Of a DNA stretch of 64,000 bases, positions 1 through 64,000 are shown in pieces. The translations under genes were made by a program, and so were the position numbers. This stretch comes from Pseudomonadota bacterium (GTDB lineage Bacteria > Pseudomonadota > Gammaproteobacteria > UBA1113): NCBI GenBank assembly GCA_021778015.1, contig JAJYCX010000005.1, positions 22,842 through 86,841 of the forward strand, in the 5' to 3' direction. The number at the start of each line of letters is the position of its first letter. The first letter of the stretch is position 1. The notes beneath the pieces were generated by a model that was not told the DNA's origin, made no database searches, and worked only from the letters and a program-made list of their open reading frames with translations.

Positions 1-1
1 C

Positions 2-934
2 GCTTTAAAATCCTTAGAAGGCGAGTTTTCCCGCTTAATTAATGCCTTGGTCGATAAGGTGATTCATTTGCGTATGTATGTAGAAGCGGCCATAGACTTT
101 CCCGATGAAGAAATTGATTTCATTGCCGATAAAAAAGTAGCCGCGATGTTAGAAGATATTGCCGTGGAACTAGAGGCTATTTCGCAGCAAGCCGAAAAAG
201 GCGTCTTGTTGCAAGAGGGCATAACGATTGCCTTGGCGGGCAAACCCAATGCAGGTAAATCGAGCTTATTAAATTATTTAAGTGGCAAAGACAGCGCCAT
301 TGTTACCAATATTCCCGGAACGACGCGCGATATATTACAAGAATACATACAAATTGAAGGAGTACCTTTACACATCATCGATACAGCCGGTATTAGAGAC
401 AGTGACGATATAGTAGAGCAGGAGGGGATACGTCGTGCTTTATTGGCTTTAGACAAGGCACAACAGATCTTATGGCTTATTGATGGGGAACAAGAAACCG
501 TAGACGATGTAGACGCTTACTTAAAAACGATTCCACTAGCTAAAAAATATCACGACAGAATCACGCTCATTTACAATAAAATCGATCTATCCACACAAAC
601 AGCACGTAGCAGTCAGCAAGATGGCCATACAATATTATATCTGTCAATCAAAACGGGGCAGGGTTTAGAGTTGTTGCAGCAACACTTAAAATCTATTTTA
701 AATCTCAATGATAATGAAGCGAATTTTATCGCCCGTAGACGTCATCTAGCTTCATTGGCTGCTGCTAAAGACGCTTTAGCTAAAGCAAGTAAAGCGCTAC
801 ACGAAAAATTGGCAGGTGAATTGTTGGCAGAAGATTTAAAGGAAATGCAAAATAACCTAAGCGAGATCACCGGCCAATTTACGGCGGATGATCTATTGGG
901 AAAAATATTTTCGGAGTTTTGTATAGGGAAGTAG
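2..934 (+). CDS. mnmE: tRNA uridine-5-carboxymethylaminomethyl modification GTPase MnmE, C-terminal part (5' end outside window)
   Basis: MnmE works with MnmG to install the (carboxymethyl)aminomethyl group on wobble U34 of several tRNAs. The frame is open to the left edge, so the N-terminal folate-binding domain and start lie upstream. Visible are the end of the helical domain (an [13 protein letters not shown] segment typical of MnmE), the inserted G domain with a P-loop (GKPNAGKSS), the G2 region GTTRD, the G3 motif DTAG and NKID as G4. The C-terminus ends in FCIGK, whose cysteine is required for modification. The gene is followed 23 bases later by cpdA. Identification is secure; only completeness is uncertain. 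Confidence 0.96.
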
Positions 935-957
935 AGTGTAAGCTGATAGGAGATCTC

Positions 958-1695
958 ATGATAAAAATAATACAATTAAGCGACACGCATTTACACGCAG
1001 ATAAAAGCATTCTTTTACATGGGATTTCCACACAAGAGCGCTTAGAAAAATTACTAGCAAAGATTAAGTCAAAAATTAAAAATGTGGATGCCATTATTTT
1101 AAGTGGCGATGTGTCGCAAGACAGAAGCGCTGAGTCCTATATTAACCTAGCCAAAGCCCTACAACCTTTTAAAAAACCGGTGTATTGGTTTGCAGGTAAT
1201 CATGATGACCCACGCGTTATGCGTGATACTCTGCAGCAATTCGACACCTTTCACCCCTTAGATTCTTTAACCTTAGGTCCTTGGCAATTTTTAGTGTTAG
1301 ATACCATTCTAGAGGGCAGCAATGCCGGGTATTTAGTAGAAAATAACGAATCATTGATTCTAGAAAACACTTTCTGCGCCTTGTTGATGCATCATCATCC
1401 TACGCCAGTAGGAGCGGAGTCTATAGACAAATATAAATTACAAAATCCAGAAATTTTAGAGGAATTTCTTTCACAGCAAAAGAAATTACCTGCTGTTATT
1501 ATCACCGGACATGTGCATGGCGCGTATCAAACGAGTTTTGCTACTATTCCTGTCATCTCATCACCCGCCACGTGTTTTCAGTTTCCTAAAGTGGCACCCA
1601 ATCTAGAAATCGACCCCATTGGTGGCTGCACCTTCTGGGTGTTTCATGATAACGGAACATTTGAATATGAGTATGTATATAATGAAAAACGTTAA
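958..1695 (+). CDS. cpdA: cAMP phosphodiesterase CpdA/Icc-like metallophosphoesterase
   Basis: A calcineurin-like metallophosphoesterase of 245 residues, the usual size of CpdA, which hydrolyses 3',5'-cAMP. The metal-binding motifs appear in order: SDTHL near the N-terminus, GDVSQD, GNHDD, a central MHHHP and GHVHG near residue 190. The ATG at 958 is preceded by AGGAGA at good spacing; an upstream in-frame ATG at 919 would overlap mnmE and has no such site. The 3' end overlaps the next gene by 14 bases, which suggests coupling. A role in cAMP turnover is inferred from family membership; other class III phosphoesterase substrates cannot be excluded. Confidence 0.88.
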   Translation: MIKIIQLSDTHLHADKSILLHGISTQERLEKLLAKIKSKIKNVDAIILSGDVSQDRSAESYINLAKALQPFKKPVYWFAGNHDDPRVMRDTLQQFDTFHPLDSLTLGPWQFLVLDTILEGSNAGYLVENNESLILENTFCALLMHHHPTPVGAESIDKYKLQNPEILEEFLSQQKKLPAVIITGHVHGAYQTSFATIPVISSPATCFQFPKVAPNLEIDPIGGCTFWVFHDNGTFEYEYVYNEKR

Positions 1696-2443
1696 CTATA
1701 AAGGTCTATCTCTACGAATCGATGACTCCAACCACAAAAAGCACATATGGTTTATACACGGATTTGGAGAAACTGCGGATAGTTTTAGTGGCGCAGAAAA
1801 TAACTCTGATATTTTGGAAAACTATTCCATCAGGATTCCCAATTTACCGGGCTGTGGTAAAAGTAATGCCTTGTCGTTCGAATCTATAGACGATACTGCA
1901 CAACTCCTCGTTGAAAGTATAAACGAACTCTCTCCCAATAAAGATATTATTCTTGTTGCCCATTCAATGGGAACCATCATAGGGGAGAAGATTGCGGAAA
2001 AATTGAGTAGCCGAGTTAAACTATTTATTAATATAGAAGGCTTTCTTATACAGTACAAAGAACGATTTAGCAGTACAATTCTGCAATATGATGAACCATT
2101 ACAGTTTTATGACGCTTTTGTTAAAAAAATTTCTAGATTGGCTAGTACTGGTTCAGTACCTAAGACCTATTTAGCACATGTACATTCTTGTACGCCCCAA
2201 GCACTTTATACCTGGGCAAAGTCCTGTTATGCAATGACTTCAAATTACATCAACCTGAAATGTAAGTTAGTTTATATGTGCGGTACTAAAAGCGCATATA
2301 GACCCGAACTGGAACTATTACAGAGTGCTTCAATTGATATCATACAATTTTATAACTGTGGTCACTGGGTTATGCATGATGCAAGCAATTTTTATGATGA
2401 GGTTTTTCTGTTGTGTTCTACGGCGACAATGTACAGGGAATAA
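1682..2443 (+). CDS. alpha/beta-fold hydrolase
   Basis: A 253-residue alpha/beta hydrolase. It has the oxyanion-hole motif HGFGE near residue 20, a nucleophile elbow AHSMG (GxSxG type, Ser about residue 95) and a late GHWVMHD that would supply the catalytic histidine. The start chosen is the ATG at 1682, inside the end of cpdA, which places the first beta strand normally; upstream in-frame ATGs at 1619-1673 are possible but lie deep in cpdA. Substrate is unknown: esterase, lipase and carboxylesterase relatives all share these motifs. There is no signal peptide, so it is probably cytoplasmic. Confidence 0.8.
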   Translation: MKNVNYKGLSLRIDDSNHKKHIWFIHGFGETADSFSGAENNSDILENYSIRIPNLPGCGKSNALSFESIDDTAQLLVESINELSPNKDIILVAHSMGTIIGEKIAEKLSSRVKLFINIEGFLIQYKERFSSTILQYDEPLQFYDAFVKKISRLASTGSVPKTYLAHVHSCTPQALYTWAKSCYAMTSNYINLKCKLVYMCGTKSAYRPELELLQSASIDIIQFYNCGHWVMHDASNFYDEVFLLCSTATMYRE

Positions 2444-2475
2444 GTTTTGAGTGTTTTTGTGGAGTTGTCTGAGCG

Positions 2476-2493
2476 CAAGGATTAATATCCTTG
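2476..2493. repeat. short perfect hairpin in intergenic region
   Basis: CAAGGAT-TAAT-ATCCTTG forms a 7-bp stem with a 4-base loop in the 175-base gap between the hydrolase and the OmpA-like gene. A second imperfect hairpin (GGGCGGCT / AGCCGTCCC) follows at about 2508-2528. Neither is followed by a clear T-run, so a terminator role is uncertain. Confidence 0.35.
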
Positions 2494-2618
2494 TGTGTAT
2501 TTGTTTTGGGCGGCTCTCTAGCCGTCCCTACACTGTTCCGAGCCCCTCTTGTATTTTGCCTTATTTACGTGCATTATTCATCTTGAGAATTGTACTTTTA
2601 AACTCATTGGAGAAATTA

Positions 2619-3269
2619 ATGAACAAAATGATAAAAACGACAGCAGCTGCTTTAGCAGTGGTTGTAGGCGTCGCAGGTTGCGCAACGAACCCTTATACAG
2701 GTGAAAGAAAGGTCAGCGATACTGCTACAGGTGCAGGTATAGGTGCTTTAGTAGGCGCTGGTACCGGTGCTTTGATCGGTGGCGGTGAAGGTGCGGCTAT
2801 TGGTGCTGGCGCGGGCGCTTTAGTAGGTGGCGGTATTGGTTATTATATGGACCAAGAAAACAATAAATTACGCCAAGAATTGGTTGGTACCGGTGTGCAA
2901 GTTCAAAAGACACCAGATGGTATTAAACTAATCATGTCTTCTGATGTGACCTTTGCTACCAACAGCTCTGATATTAATTCAGGATTCTATCCTACATTAA
3001 ATTCAGTGGCTAAGGTGTTGAAGGAATATAACAAGACTAATGTAGTTGTCAGTGGTTTTACCGATAACACCGGTGGTGCTTCCTACAACCAAAGCCTGTC
3101 TGAAAAGCGTGCTCAAAGCGTGTCTAACTACTTAGCTGGACAAGGCGTTTCCAATAATCGCTTGTTTAGCCAAGGTTTCGGTGCGCGTAATCCTATCGCC
3201 AGCAATGCTACCGTCGAAGGCCGTAGTGCCAATCGCCGCGTAGAAATTATGCTGCGTCCTAATAAATAA
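2619..3269 (+). CDS. OmpA-family lipoprotein with glycine-zipper domain
   Basis: A 216-residue outer-membrane lipoprotein. The N-terminus has a hydrophobic signal ending in the lipobox VAGC (Cys about residue 20). It is followed by a glycine/alanine-rich zipper segment (about residues 35-75) and a C-terminal OmpA-like peptidoglycan-binding domain with the typical SGFTDNTG and RRVEI motifs. The layout matches the YiaD family. The ATG at 2619 was chosen because it begins the signal peptide, although the frame is open upstream to 2451. The gene stands alone and is followed by a strong hairpin. It probably tethers the outer membrane to peptidoglycan. Confidence 0.9.
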   Translation: MNKMIKTTAAALAVVVGVAGCATNPYTGERKVSDTATGAGIGALVGAGTGALIGGGEGAAIGAGAGALVGGGIGYYMDQENNKLRQELVGTGVQVQKTPDGIKLIMSSDVTFATNSSDINSGFYPTLNSVAKVLKEYNKTNVVVSGFTDNTGGASYNQSLSEKRAQSVSNYLAGQGVSNNRLFSQGFGARNPIASNATVEGRSANRRVEIMLRPNK

Positions 3270-3287
3270 TTAGGAAATAAATCTGAA

Positions 3288-3311
3288 AGAGGCCTTAGCA
3301 ATAAGGCCTCT
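3288..3311 (+). terminator. GNRA-capped hairpin after the OmpA-like gene
   Basis: A perfect 10-bp stem AGAGGCCTTA / TAAGGCCTCT closed by a GCAA tetraloop, 18 bases after the stop codon. There is only a weak T-tract after it, so it may act partly as an RNA-stabilising 3' end. Confidence 0.6.
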
Positions 3312-3326
3312 ATTGGATTAAATACA

Positions 3327-4346
3327 ATGAACAACGAACGTCTTCTACACAGCGTTAAAACAGCCATAGCCGTTGCCATCGGATTCTCTTTAACCCATAT
3401 TGTCACTTTTGCCTATGCACAATGGATCATTATCAGTATTTTGGTGGTCATGTGTGCACAAATTTATGTAGGCGGCGCATTGCAAAAAGGGTATTTGCGC
3501 TTCTTGGGAACGCTTTGTGGCTGCTGTATTGCGATTGTTGTAATAGAACTTTTCCATTCTTCTGTGCTCAGCGTATTTTTGGCCTTGATCATTGCCAGTT
3601 CTATTTTTAGTTATATCGCAGTTTCCGGTAAAGAAACTTTAAGTTATTTGGGTACCATGGGCGCTGTGACCTTAGCGCTCATTTTGCTGGGTAAAAGCGA
3701 TTCTTCTTTAAATTATGCCTCATCGCGATTTTTAGAAATCAGCATTGGTATTTTTATTGCCACAATGGTATCGCAATTTGTATTCCCTATTCATGCCAAA
3801 ACGCAGCTACGTAAAAGCCAAACAGAAACCTTAACGCAATTAAGAGAGTTTTATAATAAAACCCTCGTTATGGGTTTAGCCGAAGTGCAAACAGTGGAAC
3901 ATCACGATCTAGATGAAGAAATCGTTAAATTATTGCTAAAACAACGGCAATTGGCTAAAGATTCAGGGCGTGAACCCTTTGGAACTGCTTTTAACGTAGA
4001 TCATTTTGAACACTCTTTATTTTGTGAACGACAAATATTGCGTGCCATTAATTTTATGCATTTGGCACAGGATAAACTGCGTAGTGCGAAATTGTCTGAT
4101 AAAATGAATTTGTTGTTAAAAACATTTCATGAAGAAGTGTTGACGGCTTTGGATGCAATGGCTAAAAGTACTCCGGAAAAGACTAAATCATTTAAATTAC
4201 CTTCTTTAGACGCCATACAGCATTTACGCGCGGATAGCAAAGAGATGTTAGTATTACAGCCTATTCTCTATTTAGATGCGCTTATTTTTAACGCGGAGAT
4301 TATTGTAGAAAATATAGCGCTGCTGGCGAAATTGTATATTGAGTGA
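3327..4346 (+). CDS. FUSC-family (aromatic acid exporter-like) inner-membrane protein
   Basis: A 339-residue protein with about six hydrophobic segments in its first 160 residues, then a soluble helical C-terminal half. This is the layout of the FUSC / ArAE family (fusaric acid resistance, YccS/AaeB relatives), but with only one membrane module, about half the size of classical members. The first 20 residues (a SVKTAIAVAIGF helix) resemble the conserved first helix of the family. It may export aromatic or amphipathic compounds; the substrate is not visible. The gene is monocistronic and lies between a hairpin and an inverted-repeat element. Confidence 0.72.
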   Translation: MNNERLLHSVKTAIAVAIGFSLTHIVTFAYAQWIIISILVVMCAQIYVGGALQKGYLRFLGTLCGCCIAIVVIELFHSSVLSVFLALIIASSIFSYIAVSGKETLSYLGTMGAVTLALILLGKSDSSLNYASSRFLEISIGIFIATMVSQFVFPIHAKTQLRKSQTETLTQLREFYNKTLVMGLAEVQTVEHHDLDEEIVKLLLKQRQLAKDSGREPFGTAFNVDHFEHSLFCERQILRAINFMHLAQDKLRSAKLSDKMNLLLKTFHEEVLTALDAMAKSTPEKTKSFKLPSLDAIQHLRADSKEMLVLQPILYLDALIFNAEIIVENIALLAKLYIE

Positions 4347-4357
4347 TTATAAATGAT

Positions 4358-4489
4358 ATTCCGAGCCGCGACCGTCAGGGAGCGGAAAAGGAACGAATAA
4401 CGAGAGTAAGCTCGACCCGCGATTGTCGGCGGCCGTTTTAGATCCGTGATACCTCACAAAACCGCTCCCTGACGGTCGCGGCTCGGAAT
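4358..4489. repeat. GC-rich inverted-repeat (MITE/REP-like) element
   Basis: Two perfect 28-base inverted arms (4358-4385 and 4462-4489), beginning ATTCCGAGCCGCGACC on the left, flank a 76-base spacer. The GC content is well above the surrounding genes. There is no transposase, so it would be a non-autonomous or structural repeat. It lies between the convergent FUSC gene and parC and could also stop transcription from both sides. The open frame through it is a by-product of the repeat. Confidence 0.8.
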
Positions 4490-4633
4490 TTTGCATCTTA
4501 AGCATTCGCGTTATAGTAGCGACTGCGTCAGGCGGAGAGAACAACTGAATATTTTACCCTAAAAAGGTACGATAATACCCTTTTAGGGTATATTGACAAT
4601 ACTCATAATTGGAAATAGTTCTCATTCCTAGCT

Positions 4634-6889
4634 TTATTCTGCCGTCAGCACTTCTATTCTATCCACCTTTTGAAAACCACGTGGCAATTTGCTGCCGCGT
4701 TTAGCACGTTCACTTAGATAATGTTTTAAATCGTCCTTCTTGAGTACGATATTGCGTTTGCCTGAATAAATCTTCAAACTGTCTTTGCTGCTCAATATGG
4801 CAATGTCTATGACTTTTTCTTCGCCTTTGACAAAACGGCTCTTAGGAATGTTGATCATCTTATTGCCCTTACCCTTAGGCAATTGCGGTAAAGTATTCAC
4901 AGGGAACATCAATAAATAACCTTCTAGGGTGACGACGATGATTTGATCTTTATTAAAATCTTCAATTAACCGTGGTGCTAAGGCCTCGCCATGTTCTGGC
5001 ACTTTCAATAAAGCCTTACCCGCGCGATTTTTAGTGTGCAATTCGGATAGGGTAGTAACAAAACCATAACCGGCGCTAGAAGCCACCAGGCAATGCGCAT
5101 CGCTGTTGCCCATTAACAAACCTACAAACTGAGCGCCACTAGGCGGATTCAATTTGCCGCTTAAAGGTTCACCCTGACCGCGTGCGGAGGGCAGCGTATG
5201 TGCTGCTAAGGCATAAGAACGCCCTGTAGAATCTAAAAATAAAACATTTTCCGTGCTGCGGCCTAAAACACTGGCTTTAAAGGCGTCGCCTGCTTTATAA
5301 CTTAAACCAGCCACATCGAATTCATGCCCTTTGGCTTGTCTACACCAACCTTTTTCAGACAAGATAACGGTAACGGGTTCACTAGCAATGAGTTCTTCTT
5401 GCTTTAAGGCCACAGCTTCTTGACGGAACACCAAAGGTGAGCGGCGTTTATCGCCATACTTTTCTTTATCGGCTAACAATTCTTCTTTAATTAGGGCATC
5501 TAACTTTTTAGGCGACCCTAAAATGGCTTCAATGCGTTTTTTCTCGGCGGCCAATTCTTCTTGCTCGCCCTTAATTTTAAATTCTTCTAATTTAGCCAAA
5601 TGACGTAATTTTAAATCTAAAATGGCATTGGCTTGTATTTCGCTCAAGCCAAAACGGCGTATTAATTCCGCTTTTGGATCGTCTTCGTGACGTATAATGG
5701 CGATGACTTCATCTATATTTAAATAGGCAACCAACAAACCATCTAAAATATGTAAGCGCGCGATGATGGTATCTAAGGCATCTTGCAAGCGACGCGTGAC
5801 TGTGCTCCTGCGGAAACTAAGCCATTCGCTTAAGATCTTTAATAAGTTTTTAACCTGCGGTTTGCCATCTATGCCGATCATATTAAAATTAATACGGTAG
5901 CTTCTTTGTAGCTCGGTAGTGCTAAACAAATGATCCATCAAGGGTTCTATATCGATGCGATTAGAACGCGGCTCTATGACCAAACGTATTGGGTTTTCGT
6001 GATCGGATTCATCACGCAGATCGGCTATCATGGGTAATTTTTTCTGCCGCATTTGATCGGCAATTTGCTCTAGCACCTTAGCGCCAGAAACTTGATGCGG
6101 TAACGCCGTAATGACGATATCGCCGTTTTCTATGGTATAGACTGCGCGCATTTTTACCGAGCCATTACCACTTTTATACATGTCCAAAATATCTTGTTGT
6201 GGCGTGATGATTTCGGCTTCAGTAGGATAATCGGGCGCTTTCACGAATTTACATAAATCGTTGAGGCTGGCCTTAGGATTGTCGAGCAGATGCACACAAG
6301 CATCGACTACTTCATTTAAATTATGCGAAGGGATATCGGTCGCCATACCTACGGCAATACCCATGCCGCCGTTTAACAATATATTGGGTAAACGTGCCGG
6401 TAAAAACCGCGGTTCGTCTAAGGTACCATCGAAGTTGGGGATCCAATCTACCGTCGCTAGACTCAATTCTTCCAGCAGTGCATTAGCATAAGGCGATAAT
6501 CTGGATTCAGTGTAACGCATAGCGGCGAATGATTTGGGATCATCTGGGGAGCCCCAATTGCCTTGACCATCGACCAAAGGATAACGATAAGAGAAAGGTT
6601 GAGCCATCAATACCATGGCTTCGTAGCAAGCACTATCACCATGCGGGTGAAACTTACCTAAGACATCACCGACAGTACGCGCCGATTTTTTATATTTTGC
6701 CGTCGCTTTTAAGCCCAGTTCCGACATAGCATAGACTATACGCCGTTGCACCGGCTTTAAACCATCGCTTACATGTGGCAATGCGCGGTCCATGATCACA
6801 TACATGGAATAATCTAAATAAGCTTGTTCAGTAAATACTTTTAAAGGTTTGGTTTCTACGCCTTCGTAATCTATAGTAATATCTGGCAT
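4634..6889 (-). CDS. parC: DNA topoisomerase IV subunit A
   Basis: ParC, the breakage-reunion subunit of topoisomerase IV, decatenates daughter chromosomes with ParE. The 751-residue protein has the family's usual length. The catalytic tyrosine lies in AAMRYTESR (about residue 126). The quinolone-determining segment [12 protein letters not shown] keeps Ser and Glu at the positions equivalent to E. coli S80 and E84, so no classical resistance substitution is seen. The C-terminal beta-pinwheel follows (QGEPLSGKL). The ATG at 6889 lies one base after the parE stop and uses a GGAGA inside the parE end as ribosome site; an ATG at 6901 is a less likely alternative. Confidence 0.97.
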
Positions 6890-6890
6890 G

Positions 6891-8789
6891 TTATGCTGCA
6901 TCTCCCGCTAAATCACCTTTGTCTTCTAACCACTTTTTACGATCGGAGGCACGTTTTTTACCCAATAACATATCCATGATTTGATGTGTGTCATCGCTGT
7001 CTGCTATGGTTAATTGTACTAAGCGTCGTGTTTCCGTCGCCATAGTGGTTTCGCGCAGTTGTATAGGATTCATTTCACCCAAGCCTTTAAAGCGTTGCAC
7101 ATTGACTTTGCCTTTGATATTTTCGGCATTAATGCGATCTAAAACGCCTTGCTTTTCGGCATCATCTAAAGCGTAATACACCGTTTTGCCTATGTCTATA
7201 CGATATAAAGGCGGCATGGCCACATAAATATGACCTGCTTTTACTAGGGCTGGAAAATGTTTTAAGAATAAGGCGCACAATAAAGTGGCGATATGCAAAC
7301 CATCGGAGTCAGCATCGGCGAGTATACAAATCTTGCCATAACGTAAGCCAGATAGATCCGGATTGCCAGGATCTATACCCACAGCAACGGCGATATCGTG
7401 TACTTCTTGCGATGCTAACACTTGTCCTGAATCTACTTCCCATGTATTTAAGATCTTACCACGCAAAGGCATAATCGCTTGGAAGTTTTTGTCGCGCGCT
7501 TGTTTGGCGGAACCGCCTGCAGAATCGCCTTCTACTAAAAATAATTCAGTGCGTTTAATGTCTTGAGAAGTACAATCCGCTAATTTGCCAGGCAAAGCAG
7601 GGCCGCTGGTGATTTTTTTACGTTCAACTTTCTGTGCTTTGCGCAACCGTTTTTGCGCCGCATCTAGTGCCAATTCGGCAATCAGCGTTGCTTCTTCGGT
7701 GTGTTGATTCATCCACAAACCTAAAGCATCCTTAACGACACCGCTGACAAAAGAAGCCGATTGTCGTGACGACAAGCGTTCTTTGGTTTGGCCTGCAAAT
7801 TGGGGATCTTGCATTTTCACCGATAAAATATAATGACAGTTTTCCCACACATCATCTGCGGTCAATTTAACGCCGCGCGCCAATAAATTACGAAACTCAC
7901 AAAACTCGCGCACTGCTTCTAATAAACCGGTACGCAAACCATTGACGTGTGTGCCGCCTTGTATAGTAGGAATTAAATTGACGTAACTTTCTTGTAGGCT
8001 TTCCTTATCGGTTTCTGGAACCCAGGCCAAGGCCCATTCGCACATCTCGACTTTAGCGCTGAATTGGCCTATAAATCCGCCCGCTGGCAATAATGCATCA
8101 TCTAGAAAATAATCTTGTAGATAAGAGCGTAAACCATCTTCATAGTACCATTCTAGATATTCGCCCGTGCTTTCATCTTTAAAGCTTAAGTGTAAACCAG
8201 AACACAATACGGCTTTGGCTTTTAAGACGTGTTTTAGTTTAGAAACCACAAATTTAGGCGAATCGAAATAGGACTTTTCTGGCCAGAAACGCAGCATTGT
8301 TCCGCTTTCTTTCTTAGGCGCTGTGCCTATGCGTTTTAGGGCTTTGGTACGTTCCCCTTTGGCAAACTGAATGAAATAAACTTCGCCATCGCGCGTTATA
8401 GTGACATCGACGCGTTCGGACAGAGCATTGACCACGGAAACACCCACACCGTGTAAGCCGCCTGCAAATTGATAATTTTTGTCGGAAAATTTGCCGCCTG
8501 CGTGTAAACGCGTCATGATGAGTTCCACACCGGTAATTTTTTCTTCAGGGTGTATGTCGACTGGCATGCCGCGACCATCGTCGCTGACTTGTAAGGAACC
8601 ATCGGCAAATAAAATCACATCGATGCGTGTAGCATGATGCGCCATTGCTTCATCGACAGCATTGTCTATGACTTCATGTGCCAAGTGATTGGGATTGCGC
8701 GTATCGGTGTACATCCCGGGGCGCAAGCGCACCGGCTCTAAACCCGTTAAGACGTCGATGGACGCAGCATTGTAAGTTGAATCAGCCAT
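6891..8789 (-). CDS. parE: DNA topoisomerase IV subunit B
   Basis: ParE, the ATPase subunit of topoisomerase IV, 632 residues from the ATG at 8789; a GTG at 8798 is the alternative. The GHKL ATPase motifs are present: [17 protein letters not shown] and [15 protein letters not shown]. The TOPRIM domain follows, with [11 protein letters not shown] and the acidic DADSDG metal site. It is transcribed with parC from the upstream position and shares a one-base spacing with it. Residues discriminating ParE from GyrB (no long TOPRIM insertion, about 630 residues) fit ParE. Confidence 0.97.
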
Positions 8790-8880
8790 TGTTGTCACTG
8801 CTCTCGTTTTGTTGTACCCATCTCTGCAAACATGGAACTGGAACGTTCTTGTTCTGGATGCAGTCGGGGATCTAGCACAT

Positions 8881-9019
8881 TGTCATCCTCGACGCAGTCG
8901 GGGATCCAGTTTCAAATCAAGTTTTTCCTGGATCCCCGACTGCGGCCTCGCGGCCTGGTCGAGGATGACAAAGCTTCGATTTAAATCTATAGTATTCATT
9001 AAAATCTCGCATCTTCATT
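8881..9019 (+). repeat. Dispersed palindromic element, copy A (with tail)
   Basis: Outer arms TGTCATCCTCGAC (8881-8893) and its complement (8958-8970) enclose a second perfect inner pair, 8894-8909 with 8928-8943, so the whole 90 bases can fold into one long hairpin. A roughly 50-base AT-rich tail follows (9021 end region reads CATCTTCATTAG). Similar copies are at 26040, 29152 and, reversed, 40382. It lies between the divergently oriented upstream end of parE and the 3' end of nudF. Confidence 0.85.
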
Positions 9020-9659
9020 AGCGCTGAGCTAATTCCTGATGGTGCATTTGTAACCATTGCAAAGCGATTAAAGTCATTGCATTGTTAACGCTGCCTGCAG
9101 CCACCGCTTGCATGCATTCCTCTAGGCTAAAGACGCAGACGCGTATGTCTTCGTGTTCATCTTTTAAGCCATGAATGCCGCCCGCAAGACTGGCGTCAAT
9201 TATAGCATAAAACAAATGAAATTTTTCAGCATTGCCACCTGGACTTGCATAATAAGAAACCATAGGCTGTACCTTGCTGACTTCTAAGCCGGTTTCTTCG
9301 AATACTTCTTTTATAGCAACGGCTGCTGGTGCTTCGCCCGCAGGAATGCCTCCCGCGACAATTTCGACTAGCCATGGGGTACTTGTATCTCTGAGGGCAC
9401 CTGGGCGGAATTGTTCCACTAAAACCACTGCCTGTTGTTTAGGATCGTACAATAATACACCAACAGCATCACCACGCACAAAGATTTCGCGTGTGATGGT
9501 TTCGCTCCAACCTCCGGCAAAGAGCCGATGACGTAAGCGATATTCTTTGAGACGAAAAAAGCCATGATAAACAACTTTTTCTTGTTCGATGATCACATCG
9601 TTGTGATTGAATTCAGGTTCAGATGATTTGTTACGCAAGAAGGGAGTCCTCATTAACAT
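9018..9659 (-). CDS. nudF: ADP-ribose pyrophosphatase NudF (Nudix hydrolase)
   Basis: A 213-residue Nudix hydrolase matching E. coli NudF in size and landmarks (HGFFRLKEYRLRHRLF near the start, IHGLKDEHEDIRV, and IALQWLQMHH near the end). It splits ADP-ribose into AMP and ribose 5-phosphate. The Nudix box is GGIPAGE...KEVFEETGL, with lysine replacing the usual arginine of REUXEE. The chosen ATG at 9659 overlaps the TGA of the upstream gene (TGATG), indicating coupled translation with the large transglutaminase-like protein. A TTG at 9662 is an alternative start. Confidence 0.92.
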   Translation of the reverse strand: MLMRTPFLRNKSSEPEFNHNDVIIEQEKVVYHGFFRLKEYRLRHRLFAGGWSETITREIFVRGDAVGVLLYDPKQQAVVLVEQFRPGALRDTSTPWLVEIVAGGIPAGEAPAAVAIKEVFEETGLEVSKVQPMVSYYASPGGNAEKFHLFYAIIDASLAGGIHGLKDEHEDIRVCVFSLEECMQAVAAGSVNNAMTLIALQWLQMHHQELAQR

Positions 9660-12600
9660 CAAAAGGGTCGTCGCAAATCCAAAGTATAAGGATATTCTTC
9701 ATCTACAAAGCGTTGTGGACTGCCAACGTGCTCATGAGTAACTATATCACGGCTAAATATTTTTTGAAAACGGGTCGCCGCATCCCGTTCGTTGATTGGC
9801 GGTTGTTCGTAAACTTTACCGCTGGGATCAGAGACATGATAACAGCATCCGCCCAAAACACGTTGTTGTAGACAATCGACTATTTCAAAGGTTAGCGTTT
9901 TTTGTGTGGGCAGATTTGGGTGTAAAGTGTTGATCAGTTCCCAAGCTTTAAAACGCACACCCGCGATATAATGTTGAGCTTGTGTCGTTGCATGCAAGGG
10001 TAGAGGATAGCCATTGCATAAGACTTTATACCTATCTTCTAATTGACCAATGACTTCTATTTGTAATCGCTCCGTAGCTGAATCTACAGGACGACTGGTT
10101 GCACCAGCCACGGCTTGATCCCCTAAAACTAACCAGGGTTCAGCCGCAAAACGTAGGTTTAATTGTAAGTCTTCAACCGTTATCTCGCCAATTAAAGGGA
10201 AACGACTTTCTAAAAAAGGTCTATACCATTGTGGCTCTAAAGCGATTTGATGCTGTTGTAAGTCGTAGAGAACGGTTTCAAAATCATGCCAAATATAATA
10301 GGGTAGCATAAACTTATCGTGCAAGGCTGTGCCCCAACGAATCAAACGCGCAGCATACGGTTGTTGCCAACAACGCAATATTATAGCGCGTAATAATAAA
10401 TGTTGTAATAGATTCAACTTCGCTGTGGCGGGCATTTCAAAAGAACGTAATTCAACTAAGCCTAGGCGGCCATACATGTGATCAGGTGAATATAATTTAT
10501 CTAAACAAATTTCTGCGCGATGGGTGTTACCTGTCACATCGACCATTACATTACGCAATAGTCTGTCTACTAACCAATAATGACTCTCTAAGGCTTCTTT
10601 AGGTATGGCTTCAAAAGCAATTTCCAGTTCATGCAACATATCATGACGGCTTTCATCTAAGCGGGGCGCTTGACAAGTTGGCCCTATGAATAAACCTGAG
10701 AATAAATACGATAAGCTAGGATGATGTTGGAAATAAGTGATTATACTGCGGAGTAGGTCGGGTCTACGTAAAAACGGACTGTCTTTAGGTGTTCTTCCGC
10801 CTAATACGATATGATTACCACCACCAGCAGCAATTTTTCGCCCGTTCATCATATATTTTTCAGGTGTTAGCTCTAAAGAGGCTGCGTGTTCATAAACGCT
10901 GCTCATAACATTTGATAAGTCGTGCCAATTGCTCGTAGGATGCATATTGATTTCTATCACGCCGGGATCGGGTGTAATAGAAAATTTTTCTAGACGTGGG
11001 TCGGTTGGGGGTTCGTATCCTTCTATAAACACGGGTAACCCTACACTTGCCGCTGCCTCTTCAATATGTGCTATCAACGCCAAATAATGTTCTATATAAG
11101 CCAGCGGTGGCATGAATACAGCTAAACGATTCTCTTTAATAGAAACGCCTAGAGCAGTACATTCCCATGGTGCGGGCAAATGACTTTCAATAGACAAAGT
11201 ATTTTTACTATTGTCTTTTAACGCTAGTCTAGAGGGTAATGGTTCTAATGGGCTTAATGGTGAACGTTGTGGCCATTCTACCGTATTAGGTTTCTGTTTA
11301 GTGAGTGTATCTAATGGCAAGCGATAGCCTATAGCGGTATCTCCATACGTTAGAAACAGTTTATGGCGATGAAACTTCCAGATGGGGGAATGCCATTGCT
11401 TTTGCGCAAAATCCCAATGCAGCGGTAATATCAAACCAGTAGGAGTGGATGCTTTATCGTTTACAGCGTGTATAAATTTTTGCGTCCATTCTGTATCGTC
11501 GTAATCAAGCTCATTATAAGGATTTATATGTTGTTCCCGGCGAATGATTTCTATAGGATCTTCAAATGCCTCTATCTCACGGACGCTTAAATTTAATTCT
11601 TTGATCAATGCAGCCATAAACTGTTTAGCATGGTCCATTGTTAATGGATAAGATACGGTATGTGCCAGCAAAGCGCTATTTTGCCAGACAGGGATATTAT
11701 CTTTGCGCCAGAAACAATTTAAAGCCCAACGAGGATATTCTTCGCCTGGGTAATGTTTTCCTTGACCAAAATGCAGTAAACCACCTTCTGCAAATACATC
11801 TTTGAGTGCATATAGCAACTTTTCTGCGGTTTCTCTTTTCTCGATACCCATAGCACCTGTATGCCATTCTGTTGCCGTAGAACCTATTTTGGTAAAAGTA
11901 GGTTCACCTCCCGAAGTTAAACGTATATCTAAAGCCGCTATCTGTTCGTCTACGTTCGCCGCAACAGCACTTACTTTTTCCCAGTCAGCGTTATGATTTT
12001 CTACCGTCGCGGTGGTATTTGTCTCCAATGGCGTGACGGTCATTTCTACTGTAAATTCTGTTTCACAGGGGGTGCAGGTTCCTTCAATCGCCGCTGCAAG
12101 TGCAGGCTCTGGCGTACAGCATAAGGGTATATGATCTTCACTGGTCAATAAACCAGAAGTGGAATCCAATCCTATCCACCCCGCACCGGGTAAATAAGCT
12201 TCCACCCAAGCATGCAATGCGAGCGTATTTTTAGGGTGTTTTTCGGTAGCCAATTGTATTAAGTAACCCGAAACAAAACGCGCCGCAATGTGATAATGAC
12301 GTAGTGTTTCCATGAGCAAGACCGCCATATCACGACAAGAACCTTGTTTGTTAATTAAGGTCTCATCACTGGTTTGTATACCGGGTTCATGTCTTAACGT
12401 ATAAACAATAGTGTCATGTACTTTTTGGTTCAAGCTTATAATAAAATCTAGTGTGCGTTGCGGGCTGGTGTTTATTTCACTTAACCAAGCAGAAAACAGA
12501 GGCGTTTGTATAGGAGGAGATAAATAGGGGATTAATTGCGACTGTAGTGCAGCGCTATATTGAAATGGATAGTACAGGGCATAGTCATCTAAAAAGAAGT

Positions 12601-12868
12601 TAAACGGGTTAATAGGTTTAAAGTCTAATTGCAGCAACACGGATATCTCTAAACGCTGCACTGGTTTAGGAAAAACTATATGGGCAATGTGGTTACCACC
12701 GGGGTCTTGTTGCCAATTGAGGAAATGAGGCGAAGGGTTAATCGTTAATGCATAGTTTAATATCTCGCAGGGTGCATGAGCTGCTGGATGTAATCGTATC
12801 AAATGTGGCGACAAAATGACGGCTTGATTGTATTGGTAAAGGGTTTTATGAAATAGCGCTAGTTTCAT
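9659..12868 (-). CDS. Large transglutaminase-like / DUF2126 protein
   Basis: A 1069-residue protein. The N-terminal 270 residues are a bacterial transglutaminase-like domain with a beta-sandwich start and a papain-like triad: Cys in GSCRDM (about residue 178), His in ALHAWVEAY and Asp in GLDSTSG. The remaining 800 residues match DUF2126 (key segments GQGKHYPGEEYPRWAL, INMHPTSNW and RLDESRHDMLHELE), which has been related to the glutamine-synthetase/amidoligase-like fold. Such proteins co-occur with circularly permuted ATP-grasp and alpha-E proteins, found here on the opposite strand, and are predicted to form or cleave amide bonds in peptides. The actual substrate is unknown. Confidence 0.85.
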   Translation of the reverse strand: MKLALFHKTLYQYNQAVILSPHLIRLHPAAHAPCEILNYALTINPSPHFLNWQQDPGGNHIAHIVFPKPVQRLEISVLLQLDFKPINPFNFFLDDYALYYPFQYSAALQSQLIPYLSPPIQTPLFSAWLSEINTSPQRTLDFIISLNQKVHDTIVYTLRHEPGIQTSDETLINKQGSCRDMAVLLMETLRHYHIAARFVSGYLIQLATEKHPKNTLALHAWVEAYLPGAGWIGLDSTSGLLTSEDHIPLCCTPEPALAAAIEGTCTPCETEFTVEMTVTPLETNTTATVENHNADWEKVSAVAANVDEQIAALDIRLTSGGEPTFTKIGSTATEWHTGAMGIEKRETAEKLLYALKDVFAEGGLLHFGQGKHYPGEEYPRWALNCFWRKDNIPVWQNSALLAHTVSYPLTMDHAKQFMAALIKELNLSVREIEAFEDPIEIIRREQHINPYNELDYDDTEWTQKFIHAVNDKASTPTGLILPLHWDFAQKQWHSPIWKFHRHKLFLTYGDTAIGYRLPLDTLTKQKPNTVEWPQRSPLSPLEPLPSRLALKDNSKNTLSIESHLPAPWECTALGVSIKENRLAVFMPPLAYIEHYLALIAHIEEAAASVGLPVFIEGYEPPTDPRLEKFSITPDPGVIEINMHPTSNWHDLSNVMSSVYEHAASLELTPEKYMMNGRKIAAGGGNHIVLGGRTPKDSPFLRRPDLLRSIITYFQHHPSLSYLFSGLFIGPTCQAPRLDESRHDMLHELEIAFEAIPKEALESHYWLVDRLLRNVMVDVTGNTHRAEICLDKLYSPDHMYGRLGLVELRSFEMPATAKLNLLQHLLLRAIILRCWQQPYAARLIRWGTALHDKFMLPYYIWHDFETVLYDLQQHQIALEPQWYRPFLESRFPLIGEITVEDLQLNLRFAAEPWLVLGDQAVAGATSRPVDSATERLQIEVIGQLEDRYKVLCNGYPLPLHATTQAQHYIAGVRFKAWELINTLHPNLPTQKTLTFEIVDCLQQRVLGGCCYHVSDPSGKVYEQPPINERDAATRFQKIFSRDIVTHEHVGSPQRFVDEEYPYTLDLRRPF

Positions 12869-13109
12869 TTGTATAGAAAGAATCCTTGTTCAGCTAAGAG
12901 AGGGCCACCCCTCTAAACTTAGACTATTTTTAAAGAAAAACAAGGTAATTCAATGGAATTGGACTTTACTGATTGTTTGTACTAGGCTGTTTCTAGGCAT
13001 TTACAAAGTCGGGAATGGCAAGGATAGCTTTAGCCATACATTAGTGTATGTTCAAACGCACATCTTCATTGATGATGGCTATAGACTCTGGTGAAATAAG
13101 GAATAGTAC
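12869..13109. promoter_or_regulatory. Divergent intergenic region of the ATP-grasp/transglutaminase cluster
   Basis: This 241-base gap separates the minus-strand DUF2126 gene from the plus-strand ATP-grasp gene, so it should hold both promoters. It contains a 6-bp hairpin AGAGGG-CCAC-CCCTCT at 12899-12914 in the minus-strand leader and a CATCTTCATTGATGATG stretch near 13061 that resembles the tail of the dispersed element. No convincing -35/-10 pair could be assigned. Confidence 0.4.
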
Positions 13110-14585
13110 GTGAATAATCCCTTAACTGGTTTATTTAAAGATTATCGACCCTTACCGGGACGATATGATGAAATGTTTCTTGAAAACGGTTATCCGCAAC
13201 TCGCATTTCGTCAGTTATTAGAACTATTAGATAAAAACACCTTAGAAGATTTTCAACATTATCGCCATTTAGCCGACAATATTTTTCGCAATAATGGTAC
13301 GACCTTCTTAGTCTATAAGCACGAAAAGGGTACCGAGGAGATTTTTCCTTTTGATTTAATTCCACGCATCATTTGTGCGCAAGATTGGCAAAAACTAGAA
13401 AAAGGGTTGTTACAGCGCGTACATGCATTAGAGTTATTTTTACACGACATTTATGGTGAGCAAAGAATATTAAAAGATAATATTATTCCACGTGAATTAA
13501 TAGAATCTTCAGCTGGTTATAATCCTAGAATGCGTCATATCACGCCACCGGGTGGCATTTACATCAATATTTCTGGGATCGATTTGCTTAAAACCAATGA
13601 AGGAGAATATTGTGTATTAGAAGATAATTTACGTACTCCGTCTGGCGTATCGTATGTGCTAGAAAATCGCTTAACCATGAAACGAGTCTTCCCCGCTATT
13701 TTTAAGAAAAGCCATATACGCACGATTAAAGAATATCCCTTACGATTTAAAGATGCACTGGCTTCGTTGTCTACGGTGGACAATCCCATAGTGGTTATAT
13801 TAACGCCTGGTGTGAACAATTCAGCTTTCTTTGAACACAGTTATCTTGCTCGCAAAATGGGTTGTTATTTAGTACAAGGCAGCGATTTGTTTGTGCACCA
13901 AGAGAAGGTCTATGTAAAAACCACTGAAGGGGCAAAACGAGTCGATGTGATTTATAGACGAGTAGACGATGAGTATATTGATCCTAGTTTTTCCAACAAT
14001 AATAGCGTATTAGGCGTGCCGGATTTGGTAAAAGCCTATGTTGCAGGCAATGTTATTTTGGCCAATGGCTTAGGCAATGGTGTTGCCGATGATAAAGCCA
14101 TTTATTCTTTTGTTCCCGAGATGATACGGTATTACCTTACCGAAGAGCCTCTCTTAGCACAAGTGCCTACGTACTTAGGCTATAGAGAAAAAGATAAAAA
14201 TATTATTTTACAGAATTTAGATAAATTTGTGGTAAAAATGGTAGATGGTTCGGGCGGTTATGGTATGTTGTTTGGCCCACAAGCTACACAAAAGGAAAGA
14301 ACAGAATTTGCTGAGAAAATTAAAGCCAATCCACGCCATTATATTGCGCAAGAAGTCGTTGAGTTATCGACATGCCCTACTTGGGATTTGCAAAAGTTAG
14401 CGCCCAAACGCGTTGATTTTAGACCCTATATTGTGAGTGGGCAATATCGTTGGGTACTACCCGGAGGCTTAACGCGAGTAGCTTTAGAGGAAAATTCATA
14501 TATTGTAAACTCTAGCCAAGGAGGGGGTTCTAAAGATACGTGGGTGTTGAATGAAGAGGATGAGTACGCAAAGGAGGGCATATGA
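13110..14585 (+). CDS. Circularly permuted ATP-grasp type 2 protein
   Basis: A 491-residue member of the circularly permuted ATP-grasp family (former DUF404/DUF407). Diagnostic stretches are FKDYRPLPGRYDEMF near the N-terminus, GIDLLKTNEGEYCVLEDNLRTPSG, the nucleotide-loop-like MVDGSGGYGM and LPGGLTRVA near the C-terminus. ATP-grasp enzymes activate a carboxylate as acyl-phosphate and ligate it to an amine, so a peptide or amide ligase is expected. The start codon at 13110 is GTG, preceded by an AAGGAATA site. It overlaps the next gene by four bases (ATGA), forming a three-gene operon with the alpha-E and amidotransferase/transglutaminase genes. Confidence 0.9.
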   Translation: MNNPLTGLFKDYRPLPGRYDEMFLENGYPQLAFRQLLELLDKNTLEDFQHYRHLADNIFRNNGTTFLVYKHEKGTEEIFPFDLIPRIICAQDWQKLEKGLLQRVHALELFLHDIYGEQRILKDNIIPRELIESSAGYNPRMRHITPPGGIYINISGIDLLKTNEGEYCVLEDNLRTPSGVSYVLENRLTMKRVFPAIFKKSHIRTIKEYPLRFKDALASLSTVDNPIVVILTPGVNNSAFFEHSYLARKMGCYLVQGSDLFVHQEKVYVKTTEGAKRVDVIYRRVDDEYIDPSFSNNNSVLGVPDLVKAYVAGNVILANGLGNGVADDKAIYSFVPEMIRYYLTEEPLLAQVPTYLGYREKDKNIILQNLDKFVVKMVDGSGGYGMLFGPQATQKERTEFAEKIKANPRHYIAQEVVELSTCPTWDLQKLAPKRVDFRPYIVSGQYRWVLPGGLTRVALEENSYIVNSSQGGGSKDTWVLNEEDEYAKEGI

Positions 14586-15586
14586 TTTCAAGAGTAGCAG
14601 GCATTTGTTTTTGGATGAGCCGTTATTTAGAACGAGTTGAAAATACCATTCGGGTATTAACGGCAAACTATACCTATATGCTAGATGGCGAACCGGTGAT
14701 GAAAGATGCTTGGTGGTCTGTGGTTTGCGTCATGGGTGTTGAAAAAGAATTTGAAGCCCTTTATTCACAGCAAGATAAAAATCAAGAAGAATTGATTCAG
14801 AAATTTTTAGTGTGGGATGATAATAATCCAGTATCCATTAAAAATTCTTTGCACATAGCCCGAGAAAATGCAAAGATCATTCGAGATTCCATCAACAATG
14901 AATTGTGGGATACTATCAATCGTTTATGGCTGTGGTTTATTTCGAGTGAAGCCGAGGTTTTATACAGCCGCAATAAGTATTTGTTTTGTGTCACCATTCA
15001 AGAAAAGTGTCAGTCTTATCAAGGTGTATTGCATAACAGCATTCCTAGAACCAGCCCGTATGAATTTATGCGCTTAGGCTTTTTGTTAGAACGGGCGAGT
15101 CAAACCACAAGAATATTAGACATCAATTATCATTGTGTCAGCGATAAATCAGCCGTTGTGGATGAGACAGCACAAGAAATTGCGCATTGGTTGAATCTAC
15201 TAGAATCTTGCGGTGCGCATGAAATTTTCATGATGTATGATCACGCCGAACTAATAGGCAGCGTTATTGCCAAGTTTTTGACCTTAAATCAAACTTTCCC
15301 TAGGTCTATATTATTTTGCCTTGAAAGAGCGCATGAAAGCTTGTTGCATATACAGGCAAGCGCGCATTCACAGATCGGCAATAATACACGTTATAAACTA
15401 GAGGAAGTGATCGCTGCGCTAAAGCTAAAACCTATAGATAAAATTTTAAAAAATGAATTACACAGCTTATTAAATGAGATTTTGGAAAATACCGATGAGA
15501 TTTGCGAAACGCTGGCAGCAGACTTTTTTGAACCACAAAGAACTATAGACGCTATCGAAGAAACGATGGGTGGAGGACAGCAATGA
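14582..15586 (+). CDS. Alpha-E domain protein (DUF403)
   Basis: A 334-residue all-helical alpha-E protein. The start (MISRVAGICFWMSRYLERVENTIR) is the family hallmark, and the FMRLGFLLERASQTTRILDINY segment repeats the same helical theme later. No catalytic function has been established for the family; its strict association with circularly permuted ATP-grasp proteins suggests an accessory subunit or a substrate-positioning role. It overlaps both neighbours by four bases, so the three proteins are probably made in fixed ratio. Confidence 0.9.
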   Translation: MISRVAGICFWMSRYLERVENTIRVLTANYTYMLDGEPVMKDAWWSVVCVMGVEKEFEALYSQQDKNQEELIQKFLVWDDNNPVSIKNSLHIARENAKIIRDSINNELWDTINRLWLWFISSEAEVLYSRNKYLFCVTIQEKCQSYQGVLHNSIPRTSPYEFMRLGFLLERASQTTRILDINYHCVSDKSAVVDETAQEIAHWLNLLESCGAHEIFMMYDHAELIGSVIAKFLTLNQTFPRSILFCLERAHESLLHIQASAHSQIGNNTRYKLEEVIAALKLKPIDKILKNELHSLLNEILENTDEICETLAADFFEPQRTIDAIEETMGGGQQ

Positions 15587-17322
15587 CACACATCTTAGGG
15601 TTTTCATTTGATTGTGCGGTATCTCCGTCGATTAGAATTAAGCCCTACAAACTGGATAGGTCGCAAAAAGAATATCTCTATGGTTGGGGTTATGGCTGGT
15701 ATCCGGGCAATGAAGATGCTGCTACTATCATCAAAGATGCCACCGCTGCACGTGAAGCGGGAATCATTAAAGCGATGGCCGAATGGCAACGTTTTAATTC
15801 TACGCTTTTTATTTGCCACATACGAGGTGCGGCCAAGAACATAGTACAAAAAAACATTCAACCTTTTAGCCGCAGTTATGCGGGTTCCGACTGGATTATG
15901 TTGCATAATGGAAATTTGGAAAATTATAGAGATGCTTTTTATCTGGGCAATGATCCGTTATTTGAGCCCGTAGGGACTACTGATTCGGAACACGTATTTT
16001 GTTGGTTGATGCAGAAGATTTACCACGAAAAAATAAGAAATTTAGGCGATCTAGATAAGCAAAAATTACATGATTGGTTTTTAGAATTCAATCAATATGG
16101 CACGGCTAATTTTATGTTAAGTGATGGTAAATATTTAGTTGTTTATCAAGACAAAGATGGTTTTAATCCCATCTATTGGTGCAGGCGTGTGCCACCGTAT
16201 CAACAAAATGTATTGGAATCGTCCGATGTGGTCATCGACTTAAATGGCGATTCGGAGCAAGAAGTGACTATGGTAGTTTTTGCCAATGAGGCTTTAACAG
16301 ACGATAAATGGACTCAAATGGCGCCTGGGGAAATGTTGATAGTACGTCGCGGTTGGGTAACGTGGGACAGTGAAGCGCAAGGTCTAGCACAAGAAACTAT
16401 TTTAACGGGTAAAACGTATGCAAGAAAAATCATTGCACAGCCTAAGAAGAAACCAAAGCCACAGACTTACCGCATCCTGCATGAAACCATCTATCGTTAT
16501 GATAATCCAGTGACAGAAAGCAGACATGTATTTCGTATGAAACCTAGAGATTATCTTTATCAAAGACTGGTTTCGCATAAAATATCCGTTAAACCGCCAG
16601 TGGTTTTATCCGAAAATGAAGATGTATTTGGTAATATCGTTTATCATACTAATATTAAGAAGCCATATACTGTTTTGGAGATACGCACTGAATCGGTAGT
16701 GAAAGTGTACCCCCATCTTTATACGTCTATACCCGATGAGCTGAATCAAAATATTCCTTTAATTTGGATGCCGTGGCAGCGGCAAATGATGACGCCATAT
16801 CTATTACCTATGGAATTGCCTGAAAGCAATCTGCGGTCGTTGTCGGATTATGCCATGAGCTTTGTTAAACGATCAGATTATAATTTATTATCGGTGTTAC
16901 ACGACATCAATCAAGCCATTTATCATGATTATACGTATATTCCCGGTGTGACCAATCTTGAAACTACACCTTATGATGTATTTCAAAAACGTCGTGGGGT
17001 TTGTCAAGATTTCGCTAATCTTTTTATTTGTTTGGCACAATTACTCAATATTCCAGCACGATATCGAACGGGGTATATTTATACCGGCGCAAATTATGAA
17101 AATACCGTACAATCCGATGCCTCACATGCTTGGGCAGAAGTGTTTTTACCTTATATGGGCTGGTTAGGGTACGATCCCACCAATGGTATTTTAGCCACCA
17201 CCGATCACATACAAGTGGCTTGTGGTCGTAACTACCGCGATGCAACACCTACAGCGGGTACGATTTACGAAGGCGGCGGTAAAGAAGAGATGTCTTTAAT
17301 AGTGAAAGTAGAGCGGATCTGA
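15583..17322 (+). CDS. Fusion: class II amidotransferase-like domain + transglutaminase domain
   Basis: A 579-residue fusion. Residues 1 to about 275 resemble class II glutamine amidotransferases of the YafJ type (HIRG, HNGNLEN and TTDSEH motifs), but residue 2 is Thr where the nucleophilic Cys would be, so glutaminase activity is doubtful. Residues about 295-579 are a transglutaminase-like module: an N-terminal beta domain (ETIYRYDNPV...RHVFRMKPR), then the core with Cys474 (RRGVCQDF), His515 (SHAWAEV) and Asp531 (YDPTNG). It ends the operon of ATP-grasp and alpha-E genes. The intact papain-like triad suggests a peptidase or transamidase acting on the product of the ligase. Confidence 0.85.
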   Translation: MTHILGFSFDCAVSPSIRIKPYKLDRSQKEYLYGWGYGWYPGNEDAATIIKDATAAREAGIIKAMAEWQRFNSTLFICHIRGAAKNIVQKNIQPFSRSYAGSDWIMLHNGNLENYRDAFYLGNDPLFEPVGTTDSEHVFCWLMQKIYHEKIRNLGDLDKQKLHDWFLEFNQYGTANFMLSDGKYLVVYQDKDGFNPIYWCRRVPPYQQNVLESSDVVIDLNGDSEQEVTMVVFANEALTDDKWTQMAPGEMLIVRRGWVTWDSEAQGLAQETILTGKTYARKIIAQPKKKPKPQTYRILHETIYRYDNPVTESRHVFRMKPRDYLYQRLVSHKISVKPPVVLSENEDVFGNIVYHTNIKKPYTVLEIRTESVVKVYPHLYTSIPDELNQNIPLIWMPWQRQMMTPYLLPMELPESNLRSLSDYAMSFVKRSDYNLLSVLHDINQAIYHDYTYIPGVTNLETTPYDVFQKRRGVCQDFANLFICLAQLLNIPARYRTGYIYTGANYENTVQSDASHAWAEVFLPYMGWLGYDPTNGILATTDHIQVACGRNYRDATPTAGTIYEGGGKEEMSLIVKVERI

Positions 17323-17445
17323 GGATCGGCTTCATCCCTAATATTGAAACCCATATAACCTTTTGTTATTATTAAGACCAGTTCGCCTTTTTAACAGGCG
17401 ATAGGGAAGTATAATTATTTTTAGCAATTGAGGAGGTAAAGTATT

Positions 17446-19188
17446 ATGAAACAGAATTCTAATGACAGGCCTTTAGTCGATAGAGAAGAGGAACAAAATC
17501 TCCCGTCAAATAGCCCCCCCGTACCTCTTCCTAGAGATACTTCAGACTGTGAGCTCGACATTTCTAGCGACAATAGCCCGGTATTGATTGCAAGAAAAAA
17601 ATTGGAACCAGAAGATAACTCCCACGAAAAACTTTTTACTTTAGAGCCCCAACCTTCAGAAATAGAACAAGAGAGCGATGCGCAACGCAGCATAAAGGGG
17701 ATGAATCGCTATATAGATAAGCAATATGAAAACCACATTGCGGGAAAGGAAAAAATAATACCTTGGTTAATGACTATTATTAACTCTAAAATTACCGATA
17801 AACGTGCAGGCTTGAAGCCTCTTTCGTCGGAATTACTTTATTCCGCTTACCGTGGCGAGAAACTTCTGGATGCCACAGTAGACAGCTGCGACGCAGTGGA
17901 CCCAAAATATCCGCCCTTACTGATAAAGACACTAGATGTGGTAATGTGGATTGAGAAAAGGGATGGAGTTGTTTTTGGGAAGGATAATGACATTGATCTT
18001 AGAAAGAAAAAGCCGGTATGTATTTTGTTCCTTGCCGATGAAGGGGAGGACTCAAATCTCCGAAGCAATGCTCAAACTCTAAAAGAAAATAGAATCCCCT
18101 TCATTTTAGTGGGGAGTATTGAACAAGAGGGAATGGCTTTTGCCAAAGAACTGGGCGCTGTGTTATTTATAGAAGGGGATCATCAATATGATGATTCTGA
18201 TAATTTAGGGCGGCTCCTAAGACAAGTGGCTATGGTTGCTAGCCTGAACGAAAAGGAGCAAGAACTTTATCAGCGAACTTATTGGGCAGAGCTAGAATAC
18301 CAGAATTTTATTAAACTAGAGAACGATGCAGCAAAGAATCTATTAAGCAAATTAAACAACTATATTCAAGACTATGACAATAATCCTGCCGAAAAGTTTA
18401 GAGACGTAGTAGTATCCTCAACTTTATTTCAGCGTATCGTGCCCCCCGCTAAAAATACAGAGCATAAGACAGAGGATAATAAGAAAAAAGCTGCCCAGAA
18501 ATTAATAGATAAGTTGAAATTTGATATACAGCACAGCGCATATTTAGGCGACCTTCAGGACGAATCAAATTTTACCCTTGCAGAGATTGACGCGCTTTGG
18601 GAAGGGACTCTGGGTCGAATTGTCAGAGAGAATGCTTCTGTGTATGACAGGCTAGCGGTAATACGGGATAAGCTAAAATATGAGCAAAACTACCCAAATG
18701 CCGCCGAAAGAAATTATCAGTTTTTTCTTTGGAAGACAGGTTCTAGGACTAAATCTGACTTATTATATGACTTAGAGAAGTGTATTAATTCTTGTAAGGG
18801 CAATTCTACTCAACAAAATAAAAATCTACTTGTATCCTCATTTCTATTTCGGCCTGTCACTACGCCTGTAGCGGATCAAACAGAAGAAGATATAAACAAA
18901 AGTGCTGCCGAGAAGTTAGTCAGGATGTTAAAATTAGATTGGGAGAATGCTGCACAATTAGAAGCACCAAGGAAGTTCTTAGGCGCTGAGAAACAGCAGT
19001 TTACTATCCAGGAAATGGAGGCACTTTGTAATAGCAATACGAGGTTGGGGGAAATTGTTGCGCGCCATGAGGAGCTGCACGAACTGTTCGTGGATATGAG
19101 GCATAAAAAATCTAATCAGTTGCAGCAAACCCAATCGGCACAGCCACCAAAAGACAGTGGATTGTTTGGTAGTTTTTCTCGGAAGTAG
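17446..19188 (+). CDS. Unrecognised 580-residue protein with tandem repeat; candidate secreted effector
   Basis: No family is recognised with confidence. It starts with a strong AGGAGGT site upstream of ATG 17446. Residues 1-75 are acidic, proline-rich and probably disordered. About residues 191-265 resemble the C-terminal half of a Ras/Rab-like GTPase (strand-like CILFLAD, PFILVGS, then EGMAFAKELGAVLFIE), but a P-loop and NKxD are missing. Residues about 298-412 and 438-556 form two copies of a roughly 115-residue helical unit sharing VSSxLF, a TE/D-K-AA-KL stretch, LKxD and FTxxE. The C-terminal 30 residues are polar, ending GLFGSFSRK. In a Dot/Icm organism this invites an effector hypothesis, which is inference only. 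Confidence 0.7.
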   Translation: MKQNSNDRPLVDREEEQNLPSNSPPVPLPRDTSDCELDISSDNSPVLIARKKLEPEDNSHEKLFTLEPQPSEIEQESDAQRSIKGMNRYIDKQYENHIAGKEKIIPWLMTIINSKITDKRAGLKPLSSELLYSAYRGEKLLDATVDSCDAVDPKYPPLLIKTLDVVMWIEKRDGVVFGKDNDIDLRKKKPVCILFLADEGEDSNLRSNAQTLKENRIPFILVGSIEQEGMAFAKELGAVLFIEGDHQYDDSDNLGRLLRQVAMVASLNEKEQELYQRTYWAELEYQNFIKLENDAAKNLLSKLNNYIQDYDNNPAEKFRDVVVSSTLFQRIVPPAKNTEHKTEDNKKKAAQKLIDKLKFDIQHSAYLGDLQDESNFTLAEIDALWEGTLGRIVRENASVYDRLAVIRDKLKYEQNYPNAAERNYQFFLWKTGSRTKSDLLYDLEKCINSCKGNSTQQNKNLLVSSFLFRPVTTPVADQTEEDINKSAAEKLVRMLKLDWENAAQLEAPRKFLGAEKQQFTIQEMEALCNSNTRLGEIVARHEELHELFVDMRHKKSNQLQQTQSAQPPKDSGLFGSFSRK

Positions 19189-19390
19189 TCGTGGTATTTG
19201 CTGGAATATGTCCGCCAAGACCACGGCTTTAAAAAAAGGTGGCCTTGCCTCTTTTGTTTTTTTTCATCGGATAATGTCCCTTTGCTATAGATCTAGCGTA
19301 GGGAGCAATTTCCTATGTTTACTCCTTCCCCTCTTGCACTTACAGTCCAAACCCCTTACTCTTAGGCCTATACCATATAAAGGGCCTTAA

Positions 19391-20065
19391 ATGAGTGTAT
19401 TAGTTCAAAAAACAAACGAATCTCAGGCAAAAGCCAATATGATCAGCCAACAAATTCGCCCCAATGGGGTAGAATCGGAAGCTATATTGACGTTATTTGC
19501 AGATATTCCTAGGGCGGCTTTCGTGCCGCTACAATATCAAGCCGTGGCGTACAGCGATACTGAGCTGCCTATAGGGCATCACCAAACGATGTTGTCGCCG
19601 TTGTTGGAAGGGCAAATACTACAAAACCTAAAGCTGTCTCCAAAAGATACTGTTTTAGAGGTGGGTACTGGCAGTGGTTATTTAACTGCCTTATTGGCCA
19701 AGTTGTGTCATTATGTTTATAGTGTCGATAAATACAGCGAATTTAGTCAAAATACGGCGAAGAAACTGGCTCAATTTAACATAGACAATGTGAGCTTAGA
19801 AACGGGTAATGCCGCGGGTGGTTGGCCTTCGCACGAACCCTATGATGTAATTGTGTTGACCGGGTCTATGCAGGTTTTAGAATGGCATTTTTTAACGCAA
19901 TTGAAATTAGGCGGGCGTATGTTTGCGGTGGTGGGATCTGCACCCTGCCAAACGGCCTTTTTGGTCACTCGTGTGGGTGATAGCGAATGGCAGCAGCAAA
20001 AATTATTTGAGACGGTGTTACCGCTCTTAGAAGATGTTGCTCCAGTAAATGAATTTGTGTTTTGA
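19391..20065 (+). CDS. pcm: Protein-L-isoaspartate O-methyltransferase family protein
   Basis: A 224-residue SAM-dependent methyltransferase of the Pcm family, which repairs isoaspartyl residues in aged proteins. Typical landmarks are MISQQIRPNGV, the DIPRAAFVP segment, the PIGHHQTMLSP motif and the SAM loop LEVGTGSGYLTALLA (about residues 97-111). It sits 22 bases upstream of tolC, a neighbourhood I also associate with Legionella-type genomes. Some members next to tolC have diverged and may act on other substrates, so the precise role is less sure than the family. Confidence 0.85.
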   Translation: MSVLVQKTNESQAKANMISQQIRPNGVESEAILTLFADIPRAAFVPLQYQAVAYSDTELPIGHHQTMLSPLLEGQILQNLKLSPKDTVLEVGTGSGYLTALLAKLCHYVYSVDKYSEFSQNTAKKLAQFNIDNVSLETGNAAGGWPSHEPYDVIVLTGSMQVLEWHFLTQLKLGGRMFAVVGSAPCQTAFLVTRVGDSEWQQQKLFETVLPLLEDVAPVNEFVF

Positions 20066-20087
20066 AAAAGCGGTGAGTGGAGTTGAC

Positions 20088-21560
20088 ATGAAAAAAAGAA
20101 TGCGCATAGGTATAACTTTAAGCCTATTGAGTATAAGTTCATTGGCTTTAGCAAAAGCGGCCGATCTGATGCAGGTCTACCAAGATGCATTTAATTACAA
20201 CCCTGTTTTTTTAGCGGCTAAAGCAAACGCAGAAGCAACCATGCAAGGTGTGCCTATCGCACGCGCGGGTTTATTGCCTGCAGCCACCGCCACTGCAAAC
20301 GATGGTTTTAATGATTTTAACAATCACAGTGTAAGTAATCTTGCGGGTACGGGCATTCCTTTGCCTAGTGGCAGCACTTTTACTTTAGAAGGAAACACAG
20401 GAACATTTAGATATAACCAACAATATTATCAACTCGCCGCTGATCAACCTATTTTTAATGTTGCTAATATATTAAATTATAGCAGCGCTAAATACAGTGC
20501 CAGTGCCGCGATGTCTACTTTTAACTACGCGCTACAAACCTTGATTAGCACTACTGCTACAGCTTATTTCACCGAGTTAAATGCCGAAGATAATTTGGTT
20601 TATGTGCAAGCTCAAAAACAAGCGAACTATGAAGCCTACACTGAGGCACAACAAAAATTTGAAGTGGGTCTGATTGCTATTACCGACGTGGAACAAGCCC
20701 GTGCTCAATACGATACTCAGGTAGCCGCGGAGATTGCAGCACAAACGGCTGTTACCAATGCCAAGGAAAGTTTGCGTGCTATCACCGGAGTGTATTATGA
20801 AAAACTGGCGAGTTTGCGCGATAACAAGGCGCCGCTGATACCACCAAAGCCCATTGATGTGAACAAATGGGTGCAAACGGCCGACAAACAAAATTGGAGC
20901 TTAATTGCTGCTAGACAAACCGCAGAAGCGGCGCGCAAAACAGTGCAACAAGATCAAGCTGGACATTTGCCTACATTGTACGGTCAGGCAACCTATACGG
21001 GCAACAATACAGGCACGTCAGCATCCGGGGTGGTGGATACCAAAGATGCTTATGTAGGGGTGCAATTGGTTGTCCCTATTTTTCAAAATGGTATGGGCTT
21101 CGTGTCAGCAACGGCCAAACAAGCCAGTTATTTGTATGAAGCTGCCTTGCAAAACAGAAATAATACCTATCTGTCTACAGTGACCGCTGCCAGACAAAGT
21201 TTTAACAATACCTTATCTTTCATCAGTCAAGTACAAGCCGATAAAGAAACGATCAAGGCCAGTCAGCTTGCTTTAGACAGTATCGTAGATGCTTATCAAG
21301 TCGGTACCAAAACCATGTTGGATGTGTTAAATGCACAACAAGTTTTATATACGGCTTGGAGTGCGTATTCTACCGATCAATACAGCTATATCAATGCGTC
21401 TATAGCCTTAAAGCAAGCGGCAGGAACCTTGTCGCCACTGGATTTACAACAGATCAATACTTGGTTAACGGAAAATCGCCAACCCTTTACTACGATTCAG
21501 TATGCTGCGGGCGGTACTAACATTCAACGCAGCCCCTTAGCGGGTGCGGGTGGGACTTAA
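20088..21560 (+). CDS. tolC: TolC-family outer-membrane efflux/type I secretion channel
   Basis: A 490-residue outer-membrane factor. It starts with a signal peptide (MKKRMRIGITLSLLS...ALA, cleavage near residue 22), followed by the repeated coiled-coil and beta-barrel halves typical of TolC: DLMQVYQDAFNYNP at the start of the first, TAYFTELNAED, QKFEVGLIAITDVEQARAQYD and, in the second half, QVGTKTMLDVLNAQQ. These two G-L/T-D motifs mark the periodic turns of both repeats. The ATG at 20088 was chosen as it begins the signal peptide; the frame is open further upstream inside the pcm end. It serves multidrug efflux pumps or type I secretion. Confidence 0.94.
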   Translation: MKKRMRIGITLSLLSISSLALAKAADLMQVYQDAFNYNPVFLAAKANAEATMQGVPIARAGLLPAATATANDGFNDFNNHSVSNLAGTGIPLPSGSTFTLEGNTGTFRYNQQYYQLAADQPIFNVANILNYSSAKYSASAAMSTFNYALQTLISTTATAYFTELNAEDNLVYVQAQKQANYEAYTEAQQKFEVGLIAITDVEQARAQYDTQVAAEIAAQTAVTNAKESLRAITGVYYEKLASLRDNKAPLIPPKPIDVNKWVQTADKQNWSLIAARQTAEAARKTVQQDQAGHLPTLYGQATYTGNNTGTSASGVVDTKDAYVGVQLVVPIFQNGMGFVSATAKQASYLYEAALQNRNNTYLSTVTAARQSFNNTLSFISQVQADKETIKASQLALDSIVDAYQVGTKTMLDVLNAQQVLYTAWSAYSTDQYSYINASIALKQAAGTLSPLDLQQINTWLTENRQPFTTIQYAAGGTNIQRSPLAGAGGT

Positions 21561-21562
21561 TT

Positions 21563-22708
21563 TTGGGGTATTCTTCTAAAAGAATAAAACAATATGCACA
21601 CAACCATGCGCGGGTTGTGCAAGTAAAAACCGCGCATGGCGAATTCATGACACCCGCTTTTATGCCTGTAGGAACGTATGCGGTGGTGAACAGCATGACG
21701 CCGCAAGATTTACATGCTACAGGCAGTCAAATTATTTTAGGCGGTAATACCTACCATATGCTATCGCAGCCGGGCATGAAAGTGGTTGAGGCTTTAGGCG
21801 GTATGCATCAGATGATGCAATGGTTTGATCCTATGCTCACAGACAGTGGCGGTTATCAAGTTTTTAGTTTATCGCAAAATAAAAAGCTGTGTAAAATCGA
21901 TGAAGAAGGAGCGCATTTTTCTCATCCGCATACCGGTCAGCGTTTGCATTTAACGCCTAAAACTTCTATAGAGGCACAAAAAATCATAGGTGCCGACATC
22001 ATTATGGCATTTGATCAATGCACTCCAGATGTGGAAGACGAAGTATTGGTGCGGCAAATCATGGAGCGCACGCATCGCTGGCTAAGATTGTCTAAAGAAA
22101 TACACGATCACCAACCTTTATCCGCTTATGGTCATCATCAAGCCTTATTTGGCATTATTCAAGGCAGCTGTTTTAAGCATTTACGCGAAGAAAGCGCGCG
22201 TTTTGTTGCGTCATTAGATTTAGATGGCATCGCCATCGGCGGTGAATCCATAGGTTATAATATGCCACAAACCATAGAAACCATAGATTGGATCCGTGAT
22301 AGTTTGCCCGATGACAAAGTACGTTATACCATGGGGGTGGGTTTGTCCCCGCAAGACCTCTTAGATGTCATTGCCGCAGGTATAGATATTTTTGATTGTG
22401 TAGCGCCTACGCGCAATGCTCGTCATGGCAGTCTTTATCATGGTCATGTAGTCAAAGAAGGACAGTGGTTGAAATTCGCCAGCGAATTTAGCAATCATCG
22501 CTTGTCTATAGGAAAAAGTATTTACGCTTGTGATAATAACCCCATTTTAGAAGGTTGTACTTGTAGCACCTGCCAACAATATTCACGCGGCTATTTACAT
22601 CATTTATTTAAACAAAAAGCTATTGCGTATAATGCCTTAGCCTGCATACATAATGTTCATGTGATGCATGAAACATGCAGGGCGGCGCGAGAGTTGGTTC
22701 TGACATAA
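21563..22708 (+). CDS. tgt: tRNA-guanine transglycosylase (divergent pocket)
   Basis: Tgt exchanges guanine-34 of tRNA(Asp, Asn, His, Tyr) for a queuosine precursor. The 381-residue protein keeps the general acid/base Asp in LTDSGGYQVFSL, the nucleophile region GIDIFDCVAPTRNARHG and the zinc site CTCSTC...H. It starts with TTG, two bases after the tolC stop. Two positions in the base pocket differ from preQ1-using enzymes such as that of Zymomonas: FDECTP is FDQCTP and GGLAVGE is GGESIGYN. Queuine-preferring bacterial enzymes also vary here, so the preferred base may be queuine. queA and yajC are not adjacent, unlike the common arrangement. Confidence 0.93.
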   Translation: MGYSSKRIKQYAHNHARVVQVKTAHGEFMTPAFMPVGTYAVVNSMTPQDLHATGSQIILGGNTYHMLSQPGMKVVEALGGMHQMMQWFDPMLTDSGGYQVFSLSQNKKLCKIDEEGAHFSHPHTGQRLHLTPKTSIEAQKIIGADIIMAFDQCTPDVEDEVLVRQIMERTHRWLRLSKEIHDHQPLSAYGHHQALFGIIQGSCFKHLREESARFVASLDLDGIAIGGESIGYNMPQTIETIDWIRDSLPDDKVRYTMGVGLSPQDLLDVIAAGIDIFDCVAPTRNARHGSLYHGHVVKEGQWLKFASEFSNHRLSIGKSIYACDNNPILEGCTCSTCQQYSRGYLHHLFKQKAIAYNALACIHNVHVMHETCRAARELVLT

Positions 22709-22837
22709 ATTCATGTTAGAGTAACGAATATGTTTTTAATAATATAAAAGAGATGGAAATGTATAAATCAAGCAAAGCTAAACCCCAGCACGCTGCGCAG
22801 GTTCTACCCAGCCTAACGACAACTTGTTAAAAGAACG

Positions 22838-25042
22838 ATGCCCATGTTAGCGAAAGCTGTTTTACCTAGAAAAAAGTTAAACTTATTATCCGTCAGTGTT
22901 TTTATGATTTTAGCACTTTGGGGGGCACTGTTTATCTGCAGTCTTTTAACAAATCCGGGTATAGCGACCATCAGTGTATTTGCAAACAAAGTAGCTTTTG
23001 GCGTGCATTTGCTTACTTTGTGGTTATTGCTGGATATTTATAAAAAACGGGAAAAGGCAATAGAAAAACACACACTGTTATGGCTGTTAATCTTAAATGC
23101 ATGGCTTCTTTTGGTGGATATTTTTTACTGCATTGCAGCTAACACTTTTTTGCAAAATCTGTCTTTTCTTAGATTTTTATTATATTATGCCCCGGGCATT
23201 GTTTACTGCGGCTTTATGATCTTCTTTATCTCCAAAGTGCTATTAAAGAATGTTTTAAAACGGACTGTTTTTATTAGAATGGTTTCAACGTTGTTGATGA
23301 TGAATGTCATTACCATGGCTCTATTTTTAAGCTCTATACATTATGCTTTTGATGTGGTTTCTTGGGAAACTGTGTCGCAAATCATTTTGCTCTCGACGGA
23401 ACTGGTCTTATTTGATTTTGCTATCTTGGGTTTAATGCATGCGGATAGCACCCCTGCAAAATTGTTTTTATCTGGTGCTTTGATATTAATAGGGGGCGAT
23501 TTTTTCTTAACTTATTCGTATTTGTCGCAAACCACAGAATTATATTCTTATGGTCAGTTACTGTGGCTGCTAGGTTTAATCTTTATTTATATTTCTATAA
23601 TGAATATGAAGAAAAATGAAAGCTATAATGTCAACGCTTGGTTTAGAAAGAATAGTGCCATTAAGAGTCAGTTGACGTTTTCTACTTTTATTATTGCCAT
23701 CGGCTGTTTTCTATTGCTTTTTGTTTTAGCGGATGTTTTCTCCATTATCGATAAGGATGTTTTCTTAGGCCTACCACTTTTTATCATCATTTATTCCGCT
23801 ATGGTGGTGATCTTATCTTTATACATAGGTGCTGCAGTTGAGGCACCCTTTAAAAAGTTAAAAAAGAATATTGCTTTACTCATGAGTAAGGGAGCGGATA
23901 CTCAGTTAGACGCAGATTTTTCTATAGATGAATTTATTGTGTTACAAGAATTTTTTGTCAAGATGTTTAAGCTAAACGATGAAAAAAATATCATGACACA
24001 AAGATTGAATCAAATTGCCACAGATGCTGCACACGATATACGTTCACCTATCGCTGTGCTCAATACCTGTTTGGAATATGTACCCGCTATACCGGAGAAA
24101 GATCGCTCTTTAATGCGTACTGCAACTTGCCGTATCAATGCTATTGCCAATAGCCTCTTAAATGAATTTAGAGAACAGAGCAGACAAGAATGTATTGCCA
24201 GTGATGTCCGTCTAGTCTCTTTGGTTTCTCTTTTGCATAGCATTCTACGTGAAAAGAAAGCACAATTTTCAGCTGAGGCAGTGAATATTAATTTAGATCT
24301 AAGGCAGACCGATTTGTCCTATTTTGCCATGATTAATTCTGAAGAAATGAAAAGGGTATTATCCAATTTGATCAACAATTCAGTCGAGTCATTTATAGAT
24401 AATCGCGGTACCATTTATCTTAGCTTAAACGGCGATGAAAACAATATAACGATTACAGTCGAAGATAATGGCTGTGGTATTGCTGCGCAAGATCAAGAGC
24501 GTGTATTGCAACGTGGAGTCAGCCTAAAAGAAAATGGTACGGGAATAGGTTTATATCACGCGAAAAAGACTATAGAAAGCTGGAATGGAATTCTTTCTTT
24601 AAGCTCAGTTGAAAATGAAGGCACTCGCATTACTCTGCAATTACCACGGCAAACTACACCTTCGTGGTTTATTCATCAGATTCAATTATCGTTAGCCTCG
24701 CCTATTGCCATTCTAGACGATGAAGTGGCTGTACACCGTGCTTGGCAGTTAAAATTGGCGGCTGTTTCTAAAGATTTTGTGTTGAACTTTTTTACGGAAC
24801 CACAAGCTTTCCTTGATTGGGCCAAGCAACAGCCAGACTTCTTCTTGCTAACCGATTACAGGCTGGGTAATGAAATGTTAAATGGTTTGGATATCATTGA
24901 GCGACTACAGTTAAAAAAGAAAGCCATTTTGAGCACGGGTCACTACGACCAAGCTGAAATAATCAACCGCTGTCAACAGTTGGGTTGTTATTTATTGCCT
25001 AAAAATCTGATGTATTATATTTCTGTGTCTACTTATAGGTAA
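22838..25042 (+). CDS. Hybrid sensor histidine kinase, multi-pass membrane sensor
   Basis: A 734-residue hybrid kinase. The first 330 residues contain roughly eight to ten hydrophobic helices and no obvious periplasmic domain, suggesting an integral-membrane sensor. The dimerisation/phosphoacceptor motif is AAHDIRSPIAVL with His399. The ATPase domain has NLINNSVESF (N box), DNGCGI (G1) and GTGIGLYHAKK (G2). A C-terminal receiver begins at about residue 625 with a DDE acidic cluster, phosphoacceptor Asp673 in LTDYRLG, STGHYD and a LLPKN lysine. It lies 9 bases upstream of a response regulator, so the two form a phosphorelay. The signal is not visible. Confidence 0.88.
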   Translation: MPMLAKAVLPRKKLNLLSVSVFMILALWGALFICSLLTNPGIATISVFANKVAFGVHLLTLWLLLDIYKKREKAIEKHTLLWLLILNAWLLLVDIFYCIAANTFLQNLSFLRFLLYYAPGIVYCGFMIFFISKVLLKNVLKRTVFIRMVSTLLMMNVITMALFLSSIHYAFDVVSWETVSQIILLSTELVLFDFAILGLMHADSTPAKLFLSGALILIGGDFFLTYSYLSQTTELYSYGQLLWLLGLIFIYISIMNMKKNESYNVNAWFRKNSAIKSQLTFSTFIIAIGCFLLLFVLADVFSIIDKDVFLGLPLFIIIYSAMVVILSLYIGAAVEAPFKKLKKNIALLMSKGADTQLDADFSIDEFIVLQEFFVKMFKLNDEKNIMTQRLNQIATDAAHDIRSPIAVLNTCLEYVPAIPEKDRSLMRTATCRINAIANSLLNEFREQSRQECIASDVRLVSLVSLLHSILREKKAQFSAEAVNINLDLRQTDLSYFAMINSEEMKRVLSNLINNSVESFIDNRGTIYLSLNGDENNITITVEDNGCGIAAQDQERVLQRGVSLKENGTGIGLYHAKKTIESWNGILSLSSVENEGTRITLQLPRQTTPSWFIHQIQLSLASPIAILDDEVAVHRAWQLKLAAVSKDFVLNFFTEPQAFLDWAKQQPDFFLLTDYRLGNEMLNGLDIIERLQLKKKAILSTGHYDQAEIINRCQQLGCYLLPKNLMYYISVSTYR

Positions 25043-25051
25043 TATAAAACC

Positions 25052-25984
25052 ATGTTGATTATGCCACTATTTTTTTACAGTACCACATTGGTTTGGGTCG
25101 ATGACGATGGTTTTTTTGTCAAAATCGTCGCGGATCCTTTTAGAAAAGACTATCGCGTTAAAATATTTCTATCGCCAAATTCTTTTTTAAAATTTTTTGA
25201 AGAGTATCATGCAACAACCGATAATCTTTCTTTTTTGCAAAAAAATAATGGCGATGATGATTATGATGTTAACCATCGCTTGCCTGTAGATATAGATTTT
25301 CAAACCATTATTGACTTATATCACAATAAAGGGCGTGTTAATGATATCAGTGCTATTATAGTCGATTTTAAAATGCCAAAGTTAACCGGCCTAGAGTTGA
25401 TGAAACAAATTCTGCCTTCTGCAATAAAACGTATCTTGCTCACTGGGGAAGCAGAGAATGAATTGGCAATAGCGGCTTTTAATGATAATATTATTGACCG
25501 CTTTGTTCATAAGGGAGATTCTAGCTTCGCTGCTGACCTAAGATTATATGTTAAACAAATGACTACGCAATATTTTTGTGATCTCAGTAAACCGTTGCTA
25601 GCACATATGGAAGTAGGACATCGTTTGCCACAATCTGATCCAGTATTCATAGATTTTTTTGATAAATGGGCATGCCTCAATAACATAGTAGAGTATTTTG
25701 TTTTTGATAAAAGTGGCAGTATGTTGGTAGCTGATCAACAGGGGCAAGTCTTTTATTTTATTATACACACAGAGCGAACGTTAGACGAGTTTTCTGAACT
25801 GCATGCCAGCGATAAAGCAGTGAAATTTTTTGTGAATGCTGTGATGCAGCGCTACAAAATTCCATTTTTTGGTTTATTTAAAGAAGCTTGGGAATTTGAC
25901 TCTACGCAATGGACCAACCATTTTTATTCACCAGAAGTGCTGCAAGGACGGGAACGATACTATTGGAAAGCCATTGCTGAGTGA
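25052..25984 (+). CDS. Response regulator with enlarged receiver domain
   Basis: A 310-residue regulator. The acidic pair lies in WVDDDGFF (residues 15-18), the phosphoacceptor is Asp105 (IIVDFKMPKLTG), the switch residue is in ILLTGEAE and the lysine in VHKGD. The distance between the acidic pair and Asp105 is about 50 residues longer than in ordinary receivers, indicating an insertion (about residues 35-90) rich in charged residues. The last 130 residues form an unidentified output domain without a recognisable DNA-binding motif. It follows the hybrid kinase by nine bases and is its likely partner. Start ATG 25052 (M1) or 25061 (M4). Confidence 0.8.
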   Translation: MLIMPLFFYSTTLVWVDDDGFFVKIVADPFRKDYRVKIFLSPNSFLKFFEEYHATTDNLSFLQKNNGDDDYDVNHRLPVDIDFQTIIDLYHNKGRVNDISAIIVDFKMPKLTGLELMKQILPSAIKRILLTGEAENELAIAAFNDNIIDRFVHKGDSSFAADLRLYVKQMTTQYFCDLSKPLLAHMEVGHRLPQSDPVFIDFFDKWACLNNIVEYFVFDKSGSMLVADQQGQVFYFIIHTERTLDEFSELHASDKAVKFFVNAVMQRYKIPFFGLFKEAWEFDSTQWTNHFYSPEVLQGRERYYWKAIAE

Positions 25985-26039
25985 TGGTTATAAAGAGGCA
26001 AAATGTTGTCATTATCAAATAAGGTCGGGGGCCAGCACA

Positions 26040-26120
26040 TTGTCATCCCCGACTGCGTCGAGGATGACAAAGCTTTGATTAAAGTTCAATGCGTTTATTC
26101 AAATCTCGCATCTTCATTAG
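26040..26120 (+). repeat. Dispersed palindromic element, copy B (short form)
   Basis: TTGTCATCCCCGAC and GTCGAGGATGACAA are present, but the inner hairpin of copy A is missing, so the arms are nearly adjacent. The tail TCTCGCATCTTCATTAG follows in the same orientation as copy A. It lies between the response regulator and ubiE. Confidence 0.8.
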
Positions 26121-26161
26121 TAATGGGTATATAATATGTCTTCATATTAAGAGGAAACCTA

Positions 26162-26911
26162 ATGGCAGTAGATAAAGATGCTGATTTTGGCTATAAAAAA
26201 GTCAGTCCGGAAGAAAAAACACGCTTAGTCCGTGAAGTATTTCATTCCGTAGCCCCTAATTATGACCTTATGAATGACCTCATGTCTTTGGGTATACACC
26301 GTGCGTGGAAGTTTTTAACCGTCTTATTAGCGCAAGCTAGACCGGGCCAGCGGGTTTTAGATTTGGCAGGTGGTACCGGGGATCTAGCTCAGCGGTTTGC
26401 TGAAAAAGTGGGGCGAGAAGGATGTGTGGTATTAGGTGATATTAATCTAGCCATGCTAGAAGTAGGTCGTGATAAAATTATCGATGCGGGTTTAAGCCAA
26501 ACGATTAAAGTAACGGCTTTAAATGCAGAAGAACTTCCTTTTGCTACCAATAGCTTTGATTTGTTGACGATTGGGTTTGGTTTGCGAAATGTGACGGATA
26601 AACAGCGTGCATTAAAAGAGATGTGGCGTGTGCTGCGTCCAGGAGGGCAAGCCATGATTTTAGAATTTTCCACGCCCACAACAGCAGGTGTTAGGAAACT
26701 CTACGATGCATACTCTTTTAAAATTCTACCCAAATTGGGTCAATACATTGCCAAAGACAAAGACAGTTATCAATACTTAGCTGAATCCATACGCAAACAC
26801 CCTACGCAAGCAGTCCTTAAACAAATGGTGTTAGATGCTGGATTTGATGAATGTGAGTATCATAATTTGAGCATGGGCATAGTGGCTTTACACCGTTGTT
26901 TTAAATATTAA
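26162..26911 (+). CDS. ubiE: Demethylmenaquinone/ubiquinone C-methyltransferase UbiE
   Basis: The 249-residue C-methyltransferase of ubiquinone biosynthesis. The signature VFHSVAPNYDLMNDLMSLGIHRAWK opens the protein, the SAM-binding loop is LDLAGGTGDLA, and the UbiE motifs GFGLRNV and RVLRPGG follow. It is preceded by AGAGGAAAC. It starts the conserved ubiE-ubiJ-ubiB operon of gammaproteobacteria, with 12 bases to ubiJ. Confidence 0.97.
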   Translation: MAVDKDADFGYKKVSPEEKTRLVREVFHSVAPNYDLMNDLMSLGIHRAWKFLTVLLAQARPGQRVLDLAGGTGDLAQRFAEKVGREGCVVLGDINLAMLEVGRDKIIDAGLSQTIKVTALNAEELPFATNSFDLLTIGFGLRNVTDKQRALKEMWRVLRPGGQAMILEFSTPTTAGVRKLYDAYSFKILPKLGQYIAKDKDSYQYLAESIRKHPTQAVLKQMVLDAGFDECEYHNLSMGIVALHRCFKY

Positions 26912-26923
26912 AAGGAAAGAACG

Positions 26924-27523
26924 ATGTTTTATTTCTTTCAGGCAACACTACAAACTATAATTAGTCGCACACTATCTCTAGATAAAGAAATAGAACAAAA
27001 GTTAAAACCATTGCGCGGAAAAATTTTAGAAATTAACATTAAGAAAACACCGTTTCATTATGGCTTTCTATTTACAAAAAATAATATTGAAATAATTTCT
27101 GCCGATAAAATAGCCGCAGATGCGGTGATCAGCGGTGATCTATTTACTTTTTTAAAGCTATTCAAATCTTCTTCTTTGTCGAATATGTCTAAGCTTAGCA
27201 TCACAGGGGATCAGGCCTTTTCTGAATCTGCATACCATCTTTTACATGACCTCGATATAGATTGGGAAGAAATCTTATCGCATTATACGGGCGATGTGGT
27301 GGCGCACAAAGTAGGGCAATGTGTGGATGGATTGCAAAAATGGTTTAATCGTGGCGCGCATAGTTTTAAGGTTAGTTTAACAGAATATGTACAAGAAGAA
27401 TTACGTTACTTTCCATCGGCAATAGAAATGAACGATTTTATGGAGGAAGTAGACGAGCTTAAGCACGATTTAGATCGTCTAAATCTACGTTTATCGCGGT
27501 ACTTACAGGATAATCATGAATAA
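26924..27523 (+). CDS. ubiJ: Ubiquinone biosynthesis accessory factor UbiJ
   Basis: A 199-residue SCP2-domain protein in the position of UbiJ between ubiE and ubiB. The SCP2 region covers about residues 15-115 (GDLFTFLKLF and LSITGDQAF recognised as SCP2-like), then comes an EEILSHYTGDVVAHKVG motif typical of UbiJ and a C-terminal coiled coil (VDELKHDLDRLNLRLSRY). UbiJ binds lipid intermediates and scaffolds the soluble Ubi complex. Sequence alone is diverged; context makes the call firm. It overlaps ubiB by eight bases. Confidence 0.9.
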   Translation: MFYFFQATLQTIISRTLSLDKEIEQKLKPLRGKILEINIKKTPFHYGFLFTKNNIEIISADKIAADAVISGDLFTFLKLFKSSSLSNMSKLSITGDQAFSESAYHLLHDLDIDWEEILSHYTGDVVAHKVGQCVDGLQKWFNRGAHSFKVSLTEYVQEELRYFPSAIEMNDFMEEVDELKHDLDRLNLRLSRYLQDNHE

Positions 27524-29141
27524 TTCAATTACGCAATTGATACGCTTCATACACATTCAGTATGTGTTAGCTAAACACGGTTTAGATGCGATCGTTTTAG
27601 ACTTACAGGTCTTGTCCCCTATACGATTTTTAGCCTATTTAAATCCATGGTATTGGATCCGCAATAGAAATATTCCTAGAGGCGAGCGTTTACGTTTAGC
27701 CTTAATTGAATTAGGACCTATCTTTGTCAAGTTTGGTCAAACGCTATCAACGCGGCGCGATTTGTTGCCAGAAGATATTGCCGATGAGTTGGCATTGCTG
27801 CAAGATAAAGTGCCGCCATTCGCCAATGCCAAAGCTGCTGTTGCCAAAGCATATAAAGTGCCTTTTAACACTATCTTTGAATCCTTTGATGAAACAGCGC
27901 TAGCCTCGGCTTCTATTGCACAAGTGCATGTGGCGCGCTTATGTACAGGTGAGGACGTTGTTGTAAAAGTATTGCGCCCAAATGTGGAGAAAATTATAAA
28001 ACGCGATATCGGATTGTTATACCGCTTTGCGGGCATTGCCGAGCGTTATTCAATTATGGCCCGACATTTACATGTGGTCGATCTAGTCAGAGAGTTTGAA
28101 AATACCACTCTAGCAGAATTAGATCTAAACATGGAAGCGTCCAATGCTTCGGCATTAAAACGTAACTTTAAAGGATCTACTTTATTACATGTTCCGGAAA
28201 TTTATTGGCCCTATGTGACCTCTAGCGTTATTGTCATGGAACATATACACGGTGTTCCTATAGGGAATGTAGATGAACTAAGAGCTCTTGGTGTAGACAT
28301 GAAAGTTTTGGCTGAAAGAGGAGTTGAAATATTCTTCACCCAAGTTTTTCGGGACTGTTTTTTTCATGCTGATATGCACCCGGGGAATATTTTTGTAGAC
28401 GTACATAATCTTAAACAACCCATCTATATGGCCGTTGATTTTGGTATCATGGGTGCATTGAGCCCCAATGATCAACATTATTTAGCCAGTAATCTTTTGG
28501 CCTTTTTTAAGCGAGACTATCGCAAAGTGGCTTTGTTACATTTAGAGTCTGGTTGGGTGCCTGCAGACACTAGGGTAGAAGACTTCGAAGCCGCAGTGCG
28601 TAGCGTGTGCGAACCTATTTTTGAACGGCCTTTAAAAGATATTTCTTTTGGTAAACTATTGTTGCGCTTATTTCAGGTTGGACGTAAATTTCATATGGAA
28701 ATTCAACCGCAATTATTGTTGCTAGAAAAAACATTATTTCATATAGAAGGCCTGGGGCGACAATTGTATCCAGAGTTAGATCTATGGGCCACTGCGCATC
28801 CTTTCTTGGAGAAGTGGATGCGTAAACAAGTGGGTATCAGAGCTAACCTACGGCGTTTAAAAGAAAGTTTACCACTATGGAGTAAAATTTTACCCGAGTT
28901 ACCAGCTACTTTACAACAAACACTAAAATTAATTCAGGATGAAAAGAAAGGTCATAAAGAAGATGAAAAAGATGTTTCGCGTCAAAAAACATCGGGGTTA
29001 CGCCGTGGTTTGGGTGCTGGCTTTTTAATTGCAGGTGGTGTAGGTCTAGGTTTATTGAATGGCATAAATTTATTCGATGCTACAGAGGCCGCTTGGGGCA
29101 TGATTGGTTTAGCGGTGTTGTTGTTGGTGACAAGTTGGTAG
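27516..29141 (+). CDS. ubiB: Ubiquinone biosynthesis protein kinase-like UbiB
   Basis: A 541-residue ABC1/ADCK/UbiB atypical kinase. The family's KxGQ motif appears as FVKFGQTLSTRRDLLP and the alanine-rich nucleotide loop as ASASIAQVH; VVKVLRP supplies the lysine, DCFFHADMHPGNIF the catalytic loop and AVDFGIMG the metal-binding Asp. Two hydrophobic segments at the C-terminus (about 500-541) match the usual membrane anchors. It closes the ubiE-ubiJ-ubiB operon and supports CoQ biosynthesis at the membrane. Confidence 0.97.
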   Translation: MNNSITQLIRFIHIQYVLAKHGLDAIVLDLQVLSPIRFLAYLNPWYWIRNRNIPRGERLRLALIELGPIFVKFGQTLSTRRDLLPEDIADELALLQDKVPPFANAKAAVAKAYKVPFNTIFESFDETALASASIAQVHVARLCTGEDVVVKVLRPNVEKIIKRDIGLLYRFAGIAERYSIMARHLHVVDLVREFENTTLAELDLNMEASNASALKRNFKGSTLLHVPEIYWPYVTSSVIVMEHIHGVPIGNVDELRALGVDMKVLAERGVEIFFTQVFRDCFFHADMHPGNIFVDVHNLKQPIYMAVDFGIMGALSPNDQHYLASNLLAFFKRDYRKVALLHLESGWVPADTRVEDFEAAVRSVCEPIFERPLKDISFGKLLLRLFQVGRKFHMEIQPQLLLLEKTLFHIEGLGRQLYPELDLWATAHPFLEKWMRKQVGIRANLRRLKESLPLWSKILPELPATLQQTLKLIQDEKKGHKEDEKDVSRQKTSGLRRGLGAGFLIAGGVGLGLLNGINLFDATEAAWGMIGLAVLLLVTSW

Positions 29142-29151
29142 GCGTTGAGTT

Positions 29152-29242
29152 TGTCATCCTCGACGAAGTCTGGGTTCCAGTTTCAAATAAAGTTTTTTAC
29201 TGGATCCCCCACTGCGGCCTCGCGGCCTGGTTGAGGATGACA
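29152..29242 (+). repeat. Dispersed palindromic element, copy C
   Basis: Arms TGTCATCCTCGAC (29152-29164) and GTTGAGGATGACA (29230-29242), with the inner pair partly decayed (GGTTCCAG versus CTGGATCC). The AT-rich tail is absent. It sits between the convergent ubiB and the YgjP-like gene. Confidence 0.8.
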
Positions 29243-29269
29243 ACTGCGCGTATCCTGAAATCTTACATC

Positions 29270-29989
29270 TCAATACAACCACGCAGGCAATTCCGACTCT
29301 ATAGTCTTTAACGCCTTATTATGTTCATGACAATGCGGATCTAATGTAGACAGCAAACGCCAAAAAGCACGGCTGTGATTTAAATGTTGAATATGGCTTA
29401 ATTCATGCAGCAGAATATGTTCCGCCAAGGCTTTAGGTAAAAAAAGTATTTTATAATTCAGCTGGATATTTTTACTCGTAGAACAGCTTCCCCATTGCGT
29501 TTTTTGATTGCGCACAGCGGCATTATTAAAAGGCAGTTGGTGACGCAGACTTAGTTCTGTTAACCAGGGAATAAGTTGTTGCACAGCTTTTTTTTTCAAC
29601 CACAAATGCAATAAACGAATGGCGCGCTCGATATTCAAATCTTTATCCATAATCACCAATCTGGAACCCGCAGCGGCAAATAAAGTAGGTTTAGCGCAGT
29701 TTTGCATATGGTCTACTTGCCATGTTTCATCGATAGCAGATAGCAGCAGGGACGTGGGTAAACTCATCGGGTCTTTTTTAGAGGCCTGTTCTAATAGGGC
29801 ACTGTGTTTTAAAATCCAAGCTTTTTTCTCTATTAATAAGGCGTCTATGTCTACAGGTCGCCGCGTATGTTGCGGCAAATGGATGGTTAAGCCTTTTTGC
29901 GGGTGTATGCTGAGGCGCACCTGCTTCGCACGGGTACTTTTTTTCACCGTATACAGGGGAGGCCAGATTGTGACTTGAGATGATTCCAT
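29270..29989 (-). CDS. YgjP-like M48-related metallopeptidase (DUF45)
   Basis: A 239-residue zinc peptidase-like protein. The motif HELSHIQHLNHSRAFW gives the HExxH core with a distal H and an SRAFW segment diagnostic for the YgjP/WLM group. It also has KTQWGSCSTSKNIQLNY before it. The start is uncertain: ATG 29989 or 30004 avoids overlap with the divergent rsmE, while the frame is open to 30064. No ribosome site is clear. No signal peptide is seen, so it is probably cytoplasmic. The substrate is unknown. Confidence 0.8.
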   Translation of the reverse strand: MESSQVTIWPPLYTVKKSTRAKQVRLSIHPQKGLTIHLPQHTRRPVDIDALLIEKKAWILKHSALLEQASKKDPMSLPTSLLLSAIDETWQVDHMQNCAKPTLFAAAGSRLVIMDKDLNIERAIRLLHLWLKKKAVQQLIPWLTELSLRHQLPFNNAAVRNQKTQWGSCSTSKNIQLNYKILFLPKALAEHILLHELSHIQHLNHSRAFWRLLSTLDPHCHEHNKALKTIESELPAWLY

Positions 29990-30040
29990 AATAGTTGTTA
30001 TCATAGCGCATTGTAGCATTAGGGTCAAAGGTTGTTGTCT

Positions 30041-30769
30041 ATGTCGAGTCCACGTTTTTATCAAAATAAACCATTAGCACTGGGAAATTATACTTTAGAT
30101 GAGGCAGCGGCGCATCATATAATGCATGTATTACGGTTAAAAATAGGCAGCGAAATCATAGTCTTTAACGGTAATGGCGATGAATTTAAAGGAATTCTTT
30201 GCGAGATCAATAAAAAATCGGTTGTGGTGACTTTAGAGCAAAGCTATAGTGTATGCAATGAGTCATTTTTAGCTTTGCATCTGGTGCAAGCGGTTTCCAG
30301 AAAAGATCATATGGATTTAACTTTGCAAAAAGCAGTTGAATTAGGCGTTACACAAATAACACCTGTAATAAGTGATTTTTCTAATATAAAACAGAGTCAA
30401 ACGGAATTTAATCATAAAGAAAATCACTGGCAAAAAATCATCGTTAGCGCCAGCCAGCAGTCTGGCCGTAGCATTATAACTCGTTTAAACCCTATTATCT
30501 CTTTCAAAGAAGCACTAAAAAATATTCAGGCGGAACAACGCCTCTTTCTATCGCCACGTGCCGAAGCATCATCTGAAAAGCTATGGGCTATATCATCAAA
30601 ATCAGTAGCGCTATTTGTAGGTTGCGAAGGCGGCTTTAGTGACAATGAAGAGAAAGAGGCAGCAGCAAATGGTCTTACTGCTGTAGCTTTGGGTAAGCGT
30701 ATTTTACGCACGGAAACAGCAGCCATCGCAGCATTAGCTATTCTGCAGTATTGCTTAGGAGATCTTTGA
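30041..30769 (+). CDS. rsmE: 16S rRNA (uracil1498-N3)-methyltransferase RsmE
   Basis: A 242-residue SPOUT methyltransferase methylating U1498 of 16S rRNA. Features in order: SPRFYQNKPL start with PUA-like domain (HHIMHVLRL), the conserved LVQAVSRKDHMDLTLQKAVELGV, the SASQQSGRS segment and the knot with GCEGGFSDNEE and ALGKRILRTETA. The start is the ATG at 30041; a TTG at 30032 lies in frame upstream. Its 3' end overlaps the 3' end of the convergent hflX gene by 32 bases. Confidence 0.95.
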   Translation: MSSPRFYQNKPLALGNYTLDEAAAHHIMHVLRLKIGSEIIVFNGNGDEFKGILCEINKKSVVVTLEQSYSVCNESFLALHLVQAVSRKDHMDLTLQKAVELGVTQITPVISDFSNIKQSQTEFNHKENHWQKIIVSASQQSGRSIITRLNPIISFKEALKNIQAEQRLFLSPRAEASSEKLWAISSKSVALFVGCEGGFSDNEEKEAAANGLTAVALGKRILRTETAAIAALAILQYCLGDL

Positions 30770-31838
30770 GAGCTGCATATAATAAAGGAATGCCTTCACC
30801 ACTGCGACTGGACAGTTGTACTCTAACGGGTTTACCATTTTCATCATAATACGTTTCAGCTGCGACGCCGGGGAATAAATCTAATTTATTATAAACTTCT
30901 AGGATAGGTAAATCGCCTGCGCCCAATTCGTTGATAATGCCTGTAACCGCTTCTTTATGTTCATGACGTTTAGGATCGTGCTGGTCGATTACATGCAATA
31001 ATAAATCAGCTTGTATCGTTTCCTCCAGAGTGGCTTTAAAAGCCTTGACTAAATCAGGGGGTAAATGACGGATAAAGCCTACAGTGTCAATCAGAATAAT
31101 ATTGCCCAGTTCCGGAATATAACAACGTCTAGAGGTAGGATCTAACGTTGCGAAAAGCTGATCGGCAACATAAACGTCGCTACGAGTTAAGCGATTAAAC
31201 AAAGTAGATTTGCCTGCATTGGTATAGCCTATCAAGGCTACACAAGGAGTACGCTGGTTTTGGCGCGCACGTCTATTTTGATTACGTTGCTCAGCCACTT
31301 TGTCTAGACGGTCATTAATGGTAGAAATACGTTTTTTAATTAAACGACGATCCGTTTCTAGCTGTGCTTCACCAGGACCGCGCAAGCCTATGCCGCCTTT
31401 TTGTCGTTCTAAGTGTGTCCAACCGCGGACCAACCGAGTCGATAAATGTTTTAATTGTGCTAATTCAACTTGTAACATGCCTTCAAAAGTTCGTGCTCTT
31501 TGGGCAAATATGTCTAGGATTAATTCGGTTCTATCGATGACTCTACAGCCTAAGGCTTCTTCTAAGTTTCTACTTTGCGCTGGCGATAAATTATGATTGA
31601 CTAAGATCACAGAGACGGGATCGTGATTGATCAATTCTTTTATTTCAGTTAATTTTCCTGTGCCAATGAAATATTTAGCAGTAGGGGTGTTACGCGTGGT
31701 TTGTACCACATGTTGTGGAATTAAACCGCTGGATTGCACCAATAGTTTAAATTCTTCTAAATCTTCAATTTTTTCTGCAGTGTTAAAATTAACGTGAATG
31801 AGTAGGGCGTGATTTTCTGGTTTAGATTCAGTTTTCAA
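30738..31838 (-). CDS. hflX: Ribosome-associated GTPase HflX
   Basis: HflX splits or rescues stalled ribosomes in a GTP-dependent manner. The 366-residue protein is shorter at the C-terminus than the 426-residue E. coli form. It keeps the N-terminal HflX domain (FIGTGKLTEI, VNHNLSPAQSRNLEE), the coiled linker with GGIGLRGPGEAQLETDRR, and the G domain: GYTNAGKST (G1), DTVGFI (G3) and YNKLD (G4). The start codon at 31838 is TTG, preceded by AGAGGT ten bases upstream. It is the second gene after hfq, as in the classical hfq-hflX order; miaA is not upstream here. Confidence 0.95.
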   Translation of the reverse strand: MKTESKPENHALLIHVNFNTAEKIEDLEEFKLLVQSSGLIPQHVVQTTRNTPTAKYFIGTGKLTEIKELINHDPVSVILVNHNLSPAQSRNLEEALGCRVIDRTELILDIFAQRARTFEGMLQVELAQLKHLSTRLVRGWTHLERQKGGIGLRGPGEAQLETDRRLIKKRISTINDRLDKVAEQRNQNRRARQNQRTPCVALIGYTNAGKSTLFNRLTRSDVYVADQLFATLDPTSRRCYIPELGNIILIDTVGFIRHLPPDLVKAFKATLEETIQADLLLHVIDQHDPKRHEHKEAVTGIINELGAGDLPILEVYNKLDLFPGVAAETYYDENGKPVRVQLSSRSGEGIPLLYAALKDLLSNTAE

Positions 31839-31875
31839 AAAAGATATTACCTCTGATTCGCTTTATAATTTAAAA

Positions 31876-31895
31876 GGGCGGTTCGCGAACCGCCC
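31876..31895 (-). terminator. Hairpin between hfq and hflX
   Basis: A 20-base perfect palindrome (GGGCGGTTCG/CGAACCGCCC), followed on the minus strand by TTTTAAATT. This could end part of the hfq transcripts before hflX and so set their ratio. A second 8-bp stem (TAGTTGTA/TACAACTA) lies next to it at 31901-31918. Confidence 0.6.
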
Positions 31896-31915
31896 CTGGT
31901 TAGTTGTAACTACAA

Positions 31916-32182
31916 CTATTCATCCTCTTCTGCCGCAGTAGCCACTTCAGCCGTTGCTGCGGACATCATGCTCAAATTCACCGGACGTGCAGGCACGATG
32001 GTTGAAATGGCGTGTTTATAAACCAATTGACTGATAGAATTTTTTAGCAATACAACAAATTGATCAAAAGCCTCAACTTGTCCTTGTAATTTGATCCCAT
32101 TCACTAAATAGATAGACACAGGCACTCTTTCTTTACGTAATGCATTTAAGAAAGGGTCTTGTAACGATTGCCCTTTTGACAT
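31916..32182 (-). CDS. hfq: RNA chaperone Hfq
   Basis: An 88-residue Sm-like RNA chaperone that pairs small RNAs with mRNAs. Sm1 holds [27 protein letters not shown], Sm2 has [10 protein letters not shown]; residues used in the proximal face (Gln near residue 5, the KHA stretch) are kept. The ATG at 32182 is preceded by AAGGAGA; a further upstream start is not needed. The C-terminal tail is short, alanine/threonine rich and ends with an acidic EEDE. It leads the hfq-hflX operon on the minus strand. Confidence 0.97.
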
Positions 32183-32399
32183 GACATTCTCCTTGTAGTT
32201 TTTCAATAAAAGTTTAGTGTCGCGAAAAGGCAGGTATATTCGCCTAATCCGTGGCCACTACAAATTTCCTATACGGTAAGGGAGGTCCGGACCAGATAGG
32301 CAGAATAGTCTAACACGCAAAGAAAATAAATACCATAGGATAGTAGGGGTAAAAACTGTTAAAAACATAAAAAAAACATATTTTTTTATGGCTCATTTT

Positions 32400-32428
32400 T
32401 TGTATTATCTAGCTAAATATGTCATAAT
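32400..32428 (+). promoter_or_regulatory. Predicted sigma-70 promoter for the lpoA operon
   Basis: TTGTAT (32400-32405), a 17-base spacer and CATAAT (32423-32428), 47 bases before the lpoA start. The rest of the 293-base gap from hfq is AT-rich and carries a GGTCCGGACC palindrome at 32284. Confidence 0.45.
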
Positions 32429-32475
32429 GTGCCGCAGTGGTTAAACGCAAGGAAATTTTTCTGTGAGGCGCAAAA

Positions 32476-34212
32476 GTGTTTAATAAATTACCTATTTTCA
32501 TCCTTTTTTTGGCTTTATTCGGCTGTAGCATTTTGGCTTTTAAACCTGAGCCAGGGGTACCTACAACATATTATCCGCAATCTGTGGCAGATTATCTGCA
32601 AAAAGCGAATACGGCAGAAGATCCCAGCACAGTTGCACATTATCGCATCCAGGCCGCGGGCCGGGCTCTGGTGGATGGAAAGACAGAAGAAGCTAAGAGT
32701 TATTTAGCTTTGACCGACGGAGTCACGCTATCACCCAGACAAAAAGAAGAAAAAGCCATTCTAGAAGCAAAAGTAGCGGCCAATGAAGGCAATGCTCCAG
32801 CAGTGCTCAGTAATTTGGCTATAATCAATCAGCCCATGAAGCTGCCGCCCGAACTAGCCCGTGCTTACTATGAATCAGCAAGCCAAGCGCATCAGAGCCA
32901 AGGGCAAAACGAGGCATATTGTACTGATTTAATGCATTTAAGTATCTTATTGCCCAGCAATCAAGCGATGGGAGTGCGGCAGACAACGTTGCTGTGTTTA
33001 GAAGCTTTGCCTAATGATACGCTGCAGCGTATGGCTGCTCAAAGCAACGATAATGAAGTCCGCGGCTGGGTTGCTGTTGCAGAATTAAATAAAGATACCA
33101 GCCTTAGCGCTCAAAGTTTTCAAGACGGTTATCAACAGTGGTTACAACAATATCCAAATCATCCGGCTAGCATTTTATTTCCCCTGTCTGCCAGTGGTGC
33201 TGCGGCCTCTGCCTCCGGTCCTGCCCGTGCAACTACAACAGCCAATGTAGATTCTTCGCATATCGCTTTATTGCTGCCTACTACAGGCTCTGCAGCCAGT
33301 GCTGGGCAATCAGTACGTGACGGTTTTATGGCCGCTTATTATAGCCACCCTTCGGGCCACAGCGTAAAATTATATGACACCAATGGTGCTGATATTGCTG
33401 CAGTGTACAATAAAGCCATTGATGAAGGCGCTACCATGGTGGTGGGTCCATTAACCAAACCCGAAGTAAGTCGTTTGGCTGATTCAGGTATTCGCATCCC
33501 TACCTTAGTACTCAATAATATCCCTACCCAAGGTACTAAGCGCAACTTCTATCAATTTGCTTTATCGCCTAACGACGAAGCGGAGCAAGTAGCACAACGC
33601 GCTTATGCACAAGGTTTCACTAAAGCTTTAGTCATTGCACCAGCAGATAGCTGGGGACAAGGTGTAGTCAATAGTTTTGCTAAACAATACAATAGCTTGG
33701 GTGGACAAGTGCGCGAATCGGTGGCTTATACCAACAGTACGCCATTAGACAGCGCGATTAAAAATGCCTTGCAAGCGAAATCGCCGAGTGCGAAAAATAA
33801 CGATAAAGCAGCGCCGGATCGTAGACAAGATATAGATGTTATTTTCTTAGTGGCAACGCCCGATAAAGCCCGCGCCATTAAACCGCTGTTAAATTTCTAT
33901 TATGCCAATAATATTCCGGTTTATGCGACCTCCATTATCTATACGGGTGTGAGTGATCCCTTCAAAAACCAAGATCTGAATGGCATACAATTTTCCACTT
34001 TGCCCTGGTATCTCAACAATTCTGCAGCCAAAACGAATGTTACGAGCTTGTATGCCTTTGGCTATGATGCCTATAATATGGCTACCAATTTTAACCAACT
34101 GACAAATGGCTACTCCGGAGTTACCGGTGTATTGTATTTAAGACCTAATCAACAAATATATCGTCAGGGAGTATGGGCGCAATTTAGAGATGGTGAAGCG
34201 AGAGCCCTATGA
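32476..34212 (+). CDS. lpoA: Penicillin-binding protein activator LpoA-like lipoprotein
   Basis: A 578-residue outer-membrane lipoprotein that in Enterobacteria activates PBP1a. The signal ends in a lipobox-like LFGC (Cys about residue 16). The N-terminal half is helical and TPR-like; the C-terminal half (about 260-578) is a periplasmic-binding-protein type I fold (IALLLPTTGSAASAGQSVRDGF, VVGPLTKPEV, DVIFLVATPDKARAIKPLL). The GTG start at 32476 follows a GAGG. Order lpoA-yraN-diaA-dolP matches E. coli exactly, which supports the call despite low expected identity. Confidence 0.9.
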   Translation: MFNKLPIFILFLALFGCSILAFKPEPGVPTTYYPQSVADYLQKANTAEDPSTVAHYRIQAAGRALVDGKTEEAKSYLALTDGVTLSPRQKEEKAILEAKVAANEGNAPAVLSNLAIINQPMKLPPELARAYYESASQAHQSQGQNEAYCTDLMHLSILLPSNQAMGVRQTTLLCLEALPNDTLQRMAAQSNDNEVRGWVAVAELNKDTSLSAQSFQDGYQQWLQQYPNHPASILFPLSASGAAASASGPARATTTANVDSSHIALLLPTTGSAASAGQSVRDGFMAAYYSHPSGHSVKLYDTNGADIAAVYNKAIDEGATMVVGPLTKPEVSRLADSGIRIPTLVLNNIPTQGTKRNFYQFALSPNDEAEQVAQRAYAQGFTKALVIAPADSWGQGVVNSFAKQYNSLGGQVRESVAYTNSTPLDSAIKNALQAKSPSAKNNDKAAPDRRQDIDVIFLVATPDKARAIKPLLNFYYANNIPVYATSIIYTGVSDPFKNQDLNGIQFSTLPWYLNNSAAKTNVTSLYAFGYDAYNMATNFNQLTNGYSGVTGVLYLRPNQQIYRQGVWAQFRDGEARAL

Positions 34213-34589
34213 AGAGTAGTACAGCCCAAACCGTAGGGCAGCAAGCTGAAGACTGGGCTTTGCAGTATTTACAGCAACAAGGCTTAAAGTTAATCGAGCG
34301 TAATTTTTACTGTCAGAGCGGTGAGATCGATTTAATCTTTCGCGATAAGGAAAATTTAGTATTTACTGAGGTGCGTTATAGGCACAAAAGCAGCCATGGT
34401 ACTGGCGTTGAAACAGTGGATGGCGCTAAACAACGAAAGATTCTGCGTAGCGCGGAATATTACTTGTATAGCAAGAAGCTGTGGGATCATCCTTGTCGTT
34501 TTGATGTGATAGGGATCAGTCTGGATACTCAGCAGCAAGTGGAAATAGTCTGGGAAAAAAATGCGTTTGATGGCAATTATTATATATAA
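34209..34589 (+). CDS. yraN: YraN family (UPF0102) nuclease-fold protein
   Basis: A 126-residue protein of the YraN family with a restriction-endonuclease-like core: GQQAEDWALQYLQQQGLKLIERNF, then the acidic catalytic-like SGEIDLIFRD...FTEVRYR. The usual VEVK is changed to TEVR, so lysine is replaced by arginine at the last catalytic-like position. Its biological role is unsettled. It overlaps lpoA by four bases (ATGA) and precedes diaA by 12. Confidence 0.92.
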   Translation: MKSSTAQTVGQQAEDWALQYLQQQGLKLIERNFYCQSGEIDLIFRDKENLVFTEVRYRHKSSHGTGVETVDGAKQRKILRSAEYYLYSKKLWDHPCRFDVIGISLDTQQQVEIVWEKNAFDGNYYI

Positions 34590-35195
<606 letters not shown>

Positions 35196-35196
35196 A

Positions 35197-35766
35197 ATGA
35201 AAAAATATTTAGGTCTTTTATTATTAATGGTTGCTTTATTAGATGGTTGTGTGGTTGCTGTGGTCGCCGGTGTAACCATCGCGGGTGTAGTGGTGTATGA
35301 AGGTCGCGGCCCCAAAACTTTAAGTTCAGACAGTAAGATTTCTTATGATGCAGAACACAAAATTTTTGCGGACAAAGAATTAAATGAGAAAACTCGTATT
35401 ATTGTATCCTCTTTCAATGGCGTGGTATTGTTGGCAGGTGAAGCACCTACTGAAGACATGCGCATTAGGGCCGGTCAATTGGTGCAGAATGTGCCTGGCA
35501 TAAAGCGGATGTACAATGAAATTACGATAGGTACGCCTATTTCCGCTTTAACGCAATCTAGCGATAGCTTCATCACGAGTAAGATTAAAACTCAGCTGCT
35601 AGCCAATAAGAGCTTAAATGGATCGCAGCTCAAAATCGTGACTGAAAATAGCACGGTATTTATGCTAGGCGAAGTCACTCGCGGTCAAGGAAAAACAGCA
35701 GCGGAAATTGCGAGCAAATCCTCTGGAGTGCAAAAGGTAGTGACTTTGTTTGAATATGTAGAGTAG
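35197..35766 (+). CDS. dolP: BON-domain outer-membrane lipoprotein DolP
   Basis: A 189-residue lipoprotein (lipobox LDGC, Cys about residue 18) with two BON domains, about residues 45-110 and 120-189 (FNGVVLLAGEAPTEDMR and NSTVFMLGEVTRGQGKTAAEIA). This is DolP (YraP), which binds anionic phospholipid at division sites and supports BamA. It begins one base after the diaA stop and ends the lpoA operon. Confidence 0.93.
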   Translation: MKKYLGLLLLMVALLDGCVVAVVAGVTIAGVVVYEGRGPKTLSSDSKISYDAEHKIFADKELNEKTRIIVSSFNGVVLLAGEAPTEDMRIRAGQLVQNVPGIKRMYNEITIGTPISALTQSSDSFITSKIKTQLLANKSLNGSQLKIVTENSTVFMLGEVTRGQGKTAAEIASKSSGVQKVVTLFEYVE

Positions 35767-35847
35767 ATTTGTGTCACCCCTTAGGGTCCAAACTGCTCCG
35801 AAGACCGGGGATCCGGTTTATATTAGGTTTTAAAGGTGAATAAGCAT

Positions 35848-36570
35848 ATGAATAGAAAATGGATTTTAGCTGCTATTTTGGCGGGAGGCTTATTGTTCTT
35901 AGTCACTATAGTCCGCGCCGGCGACAAAGCAACTACACCACAAGTAGTGCAATTAGCTTCACCTTACCCTAGCTTGAACCACATTCATTATGTGGTTCAA
36001 AAAGAACAATGGGTAGTTAGTGATTCGGCGCGCGTTATAATTTCAGTTAACGCCAATTTAACCGACGATGCCTTGGATCATTTTCAAGATAAAATGAATA
36101 AAAATCTAGATAGCTTGGCTAAAAATGTTTCTTGGCACGTAACGCAATTTAACCGTAATCAAGACAGTTCTGGCCTAGAACAAGTTTCGGCGCAGGCTGA
36201 AGCGCGCATCGCTAATTCGGCATTAGCTGGCTTGCGTGTTAAAGCCGATAAGTTAAGCTCTCCCGGCATAAAATACAGCGTAGTCGATATTCAATACGGC
36301 CCTAGTGATGCAGATATTCAAAAAGCAAAAGATAGTTTAAGACAAAATGTTTATGCTTCCATTGCAGAAGAGATACGCAGCTTAAATAAAATGTACAAAC
36401 AAGAATTTTTCGTCAATAGTATCGATTTTGATTTAAATTCTAGTATCCTGCCGCCGCCTCAGCCCATGTTGATGCGCGTAGCCAGTGCCGGTGTCAGCAA
36501 TGATAATGTGCCTGTAAACCAAAAATTAGTATTACAAGCCGATGTGGTGTTGGCGGCTAAGGTGCAGTGA
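35848..36570 (+). CDS. SIMPL/DUF541-like periplasmic protein
   Basis: A 240-residue protein with an N-terminal hydrophobic signal or anchor (MNRKWILAAILAGGLLF..., about residues 5-25). The mature part resembles SIMPL (DUF541) proteins in layout: an early DSARVIISVNANLTDDA beta strand, a QVSAQAEARI repeat-like middle and a helix KAKDSLRQNVYASIAEEIRSL. The ATG at 35848 with AGGTGA upstream is preferred to a GTG at 35836. No function is established for the family. It is separated from dolP by 80 bases and appears monocistronic. Confidence 0.65.
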   Translation: MNRKWILAAILAGGLLFLVTIVRAGDKATTPQVVQLASPYPSLNHIHYVVQKEQWVVSDSARVIISVNANLTDDALDHFQDKMNKNLDSLAKNVSWHVTQFNRNQDSSGLEQVSAQAEARIANSALAGLRVKADKLSSPGIKYSVVDIQYGPSDADIQKAKDSLRQNVYASIAEEIRSLNKMYKQEFFVNSIDFDLNSSILPPPQPMLMRVASAGVSNDNVPVNQKLVLQADVVLAAKVQ

Positions 36571-36624
36571 TACCACAATAGGCTTGCCCAAAAACCCACA
36601 GGGTGAAATATTAGGTATAAGGAT

Positions 36625-37377
36625 ATGCCCATGATTGCGCAAAACATCTTAGAATCTAGATTTTTTATATCGGTTCTGTTAGGCGGTTTTGTAACGCTGA
36701 TCTGCAATATACTATTTTATATTTACCAATCTAAAAGACAGCAATTAAATTCTATACATGCCGCAAGTACGGTGATAGGATTTTTTATGGCGTTGCAGAT
36801 ATCCGAGCTAAGCTTATTAGAAAAAGCCATTACGGAAAGGCTTAACAATATTAAAGCACTTAGAGCCGGCGAGCGAGTGGATATAACACACATTACCAGT
36901 GATTTTGCTTGCTCTACTAAAATCAGCATCAATATGGAAGAAGTCGCTGCAAAAATATTAGCAGCTTATGGCAGAAAAGAACGAAAAAGATCTAACGGAG
37001 AAAAGGATATCACCAAAATATTGCAATGTATTTTCAACAGCGATAGAAACTATTTCAAAATCCTAAGAGGCCTAGATAGGTTCAATAGTATAAAAAGACT
37101 GGCGCAGGAAGATTTGAAAAAAGGAATCATAGCAGACGAGCATGCATTGTTAGATATTCTAATCAATTTTTTAGAACAAGATGTCAGTGGGTATAGAGTG
37201 CAAATTACAGAAGCGCTATTACCTTATCAAAAAGCAACCTTTAAACACTTCAAAGAAGAAATACAAAAGCAGTTTAAGTTACAGGTGAATGTTTCTGTGT
37301 CTGAGCCACTAGCAACGAATAGTGATGCATTGAAGAAAATGGATATGGCTATGCCCGTTATAGAATTACCGATTTAA
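36625..37377 (+). CDS. Hypothetical protein with single N-terminal membrane helix
   Basis: A 250-residue protein I do not recognise. Residues 12-35 form one membrane helix, followed by a charged QSKRQQ stretch and a largely helical soluble domain with many lysines and arginines (GRKERKRSNGEKD). An AAGGAT site precedes the ATG at 36625. The 3' end overlaps the convergent ATPase gene by 12 bases. A membrane-anchored cytoplasmic domain is likely; nothing indicates an enzyme. Confidence 0.6.
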   Translation: MPMIAQNILESRFFISVLLGGFVTLICNILFYIYQSKRQQLNSIHAASTVIGFFMALQISELSLLEKAITERLNNIKALRAGERVDITHITSDFACSTKISINMEEVAAKILAAYGRKERKRSNGEKDITKILQCIFNSDRNYFKILRGLDRFNSIKRLAQEDLKKGIIADEHALLDILINFLEQDVSGYRVQITEALLPYQKATFKHFKEEIQKQFKLQVNVSVSEPLATNSDALKKMDMAMPVIELPI

Positions 37378-38424
37378 ATACAATGCCAATAACGGATCAG
37401 CAATAACATATTTCGCTTTTTCTATTTTTGTGATAAAACCGCCACTTTCCAAATTCTTTAATGCAGTATAAGCTGCTTGTCTACTGATGTTTAGACCACT
37501 ATAAGGATCCAATCCCATAGAAAGATTAACCATGACATCCAATGCATGACTTTTTTCTTTAATTTTTTGTAGCTGCAATTCTAGATAGCCGTTTTCCTGA
37601 TGAATGAGTACGTTATTTATATAGTCTAAGAAGGTGTCTATGGATTTTGCATGTCGAGGTTCTATGATAAGATCTTTAATAATTCTAGAGGTATAATACG
37701 GATGGCAATTAAACTTATGCAGAATTATCTCTATAATTTCATAAGGCAGATTCATCTCGGTCAAATAAAGCAAAACTTCCTCACGGTCTAAATCTTTTAA
37801 AAGGATTAGACTGCCGAAGCGATAAAAAGCCCCTGACTTCTCAACGAATACTTTCGTCATCAATGTTTCTTGGCTGCCAGCGAATAGATAATTAACCTTT
37901 TTTTGTAATTGAATGACGGAGCGAAACACCTTGATGACGCGCTCTCCTAAATAAAACAATTCGCCAAACTCGTCAAAAAATACTATAACCTTTTTATTGT
38001 ATTTGAGCGCTATTTTTTCAGGAAGTGCTAACGCTTGCTCCAACAATAGCCATTCATCGTTCTTGTCACGAATAAGCTGCAAAAGCGGTTCAATTTCCAG
38101 ATCGCCATATTTAACTTTGAGCTTGAAGGAAAACTCAATCTGCTTTAAAAGGAACTTTAGTCGCCCTATAAATCCTAGTGCGTTTAAACAATTTTCTACA
38201 ATGCCTTCTGCAACGCTTTGTATGCTGCCGGAATAGCGCATAATGTCAATGTGGATGGTTAAACAATCTGGATCCTGGGCGATATCTTCCAGTATCTTTT
38301 GTGCTAAGGTGGTTTTGCCAAAGCGCCTGGGGGCAATAAGAACGTAGTCTTTGCCATTTCTCAAGCCGTGGGTCAGGCTACTTAAATATTCTTTTCTATC
38401 AATGAATAGCTCTTTAACCATCAT
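37366..38424 (-). CDS. Archaeal-type AAA/STAND-like ATPase with winged-helix end
   Basis: A 352-residue P-loop ATPase. Walker A is APRRFGKTT (about residues 32-40), Walker B is VIVFFDEFGEL, followed by a sensor-like FAGSQETLM; RFGSLILLKDL resembles the typical end of the core. The C-terminal 90 residues look like a winged helix (SRQAAYTALKNLESGGFI). This is the ATPase_2/AAA_14 style of standalone ATPases, often of unknown function and common in mobile or defence settings. There is no fused nuclease. Start ATG 38424 or 38421. Confidence 0.75.
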   Translation of the reverse strand: MMVKELFIDRKEYLSSLTHGLRNGKDYVLIAPRRFGKTTLAQKILEDIAQDPDCLTIHIDIMRYSGSIQSVAEGIVENCLNALGFIGRLKFLLKQIEFSFKLKVKYGDLEIEPLLQLIRDKNDEWLLLEQALALPEKIALKYNKKVIVFFDEFGELFYLGERVIKVFRSVIQLQKKVNYLFAGSQETLMTKVFVEKSGAFYRFGSLILLKDLDREEVLLYLTEMNLPYEIIEIILHKFNCHPYYTSRIIKDLIIEPRHAKSIDTFLDYINNVLIHQENGYLELQLQKIKEKSHALDVMVNLSMGLDPYSGLNISRQAAYTALKNLESGGFITKIEKAKYVIADPLLALYLNR

Positions 38425-38589
38425 TTCACCGCTGTATCATAAAATATATGATAAGTGTATATCAAAATCATTTACCTGTCAATGAAATTTGATTACAACT
38501 GTATGTTAAGATTGGATACAGGCAAGAATAGTTAAACTGTCTTATAAATCTGTAACTATATGATTTTACTGATGTTTCTATTTTTTTGC

Positions 38590-38640
38590 TAGATATCTGG
38601 GTTATCCTACGGCCTGGCGGCCTTGCCGAGAATGACACCG
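38590..38640. repeat. Degenerate fragment of the dispersed palindromic element
   Basis: GGTTATCCTACGGCCTGGCGGCC...GAGAATGACA matches only loosely the right half of copies A and E. It lies in the 275-base gap between the divergently transcribed ATPase leader and the 3' end of the permease gene. Otherwise the gap is AT-rich without a clear gene. Confidence 0.45.
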
Positions 38641-38699
38641 TTCAGTGTGCCTTCTCTACGATTACGAGGCTACAAACGCCAGTATTGGACACAGCAATT

Positions 38700-40292
38700 T
38701 TAGGTCTGTGTTACTTGCTTGTCTGCAATGACATTGGACTGCGTTGTGTTATCGAAATCTATTTCTTCACGGATCTTTATAATATTTTGCTCTAAATTTT
38801 CAGAAGATAAACTATTCTTCCTAAAGATATAGGCAAAGATCAAACCTATAGCTGCGATGATGAGATTATCTGCGGGAAAAGGAATGAGTGCTTTAGAGCG
38901 TAGAAAAGAAACTAAAACAATACAGGCCAGATAGATTAACAAATACCAATTCTTAATCAATGTGGCATAAAAAGTCTCTTTCTTCGTATTAAAGGCATAA
39001 TAGCCGGCGACGATTAAAATGAGCGTGATAAACAGATAAACTAGATTGGTAAAGCCAGACCAATAGATCAGCCAAGTGCAGCAGATAAAGCCTAAACAGC
39101 CGATTAAAGTAGGATAGAACAAATTAAACTTATACAACAGTTGTGGTTGCTTACGATGTAATACCATTACGCTCACAGGACCTGCTAAATAAGCGAATAC
39201 GACAATGGATGATAAAAAGTTAACGAGTTCTTTCCATGTTGGAAACGGAAATAAGAATATAATACCCACAAAACCGTTGATCCACAAAGCAATAGCAGGA
39301 GCGCCATATTTATTGAGTCTAGTCAAGAAGCTTTCTGGGAATATCTCTTTCCCTACACTGTACAAGATCCGCGAAGTGACAGCGATGTAAACATTGGTGG
39401 TTCCTAAGGGCGCAACCACAGCATCGATAAACAATATAGTGAATAACCAGTTCAAGCCGAATAAAGCAACGAGTGCCAACAACGGCGCTGCTGTGCCGGT
39501 TAATGACAGTTGATGTTGGTTGTCTAAACACAGTAAATAGCTCAAAGATAGTAAGCCATATAAAACCAAACCCACCAATATGGGGGCAAACAACGAGTAG
39601 GGTAGAGCCTTAATAGGATCTTTAACCTGATTAGCCAGTATCAGTCCGTTTTGAAAGCCAGAAAATGCAAATGCCAAACCGCTGCTGGTGACCGCCAGCA
39701 GGATATTTTCGAAAGAGAAGTTGACTTTATTAGCAACTGAAGTAAGCCCATGAAAATGGCCAAAACTGGAGATTAAGATCAGCGCTACCATAAGTGGGAT
39801 TAAGATTTTCCAAAAGCTGACGATGCTATTGACTCTGGCAACACGAGTGATCACGAGTGTATTGAAGGCCGTGATGCTCAGGATGATAAACATAGCGAGT
39901 GCGATGCCCCGGGTCGATAATTCAACTTTATTGGCAACACTGACGAGTAATGATGGCTCCCAGAAGCCTATGTATTGTACTACGGCTTGAGCTTCTAAGG
40001 GTAAATACACCACATAGCTTAGCCAGCCTAAAATTAAAAAGATGCTGCCCATGCTTTTGGGATGCGTTAAACTCATGAAGCGATAAATGCCGCCGACTAT
40101 GGGAAAAGCGGTGCAGATTTGCGCAAAAGATAGACCAATGATCAGCGTGATGACCGCGGTAATTATCCAAGAATACAACACGCCTATGCCAGCAGTTTGA
40201 TACCCGTAAAACGGTGAAAACAACCAACCAGAACCTATCATGCCGCCAGTGGAGATGAGGATCAACTGCAGATTTGAAAGTTTTTTAATCAT
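38700..40292 (-). CDS. APC-superfamily amino acid permease
   Basis: A 530-residue membrane protein with about 12 to 14 transmembrane helices. The first helix has GGMIGSGWLFSP, the substrate-binding GxG-type motif of the APC superfamily, and helix 6 the FAFSGFQNG segment. The C-terminal 35 residues are polar and cytoplasmic. The substrate is probably an amino acid or amine. It stands alone, between two copies of the dispersed element; the last residues fall in a zone rich in charged codons. Confidence 0.87.
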   Translation of the reverse strand: MIKKLSNLQLILISTGGMIGSGWLFSPFYGYQTAGIGVLYSWIITAVITLIIGLSFAQICTAFPIVGGIYRFMSLTHPKSMGSIFLILGWLSYVVYLPLEAQAVVQYIGFWEPSLLVSVANKVELSTRGIALAMFIILSITAFNTLVITRVARVNSIVSFWKILIPLMVALILISSFGHFHGLTSVANKVNFSFENILLAVTSSGLAFAFSGFQNGLILANQVKDPIKALPYSLFAPILVGLVLYGLLSLSYLLCLDNQHQLSLTGTAAPLLALVALFGLNWLFTILFIDAVVAPLGTTNVYIAVTSRILYSVGKEIFPESFLTRLNKYGAPAIALWINGFVGIIFLFPFPTWKELVNFLSSIVVFAYLAGPVSVMVLHRKQPQLLYKFNLFYPTLIGCLGFICCTWLIYWSGFTNLVYLFITLILIVAGYYAFNTKKETFYATLIKNWYLLIYLACIVLVSFLRSKALIPFPADNLIIAAIGLIFAYIFRKNSLSSENLEQNIIKIREEIDFDNTTQSNVIADKQVTQT

Positions 40293-40381
40293 GTGGAAGT
40301 CCTTGTCTTACTCGTTTTTCCGGCGGTTATTGTTATTAAAACATGTCTTTAAAAAAAAAGAAAGAGGACATAGCTAGCATC

Positions 40382-40514
40382 AATGAAGATGTGAGACTTT
40401 GATGAATACTATAGATTTGAACAGAAGCTTTGTCATCCCCGACCGAAGGTCGGGGATCCAGGATCGTATTTGGCTTTTTCTGGATCCCCGACTGCGGCCT
40501 GATCGAGGATGACG
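40382..40514 (-). repeat. Dispersed palindromic element, copy E (inverted orientation)
   Basis: Reading left to right: AATGAAGATG...ATACTATAGATTTGAAC...AAGCTTTGTCATCCCCGAC, then an inner hairpin (CTTTTTCTGGATCCCCGACTGC) and ATCGAGGATGAC. The tail is on the left, so this copy is the reverse of A and B. It has an extra small hairpin, CCGACCGAAGGTCGG at 40439-40453. It lies between the permease start and the dsbD 3' end. Confidence 0.8.
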
Positions 40515-40564
40515 CAGTTCTATGCCTACAGTGTAGATCTGGTTTTTACAAGAACACCATAGTT

Positions 40565-42367
40565 TTATCTTTGCTCCGCTAATGCCATTTGTAACTTTTG
40601 TTGTAGCGCTTCACTGTCAACAGCACCAACTACCGGTGTTATCAGCATGTGGCCTTGTTCATTAAGCATGATCAACGTAGGTGGTGCTATCACGTTCCAA
40701 CGTTTTAGAATGGCATTGATATCGGCGCTAGGATGCGTCATATCGACTCGCACCAAATGAAATTGTTGCAGCAATGACGTTACTTCAGGTTTGTAAAATT
40801 CGCGTTCCAATTCCTTACATGATACGCACCAATCAGCGTAAAAATCGATGAGCACCGGTTTGCCATTGGCATTTTGAATCGCGGCATCTAAAGCGTCAAT
40901 TGTAGTGACCGTGGTAAAGTTTAATTTTTTTTCTACGGACGTTGCTTGTAAAGGTAACCAGATATTGCTATGCCCTAAACTAGCGCCTATGATTAACAAT
41001 ACGCCATAAACAAAACACACAGCACCTAAGGTTTGTCGTAATCTAAAGCTGAATTTTTTATTTTGTGCGCGATTGGATAGGTCGCTGCTGTAAGCGATTA
41101 ATAGCAGCAATACGCCCCACAAGAATAATACTATAAAAACAGGCACTAAACGTGAAGATAGCCAAATGGCCATGCCCAAAAAGATAAAAGCAAAACATTT
41201 CTTAACACCCAACATCCACGGACCTGTCTTAGGGATGTAATGCGCGCCAAAAGTGTTAAAGATTATCAACGGTAAGCCCATACCTAGACTTAAGCAAAAT
41301 AAAGCAGCGCCGCCTAACCACAGATTGTGTGTTTGGCTGATATAAGCTAATGCACCGACTAAAGGCGCACTCACACAAGGCGATACGATTAATGCCGATA
41401 GGGCGCCAATAAGCGCAACCCCAAAAAAATGGCCACGGGGTTGATGTTCGCTTAATTGCGTCATTTTGTGTGTCCATTTTTGCGGTAAATGCAGATCGCG
41501 TCCTGTAAACAGGCACACAGCCAAGATTACAAAGAGTAGGCTTAAAAAACCTATTACCCATGGCGTTTGTAAAGTGCTTTGTAAGCTTAAACCTAATAAG
41601 GCAAATAACAAGCCGGCGAACGTATAGGTGATGCACATACCCAGTACATAAGCAATGGATAATAACAATGCGCGCTTGGTTTTAAGCGTAGTGCTGTGCC
41701 CTAAAATAAGTCCCGATAGTATAGGTAACAAAGGCAATACGCATGGGGTGAAAGCAAGCAAAATTCCTAAGCCTAAATAAGTTAATAATATATATTCTGC
41801 GCTAGCAGGAGTAGGCCCGTGTGCCTGCTCTAAGGTGGGGCCTGTCTTTACGTGTATATCTTTATCGGTTTCAATGATAGGTGCAATGATTTTTTGCACC
41901 GCTCCCGTCGCAAAATTGATGTTGAAGGTTTGCGTTTGTGGAGGATAGCAAAAATTGGCTTCGGAGCAGCCTTGATATTGGATCTGCACAGTACTTTGTG
42001 TAGCTGCCATGCTGAGCGGTAAAGTGAATACTAAGTTATCTTGGTAGATGCTGTAATTGCCCAATATGTCGTTGTAACGCTGATGGCTGGGTGGCCAGTC
42101 CTCTGGATTGATATTGATGGGCTTTGCACCCAGCAAGGTGAAATGAAAGCGATCACGGTACAGATAATAACCCTTTTGCATGACCCAAGTCGTGCGTAAT
42201 GTTTTATCGGAATTGACGCTCAAAGATAGCTGGAAGGCACTCTCTACAGGGAGTGGACCCAGATCGAATGATGGCGTGGCCATGGCACGGTTGCTGACCA
42301 AGACTATTAATAGGAAGAGCCATAAAAAAGGGCGTGCTGTTTTAAATTTATACACAGAATCGCTCAT
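40565..42367 (-). CDS. dsbD: Thiol:disulfide interchange protein DsbD
   Basis: A 600-residue inner-membrane protein carrying reducing power from cytoplasmic thioredoxin to periplasmic DsbC/CcmG partners. An N-terminal signal (to about residue 30) is followed by nDsbD with CSEANFCYPP, an eight-helix CcdA-like core with the Cys pair in FTPCVLPLLPILSG and SPCVSAPLVGAL, and a thioredoxin domain with DWCVSC near residue 510. All six redox cysteines are seen. It is monocistronic on the minus strand, divergent from groES. Confidence 0.95.
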   Translation of the reverse strand: MSDSVYKFKTARPFLWLFLLIVLVSNRAMATPSFDLGPLPVESAFQLSLSVNSDKTLRTTWVMQKGYYLYRDRFHFTLLGAKPININPEDWPPSHQRYNDILGNYSIYQDNLVFTLPLSMAATQSTVQIQYQGCSEANFCYPPQTQTFNINFATGAVQKIIAPIIETDKDIHVKTGPTLEQAHGPTPASAEYILLTYLGLGILLAFTPCVLPLLPILSGLILGHSTTLKTKRALLLSIAYVLGMCITYTFAGLLFALLGLSLQSTLQTPWVIGFLSLLFVILAVCLFTGRDLHLPQKWTHKMTQLSEHQPRGHFFGVALIGALSALIVSPCVSAPLVGALAYISQTHNLWLGGAALFCLSLGMGLPLIIFNTFGAHYIPKTGPWMLGVKKCFAFIFLGMAIWLSSRLVPVFIVLFLWGVLLLLIAYSSDLSNRAQNKKFSFRLRQTLGAVCFVYGVLLIIGASLGHSNIWLPLQATSVEKKLNFTTVTTIDALDAAIQNANGKPVLIDFYADWCVSCKELEREFYKPEVTSLLQQFHLVRVDMTHPSADINAILKRWNVIAPPTLIMLNEQGHMLITPVVGAVDSEALQQKLQMALAEQR

Positions 42368-42422
42368 GTAGACCGGATTATGGTTTATCTTAGCACAAAC
42401 TCTTATAAAAACCCTAAAAACC

Positions 42423-42447
42423 CTTGAATTCTAGGGATACGCCCATA
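42423..42447 (+). promoter_or_regulatory. Predicted sigma-32 heat-shock promoter of groESL
   Basis: CTTGAA at 42423-42428 and CCCATA at 42442-42447 (in GCCCATACTT), with about 13 bases between them, fit the sigma-32 consensus CTTGAA-N13-15-CCCATnT. It lies about 115 bases before the groES ATG. No CIRCE-type repeat was seen. Confidence 0.75.
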
Positions 42448-42562
42448 CTTAGAGGGAGTCGCCACTGGTATTTCCCCAGATGGCAAAAGGAATATGGCAG
42501 CCTTAGGTTTGCCATACAGTGTCCCAATAGTGACTTAGATATTTTTAAAGAGGTTAAATACA

Positions 42563-42865
42563 ATGAGTGCAAAAACAAATATTCGCCCATTACGTGACCG
42601 TGTAGTCGTCCGTCGTCTAGAAGAAGAACGCAAAACGGCTGGTGGCATCGTGATCCCTGATACGGCAACTGAGAAACCCATGATGGGTATAGTGGTCGCT
42701 CTAGGTGGTGGCCGTGTCTTAGATAGCGGTAGCGTACAAGAATTACTCGTACGAATTGGCGATAAGGTATTGTTTGGCAAATACGCCGGTACCGAAGTCG
42801 AAATCAATGGAGAAACCTTGATAGTGATGCGTGAAGACGACATCATGGCTGTCATCGAGGCCTAA
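42563..42865 (+). CDS. groES: Co-chaperonin GroES
   Basis: A 100-residue GroES, the heptameric lid of the GroEL chamber. It has [13 protein letters not shown] at the start, the mobile-loop segment [12 protein letters not shown] with its Ile-Val-Ile, and the typical [14 protein letters not shown] later. AAAGAGG precedes the ATG. 40 bases separate it from groEL with the AGGAAAAGT site of the latter. Confidence 0.98.
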
Positions 42866-42884
42866 TCATAATTTTTAATGTTAA

Positions 42885-44561
<1,677 letters not shown>

Positions 44562-44590
44562 GTCAGCGTTTCCAAAGTCTTTGTGCTCTT

Positions 44591-44620
44591 AAAAGCCCCG
44601 CATTTGCGGGGCTTTTTTTT
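44591..44620 (+). terminator. Rho-independent terminator of groESL
   Basis: AAAAGCCCCGC-ATTT-GCGGGGCTTTT followed by further T residues (8 Ts in all). An 11-bp stem with T-tract, 30 bases after the groEL stop. Confidence 0.92.
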
Positions 44621-44651
44621 AGTCTTTAAGTGACAATTAAAATGGTGTAAA

Positions 44652-45200
44652 ATGAAACAAAATGAAATCGCATTTATAGATGTTAAATTACATGAAGATG
44701 AAATAGAATGGGGGATTAGAGATATAAAGAGATTTTGTGATGAAAACTCTTTAGTGAAGATGCCATATATGCTAAGAGTGCGTAACTTTTTCTCGGAATA
44801 TATTGAAAATACCGCTGAAGAAATATACAATAAAATTGTGTTAGAAAAAGAAGATAAAAACTATAAATTTTCCGAATCAGATGTAAATAGTCTCATTAAT
44901 AACATAATAGAAAAGCTTATTGACAAATATATCAGATCAATATCAGACAATATGGGTGGAATGTATTTAAAATATAATCTTGATGAAAAAGAGATAGCTT
45001 CTTTTAGAAGTGATGCCAAAGTGAAATGCGACGAGCAAAGTAAAATGATGAGCGTTAGGTATCGTAACAGCCGAAAAACGGAGCAGAATGAATTTCAAAC
45101 AAGGCTATTCTCAGCCATAGCCGCGGGTACTGGACTGATTTTGATGTTATTTCCGTTATTTCGAGCAATATTCAAAAGTGTGCTACGATTTCTTAATTGA
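44652..45200 (+). CDS. Hypothetical protein with C-terminal membrane anchor
   Basis: A 182-residue protein without recognised family. It is charged and helical in residues 1-145 (EEIYNKIVLEKEDKNYKF) and ends with one hydrophobic segment (about residues 150-175, AGTGLILMLFPLFRAIF). This makes it a tail-anchored-type protein. It has its own start 90 bases after groEL, behind the terminator. AT-rich codon use is higher than in groEL, which may mean later acquisition. Secreted effectors of Legionellales often have such layouts, but nothing here proves it. Confidence 0.6.
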   Translation: MKQNEIAFIDVKLHEDEIEWGIRDIKRFCDENSLVKMPYMLRVRNFFSEYIENTAEEIYNKIVLEKEDKNYKFSESDVNSLINNIIEKLIDKYIRSISDNMGGMYLKYNLDEKEIASFRSDAKVKCDEQSKMMSVRYRNSRKTEQNEFQTRLFSAIAAGTGLILMLFPLFRAIFKSVLRFLN

Positions 45201-45310
45201 AGTCTTTTATAAGATAGGGCAAGTAGGTAGCTAAAGAACTCCGGATAATAAAAGGTTATAAAACATATAATCCATCACAATTTTCGTTCACAACAATAGG
45301 AACAAGTTCT

Positions 45311-45337
45311 AAAAGCCCCGTTGATATGAGGCTTTTT
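45311..45337. terminator. Hairpin between the tail-anchored protein and csrA
   Basis: AAAAGCC and GGCTTTT pair around a 12-base loop with flanking T-runs on the plus strand and A-runs that serve as T-runs on the minus strand. It could end both the 44652 gene and csrA. Confidence 0.6.
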
Positions 45338-45364
45338 GGGGTTTGCATGTCAAGAATAACAATG

Positions 45365-45547
45365 CTAGTCCATTGAATCTAGCCGCTGTTCCGATTGGAT
45401 CTTTTCATATATCTCTTCTCTATGCACCGTCACGCTTTCCGGTGCTTCAATGCCTAGCTTCACTTGTCCACCTATATCCAATACTCGAATGATAATGTCA
45501 TCGCCTATAACAATGTTTTCACCTATGCGTCGTGTTAAAACTAACAT
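45365..45547 (-). CDS. csrA: Carbon storage regulator CsrA
   Basis: A 60-residue CsrA, an RNA-binding post-transcriptional regulator (repressor of life-stage switching in Legionella). It begins [18 protein letters not shown], with the usual RNA-binding R44-equivalent in [15 protein letters not shown] precedes the ATG at 45547. An upstream ATG at 45598 is open but lies before the ribosome site and is rejected. The next small gene upstream on the same strand is at 45822. Confidence 0.95.
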
Positions 45548-45688
45548 TTTCTGTTTTCTCCTATTGTGTAGCCACTCAATAAAAAAAGATAAAAGCATAG
45601 CCTACTTCTCATTGAGCAGTTAGTGTTTGAAAATAAATTAACTATATCTATTGCACGTTATTAGCAATGAGTACATAAAATTTTTTCA

Positions 45689-45709
45689 ATGGTGGGCCGC
45701 GCCCACCAT
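45689..45709. repeat. Perfect hairpin upstream of csrA
   Basis: ATGGTGGGC-CGC-GCCCACCAT has a 9-bp stem. The same TATGGTGGGCG core recurs at 45947-45957, where it is complementary to 45700-45710. A second strong hairpin, CTGCGTAGGC...GCCATACGCAG, lies at 45781-45808. Confidence 0.5.
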
Positions 45710-45821
45710 AAGGTACGCAATATGCGCGTCTTAAAAAAACCATCTCTAGTTTTCTCCTTGGTTTAATATCCAGATAGTACCTGCGTAGGCATAAAACGCC
45801 ATACGCAGTCACTGAAAAAAA

Positions 45822-45986
45822 CTAAGAAGCGCGGGCTTCTACAGACGCCACAATCCATCGTTTAAAGCGATTTAAGACCAAAAAGAACTTCTTTTTAGTC
45901 AAAAAATAGGCTGGACGTGGATTTGTGTTTACATTTTGGCCCGATTTATGGTGGGCGAGAGAAAAACGATGTGATATAATTTTCAT
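45822..45986 (-). CDS. Small basic protein (54 residues)
   Basis: An open frame from ATG 45986 with AAGGA nine bases upstream. The protein has basic residues at both ends and a hydrophobic, amphipathic stretch KKKFFLVLNRFKRWIVASV in its C-terminal half, as in small membrane-associated regulators. No family is recognised. It lies on the csrA strand and is preceded by a structured leader with its own predicted promoter, which is the main argument that the frame is real. Conservation in relatives would be the test. Confidence 0.5.
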   Translation of the reverse strand: MKIISHRFSLAHHKSGQNVNTNPRPAYFLTKKKFFLVLNRFKRWIVASVEARAS

Positions 45987-46021
45987 CACCTTGTTTCCTT
46001 ATGTATGTAAGGTTCAAGTTA

Positions 46022-46130
46022 GTCCCTTTGGCTTGTGATCAGCTTGCCAGAGGGGCGCTACTTATATACTGCAACCTTGAGTCGTACGAAATTTCTGCGA
46101 GGACTCAGGGTTGCCCCTTGTGTGCAGTAT
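46022..46130 (-). ncRNA. Structured leader RNA candidate
   Basis: Three strong stems: P1 46066-46073 with 46123-46130 (ATACTGCA/TGCAGTAT), P2 46073-46083 with 46102-46112 (AACCTTGAGTC/GACTCAGGGTT) and P3 46022-46032 with 46046-46056. The predicted minus-strand RNA would start near 46143 and reach the 45986 gene after about 157 bases. A bulge between P1 and P2 (AGGGGC on the minus strand) can pair with the GCCCCT of P3, competing with P3 itself. Plus-strand folding would be nearly as stable, so the strand is inferred from the promoter and gene. Confidence 0.5.
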
Positions 46131-46149
46131 TTACTACTACGCAACCACT

Positions 46150-46158
46150 ATCATAGCA
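46150..46158 (-). promoter_or_regulatory. Predicted extended -10 promoter for the structured leader
   Basis: On the minus strand the bases read TGCTATGAT, an extended -10 (TGN plus TATGAT). No good -35 is visible. Transcription would start about 46143. The remaining stretch 46159-46448 holds no clear gene except a possible toxin remnant near 46360-46452. Confidence 0.4.
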
Positions 46159-46359
46159 AAAGAAAATAGAAAGAGAAAGCCTTAGGGGAATCTTTTTTTT
46201 TCTGTCACTTAGTGCGATGATAACAATGAAATTTTTCAGTTGTACAAACCTCATGAAATAGCTACGTTAGCAATGAACTCTCAGCTTCTGTCATTGCGCG
46301 CCAGCGAGTAACAGATTTATAATAAAGACTGTGTGTGGTGGTAACGACGAAAGGGTTGA

Positions 46360-46452
46360 AAGGCCCAGGATAAGATGAGAGCTGCAAAGCAATCCAGGTA
46401 TAAAAAGATGAGATATATCAGTGCCACAATTTTTTATAAGGAGAAAATATGA
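46360..46452 (+). pseudogene. Possible remnant of a HigB-like toxin
   Basis: A frame open from 46360 encodes KAQDKMRAAKQSRYKKM and ends in a TGA that overlaps the ATG of the HigA-like fragment (ATATGA). HigB/RelE toxins commonly end in a K-T/A-P/Q basic helix of this kind and precede their antitoxin. Upstream codons are interrupted by stops, so only the end could have survived. The case rests on position and a weak match. Confidence 0.2.
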
Positions 46453-46622
46453 AAGCAAATAATAAACATCGAAAATTAGTTGAAAAAGCGCTAAAGCTAC
46501 CAGGTGTAAAGAAAGATTACGACGAACTTGAAGGAGCGTTTTCTTTGTTAACCACACTAGTACTGGCTAGAAAGACAGCTGAAAAAGATCAAGTAGAAAC
46601 AGTAAAAGCAATTAGTCACTAG
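46449..46622 (+). CDS. Short HigA-like antitoxin fragment
   Basis: A 57-residue frame with a strong AAGGAG site. The protein (KDYDELEGAFSLLTTLVLARKTA) resembles the N-terminal helix of XRE-family HigA antitoxins, with the EY/DALE...FALxxALxxAR pattern. The helix-turn-helix that should follow is cut off after KAISH. It is probably a truncated antitoxin or a small protein derived from one. It lies just upstream of the HEPN-like and AbiE genes. Confidence 0.5.
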   Translation: MKANNKHRKLVEKALKLPGVKKDYDELEGAFSLLTTLVLARKTAEKDQVETVKAISH

Positions 46623-46654
46623 ATTTGGATGAGTGTTTAGAAAAGGCGATATTC

Positions 46655-47431
46655 ATGAGAGAAAAACCAATGATTTCTGCTAAACAAGCAGAATGTCTTA
46701 TATATGATATGACTAGATTTTCAGATCATTCACGTAAGGAACTAAAAAACATATCCAATGATGAAATCAAGTATTTTTTTGAGAGTAATGGTGAAAAATG
46801 GAAGGTTTTGATTGAAAAAGCCAGGTACCTAAAAGCTATTCCATTTGTGGAAAATATTTTAGGTTATGAATGGCATAGCCCCTATCCGAATGTTGAAATT
46901 TCGATGCAAGAAAAAGGAGTAGTTACTAAAAGACTATCTGAACCAGGTCAATTTAATATACTTCCCTATCATAGTTCTTATAAAAAAGCATTAGAAGAAA
47001 GAGAACAAGCTATTAAAATGAACAATGGGGCGGCATTATTAAGCTGTATTACTCATGGTATTGCCGCTATAGAAAATTATATTACAAGAAAAGCCCTTAT
47101 ATGCAATAAAGGGAGCGATGTTCCTCTTTTCGATGAAAAAGAATCGCGATTAGATATTAAACTAAATGACTGGCTTCATAGGATGGTTGGGTATAAGATG
47201 AATCAATCTCCAGCATCAATATGGATTGATTTTTGTTTTCTAAAAAAAATAAATAATGATTTTAAACATGAAGGACTTGATACACAAGCTTTTTCATATA
47301 GTGAAATGATTAAGACAATTAATAAATTTAGAACAGGGGTTGCTAAAATATTATTCATTTTGAATCAGAAATTTAAAGATCCTATACCCAGCAGCGTAGT
47401 CAGGGGTGTTTATCTGCCAGATGTTTTTTAA
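46655..47431 (+). CDS. Hypothetical protein, possibly HEPN-like C-terminal domain
   Basis: A 258-residue protein starting at ATG 46655 (AAAAGG eight bases upstream); a TTG at 46625 is the alternative. Residues about 115-258 are helical and contain HGIAAIENYITRKAL and KKINNDFKHEG. The latter has the place of the Rx4-6H motif in HEPN ribonucleases but with Asn instead of Arg, so it may be inactive. The N-terminal part has no recognised fold. Its place between a HigA-like fragment and an AbiE pair suggests an accessory or defence island. Confidence 0.5.
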   Translation: MREKPMISAKQAECLIYDMTRFSDHSRKELKNISNDEIKYFFESNGEKWKVLIEKARYLKAIPFVENILGYEWHSPYPNVEISMQEKGVVTKRLSEPGQFNILPYHSSYKKALEEREQAIKMNNGAALLSCITHGIAAIENYITRKALICNKGSDVPLFDEKESRLDIKLNDWLHRMVGYKMNQSPASIWIDFCFLKKINNDFKHEGLDTQAFSYSEMIKTINKFRTGVAKILFILNQKFKDPIPSSVVRGVYLPDVF

Positions 47432-47480
47432 TTAAACTAGTTGCCACAATGCCCAACAAGCAAAAGGTTTATATATTTAT

Positions 47481-47509
47481 GTATAAAGGTACTTATAGTA
47501 CCTTTATAC
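47481..47509. promoter_or_regulatory. Upstream inverted repeat (operator 1) of the abiE operon
   Basis: A perfect 12-bp inverted repeat, GTATAAAGGTAC / GTACCTTTATAC, with a TTATA loop. Its centre AGGTACTTATAGTACCT nearly matches the centre of operator 2. Confidence 0.85.
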
Positions 47510-47530
47510 GACACAAAATAAACAAAAAAT

Positions 47531-47559
47531 TTGACATTGTTTATTTTATAATGTATATT
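47531..47559 (+). promoter_or_regulatory. abiE promoter
   Basis: TTGACA (47531-47536), a 17-base spacer and TATATT (47554-47559), a near-consensus sigma-70 promoter. It lies between the two inverted repeats, and the second repeat covers its -10 end and the start site. Confidence 0.8.
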
Positions 47560-47576
47560 GGTACTATGAGTACCAA
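47558..47576. promoter_or_regulatory. Downstream inverted repeat (operator 2) of the abiE operon
   Basis: TTGGTAC-TATGA-GTACCAA, a 7-bp inverted repeat overlapping the -10 end and the first ATG of the AbiEi frame. Confidence 0.8.
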
Positions 47577-48339
47577 AATGAAGTCAAAAATAAACCAACT
47601 CTTAACTACTACTCCGCACGGAGTAGTGTTGTTGTCTTCTTGGCTAGCCAATAAAGGATATAGTCTTGATTTGCTAAAACGCTACAAAAAAAGCCAATGG
47701 CTAGAATCTATAGGTTCGGGGGCTATGATACGCTGCGGCGACAGTGTCGATTATAATGGCGCTGTTTATGCTTTACAAACACAAATTTCTTTAAGTATTC
47801 ACGCTGGTGGTAAAACGGCATTAGCATTGCTTGGAAAATTGCATTATTTAGAGTTGTCGCCTAAAAAAGCGGTTTTATTTGGATTTAGTGGAGAAAAGTT
47901 ACCACGGTGGTTTGCTAATCATAATTGGCAAATGGGTGTTGAATATCATTCAACTTCTTTTTTGCCATCGGAACTAGGTCTGATTGATTTTAAAATAAAA
48001 GACTTTTCTATAAAGATATCTTCTGCCGCACGTGCTATAATGGAATGTCTATATTTAGCACCAGAAAAACAAGAACTGCAAGAATGCTATGAACTGATGG
48101 AGGGATTAAACAACTTAAGACCAACTTTGGTTCAAGAATTATTAGAACAATGTTCATCGATTAAAGTTAAACGTTTATTTCTTTATTTGGCTGAAAAAGC
48201 TGGGCATCAATGGCTGCAGTATCTTGACTTAAAAAAAATAGATTTGGGCTCAGGTAAGCGCCGCTTAGTTGTGCATGGAACTTATGTAGAAAAATATAAA
48301 ATAACGGTACCTAGAGGGTTGGCGCAAAATGAAAAGTGA
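47566..48339 (+). CDS. abiEi: Type IV toxin-antitoxin AbiEi-family antitoxin/transcriptional regulator
   Basis: A roughly 257-residue AbiEi antitoxin. The N-terminal winged helix covers about residues 1-75 (SSWLANKGYSLDLLKRYKKSQWLESIGSGAMIR) and the AbiEi C-terminal domain follows (LIDFKIKDFSIKISSAARAIMECL). AbiEi antagonises the AbiEii nucleotidyltransferase and represses its own operon. The start is unclear: ATG 47566 coincides with the predicted transcription start, so a leaderless mRNA or use of ATG 47578 is likely; 47449 would lie upstream of the promoter and is rejected. It overlaps the toxin gene by 11 bases. Confidence 0.85.
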   Translation: MSTKMKSKINQLLTTTPHGVVLLSSWLANKGYSLDLLKRYKKSQWLESIGSGAMIRCGDSVDYNGAVYALQTQISLSIHAGGKTALALLGKLHYLELSPKKAVLFGFSGEKLPRWFANHNWQMGVEYHSTSFLPSELGLIDFKIKDFSIKISSAARAIMECLYLAPEKQELQECYELMEGLNNLRPTLVQELLEQCSSIKVKRLFLYLAEKAGHQWLQYLDLKKIDLGSGKRRLVVHGTYVEKYKITVPRGLAQNEK

Positions 48340-49240
48340 GATTTATAAAAAGCAAGCTAGATTATTGCTCAATGTATTGCCTGAGATAGCTAAAGAGACT
48401 TGTTTTGCGATGCATGGTGGCACAGCGATTAATTTATTTGTGCGTGATATGCCAAGACTCTCTGTCGATATTGATCTAACGTATACACCTATAGAAAATC
48501 GTGCGATATCGCTTCAACATATTACAGAAGCATTGATAAGAATTAAGAAATACATCGAATCGGCTATCCCAGGCATAAACGTTAAGCACGAACAGGATGT
48601 TGCTAAGCTATTTATCTCGTTGCAAGAAGTGAATATTAAGGTAGAAGTTAATCTCACTGGGCGAGGTGTTATTGAAGATCCAGTAAAAATGCCTTTGTGC
48701 AAAAAAGCTGAAATAGAGTTTGATACATTTGCTGTGATGCAAATAGTGCCTTTAAGTCAGCTATATGGAGGCAAGATCTGCGCAGCTTTAGATAGACAGC
48801 ACCCTAGAGATTTATTTGATGTAAAGTTTTTGCTATCTAATGAAGGTTTTTCTGACGAGATTAAACGAGGCTTTCTGTTATGCTTGATCTCTGGAGATAG
48901 ACCCATTCATGAAATAATTAGCCCAAAACTACAAGATCAGGAATTGGTGTTGAATAACCAATTTTCCGGCATGAGCGAAGAAGAATTTACTTATGGTGAT
49001 TATATTCATATTAGAAATTTGCTCATAGACACTGTTAAAAGTAGACTGACTGAATATGATAGAGAATTCTTATTGAGTGTGAAAGCACTAACTCCTGATT
49101 GGGGTATCTATAATTTTGAAAGGTTCTCCGCAGTACAGTGGAAATTACACAATCTGCAGAAATTACGAGATACCAATCTAAGCAAATATAAAAAACAGTA
49201 TGAATTGTTAAAACAAAGCTTAGACCTGACAATAATCTAA
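48329..49240 (+). CDS. abiEii: Type IV toxin AbiEii, nucleotidyltransferase
   Basis: A 303-residue AbiEii/AbiGii toxin with the DNA polymerase beta-like nucleotidyltransferase core: FAMHGGTAINLF and RLSVDIDLTY (the GG and DxD metal ligands, about residues 30-52), then the conserved LYGGKICAALDRQHPRDLFDVKFL. Such toxins act reversibly, with NTP transfer to tRNA acceptor stems shown for some members. It lies in the abiE operon and could give phage abortive infection or plasmid/island maintenance. No start other than the ATG at 48329 is needed. Confidence 0.9.
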   Translation: MKSEIYKKQARLLLNVLPEIAKETCFAMHGGTAINLFVRDMPRLSVDIDLTYTPIENRAISLQHITEALIRIKKYIESAIPGINVKHEQDVAKLFISLQEVNIKVEVNLTGRGVIEDPVKMPLCKKAEIEFDTFAVMQIVPLSQLYGGKICAALDRQHPRDLFDVKFLLSNEGFSDEIKRGFLLCLISGDRPIHEIISPKLQDQELVLNNQFSGMSEEEFTYGDYIHIRNLLIDTVKSRLTEYDREFLLSVKALTPDWGIYNFERFSAVQWKLHNLQKLRDTNLSKYKKQYELLKQSLDLTII

Positions 49241-49271
49241 TATAATTGTTATAGAAAGGAAAACGTTTAAA

Positions 49272-49907
49272 ATGTATGATTATCTATTTTACTTTTCCCT
49301 AGTTGCTGTAACGATGGCTTTAACGCCTGGTCCGGCGATGATGTACTGCATTAATACGTCTATAGACCATGGCAAACGCGCAGGCGTATTGGCTGCGTTA
49401 GGGGTGGAGCTAGGGACTTTCATTTATGTAATGATAACAGCATTCGGTTTAGCGACTTTAATTTTAGCTTCTCCTATGATCTATTCTGGTTTAAGAATAC
49501 TGGGTGCCTTATATTTGTTGTATCTTGCTTATAAAGCACTACCCAACCAAAAAGTACTAACGGCGAAGAAAGCTATTAAAAGTAAAACCAGTACATTATT
49601 AACAGGGATCCTCTTAAACATTACCAACCCTAAGATCCTATTAATCTTTATTACACTGTTGCCGCAATTTGTACCGGCTGACCATAGAAGTATAAAAATA
49701 TTCTTTTTCTTAGGTTTGGTTTTTAATCTATGTGGTTTAGCTGCCAATTCATCTGCGGCTATTTTTAGTCATAGTTTAAAATACAAGTTAACACATGTTA
49801 CTTCTGCAAAAACTAAAAAATTTATTAGTTATATTCCTAGCGCACTATTTTTCTTGATAGCGGCTCTTGCACTATCGTTCACGATAGTGAGTTTAGCGGG
49901 TGAATAA
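49272..49907 (+). CDS. LysE/RhtB-family amino acid exporter
   Basis: A 211-residue membrane protein with about six helices. The N-terminal PGPAMMYCINTSIDHGKRAGVLAALGVELG motif region and a central NITNPKILLIFITLLPQF are hallmarks of LysE-type exporters. AAGGAAAACG precedes the ATG. It is 31 bases after the toxin gene on the same strand but probably has its own role: efflux of amino acids or related compounds. Confidence 0.88.
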   Translation: MYDYLFYFSLVAVTMALTPGPAMMYCINTSIDHGKRAGVLAALGVELGTFIYVMITAFGLATLILASPMIYSGLRILGALYLLYLAYKALPNQKVLTAKKAIKSKTSTLLTGILLNITNPKILLIFITLLPQFVPADHRSIKIFFFLGLVFNLCGLAANSSAAIFSHSLKYKLTHVTSAKTKKFISYIPSALFFLIAALALSFTIVSLAGE

Positions 49908-50047
49908 AATGTCCATTATCGCTAGATATACGGCTGAAACGAAATAATCAGAAAATCTCTATCTCATAGGATCATTGACCTGAGTATCATTCGAAAAGCT
50001 CACTATAAATAGATAATTGCATTATTTTTAAGAAATTTCTCATTTTC

Positions 50048-50075
50048 TTGCAATCCCTAATATTTCCTTAATAAT
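50048..50075 (+). promoter_or_regulatory. Predicted promoter for the 50081 RNA candidate
   Basis: TTGCAA (50048-50053) and AATAAT (50070-50075) with 16 bases between them. The transcript would start around 50082. Confidence 0.35.
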
Positions 50076-50080
50076 TCTTT

Positions 50081-50228
50081 GCTACGCTTAGAGGTAGCTA
50101 AAGGGATTAGCGGAGGTAAAAGAACCGACCGCCTATGCAGCGGTCGGATCACTAACATTTACTTTAGAAAATAAATTATTATTTTTCAATTACTTACATA
50201 CCAAGACTAGGTTTCTTCGCTAATCCCG
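50081..50228 (+). ncRNA. Structured RNA candidate upstream of the glycine-zipper lipoprotein
   Basis: Elements in order: a small hairpin (GCTAC...GTAGC, 50081-50098), a long-range 10-bp stem GGGATTAGCG (50104-50113) with CGCTAATCCC (50219-50228), and inside it a perfect 8-bp hairpin CCGACCGC-CTATGCA-GCGGTCGG (50126-50148). No reading frame of note exists in this 465-base gap. It could be a small RNA or part of a leader for the 50373 gene. Two GGAGG/AGAGG stretches might bind CsrA. Confidence 0.45.
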
Positions 50229-50372
50229 TATGAAAACCATGTCACTCTCCTCAAAATGAAACAAATTTTTTTCTTTTCAGAAAAATACACTGAGTTAAGT
50301 TTCTCCTAAGCAGATCTCTTCCTGAATTGTATAGTTTTGCTACTATTTGTAATAGTATCAAGGGGGTTTATC

Positions 50373-50591
50373 ATGAAAAAAACAACTTTAATGATTGGGA
50401 TGAGCCTGATGGCACTCAGTCTAGTCAGCTGTGATGGCAACATCACTAAGCAAGACGTGGGGACGGTTGGTGGTGCTGTAGCAGGGGGTGTTATAGGCAG
50501 TCAATTCGGTAGCGGTGCTGGCAATACGGCGGCTACCATCGGGGGTGCTGTAGTGGGCGGTTACATTGGCAATCAGTTGACAAAAGACTAG
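50373..50591 (+). CDS. Small glycine-zipper lipoprotein
   Basis: A 72-residue lipoprotein with a signal ending in LVSC (Cys about residue 20) and a glycine-zipper region (GGAVAGGVIGSQFGSGAG, then GGAVVGGYIGNQL). This is the glycine-zipper 2TM family, often attached to the outer membrane. AAGGGGG precedes ATG 50373. It lies directly upstream of dotH on the same strand, 187 bases away, and could be a partner of the secretion apparatus, though the family is also common elsewhere. Confidence 0.8.
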   Translation: MKKTTLMIGMSLMALSLVSCDGNITKQDVGTVGGAVAGGVIGSQFGSGAGNTAATIGGAVVGGYIGNQLTKD

Positions 50592-50671
50592 ATTCTTTGA
50601 GTTTTTCTTGCCAAAAAGTGGCCAGGGATGGCACTAGGCCTATGTTTTACATCTAAATGATATTATAATCC

Positions 50672-50708
50672 ATATCAATGATATAGTGGTGTGATGCAGG
50701 TGTATAAT
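50672..50708 (+). promoter_or_regulatory. Predicted dotHGF promoter region with palindrome
   Basis: A -10 box TATAAT at 50703-50708 follows a 13-base palindrome ATATCAATGATAT (50672-50684) that occupies the place of the -35 and would suit an activator or repressor. No clean TTGACA-type -35 is present. Confidence 0.45.
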
Positions 50709-50778
50709 CTACAGCTTGTGGTCTATTTTTGCACACGAACCACCTGAGCCTAGATTTGTCTATTTAAGGAACAATCGA

Positions 50779-51909
50779 TTGAGGAAACTGTTTGTAGCAT
50801 TAAGTTTGTTACTCATGTGCCTAGGGGCTAGTGCTGAGGAAAGCAGTGCTGATCTATTGGGGCTGGGCGCTGCACGTAGTTTCATCGGCGAAGCGCAGGC
50901 GCAAGCAAAAGCAAATACATCACAAACGAAGCCAGCTTCACCAGGACAGAACCCGGCGGGCAATGCCAATACAACGGCAAATGAAGATGATAGTGACGAA
51001 GGGCTAACGCAATTTATGAAAGGACAATCGCAAAGCAGTGATGCAGCTACGCCAAACGATACCACTTCTCAGCCAGCACCAAAACCAACTATGCCGCCCG
51101 TCAATCCTTGGGTTCCTTCTGATGAAAATGAGGCTTTAGCCAATGCGGGCGCGTTTCGTTCTGTAACACAAGATGCATTTCCGCTTAGTCCAAATCAAAT
51201 CAATGAGTTGCGTAATATGTTGGATCAAACCCAGCGTGCGCAAGCCGCGGCGCCTTATAAAACGCCGCCCGCACCTACATCTACTTCGTTGAACATCGAT
51301 CTAGCTCCCGGTGCCGTGCCACCAGTAGTTCGTTTGTCTAAAGGTTTTGTTTCTTCTTTGGTGTTTATTGACGGCACAGGCGCACCATGGCCTATTGATT
51401 CTTTTGATTTGGGTGACCCTACGGCATTTAATATCAGCTGGGATAAAAAAGGCAATACTCTCATGGTGCAAGCACGCCAAGACTATAGTTATGGTAATTT
51501 AGCGGTGAATCTTAAAAATTTAAATACTCCCGTGATGTTAACTTTGGTTCCTGGACAACGTGTGGTAGATTATAGAGTGGATATGCGTGTGCCTGGTCAA
51601 GGGCCTCAAGCGACAGTAGCGATAGGCGATGATCTGCCTGCTCCCGCAGATAATCAACTGTTAAATGTTTTAAATGGAATAGCGCCGATGAATGGCCGCA
51701 GGTTAAAAACAGAAAATGATTTTGCACAAGTCTGGATGGTAGGTGATGTGCTTTATCTGCGTAGCGCTTATGTGATTCTATCACCAGCATGGGTTGCTAA
51801 AATGTCCAGCGCAGATGGTATGAATGCTTATAAATTACCGCCATCGCCGTTGGTATTGTTAATGCGACATGGGCAAATTGTATCTGTCAAAATAGAGGGG
51901 TTGTCATAA
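50779..51909 (+). CDS. dotH: Type IVB secretion outer-membrane core protein DotH/IcmK
   Basis: DotH forms, with DotC and DotD, the outer-membrane disc of the Dot/Icm machine. The start is a TTG at 50779 (AAGGA upstream), giving a 376-residue protein with a clean signal peptide ending near ASA; an upstream TTG at 50716 would give an odd N-terminus. A low-complexity acidic/Pro region (about 30-110) is followed by the conserved core: LSPNQINELRNMLDQ, APGAVPPVVRLSKGFVSSLVFID, GAPWPIDSFDLGDP and LTLVPGQRVVDYRVDMRVPG. It overlaps dotG by one base. Confidence 0.93.
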   Translation: MRKLFVALSLLLMCLGASAEESSADLLGLGAARSFIGEAQAQAKANTSQTKPASPGQNPAGNANTTANEDDSDEGLTQFMKGQSQSSDAATPNDTTSQPAPKPTMPPVNPWVPSDENEALANAGAFRSVTQDAFPLSPNQINELRNMLDQTQRAQAAAPYKTPPAPTSTSLNIDLAPGAVPPVVRLSKGFVSSLVFIDGTGAPWPIDSFDLGDPTAFNISWDKKGNTLMVQARQDYSYGNLAVNLKNLNTPVMLTLVPGQRVVDYRVDMRVPGQGPQATVAIGDDLPAPADNQLLNVLNGIAPMNGRRLKTENDFAQVWMVGDVLYLRSAYVILSPAWVAKMSSADGMNAYKLPPSPLVLLMRHGQIVSVKIEGLS

Positions 51910-53264
51910 TGGCCAGCCGCTTAGATAATATTTCAAATTTGTTTTCTAATTTTAGAACGCGTAGCATCATTATCGTGACCGTGGTTATAATAGCCTTAGC
52001 TATTGTAGTCGGTATCATTCGTTTGATTAAAGCGCCCGCAGAACAAAACACTGCGAATACCGATTTAGTCAGCGCGCCTGTGCAAAAAACAGCACCAGGT
52101 TTAAATAGTACTTCCCCTGAGTACACGCAATTGCAACAACAATTGAATCAACAGCGTATTCAACAAGCGGAAAAAACCGGCGGTAGTGCTATTCCTACTC
52201 TAACGTATCAAAGTACTACGCCTACACAGTCACCAGCATCGTCGCAACCGGTTACTCCAACGAATGCTCCGGTAGACCCACAAATTGCCGCATTGCAAGA
52301 GCAGGTTGCAGAGCAAAATCAAGAACTCCAACAAGCTACGACTCAAGAAATCCAACAGGCAACAACGGATAAAAGTGGCGCTATGCGTGCACAAGCGCAA
52401 CAGCTATTGCAAGCATGGGGACAATCTCCTACGCAAGCGTATGAAGTTGGTATGAGTGACGAGCAACTTGCAGCAATGGGTATTATGACCCCAGGAAGTG
52501 CTACAACTGCCAGCGCATCCAGCAGTACAGCGCCAGTGCTCATTAAAGCGGGAGACATTCAATTTGCAGTGTTGGATACAGCAATCAATTCCGATGAGCC
52601 AGGCCCTGTGATGGCCACCGTTGTCTTGGGTCCATATAAGGGCGCGAAGTTATTAGGTGATTTAAGTACTACTAAGAATTTACCGGGGAGTAATGGTGGT
52701 GAAGCAGTCGTGGTGCGTTTTTCGGTCATGAGTTTTGCCGGTTTAGAGCGTAGCCTCTCGATTTCTGCAGTTGCTATCGATCCCAATACGGCGCGCACCG
52801 CTTTAGCCAGCGATGTGGATCACCATTATTTATTACGCTACGGTTCTTTGTTTGCTTCATCCTTCTTAAACGGTTATGGTAATGCTGCACTGCAAGCGGG
52901 TTCTAGCGTCTCGCAAAATTCAGATGGCGGCACGTTTACAACCTATCCTGATGCTAGCCCGAAACGAGAAGTGGCTGCTGGTTTTGGAACAGTAGGACAG
53001 AACTGGGGCCAACAATTAGGGGACACCTTTAATCGTCAAAATACCATCACCGTAAATGCGGGTGTAGGTGTAGGTATTTTATTTTTGACGGATGTGTCAG
53101 CAAACTCCAATACGCCGCCAACGAGTATTATACAAGCCGTTGCAACTAAGAACGTACAAGATCAATTGGCTGCAGAGAATGTAAGTACAACTAATGTACT
53201 GCCTATAGAGCAAGCCCAAAATCAATTAGTCCAACCTGTGCCTAATGCACAGAATAGGCAATAA
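51909..53264 (+). CDS. dotG: Type IVB secretion channel protein DotG/IcmE, short form
   Basis: DotG spans both membranes as the central channel. Here it has 451 residues, one transmembrane helix at 18-40, a glutamine-rich linker (about 70-190) and the conserved C-terminal channel domain (about 205-410; GDIQFAVLDTAINSDEPGPVMATV and the barrel-like SNGGEAVVVRFSVMSF). The long pentapeptide-like repeats of Legionella and Coxiella DotG (about 1000 residues) are absent, so it is closer in layout to conjugative TraO. No frameshift was seen; the gene runs between dotH and dotF. Confidence 0.93.
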   Translation: MASRLDNISNLFSNFRTRSIIIVTVVIIALAIVVGIIRLIKAPAEQNTANTDLVSAPVQKTAPGLNSTSPEYTQLQQQLNQQRIQQAEKTGGSAIPTLTYQSTTPTQSPASSQPVTPTNAPVDPQIAALQEQVAEQNQELQQATTQEIQQATTDKSGAMRAQAQQLLQAWGQSPTQAYEVGMSDEQLAAMGIMTPGSATTASASSSTAPVLIKAGDIQFAVLDTAINSDEPGPVMATVVLGPYKGAKLLGDLSTTKNLPGSNGGEAVVVRFSVMSFAGLERSLSISAVAIDPNTARTALASDVDHHYLLRYGSLFASSFLNGYGNAALQAGSSVSQNSDGGTFTTYPDASPKREVAAGFGTVGQNWGQQLGDTFNRQNTITVNAGVGVGILFLTDVSANSNTPPTSIIQAVATKNVQDQLAAENVSTTNVLPIEQAQNQLVQPVPNAQNRQ

Positions 53265-53279
53265 CAATAGGATGATGAT

Positions 53280-54332
53280 ATGAGCGATCTAAACCATCAC
53301 GATGAAGAAGAGTATCATTTCGATGACAGTGAAAATTTCGATTTTGGTGAGCATGATGCGGCTGCTGAAGAAGAATTTGTGGGTGACGAAGAAGTTGTAG
53401 AAGACACGGAAGCTAAAGCATGGAACAATGAACGGCCCGGCGCCGTATCTAGCAAAAAGCCGCTACCGAAACCGAATAAAAAAATAATTATGGTGGCAGG
53501 TGTGGTTGTTTTATTGATTGTGGGTTACTTTATAATGCCACGTAGTAAAACGCCCGCAGTGACCGCTATTCCTACCGCCACAGCGCCTAGAGAAATGGCT
53601 AAGGCCAAACCAGCTGTCACGCCAGTGTCAACTACTGAAAGCAATAATGGTGTCCCTACATCACAGAATACAATTCCTCCAGAGGAAAGTGCTGCTACGG
53701 CCAACGGTCCGAATACGGCACTAGACAATGCAACCAATGGAGCTTGGTTGAATACCGACAACAGCACACCGCCAGCCACCAGTAGCAATACGCAAGCAAC
53801 GACAGCCGCTCCTGAAGAGGTTACACAGACTACACAAACTACTACACAGACTGTGCAGCCCAACGCGCCAGATGAAACCAATTTGCCTATGCAAATGCAA
53901 ACACTGAATCAAGAAAATCAGACGCTCACCCTTAAATTGCAACAAGTTACCGCTCAAAGCGAAGCAACCGCAGCGCGGGCGAAGAATTTAGAAAAAGTAG
54001 TAGAGCAATTACAAGCGCAAGTAAAGCAAATGACACAAACATCTCCACCGCCTCTGCAAAGACCGCGGTCTGAAATGGCTGCAGAACCGTTATCTGCTAT
54101 GCCAAGCAGCAGTGCAGAGAGCACCGAGAGTAGGACACGCTTAGTGTATTATGTACAAGCGATTATTCCGGGTCGTGCGTGGATTGCGGATAGTAATGGC
54201 CGTATTATTACAGTGACTCAAGGCGATCGCGTAGAAGCGCTAAACAGCACTGTGAAGAACATCGATCCTATCAATGGTATTGTAACGCTGAGTAATGGCA
54301 GGCAGATTGAATACGGCATGGTGGCTCAATAG
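53280..54332 (+). CDS. dotF: Type IVB secretion inner-membrane protein DotF/IcmG
   Basis: A 350-residue DotF. An acidic cytoplasmic N-terminus (DDSENFDFGEHDAAAEEE) leads to one membrane helix at about 68-86. Then come a Thr/Pro-rich linker, a coiled coil at about 200-255, and a C-terminal domain with VYYVQAIIPGRAW-type residues at about 290-350 that I associate with IcmG of Legionella and Coxiella. It is the last gene of the trio, followed by a hairpin and the convergent parB. DotE and other dot/icm genes that often follow are missing here. Confidence 0.9.
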   Translation: MSDLNHHDEEEYHFDDSENFDFGEHDAAAEEEFVGDEEVVEDTEAKAWNNERPGAVSSKKPLPKPNKKIIMVAGVVVLLIVGYFIMPRSKTPAVTAIPTATAPREMAKAKPAVTPVSTTESNNGVPTSQNTIPPEESAATANGPNTALDNATNGAWLNTDNSTPPATSSNTQATTAAPEEVTQTTQTTTQTVQPNAPDETNLPMQMQTLNQENQTLTLKLQQVTAQSEATAARAKNLEKVVEQLQAQVKQMTQTSPPPLQRPRSEMAAEPLSAMPSSSAESTESRTRLVYYVQAIIPGRAWIADSNGRIITVTQGDRVEALNSTVKNIDPINGIVTLSNGRQIEYGMVAQ

Positions 54333-54343
54333 GGTTTTGTTTG

Positions 54344-54370
54344 TGGGGGTGGGCTTGCCCCCTTATTTTT
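54344..54370 (+). terminator. Terminator after dotF
   Basis: GGGGGTGGGCTTGCCCCC hairpin (GGGGG 54344-54348 with CCCCC 54358-54362, or the inner GGGC/GCCC) with a following TTATTTTT. It overlaps the 3' end of parB. Confidence 0.65.
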
Positions 54371-55154
54371 CTCCTACACCCAATCGCTGTAAAATACCGT
54401 CTAAAATTTCCAAATTTTGAAATTGAATGCGTAAAGCGCCGCGACCATTCTCATCATAATCTACTGCCACTGGCGAGCCGACTTGTTCGGCAAGTGTATT
54501 TTCTAAACGGGCAATGTTCGGATCTTTACGCTCAGTAGCGGAATTTTCTTTCTTGCCTAATTTAATCAAGCGTTCCAATTGTCGCACGCTTAAATCATTT
54601 TCTACGCACTGATGTGCTAATGGGTATTGTTCTTCTGTAGGCAAGCCTGCCAATAATTTACCATGACCCTCGCTTAAACAGCTATCAATAAGATATTGTT
54701 GTATTCTGCTATCTAATTTTAATAAACGCAATAAATTGCTAATAGCAGCGCGCGATTTTCCTACCAAGGCGCCGATCTCATCGTGTGTATAAACAAAATC
54801 TTCTTGTAACCGTAAATAGGCTTTGGCTTCTTCAATTAAATTTAAATCGCTGCGATTGATATTTTCAACAATGGCGGCTTGTAGGGCTTGCTCATCGCTG
54901 TATTCACCCACTAAGCAACTGACTGTAGATAATTCGGCAAGTTGACAGGCGCGCCAACGGCGTTCACCGGCGATGATTTCATAGCGGTTATGTCCTAACG
55001 CTCTAACGACGATGGGTTGTAATAATCCCCCCATTTGTCGTATTGATTGCGCCAATTCCGCTAAGGCTTCGGTATCAAAATGATGTCGCGGTTGAAAACG
55101 GCCGCGCTGTAAAGCTTCTATGGGTAGTTGTTGTAGCTCTACTTTTTTAGCCAT
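54363..55154 (-). CDS. parB: Chromosome-partitioning protein ParB
   Basis: A 263-residue ParB. It lacks the long ParA-interacting N-terminus and begins near the CTPase/DNA-binding core: RFQPR, GLLQPIVVR, YEIIAGERRWRAC (the GERRxRA CTP-binding motif), IVENINRSDLNLIEEA, and a helix-turn-helix around KSRAAISNLLRLLKL. The C-terminal dimerisation part ends IQFQNLEILDGILQRL. No parA is next to it; the neighbours are a polysaccharide exporter and dotF. parS sites were not searched for systematically. It is probably chromosomal. Confidence 0.93.
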   Translation of the reverse strand: MAKKVELQQLPIEALQRGRFQPRHHFDTEALAELAQSIRQMGGLLQPIVVRALGHNRYEIIAGERRWRACQLAELSTVSCLVGEYSDEQALQAAIVENINRSDLNLIEEAKAYLRLQEDFVYTHDEIGALVGKSRAAISNLLRLLKLDSRIQQYLIDSCLSEGHGKLLAGLPTEEQYPLAHQCVENDLSVRQLERLIKLGKKENSATERKDPNIARLENTLAEQVGSPVAVDYDENGRGALRIQFQNLEILDGILQRLGVGEK

Positions 55155-55159
55155 GGAGT

Positions 55160-55918
55160 TTAAGCTGTGGTGGGGTTAGCGGCGTCATAGGCTTTTAAAA
55201 CATCATCGACTAGCCCAAATGCTTTAACACGCCCCTTTTCCAGCCATAATGCTTTTTTACAAAATTTACGGACTAGATCAGTAGAATGCGAAGAGAATAC
55301 AACGATGTCGGATTCAGCAACCAATTGTGTCATACGCTGTTTTGACTTTTCCATGAAAGAAGAGTCGCCTACGCCCATAACCTCATCTAATAATAAAATC
55401 TCTGGCGAAAAACTGGTGGCAATGCTAAAAGCAAGGCGTAATTGCATACCGCTCGAGTAAGTACGTACGGGCATAGCTAAATACTCGCCTAATTCACTGA
55501 ATTCAGCGATGCTTGTTTTGCTAGCCTCAATCTCTTTCTTGGACATGCCACGTAATAAGCCACTTAAAACAATATTTTCATAGCCAGTAGATTCACTATC
55601 AATGCCTAAGCCTAAATCCAATAAAGATGAAATGCGACCTTTGATTTGTACACGGCCTATAGCCGGCGTATAGACTTTTGCTAAAACACGCAATAAGGTA
55701 CTTTTACCCGCACCGTTGTGGCCAATGAGCGCCAAGGTATCACCTGAAGACAGTTCCAAGCAAACGTCTTCTAAGGCGCGTACAAAAGTAATGCTACTGC
55801 TTTCTTGTTTTATGCTACCACCCGTGACCAGAGATACCAAACTTTTTTTCAGAGAACGGGTATTGGCACCATAAACAGGAAAATCTAAGGTAACACGGGA
55901 TAATTTTATAGTTGACAT
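55160..55918 (-). CDS. wzt: Polysaccharide-export ABC transporter ATPase (Wzt-type)
   Basis: A 252-residue ATPase with Walker A GHNGAGKST, the signature YSSGMQLRLAFS and Walker B ILLLDEVMGVGD. It lacks the C-terminal carbohydrate-recognition domain that some Wzt proteins use to select capped O-antigen, so it belongs with the TagH/KpsT-like, non-selective group. The stop is three bases before the start of parB and its ATG lies three bases after the wzm stop. It energises export of lipid-linked glycan from the cytoplasm. Confidence 0.9.
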   Translation of the reverse strand: MSTIKLSRVTLDFPVYGANTRSLKKSLVSLVTGGSIKQESSSITFVRALEDVCLELSSGDTLALIGHNGAGKSTLLRVLAKVYTPAIGRVQIKGRISSLLDLGLGIDSESTGYENIVLSGLLRGMSKKEIEASKTSIAEFSELGEYLAMPVRTYSSGMQLRLAFSIATSFSPEILLLDEVMGVGDSSFMEKSKQRMTQLVAESDIVVFSSHSTDLVRKFCKKALWLEKGRVKAFGLVDDVLKAYDAANPTTA

Positions 55919-55921
55919 ATA

Positions 55922-56752
55922 TTACACCCAAAACGCAATACGGTGACGACATCTGGCTAGAACAATGACCATCAAGGCTAAGCCCACTATCGCTAATATG
56001 ATGCAATAGGCTAAGGTATTGGCAGAAGGTATTTGCCCTAATAAAGGTGCGCGCAACAATTGTATTAACTGATAAAAAGGATTGAAGTTCATTAGTGCTT
56101 GTAATTTAGGAGATAGCATTGAGTGCTGCCACAAGATAGGCGTTATTAAAAAACTGATCTGCACTAAGCTTGCCACAATCGGTTTCATGTCGCGAAAACG
56201 GCTGCCGAGTATGGCCAGCAATAAACCAAAACTATAACCTATGCTCAAAAATAATATTAAACCAAAGATTAGATAAAACACCCCAGCAGAAGTAGGTGCA
56301 ATTTTGTAATAGATTAAAATAGGCAAAACAGGCAAAATATTGTGTAGCAAAACAATAAAATTACGGGTTAATAAGCGCAAAATGTAGATGGAAAAGGGTA
56401 AACAAGTCTGACGTATAAAACCAGAGTTTTCAACAAAGGCTTCGTTGGCTTCGAGGATAATGGTAGAAATGAAGGTCCAGGTGATTAAGCCTGTAGCCAA
56501 ATAAGGATAATAAGTAGATAAGTCGATCTTAAATAATTTTCCGTATAAAAACCCCATGCTGTAGATCATAATAGCGGTACTGAGGGTAATCCAAAAAGGT
56601 CCTAGCTGTGAGCGTCTATATCGCAAGCGTATATCTTGCCAGCCTAAGCTCCACCAAATACGCCAAGCAGCCAAACCTTGCCGCAGATCGGTAATTGCCG
56701 GGCGCAGATGGAAGGTGCGGGGGATAGGCGCTGTTGTTGTGCTAGTGTTCAA
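55922..56752 (-). CDS. wzm: Polysaccharide-export ABC transporter permease (Wzm-type)
   Basis: A 276-residue ABC-2-type permease with six membrane helices. RYRRSQLGPFWITLSTAIMIYSMGFLYG near the N-terminus is a hallmark of Wzm/TagG/KpsM permeases. Together with the ATPase three bases downstream it would export an O-antigen or teichoic-acid-like polymer. Downstream of the glycosyltransferase operon on the same strand, with 198 bases between. Confidence 0.92.
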   Translation of the reverse strand: MNTSTTTAPIPRTFHLRPAITDLRQGLAAWRIWWSLGWQDIRLRYRRSQLGPFWITLSTAIMIYSMGFLYGKLFKIDLSTYYPYLATGLITWTFISTIILEANEAFVENSGFIRQTCLPFSIYILRLLTRNFIVLLHNILPVLPILIYYKIAPTSAGVFYLIFGLILFLSIGYSFGLLLAILGSRFRDMKPIVASLVQISFLITPILWQHSMLSPKLQALMNFNPFYQLIQLLRAPLLGQIPSANTLAYCIILAIVGLALMVIVLARCRHRIAFWV

Positions 56753-56950
56753 AAAAGCCTCAATTTAGTTTTTGCTGGGGGATTGTTATTGGACAGAATT
56801 GTAGCATGAATGCGGAAAATAGGGCAAGGGGATGGCCCAGTCTTTGTACTTCATCTACTGTGGTCTTTAAAGCCTTTCAAGGGTATTCCGTTAAGACTGC
56901 TGGGACTAAAAACCAGTCAAAAAGTGCCTCAAAGTCATTACCGCATATGG
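56753..56950. other. Intergenic gap between the glycan operon and wzm
   Basis: No gene, repeat family member or clear terminator was seen in this 198-base stretch. It may hold the promoter for wzm-wzt-parB. Confidence 0.4.
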
Positions 56951-58606
56951 CTATTTCATTTTCTCAGCAGTATAAACTTGTACTCTATCTAGATCACAGA
57001 TTTTGACAAAACGACGGTCATCAAAATAACCCCCATTCGCTATGGTTTCCCTTGACTGGCGATCGACCAATAAATCAGGCGTTATTTTGGGATCGGTGGT
57101 CTTTACTATGGAATCAAATTGATCTTCGGGTAAAGCGCCCGGCGCTAGTTTATCCATAACAATATAATCTATTGGTCTAGGGCAATATTTTCCCTTCGGG
57201 GATAAATTATTCCAAGCCATAGATATACAAGCCTTTGGGTAAGTAAGTGAATTGAAACCTGTAGGAATAGTGTAGTCTACAAATATATGGCCATCCCAGT
57301 TTTTATTTTTGATTCCAATGCAGTTTGCAATTTGGCGTGATTCATTAATGCCTCGAACAGACTGAAGGCTGATAATATAGTACGTTAGGTGATTCCAATT
57401 ACCGGTGGCATATTTATACTGGAACCATGATTTATGCGTTAAATCGAATAATTGTAGGAAAATAATGATAATCACCACCACTTTTCCTCCTCGCAAATTG
57501 CTAAAAAAGAAAAGTCCAAATAAAAAGAGAAAAGAAATCGCTGTAAAATATAAAACTGCACTCCCATTTTTCACTGAAAAAGAAAGATAAGAGCCGATGA
57601 GTAGCAGAGTACCGATACTAGCCAGTGCATCTCGTCGAAAAACTTTTGATCTAATGGCTTGCATTATCAATCCAAAGAAAAGGATTAACACATAGGTAGC
57701 ATTCGCTATACCACTGCCAAAGAAAATATAATAGAATCTTTCGGAAGGAGTAAGAGGAGTATTCTCAATTTTTGTTGTTCCGATAAAAGAAGAAAGTGTT
57801 TTCAAATATTGTTGCCCATAGATTGGATGCCGCAGATAGGCAAAAAGAGCGGGATTCGAAAACGCTATTAACAGAACAACAAACAATGCGGCCGGTAACA
57901 ATAAATCACGCGCAAGGATAGCGAAAGACTTGAATTCATATCGAAAGACAACTAAGGCAAAAATCAAAGGCGAAATTAATAGACCACTTAATTTAGTTCC
58001 TCCCGCAAGAGCCAAAGCGGCAGCAACAAACAGCCGTCCTCGTGTAGTCGAGGGGTTATCTGAAATCGCTAGATATAAACTAAGGACAGAGAAAAACATA
58101 ACTTCATTTACGGTCCCAAATCTAAGTGAGAAATATCCAAATGACGGAAAGAGCAAGAGTACAAGAAACCCGGCTGCCGTGATCCATTCAGGCATATCAT
58201 ATTTCTTAAAAATTTTTCTCATTAAAAGTAGAGTCATAATACCAAACGCTAACGATATCTGTCTGGGTGCAACAATGAGCGGCCAATCTATAGCAAAGTG
58301 TGTACTGATCCAATATAAGGGATAAGTAACGAATGCGAGAGGGAACCAGAAAATCCAGCCATAAGCATAGCCGTTTAGAACAGCTAGTTTATGGAGGTGA
58401 CCAGACTCGATCACTAGATGAATTTGTCTCAAAGTCGTTTGAAATGCTAAATCATCTATTTCACGGAATTGTATGATATCAAAACCAGATGAGAGAACAA
58501 AATTTTCGATAAAAAGAATGACCAAGATCGCGGCAGAAAGGCTATATGCTGCATAGATAAACGCAAGCTCAGTCTTGGTGCTAACCTGATTTTTGAACTT
58601 ATTCAT
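56951..58606 (-). CDS. Membrane glycosyltransferase-like (GT-C) protein
   Basis: A 551-residue protein with about 10-12 transmembrane helices in its first 420 residues and a soluble C-terminal domain of about 130 residues. The first loop holds an acidic DD (FREIDDLAFQ), as in GT-C enzymes that use polyprenyl-phosphate sugars. The C-terminal part is periplasmic-like without recognised motif. It follows the aldolase gene by 31 bases and is the last gene of the operon before wzm. Substrate and acceptor are unknown. Confidence 0.7.
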   Translation of the reverse strand: MNKFKNQVSTKTELAFIYAAYSLSAAILVILFIENFVLSSGFDIIQFREIDDLAFQTTLRQIHLVIESGHLHKLAVLNGYAYGWIFWFPLAFVTYPLYWISTHFAIDWPLIVAPRQISLAFGIMTLLLMRKIFKKYDMPEWITAAGFLVLLLFPSFGYFSLRFGTVNEVMFFSVLSLYLAISDNPSTTRGRLFVAAALALAGGTKLSGLLISPLIFALVVFRYEFKSFAILARDLLLPAALFVVLLIAFSNPALFAYLRHPIYGQQYLKTLSSFIGTTKIENTPLTPSERFYYIFFGSGIANATYVLILFFGLIMQAIRSKVFRRDALASIGTLLLIGSYLSFSVKNGSAVLYFTAISFLFLFGLFFFSNLRGGKVVVIIIIFLQLFDLTHKSWFQYKYATGNWNHLTYYIISLQSVRGINESRQIANCIGIKNKNWDGHIFVDYTIPTGFNSLTYPKACISMAWNNLSPKGKYCPRPIDYIVMDKLAPGALPEDQFDSIVKTTDPKITPDLLVDRQSRETIANGGYFDDRRFVKICDLDRVQVYTAEKMK

Positions 58607-58637
58607 TGAGCTCTCCTATAATAATTTTCTAGTGCAA

Positions 58638-59660
58638 CTAAGGCTTATGCTGCTGTCTGTATTTCTCGGCGTCCCAGTCAATCAACTCCAGAACCTGCGC
58701 ATCAGATAAGGATCTCAGTTGCGACAGCGTTTGTTGACGTCGAAGGATCTCATAATAACAGAGCAATTGTTCGGCTTTTGCTTTGCTAAAAGCAGGAAGT
58801 ACATAAACCCCCTCTCCATAAATAAAAATCACTTCCGGCAGTTCATTCATTGTAACTCGGGTGCGCATAAATTCATCATAGGATTTATATACATAAGCCG
58901 CAGGACCTAAGAAAACAATGTGATCTGGATATAAAGCCCATTTTGTCTTTAGACAATTAAAATACTCTATATTTCTTGCAAGTTCATGCAAGGCATCATT
59001 TTGAAAATAAACATAGCCATCAACCTCTTTAGGCATAAATGATGCTTCTTGTTTTGGTAAAGACTTACCTTTGTTTGAGTTGAAAGTCAGAATTAGATCT
59101 TCAATAATCTGCTTAACTTTTGCAATAGAATCGGCGCCAACTACTAGTCCATGATTTCTAAGAAAAATCACGTTAACGCTTGGATTGTCAGCGATATGTT
59201 CCGAAACAGCTTGGGCGAGTTCTGCGCCGGGTTTAAAATAGTCAACCAATACCCATTTAACAGTATCACCTATTAAGGGGGGAAGATCAGCGAGTGGGTT
59301 GGCTCTCACCAGGTAAGCTAGGATTTCAACCGCATGCAGGTGTACAACCACTTTGTGTGGCATTAAAGCGTGCAGCATTGTTTCAATAGATGGTCTAAGG
59401 GTTGAATCACCCACCACTTTTGGTGTTACAGAAAAATTTTTCTGAGTCATTTCCTGCCGTAGATGAGGAAGGTCCACTGGGATAAAAATATCTTTTTTAT
59501 CTGCGTCAGCAAGCCATGTACCCGAGGCCTTTATCCAGAGTATATTCCCATCTTTCCATGAAACATTTCCCCCAGCTCCCTGAGTCAGTAATGGATCTTT
59601 GCCAATTTGGGCACAATATAGTTTAACCTGCTCTGCAGTTGTTGGAATTAGCGGACTCAT
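58638..59660 (-). CDS. Class II aldolase/adducin-family protein
   Basis: A 340-residue class II aldolase/adducin domain protein, longer than sugar aldolases of about 220 residues by a C-terminal extension. It has the GGNVSW start, the SIETMLHALMP segment, zinc ligands HLHAVE and RNHGLVVG, typical of L-fuculose-1-phosphate or ribulose-5-phosphate-type aldolases/epimerases. The start ATG 59660 overlaps the HAD stop by four bases. It probably acts on a sugar phosphate feeding the glycan. Confidence 0.82.
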   Translation of the reverse strand: MSPLIPTTAEQVKLYCAQIGKDPLLTQGAGGNVSWKDGNILWIKASGTWLADADKKDIFIPVDLPHLRQEMTQKNFSVTPKVVGDSTLRPSIETMLHALMPHKVVVHLHAVEILAYLVRANPLADLPPLIGDTVKWVLVDYFKPGAELAQAVSEHIADNPSVNVIFLRNHGLVVGADSIAKVKQIIEDLILTFNSNKGKSLPKQEASFMPKEVDGYVYFQNDALHELARNIEYFNCLKTKWALYPDHIVFLGPAAYVYKSYDEFMRTRVTMNELPEVIFIYGEGVYVLPAFSKAKAEQLLCYYEILRRQQTLSQLRSLSDAQVLELIDWDAEKYRQQHKP

Positions 59661-60406
59661 CTTTCTTCGGCCAACTTTGCGATCAATTTTCTCAATTCGG
59701 CGAACTCGTTAAAGGATGCATCGGGCGCATTCGCATTTGTACCCAACTCAACGCCAGCATGCATCTTTTGAAGCGTCACGGCATTGATTTTTTCTCGAGC
59801 CCCATGTATATCATTCACAGGATTGTCGCCGATCATCCAGATACAGTCACCTTTAGGACGCATTTTCTGGAGGGCAATTTGAAAGGATGCTTCATGTGGT
59901 TTATCAAAACCAGCTTCTTCACTGGTAACGATATAGTCAAAATAATGATCTAGTCCAAAGTAAACTACCTTTCTGAATTGAATCTGTGCGGTCAGGTCGG
60001 TGACAATCGCGGTCGGAATGCCGAGCAAACGAATGTCGTCCAGCAATTCTTTTACGCCATCAAATAAAACAGCATTGCTTAGAAACGTTCTCCAATAGGT
60101 CTGTTCAAAATCCAAGGCTAAGAGGACTTGAGAACCCAAGCCCATGATCTCAAGCATACGCTGAAGGTAAAGTAAGCGACTATGGGAGGATGCAGTATCC
60201 TTCAATCGGGTTTTAACCTGATTTCTGGCCTCTTTAAAAGCTTTATCAAAATCTTCCGGTGAGATTGAAAAAGTGCTGACCACTTTGTCCCGTACCGCTT
60301 GCTGTGCGGCAGCATGCGCCGGGTCATAAGGATATAGTGTATTATCTGTATCGAATAAGAAAGCATCTGGTAGACGCGTAAATCGTTCTTGATTATAGAT
60401 CTTCAT
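59657..60406 (-). CDS. HAD-family hydrolase (phosphatase)
   Basis: A 249-residue haloacid-dehalogenase-like hydrolase: LFDTDNTLYPYD (nucleophile and acid Asp19/Asp21), IVTDLTAQ (motif II), a lysine in FDKPHEASF and MIGDNPVNDIHGA (metal motif). It resembles pyrimidine-nucleotidase or phosphoglycolate-phosphatase types and probably dephosphorylates a sugar phosphate. It starts with ATG 60406, whose A is the last base of the stop of the upstream fusion gene (TAATG), and overlaps the aldolase gene by four bases. Confidence 0.88.
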   Translation of the reverse strand: MKIYNQERFTRLPDAFLFDTDNTLYPYDPAHAAAQQAVRDKVVSTFSISPEDFDKAFKEARNQVKTRLKDTASSHSRLLYLQRMLEIMGLGSQVLLALDFEQTYWRTFLSNAVLFDGVKELLDDIRLLGIPTAIVTDLTAQIQFRKVVYFGLDHYFDYIVTSEEAGFDKPHEASFQIALQKMRPKGDCIWMIGDNPVNDIHGAREKINAVTLQKMHAGVELGTNANAPDASFNEFAELRKLIAKLAEER

Positions 60407-62454
60407 TATATAAATCGCTTTGTTAAGGTTTGGTTGATATGAGACAGAGTGATTAACTGCATTAACCCTGCCATGCCATCTTGCCATTTAGGCGGAATGT
60501 CTAAGAATTCCAGAACACGTGGGCACAACATCTCTGCAGCCAGCGCAACGTCTGCTGCGAATGTTTCCCCTTCGATAGTCATCTGCATTTCGCCGCCCAC
60601 ATCACTGATGATGTCGACGTGCAGCCCACAGACACCAACTAAAACACGGTGCAGCGAGAGCTCGTTGAATCTATGCCGTGTTCTGACTACCAATTTCAGA
60701 CGGAGGGGGTGTGTATCGTCCAGATCTTCCAGCATCCGCGGATGAATGGGATGCAAGGAAAGGATTAGATCGGCATAGGCCAATTGAAGTCGGATAAACC
60801 GTTCAGAATCAGATTCTCTTTTTTCAAATGAGTTAAGTACTTGTTCAATCGTGTGGCCTCGTTGGTGGACATCTCGTTTCAATTTAAAATGCCGACGTAA
60901 TCCCTCATCAATATCGAGATATACCTTCATATTGTAACATTCTCTGAGTATGGGGAGATAAAGCGCATGCAGACCGCTAGCGATAATGAAGTCGTTACTC
61001 CTAATTCGGAATGGCTTGCTTCTTTTCCCTGTTTGATGGTTGTAATGTATGGACTGGATGCTTTTTCCATCAATTAGAGAAATGAGATCATTACAAAAAC
61101 CTTCTAGATCGTTAGCCATAGGGTTGAGATGGGTCATCACCTGCCATATGGGTTTTTGCCTATCCCAAAGATGGTAGTCGTCACCCGAGAGCTTAACGAC
61201 AGAATGACCTCCAAAAAGGCCTGCGATGGAATCTGAAAAGGTATCTTTGCCAGAGCCAGAATCACCTGCGATACCGATAACAAAAGGTTTACGGCTCAGT
61301 CTAAAAAAGTTATTACGACTGATTGTCTCGCGCCAGATTCGAATGGCCAGCACTATGCCTATGACCACCATGGCGGTATGTACAAGTGAGGCTGCCTGGT
61401 TTCCTAAGTATCCCGTTATGTGGAGTGCACTCTTTAAATCAAATCCTGGCGCATTCGAGAATAGGATAGGTGTGGTCAGTAGGATACTCAGAACATACAA
61501 AGCAGAAAATATCCCAATCAATAGGATGGCGATTCGCCCGCTCATTGCCTGATAAAGAACAAGAAAAGGAATATTCCAAACAAACCAACCGGGCATAGTC
61601 GGGGTCATCAGAACGATTAACAAAAAAGCCATTCCCGTTATCGCTTGAAATAAATCAAAGTTCAGACGTCGCACTCGCCATACGAGGTAAAGCATAACCA
61701 TATAGATCAATGGCACTATGTAGACAAAAATATTCTCACCCAAGCTGAAGGCAACGCTATAAATTTTTCCCATCTCCGGATTGCCGAACAGCATTTGCAG
61801 GCCAGCACTAGAGAAAAGAAAAGGCACGCCAAGAATCAGTGCACAGACAAAAAAGCCTAATAGAAATTGGGAAATACGCTGCTGTAAAGCTTTATTTTTG
61901 TATAGATAGATTATAAAAAATGGTAACGCAATCACCATGCTCAACTTGGCTGAGATCGCTGCCGCACACAAAACACCGGCCATTTTTAGCTTAACGCGTT
62001 GAATAAAGAATATTGACAAGATTAAGAGCAACGCAGGGATTAGGTCGTTGAGCCCTAGCGCGTAACTAGCGAGAATGATAATGGGAGATAGCCAATAGAC
62101 AGCCAGGAGCAGACGTTGGCGTCCCGGTAAAAGGCGATGAAGCGTAATCAACAAACAGAAATCAGCTGCCAACAATGTCAGCCCATATCCATACTGCATA
62201 GGAGCGCCGATTAGCTTGGCAGCCAGTGTTAGCGGCAAGAAAGCCACCCACATCGCATAGCCATAAGGAAACGCTACTGGCGTCCCTCCTGCAGCTATCC
62301 ATCCTGACCAGGGGTCTAGTGTTAGCGAAGAAATACTGGCATTCAAAAACGGAACATACCAGACGGATACTGCAAGCGGGATTATACTAATGATCAGGGC
62401 TAAACGAATTATAAGTCCCAAAAAAAACATTGGCTGCAAATATAATTTTTTCAT
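60406..62454 (-). CDS. Fusion of GT-C-like membrane domain with uridine-kinase-like domain
   Basis: A 682-residue protein from ATG 62454 with AAGGAG upstream. Residues 1 to about 375 contain some 11-12 membrane helices; the DPW of the first loop and the overall layout resemble GT-C glycosyltransferases. From about residue 388 a soluble kinase domain follows: Walker A GDSGSGKDT (about 393-401), DDYHLWDR, the Y-H-N-H-Q-T-G loop, SGLHALYLP and RHFKLKRDVHQRG, all of the uridine kinase/phosphoribulokinase family. The two domains lie in one frame without a break. It overlaps both neighbours (ATGA and TAATG). A role in both making and using an activated sugar is inferred. Confidence 0.82.
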   Translation of the reverse strand: MKKLYLQPMFFLGLIIRLALIISIIPLAVSVWYVPFLNASISSLTLDPWSGWIAAGGTPVAFPYGYAMWVAFLPLTLAAKLIGAPMQYGYGLTLLAADFCLLITLHRLLPGRQRLLLAVYWLSPIIILASYALGLNDLIPALLLILSIFFIQRVKLKMAGVLCAAAISAKLSMVIALPFFIIYLYKNKALQQRISQFLLGFFVCALILGVPFLFSSAGLQMLFGNPEMGKIYSVAFSLGENIFVYIVPLIYMVMLYLVWRVRRLNFDLFQAITGMAFLLIVLMTPTMPGWFVWNIPFLVLYQAMSGRIAILLIGIFSALYVLSILLTTPILFSNAPGFDLKSALHITGYLGNQAASLVHTAMVVIGIVLAIRIWRETISRNNFFRLSRKPFVIGIAGDSGSGKDTFSDSIAGLFGGHSVVKLSGDDYHLWDRQKPIWQVMTHLNPMANDLEGFCNDLISLIDGKSIQSIHYNHQTGKRSKPFRIRSNDFIIASGLHALYLPILRECYNMKVYLDIDEGLRRHFKLKRDVHQRGHTIEQVLNSFEKRESDSERFIRLQLAYADLILSLHPIHPRMLEDLDDTHPLRLKLVVRTRHRFNELSLHRVLVGVCGLHVDIISDVGGEMQMTIEGETFAADVALAAEMLCPRVLEFLDIPPKWQDGMAGLMQLITLSHINQTLTKRFI

Positions 62455-63056
62455 TGTGGAAATATCTCCTTTTCCCACAGCTCTGGGTGCTTCGTGCAAA
62501 CAGCATCCGACTCAATGCCCCGCTTTTTCAGTAGGGATGCCAATGCGGGAATTTCAGTTTCAGCATCCCGTCCCTGTAATTCTGGGGAAACCAGGCAGAG
62601 CTTGAATCCAGCACTTTTGAGGCGCTGAGCATCATCTACACTCAGAGGGAAGTGAGTAAAACAGTCCACCCAAACCCAATCTACTTTGCCTGCTAAAGTC
62701 AGTGCTGTTTCAATCGACTCAAACTCCGACACCCGAACGGCGCAGCGATGCTCGCCCGCTTTTGACCATTTTACCAGAAATGGAAACGATTGATCTAAGA
62801 AAAAATAATCATCAATTCCTTTTGCGGCCATAAGCGCTATAAGACGGGCTTCTAAGCCTTCTTCTTTGACATTAAGAATCAAGGTTCCATGCTGATAAGC
62901 CTCAATCCACTCATCAAAAGATTCACCTGCAACGAAAGGGTCATGATGTATGATCAACTTTTGTCCTTCACTTCGGATGTCTACTTCGACGCCATATTTG
63001 TGGTTAGTTGCTCGAAGTTCAGCGATGGTGTTGCGACGATGCGTAATGATATACAT
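62451..63056 (-). CDS. Glycerophosphodiester phosphodiesterase-like protein
   Basis: A 201-residue TIM-barrel-type GDPD/PLC-like protein. Catalytic-site candidates are His6-Arg7 (ITHRRN), Glu24 and Asp26 (GVEVDIRS) and His38 (IHHDP). It is shorter than typical GDPD (240-270), with a minimal barrel. It begins immediately before the upstream GT-C stop and overlaps the fusion gene by four bases. In a glycan operon, a phosphodiester (glycerol-phosphate-type) polymer substrate is possible. Confidence 0.75.
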   Translation of the reverse strand: MYIITHRRNTIAELRATNHKYGVEVDIRSEGQKLIIHHDPFVAGESFDEWIEAYQHGTLILNVKEEGLEARLIALMAAKGIDDYFFLDQSFPFLVKWSKAGEHRCAVRVSEFESIETALTLAGKVDWVWVDCFTHFPLSVDDAQRLKSAGFKLCLVSPELQGRDAETEIPALASLLKKRGIESDAVCTKHPELWEKEIFPQ

Positions 63057-64000
63057 TTAAGTGCTACCTATTGAATTTGTGAATACAAAAAAATCGCCGC
63101 AGCTGCCATAAAAATAAAGGGCATCATCTTCGGTGAGCATTGATTTAAAGTTAAAACTGTTTCCTAGCAACCTTGAACCAATCAATATCATTGTGGAATC
63201 TCTGGATATATCGGCTACAAAAGTGGCTTCTTTGGGCGCATGCAAGCTAGAACGAAACAATGAGGGGTCTGAGAATTCTAACTTGTCGACAATATGTTTA
63301 GGCTGATACTTGTCAATTAAATTCTGCAAGCAAAGCGTGTTTTCTGGAAACTGTTTGATTAACTCGATTTGTTGGGCTTTTTGACCAATTTGCAGAGTTG
63401 TGTAGCCAATAGTGAAGAAGAAATTTGCAAGAAAAACAAAAAATGTTATTGTAATTATTGCAAAATCAATTCTGTAGACAGGCTGGTTTTTTATGCTGGA
63501 ATCCAACATCATTCCAGTGCAATATAACACAACGGGAATAATAGAAAACCAATACCAGCCGTATGCATCTGGCGATGCAACGATAATAGCGCCTGTGCCC
63601 ACAATAGCGATTACACATGGAAGGGCAATCTTGGGTATTTTGTATATGGACATTAATAGTAATACTATTAACAACAATGGGGGCATAACAAAAGTTGAGA
63701 GGGAGCCCACCAATATGTTATCCCAGGCCCAAAGATTCTCAGTGAGTGCTGAACCTATTCTTTCAAAAGAGATCACGGAGTGTTGCGTTGTCGATGTCAA
63801 TAACAAAGTTTTTATATAGTTAACAAGATTAAATGGGTTTGCGAGCCACATTCCCGCCAAAAAGACACAAAAAAGTTTAAAATATTTATTTATACGAATT
63901 CCATTAATGGCAAGCAGAATAATTAATGGCGCTGCTATTATTTTTATTCCAGATGCAATTCCAAGTAAAAGTGAGGCATAACCCTTCTTGTCTAGATCGG
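63057..64000 (-). CDS. Membrane glycosyltransferase-like protein, partial (start beyond window)
   Basis: The frame is open to the right edge. It has about seven hydrophobic helices, including SGIKIIAAPL near the edge, then a soluble C-terminal stretch of about 110 residues. This resembles GT-C/DUF2029-type enzymes. It is the first visible gene of the minus-strand glycan operon, adjoining the GDPD-like gene with no gap. The substrate is unknown. Confidence 0.65.
   Translation of the reverse strand, partial: DLDKKGYASLLLGIASGIKIIAAPLIILLAINGIRINKYFKLFCVFLAGMWLANPFNLVNYIKTLLLTSTTQHSVISFERIGSALTENLWAWDNILVGSLSTFVMPPLLLIVLLLMSIYKIPKIALPCVIAIVGTGAIIVASPDAYGWYWFSIIPVVLYCTGMMLDSSIKNQPVYRIDFAIITITFFVFLANFFFTIGYTTLQIGQKAQQIELIKQFPENTLCLQNLIDKYQPKHIVDKLEFSDPSLFRSSLHAPKEATFVADISRDSTMILIGSRLLGNSFNFKSMLTEDDALYFYGSCGDFFVFTNSIGST

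Follow-up and report, generated by a model that had tools for sequence, protein, structure and literature searches.

An apparently mobile seven-gene cassette joining a phosphoribulokinase-like domain to a putative GT-C glycosyltransferase

The window analysed here, a stretch of 64,000 nucleotides from a gammaproteobacterium of the lineage UBA1113, ends within an operon whose genes in the window all lie on the minus strand. In order of transcription, they encode the 3' part of GT-C2, an accessory membrane-like protein (63057..63993); a GDPD-like protein of 201 aa with HR, ExD, HHD, and NVK motifs (62451..63056); a GT-C/kinase fusion of 682 aa, in which a GT-C-like membrane part is followed by a phosphoribulokinase-like part (60406..62454); a HAD phosphatase of 249 aa (59657..60406); and a class II (FucA/RhaD-type) aldolase of 340 aa (58638..59660). 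GT-C2, ending at 63057, abuts the GDPD-like gene, and the following genes overlap by 4 bp (GDPD-like/fusion), 1 bp (fusion/HAD), and 4 bp (HAD/aldolase). A gap of 31 bp separates the aldolase from GT-C1, an accessory membrane-like protein of 551 aa (56951..58606), and one of 198 bp separates GT-C1 from the Wzm ABC permease (55922..56752), whose nearest NCBIfam model is for galactan export. Wzm and the Wzt ABC ATPase (55160..55918) are neighbours outside the core. The starts listed for the HAD and fusion genes are too long, homologues favouring 60406 and 62454, respectively. Pfam matches are found for the fusion (PRK, PF00485, E 4.5e-33), the HAD (PF00702, 4.2e-21), the aldolase (Aldolase_II, 2.1e-17), Wzm (ABC2_membrane, 4.7e-15), and Wzt (ABC_tran, 9.7e-18). 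No Pfam family matches GT-C1, GT-C2, or the GDPD-like protein, and the GT-C label of the first two was given by their look alone.

The end of the window is the end of its contig, C29, and the operon is therefore cut off there. However, the 126 bp at 63868..63993 are identical to the first 126 bases of contig C3, and reading through this exact overlap yields a GT-C2 of 462 aa, the rest of which lies at positions 127-578 of the C3 locus (L003). On C3 the operon goes on, again on the minus strand, with genes for GT2 (L003 581-1273; PF00535, E 3e-26), GtrA (L003 1270-1662; PF04138, E 8e-17), and NTPd (L003 1659-3329), with spacings of 2 bp or overlaps of 4 bp. NTPd consists of two nucleotidyltransferase domains in tandem; it has weak IspD-type matches, and its domain 1 weakly matches 6-deoxy-heptose pathway proteins (E 5e-6).

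Seven of these genes, encoding NTPd, GtrA, GT2, the GDPD-like protein, the GT-C/kinase fusion, the HAD, and the aldolase, form a conserved cassette. A genome scan found 330 relatives of the GDPD-like protein, of which the best 80 were kept; 54 of these, near-duplicates included, are well covered, each flank of the GDPD-like gene exceeding 7 kb. Among the well-covered loci, the fusion and the HAD are present in 54/54, NTPd in 53/54, the aldolase in 52/54, GT2 in 50/54 (not found in 4), and GtrA in 41/54 (not found in 13); the GtrA counts are lower bounds because its profile was built from three sequences. When the search started from the HAD, the fusion and GDPD-like genes adjoined it in 7/7 other genomes with a match. 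Any other gene family occurs in at most 13 of 83 loci, as judged by the ORF families of those loci. The original prediction had described a set of five overlapping or abutting genes, and this observation is confirmed. Since almost every homologous locus read has these genes as neighbours, the set is not a product of chance, and its co-occurrence in other genomes is the opposite of the outcome named as telling against it; NTPd, GtrA, and GT2, which lie on the next contig, had been missed.

The divergences of eight cassette domains are correlated (r = 0.52-0.87 over 52 loci; r = 0.86 for kinase and HAD), and for each of the 28 domain pairs the value is higher than in any of 500 permutations. The 52 loci, from a total of 83, each carry all eight domains at 85% or more of profile length; GtrA was left out, and L040, L053, L054, L086, and loci with a nucleotidyltransferase score below 250 were dropped. 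Shared ancestry also contributes to the correlated divergence.

The cassette appears to be self-contained and to move horizontally. It recurs in dozens of unrelated bacteria, and a search with the HAD found it absent from 5/5 relatives within the genus and 5/5 within the family; the window HAD and GDPD-like proteins are 91% and 87% identical, respectively, to those of Solimicrobium. The whole cassette is also present on an E. coli IncR plasmid; three plasmid records label its genes piecemeal as uridine kinase, phosphoribulokinase, HAD family hydrolase, and aldolase family. A search of E. coli genomes with the Yersinia proxima cassette DNA gave no near match. Phage carriage was considered and rejected, the GDPD-like protein matching 0 of 50,697 phage records. 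Given 330 relatives of one gene within a single collection and a plasmid copy, surface antigens and phage receptors may change in many genera through this cassette.

The fusion protein combines an N-terminal membrane part (residues ~1-385), containing 11 hydrophobic segments, with a kinase part (residues ~386-682). The membrane half has a sub-threshold match to ALG3 and a weak similarity to GPI-mannosyltransferase 1 (E 8e-5); together with the hydrophobic segments, these make it a putative GT-C protein. Except in loci where the gene is split or truncated at the edge of a contig, the two parts share one reading frame. For the window kinase, the first NCBIfam match is PRK07429 phosphoribulokinase, with 193 bits versus 87 for uridine kinase, although the curated phosphoribulokinase cut-off of 236 bits is not reached. 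The phosphoribulokinase model is matched by 34 of the 34 chosen members scanned, with the ranking read for the first member alone. We take the ribulose 5-phosphate site to be D42, H45, R49, K165, R168, and R173 (R. sphaeroides phosphoribulokinase numbering). In the cassette kinases, the DxxHxxxR motif retains Asp in 78/78, His in 77/78, and Arg in 75/78, and a Lys/Arg/Asp/Arg stretch is kept, with the Lys and both Arg residues conserved in at least 95% of rows. In contrast, the Walker-B Glu of phosphoribulokinases, presumably E131, is absent in 78/78 kinases, being replaced by Ser (64), Thr (10), Asn (3), or Gly (1); catalysis or the acceptor may therefore differ.

On these sequence features, the kinase domain is phosphoribulokinase-like, a point that the original prediction missed while correctly placing a kinase in the set. 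It shares with Calvin-cycle class II phosphoribulokinase the P-loop, DxxHxxxR, and the Lys/Arg/Asp/Arg stretch, and has a C-terminal part that can be aligned to the cyanobacterial PRK-like 9qko. It differs from the Calvin-cycle enzyme in its fusion to a GT-C-like part and in the loss of the Walker-B Glu. A role in carbon fixation was rejected, since no Rubisco scores over the cut-off in 9 host genomes (the window's own genome, 84% complete, and 8 others); the Desulfobulbus genome has one sub-threshold match (20.6 versus 30.1 bits). Thus, a RuBP-type product would be without a carboxylating outlet in these hosts. In hosts for which the search gave no Rubisco, the fusion of such a kinase with a glycosyltransferase-like protein is unexpected.

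The HAD phosphatase was likewise recognised at the outset, without its closest named relative. Its first NCBIfam model is the haloarchaeal ribulose-1,5-bisphosphate 5-phosphatase NF053830 (169 versus 98 bits, below the curated cut-off of 330 bits), which is matched by 32/32 chosen members scanned, with the ranking read for the first member alone. By sequence, RuBP 5-phosphatase is thus its nearest named family, and D19 and D21 of the DxD nucleophile motif are present in at least 97% of 73 rows. The haloarchaeal enzyme yields ribulose 1-phosphate, according to the part of the source available (PMC9700705). The aldolase is the least conserved enzyme of the cassette, and its Zn-binding His triad (H99, H101, H161) and catalytic Glu (E85, corresponding to what we take to be E73 of FucA) are found in at least 97% of 73 rows. 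It aligns better to FucA than to AraD; an AraD-type epimerase was rejected, that alignment being weaker and partial. The first matches of the window aldolase are RhaD-type models, matched by 26/26 chosen members scanned, and not the ribulose 1-phosphate aldolase NF053831 (21 bits; matched by 11/26).

The GDPD-like protein is strongly conserved in distant clades, and the catalytic GDPD residues (H6, R7, E24, D26, H38, D39, and K64) are each retained by at least 97% of 72 rows; what is presumably the usual GDPD metal Glu before the Lys is Asn here. Four cassette proteins have no match to PF03009 (GDPD), and the cassette profile alone finds no GDPD structure. A link to the superfamily is suggested only through a sister family, of which 1/5 proteins passes PF03009 (23.9 versus 23.6 bits): with a joint profile of both families, GDPD is the first PDB match (E 1e-6). 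UgpQ was rejected as a direct relative, there being no reliable match. The sister family belongs to a sister module of the cassette without kinase and aldolase, seen in a check that covered five of 23 plasmid records below 60% identity. Going by the Table 4 descriptions, the module resembles in sizes and neighbours the C. jejuni HS1/8-HS65 capsule insertion, with its 619-aa pyrophosphorylase, 241-aa 'glycosyl transferase', 219-aa HAD, and 212-aa unknown protein; that table lists the genes as unknown or under general names, with no kinase or aldolase among them (PMC7901785, in part). This likeness is the only point at which a described capsule locus touches the cassette.

GtrA/GtrB/GT-C systems carry out periplasmic O-antigen glycosylation, and GT2 + GtrA + GT-C systems use polyprenyl-P-sugars. 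The cassette resembles them in bringing together a GtrA-family flippase, a GT2-family protein, and a putative GT-C transferase within a single mobile block, and differs in the fusion of the GT-C-like part to a phosphoribulokinase-like kinase and in the addition of NTPd, the GDPD-like protein, the HAD, and the aldolase as a presumed dedicated donor pathway. We consider it about an even call that the cassette adds one unusual sugar to a surface glycan from the periplasmic side, using a donor made in-house. From the enzyme families, this sugar is probably five-carbon. The phosphoribulokinase-like domain would phosphorylate a pentulose 5-phosphate at C1, D-ribulose 5-phosphate being the likeliest substrate, and the HAD would take off the 5-phosphate to leave a ketose 1-phosphate that is able to cyclise as a furanose. 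The two nucleotidyltransferase domains and the GDPD-like enzyme would then yield a nucleotide-activated donor. The probable role of the aldolase is to cleave the ketose 1-phosphate or bring it to equilibrium (DHAP + glycolaldehyde). GT2 would load the activated sugar onto undecaprenyl phosphate, GtrA would flip the lipid-linked sugar, and the GT-C half of the fusion would transfer it, as in O-antigen glucosylation. The family assignments fit the earlier suggestion of enzymes that make, phosphorylate, and dephosphorylate an unusual sugar phosphate, and its lipid-carrier step is likely, given GT2 and GtrA on the next contig.

Other routes to a donor can be drawn from the same genes. The ADP/GDP-heptose pathways run through a kinase, a HAD, and a nucleotidyltransferase in turn, and the cassette encodes all three types. 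Applied to a pentose 5-phosphate, the kinase would act at the anomeric position, the HAD would remove the 5-phosphate, and the nucleotidyltransferase would make an ordinary NDP-pentofuranose donor (ribo- or arabinofuranose). The weak 6-deoxy-heptose match of NTPd domain 1 points the same way, but the second nucleotidyltransferase domain, the GDPD-like protein, and the aldolase are left unexplained and the kinase keeps the presumed ribulose 5-phosphate site, and we regard this route as unlikely. It is also rather doubtful that the ketose 1-phosphate is activated at its primary carbon (CDP-ribulose type) and added as a phosphoester-linked phospho-ketose or phospho-polyol. GDPD enzymes act on phosphodiesters, and the GDPD-like protein would make or cleave the one required; the weak IspD-type matches of NTPd also agree. 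Nevertheless, polyprenyl-P-sugars are the substrates of GT2 + GtrA + GT-C systems, and no reductase or TagF-type transferase recurs as core in 83 loci, with clusters judged by sequence start alone. A precedent is found in Campylobacter, where CTP and fructose 6-phosphate give CDP-6-fructose (PMC10918830, in part). As described in the same part of that source, the CDP-6-fructose/CDP-6-glucitol pathway shares with the cassette a nucleotidyltransferase that activates a ketose phosphate for a surface glycan, but it has two enzymes, the second a reductase, and no kinase, HAD, GDPD-like protein, or aldolase.

Within the preferred reading, of an unusual sugar added from the periplasmic side, one detailed chemistry is put forward as an improbable but specific proposal, a ketofuranose activated at its anomeric carbon. 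The kinase and HAD would move the phosphate from C5 to C1, and the first nucleotidyltransferase domain would activate the ketose 1-phosphate. The GDPD-like protein would form and open a 1,2-cyclic phosphate via the anomeric hydroxyl to give an anomeric 2-phosphate, from which the second domain would make the NDP-ketofuranose that is loaded onto the lipid. The sister module would handle another ketose in this way. Xylulose is listed for E. coli O95, Y. enterocolitica O:10, C. jejuni RM1221, E. saburreum T15, and Devosia submarina in the available part of one compilation (PMC8707391). If the donor is a pentulose, the cassette would open the way to how rare ketofuranoses such as xylulose are activated, for which no explanation was found in the literature searched.

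The haloarchaeal non-carboxylating pentose bisphosphate pathway offers a metabolic parallel to the kinase, HAD, and aldolase. As far as the available part of the source goes (PMC9700705), the two share a HAD, that of the cassette being nearest the haloarchaeal RuBP 5-phosphatase, and a class II aldolase for ketose 1-phosphate. They differ in that haloarchaeal RuBP comes from ribose-1,5-bisphosphate isomerase, and in the cassette perhaps from the phosphoribulokinase-like kinase; moreover, the cassette aldolase is nearest another subfamily and the context is one of glycan genes. The pathway also comprises R15P isomerase, R1P kinase, and glycolaldehyde reductase; at the cassette loci, a grouping of ORFs made without reference to these enzymes by name gave no additional family in over 13 of the 83. 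It is very improbable that the three enzymes serve carbon salvage, taking ribulose 5-phosphate to DHAP + glycolaldehyde with glycan genes adjoining by chance: the HAD match and the retained class II aldolase site would suit such a role, but the kinase and the GT-C-like part share one reading frame in every intact gene, and divergence correlates with that of NTPd, GT2, and the GDPD-like protein. As originally stated, no named pathway is known to have this gene set; neither such a pathway nor a description of the cassette was found in the literature searched. The P. protegens OBC3 O-antigen cluster was rejected as the same system, the genes named in the part of its description available being fcl, fcl2, galE, and oafA, not the cassette enzymes.

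The first version of the hypothesis, in which the adjacent Wzm/Wzt export the product of a capsule or O-antigen operon, is scarcely credible, since these genes, although directly downstream in the window and also close to the cassette in Azospirillum, Solimicrobium, and two Erwinia loci, were not found near it in the remainder of 104 loci searched, nor is an exporter among the genes in the incomplete table for the E. coli plasmid cassette. Wzm/Wzt were thus rejected as core, and the inclusion of the exporter and extra GT-C proteins in the set did not hold up: own copies aside, the 104 loci contain matches to Wzm in 5, GT-C1 in 6, GT-C2 in 1, and Wzt in 7; of the Wzt matches, one is an iron-type ABC ATPase and two belong to sister-module loci. 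In five of the six other loci with GT-C1 it lies downstream of the aldolase, and in L010 it lies beside NTPd.

The 3' part of the GT-C2 gene and the genes for the GDPD-like protein, the GT-C/kinase fusion, the HAD phosphatase, and the class II aldolase lie without gaps on the minus strand at window positions 58638-63993, with successive overlaps, from GT-C2 to the aldolase, of 0, 4, 1, and 4 bp. GT-C1 follows 31 bp beyond the aldolase gene, and Wzm/Wzt after a further 198 bp. Contig C29 ends with the window and has 126 bases in common with the start of contig C3, which carries the upstream part of the operon: GT2, GtrA, and a 556-residue protein with two nucleotidyltransferase domains (NTPd), their genes spaced by a 2 bp gap or a 4 bp overlap. 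The final seven bases (63994-64000) are unlike C3 and resemble the start of an Illumina adapter, so C29 probably breaks off here as an artefact of assembly. Adjoining the glycan operon are Dot/Icm-type (IVB) secretion genes at 50716-54332 (DotH/IcmK, DotG/IcmE-like, and a third coiled-coil protein); a gene that reads as ParB-like (54363-55154) lies between the two. Further upstream on C3 (L003, 3733-8618), translations resemble rmlB, pgi, rmlA, FdtA, and a DegT-type aminotransferase, pointing to a putative amino-deoxy-sugar O-antigen locus.

The genes from NTPd to the aldolase, GT-C2 aside, make up a conserved cassette. The HAD gene is present in 3/179 other genomes among relatives and in 4/397 others across the phylum, and in 7/7 of these the fusion and the GDPD-like gene lie next to it. 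A GDPD-like profile run on a genome collection of 84,980 species yielded 330 stretches with a relative. Hosts among the best 80 of the 330, which were kept, are mostly Pseudomonadota (Pseudomonas, Erwinia, Yersinia, Massilia, Polynucleobacter, Lysobacter, and Roseomonas), together with some MAGs labelled, perhaps wrongly, as Bacteroidetes, Planctomycetia, Acidobacteria, a cyanobacterium, Geobacter, and Desulfobulbus. In the 54 of these 80 loci with >7 kb on either side of the GDPD-like gene, the fusion and HAD are always present (54/54 each), followed by NTPd (53/54), the aldolase (52/54, not found in the other two), GT2 (50/54), and GtrA (41/54); by ORF clustering, the commonest non-core family occurs in 13/83 loci. 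Divergence among eight cassette domains is correlated at 0.52-0.87 across 52 loci, with 28/28 pairs exceeding 500 permutations, and shared ancestry accounts for part of this correlation.

The kinase half of the fusion has phosphoribulokinase as its first NCBIfam match (193 bits); the uridine kinase model scores 87 bits. Each of the two models matches 34/34 scanned members, with best E values of 1e-62 and 2e-29, respectively, and phosphoribulokinases also head the PDB matches. The DxxHxxxR motif (Asp 78/78, His 77/78, Arg 75/78) and a Lys/Arg/Asp/Arg stretch, which presumably bind ribulose 5-phosphate, are kept, and the Walker-B Glu is replaced by Ser, Thr, Asn, or Gly in 78/78 sequences. Chains 9qkn, 9qko, and 9qkp (cyanobacterial PRK-like/"uridine kinase") align with this half, C-terminal part included, and may be its nearest solved relatives. 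Rubisco searches of the window's genome (84% complete) and of 8 further host genomes gave nothing over the cut-off, and a sub-threshold match in one of the 8; thus, the kinase is probably not for carbon fixation.

The first NCBIfam match of HAD is the haloarchaeal RuBP 5-phosphatase (169 bits; next model 98, cut-off 330), a model that matches 32/32 members scanned. According to PMC9700705, that enzyme had notable activity, among 12 sugar phosphates, on RuBP only, and its product was a cyclised ribulose 1-phosphate. The aldolase keeps three His and a Glu, and RhaD-type bifunctional models, its first matches, match 26/26 members. Among the cassette enzymes, it is conserved least (52% identical to Solimicrobium versus 78-91% for other cassette parts). 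The GxGxRF...KP and CD motifs are conserved in each of the two nucleotidyltransferase domains. The GDPD-like protein, 67-71% identical even to those of Lysobacter, Pseudoroseomonas, Desulfobulbus, and Polymorphobacter, carries the GDPD motif residues; its link to the GDPD family runs only via a sister family, and its own family profile did not match GDPD structures.

From known families, the sugar would be loaded by GT2, flipped by GtrA, and transferred by GT-C. The donor would arise from a pentulose 5-phosphate by way of the 1,5-bisphosphate and then the 1-phosphate; later furanose use of ribulose 1-phosphate would fit, because the product reported in PMC9700705 is cyclised. A proposed route through a 1,2-cyclic phosphate, formed and opened by the GDPD-like enzyme, would employ all parts but the aldolase. 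We call the cassette kin to three-component glycosylation systems, a known kind from which it differs by its undescribed donor pathway. No description of the gene set was found in the openly licensed PMC literature, a scope outside which most subscription papers fall.

Distant GDPD-like relatives (28-34% identity) lie on plasmids of Scandinavium, Rhizobium, Ruegeria, P. aeruginosa, and Sinorhizobium. In 5/5 opened loci (L096, L097, L102, L103, and L104), the gene adjoins a HAD unmatched by the cassette HAD profile and has within ~5 kb nucleotidyltransferases annotated "glycosyltransferase family 2", which are Pfam NTP_transferase in four of the five; WavE is annotated in three. Cassette profiles found neither kinase nor aldolase in these five stretches. 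Therefore, nucleotidyltransferase, GDPD-like protein, and HAD may be the common chemistry, with kinase and aldolase an addition for the cassette's sugar. To judge from a table in PMC7901785, the capsule loci of C. jejuni HS1/8 and HS65 may hold a set like this sister module.

Several findings are signs that the cassette is mobile. HAD was not found in 5/5 same-genus or 5/5 same-family genomes searched. Solimicrobium silvestre, which may also belong to the window's class, has HAD and GDPD-like proteins 91% and 87% identical to the window's; for three other cassette-bearing genomes of that class, the values are 58-70% and 59-65%. A 33 kb E. coli IncR plasmid carries the whole cassette and a 586-residue protein without a Pfam match, with an IS26 transposase ~1.6 kb further along; among 5,426 complete E. 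coli genomes, two have the cassette, plasmid-borne in both. It is also on Azospirillum and Hirschia plasmids, with gene order altered in Hirschia. The GDPD-like protein had zero matches among phage records.

Some loci carry optional genes. In 12/83, insertions upstream of GT2 encode methyltransferase-type proteins of two families, of each of which one representative was tested; this suggests that methylation of the cassette sugar or its acceptor occurs in some cases. Other insertions, at several points of the cassette, encode large proteins that have no Pfam match. In a divergent cassette of a Desulfobulbus MAG (L080), translations reveal inserted methyltransferase-like and GHMP-kinase-like ORFs, and the aldolase was not found in the stretch. 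In the insect symbiont Candidatus Regiella insecticola (L060), the cassette looks decayed, judging from its reading frames: frames are split and transposase-like ORFs lie inside the fusion gene.
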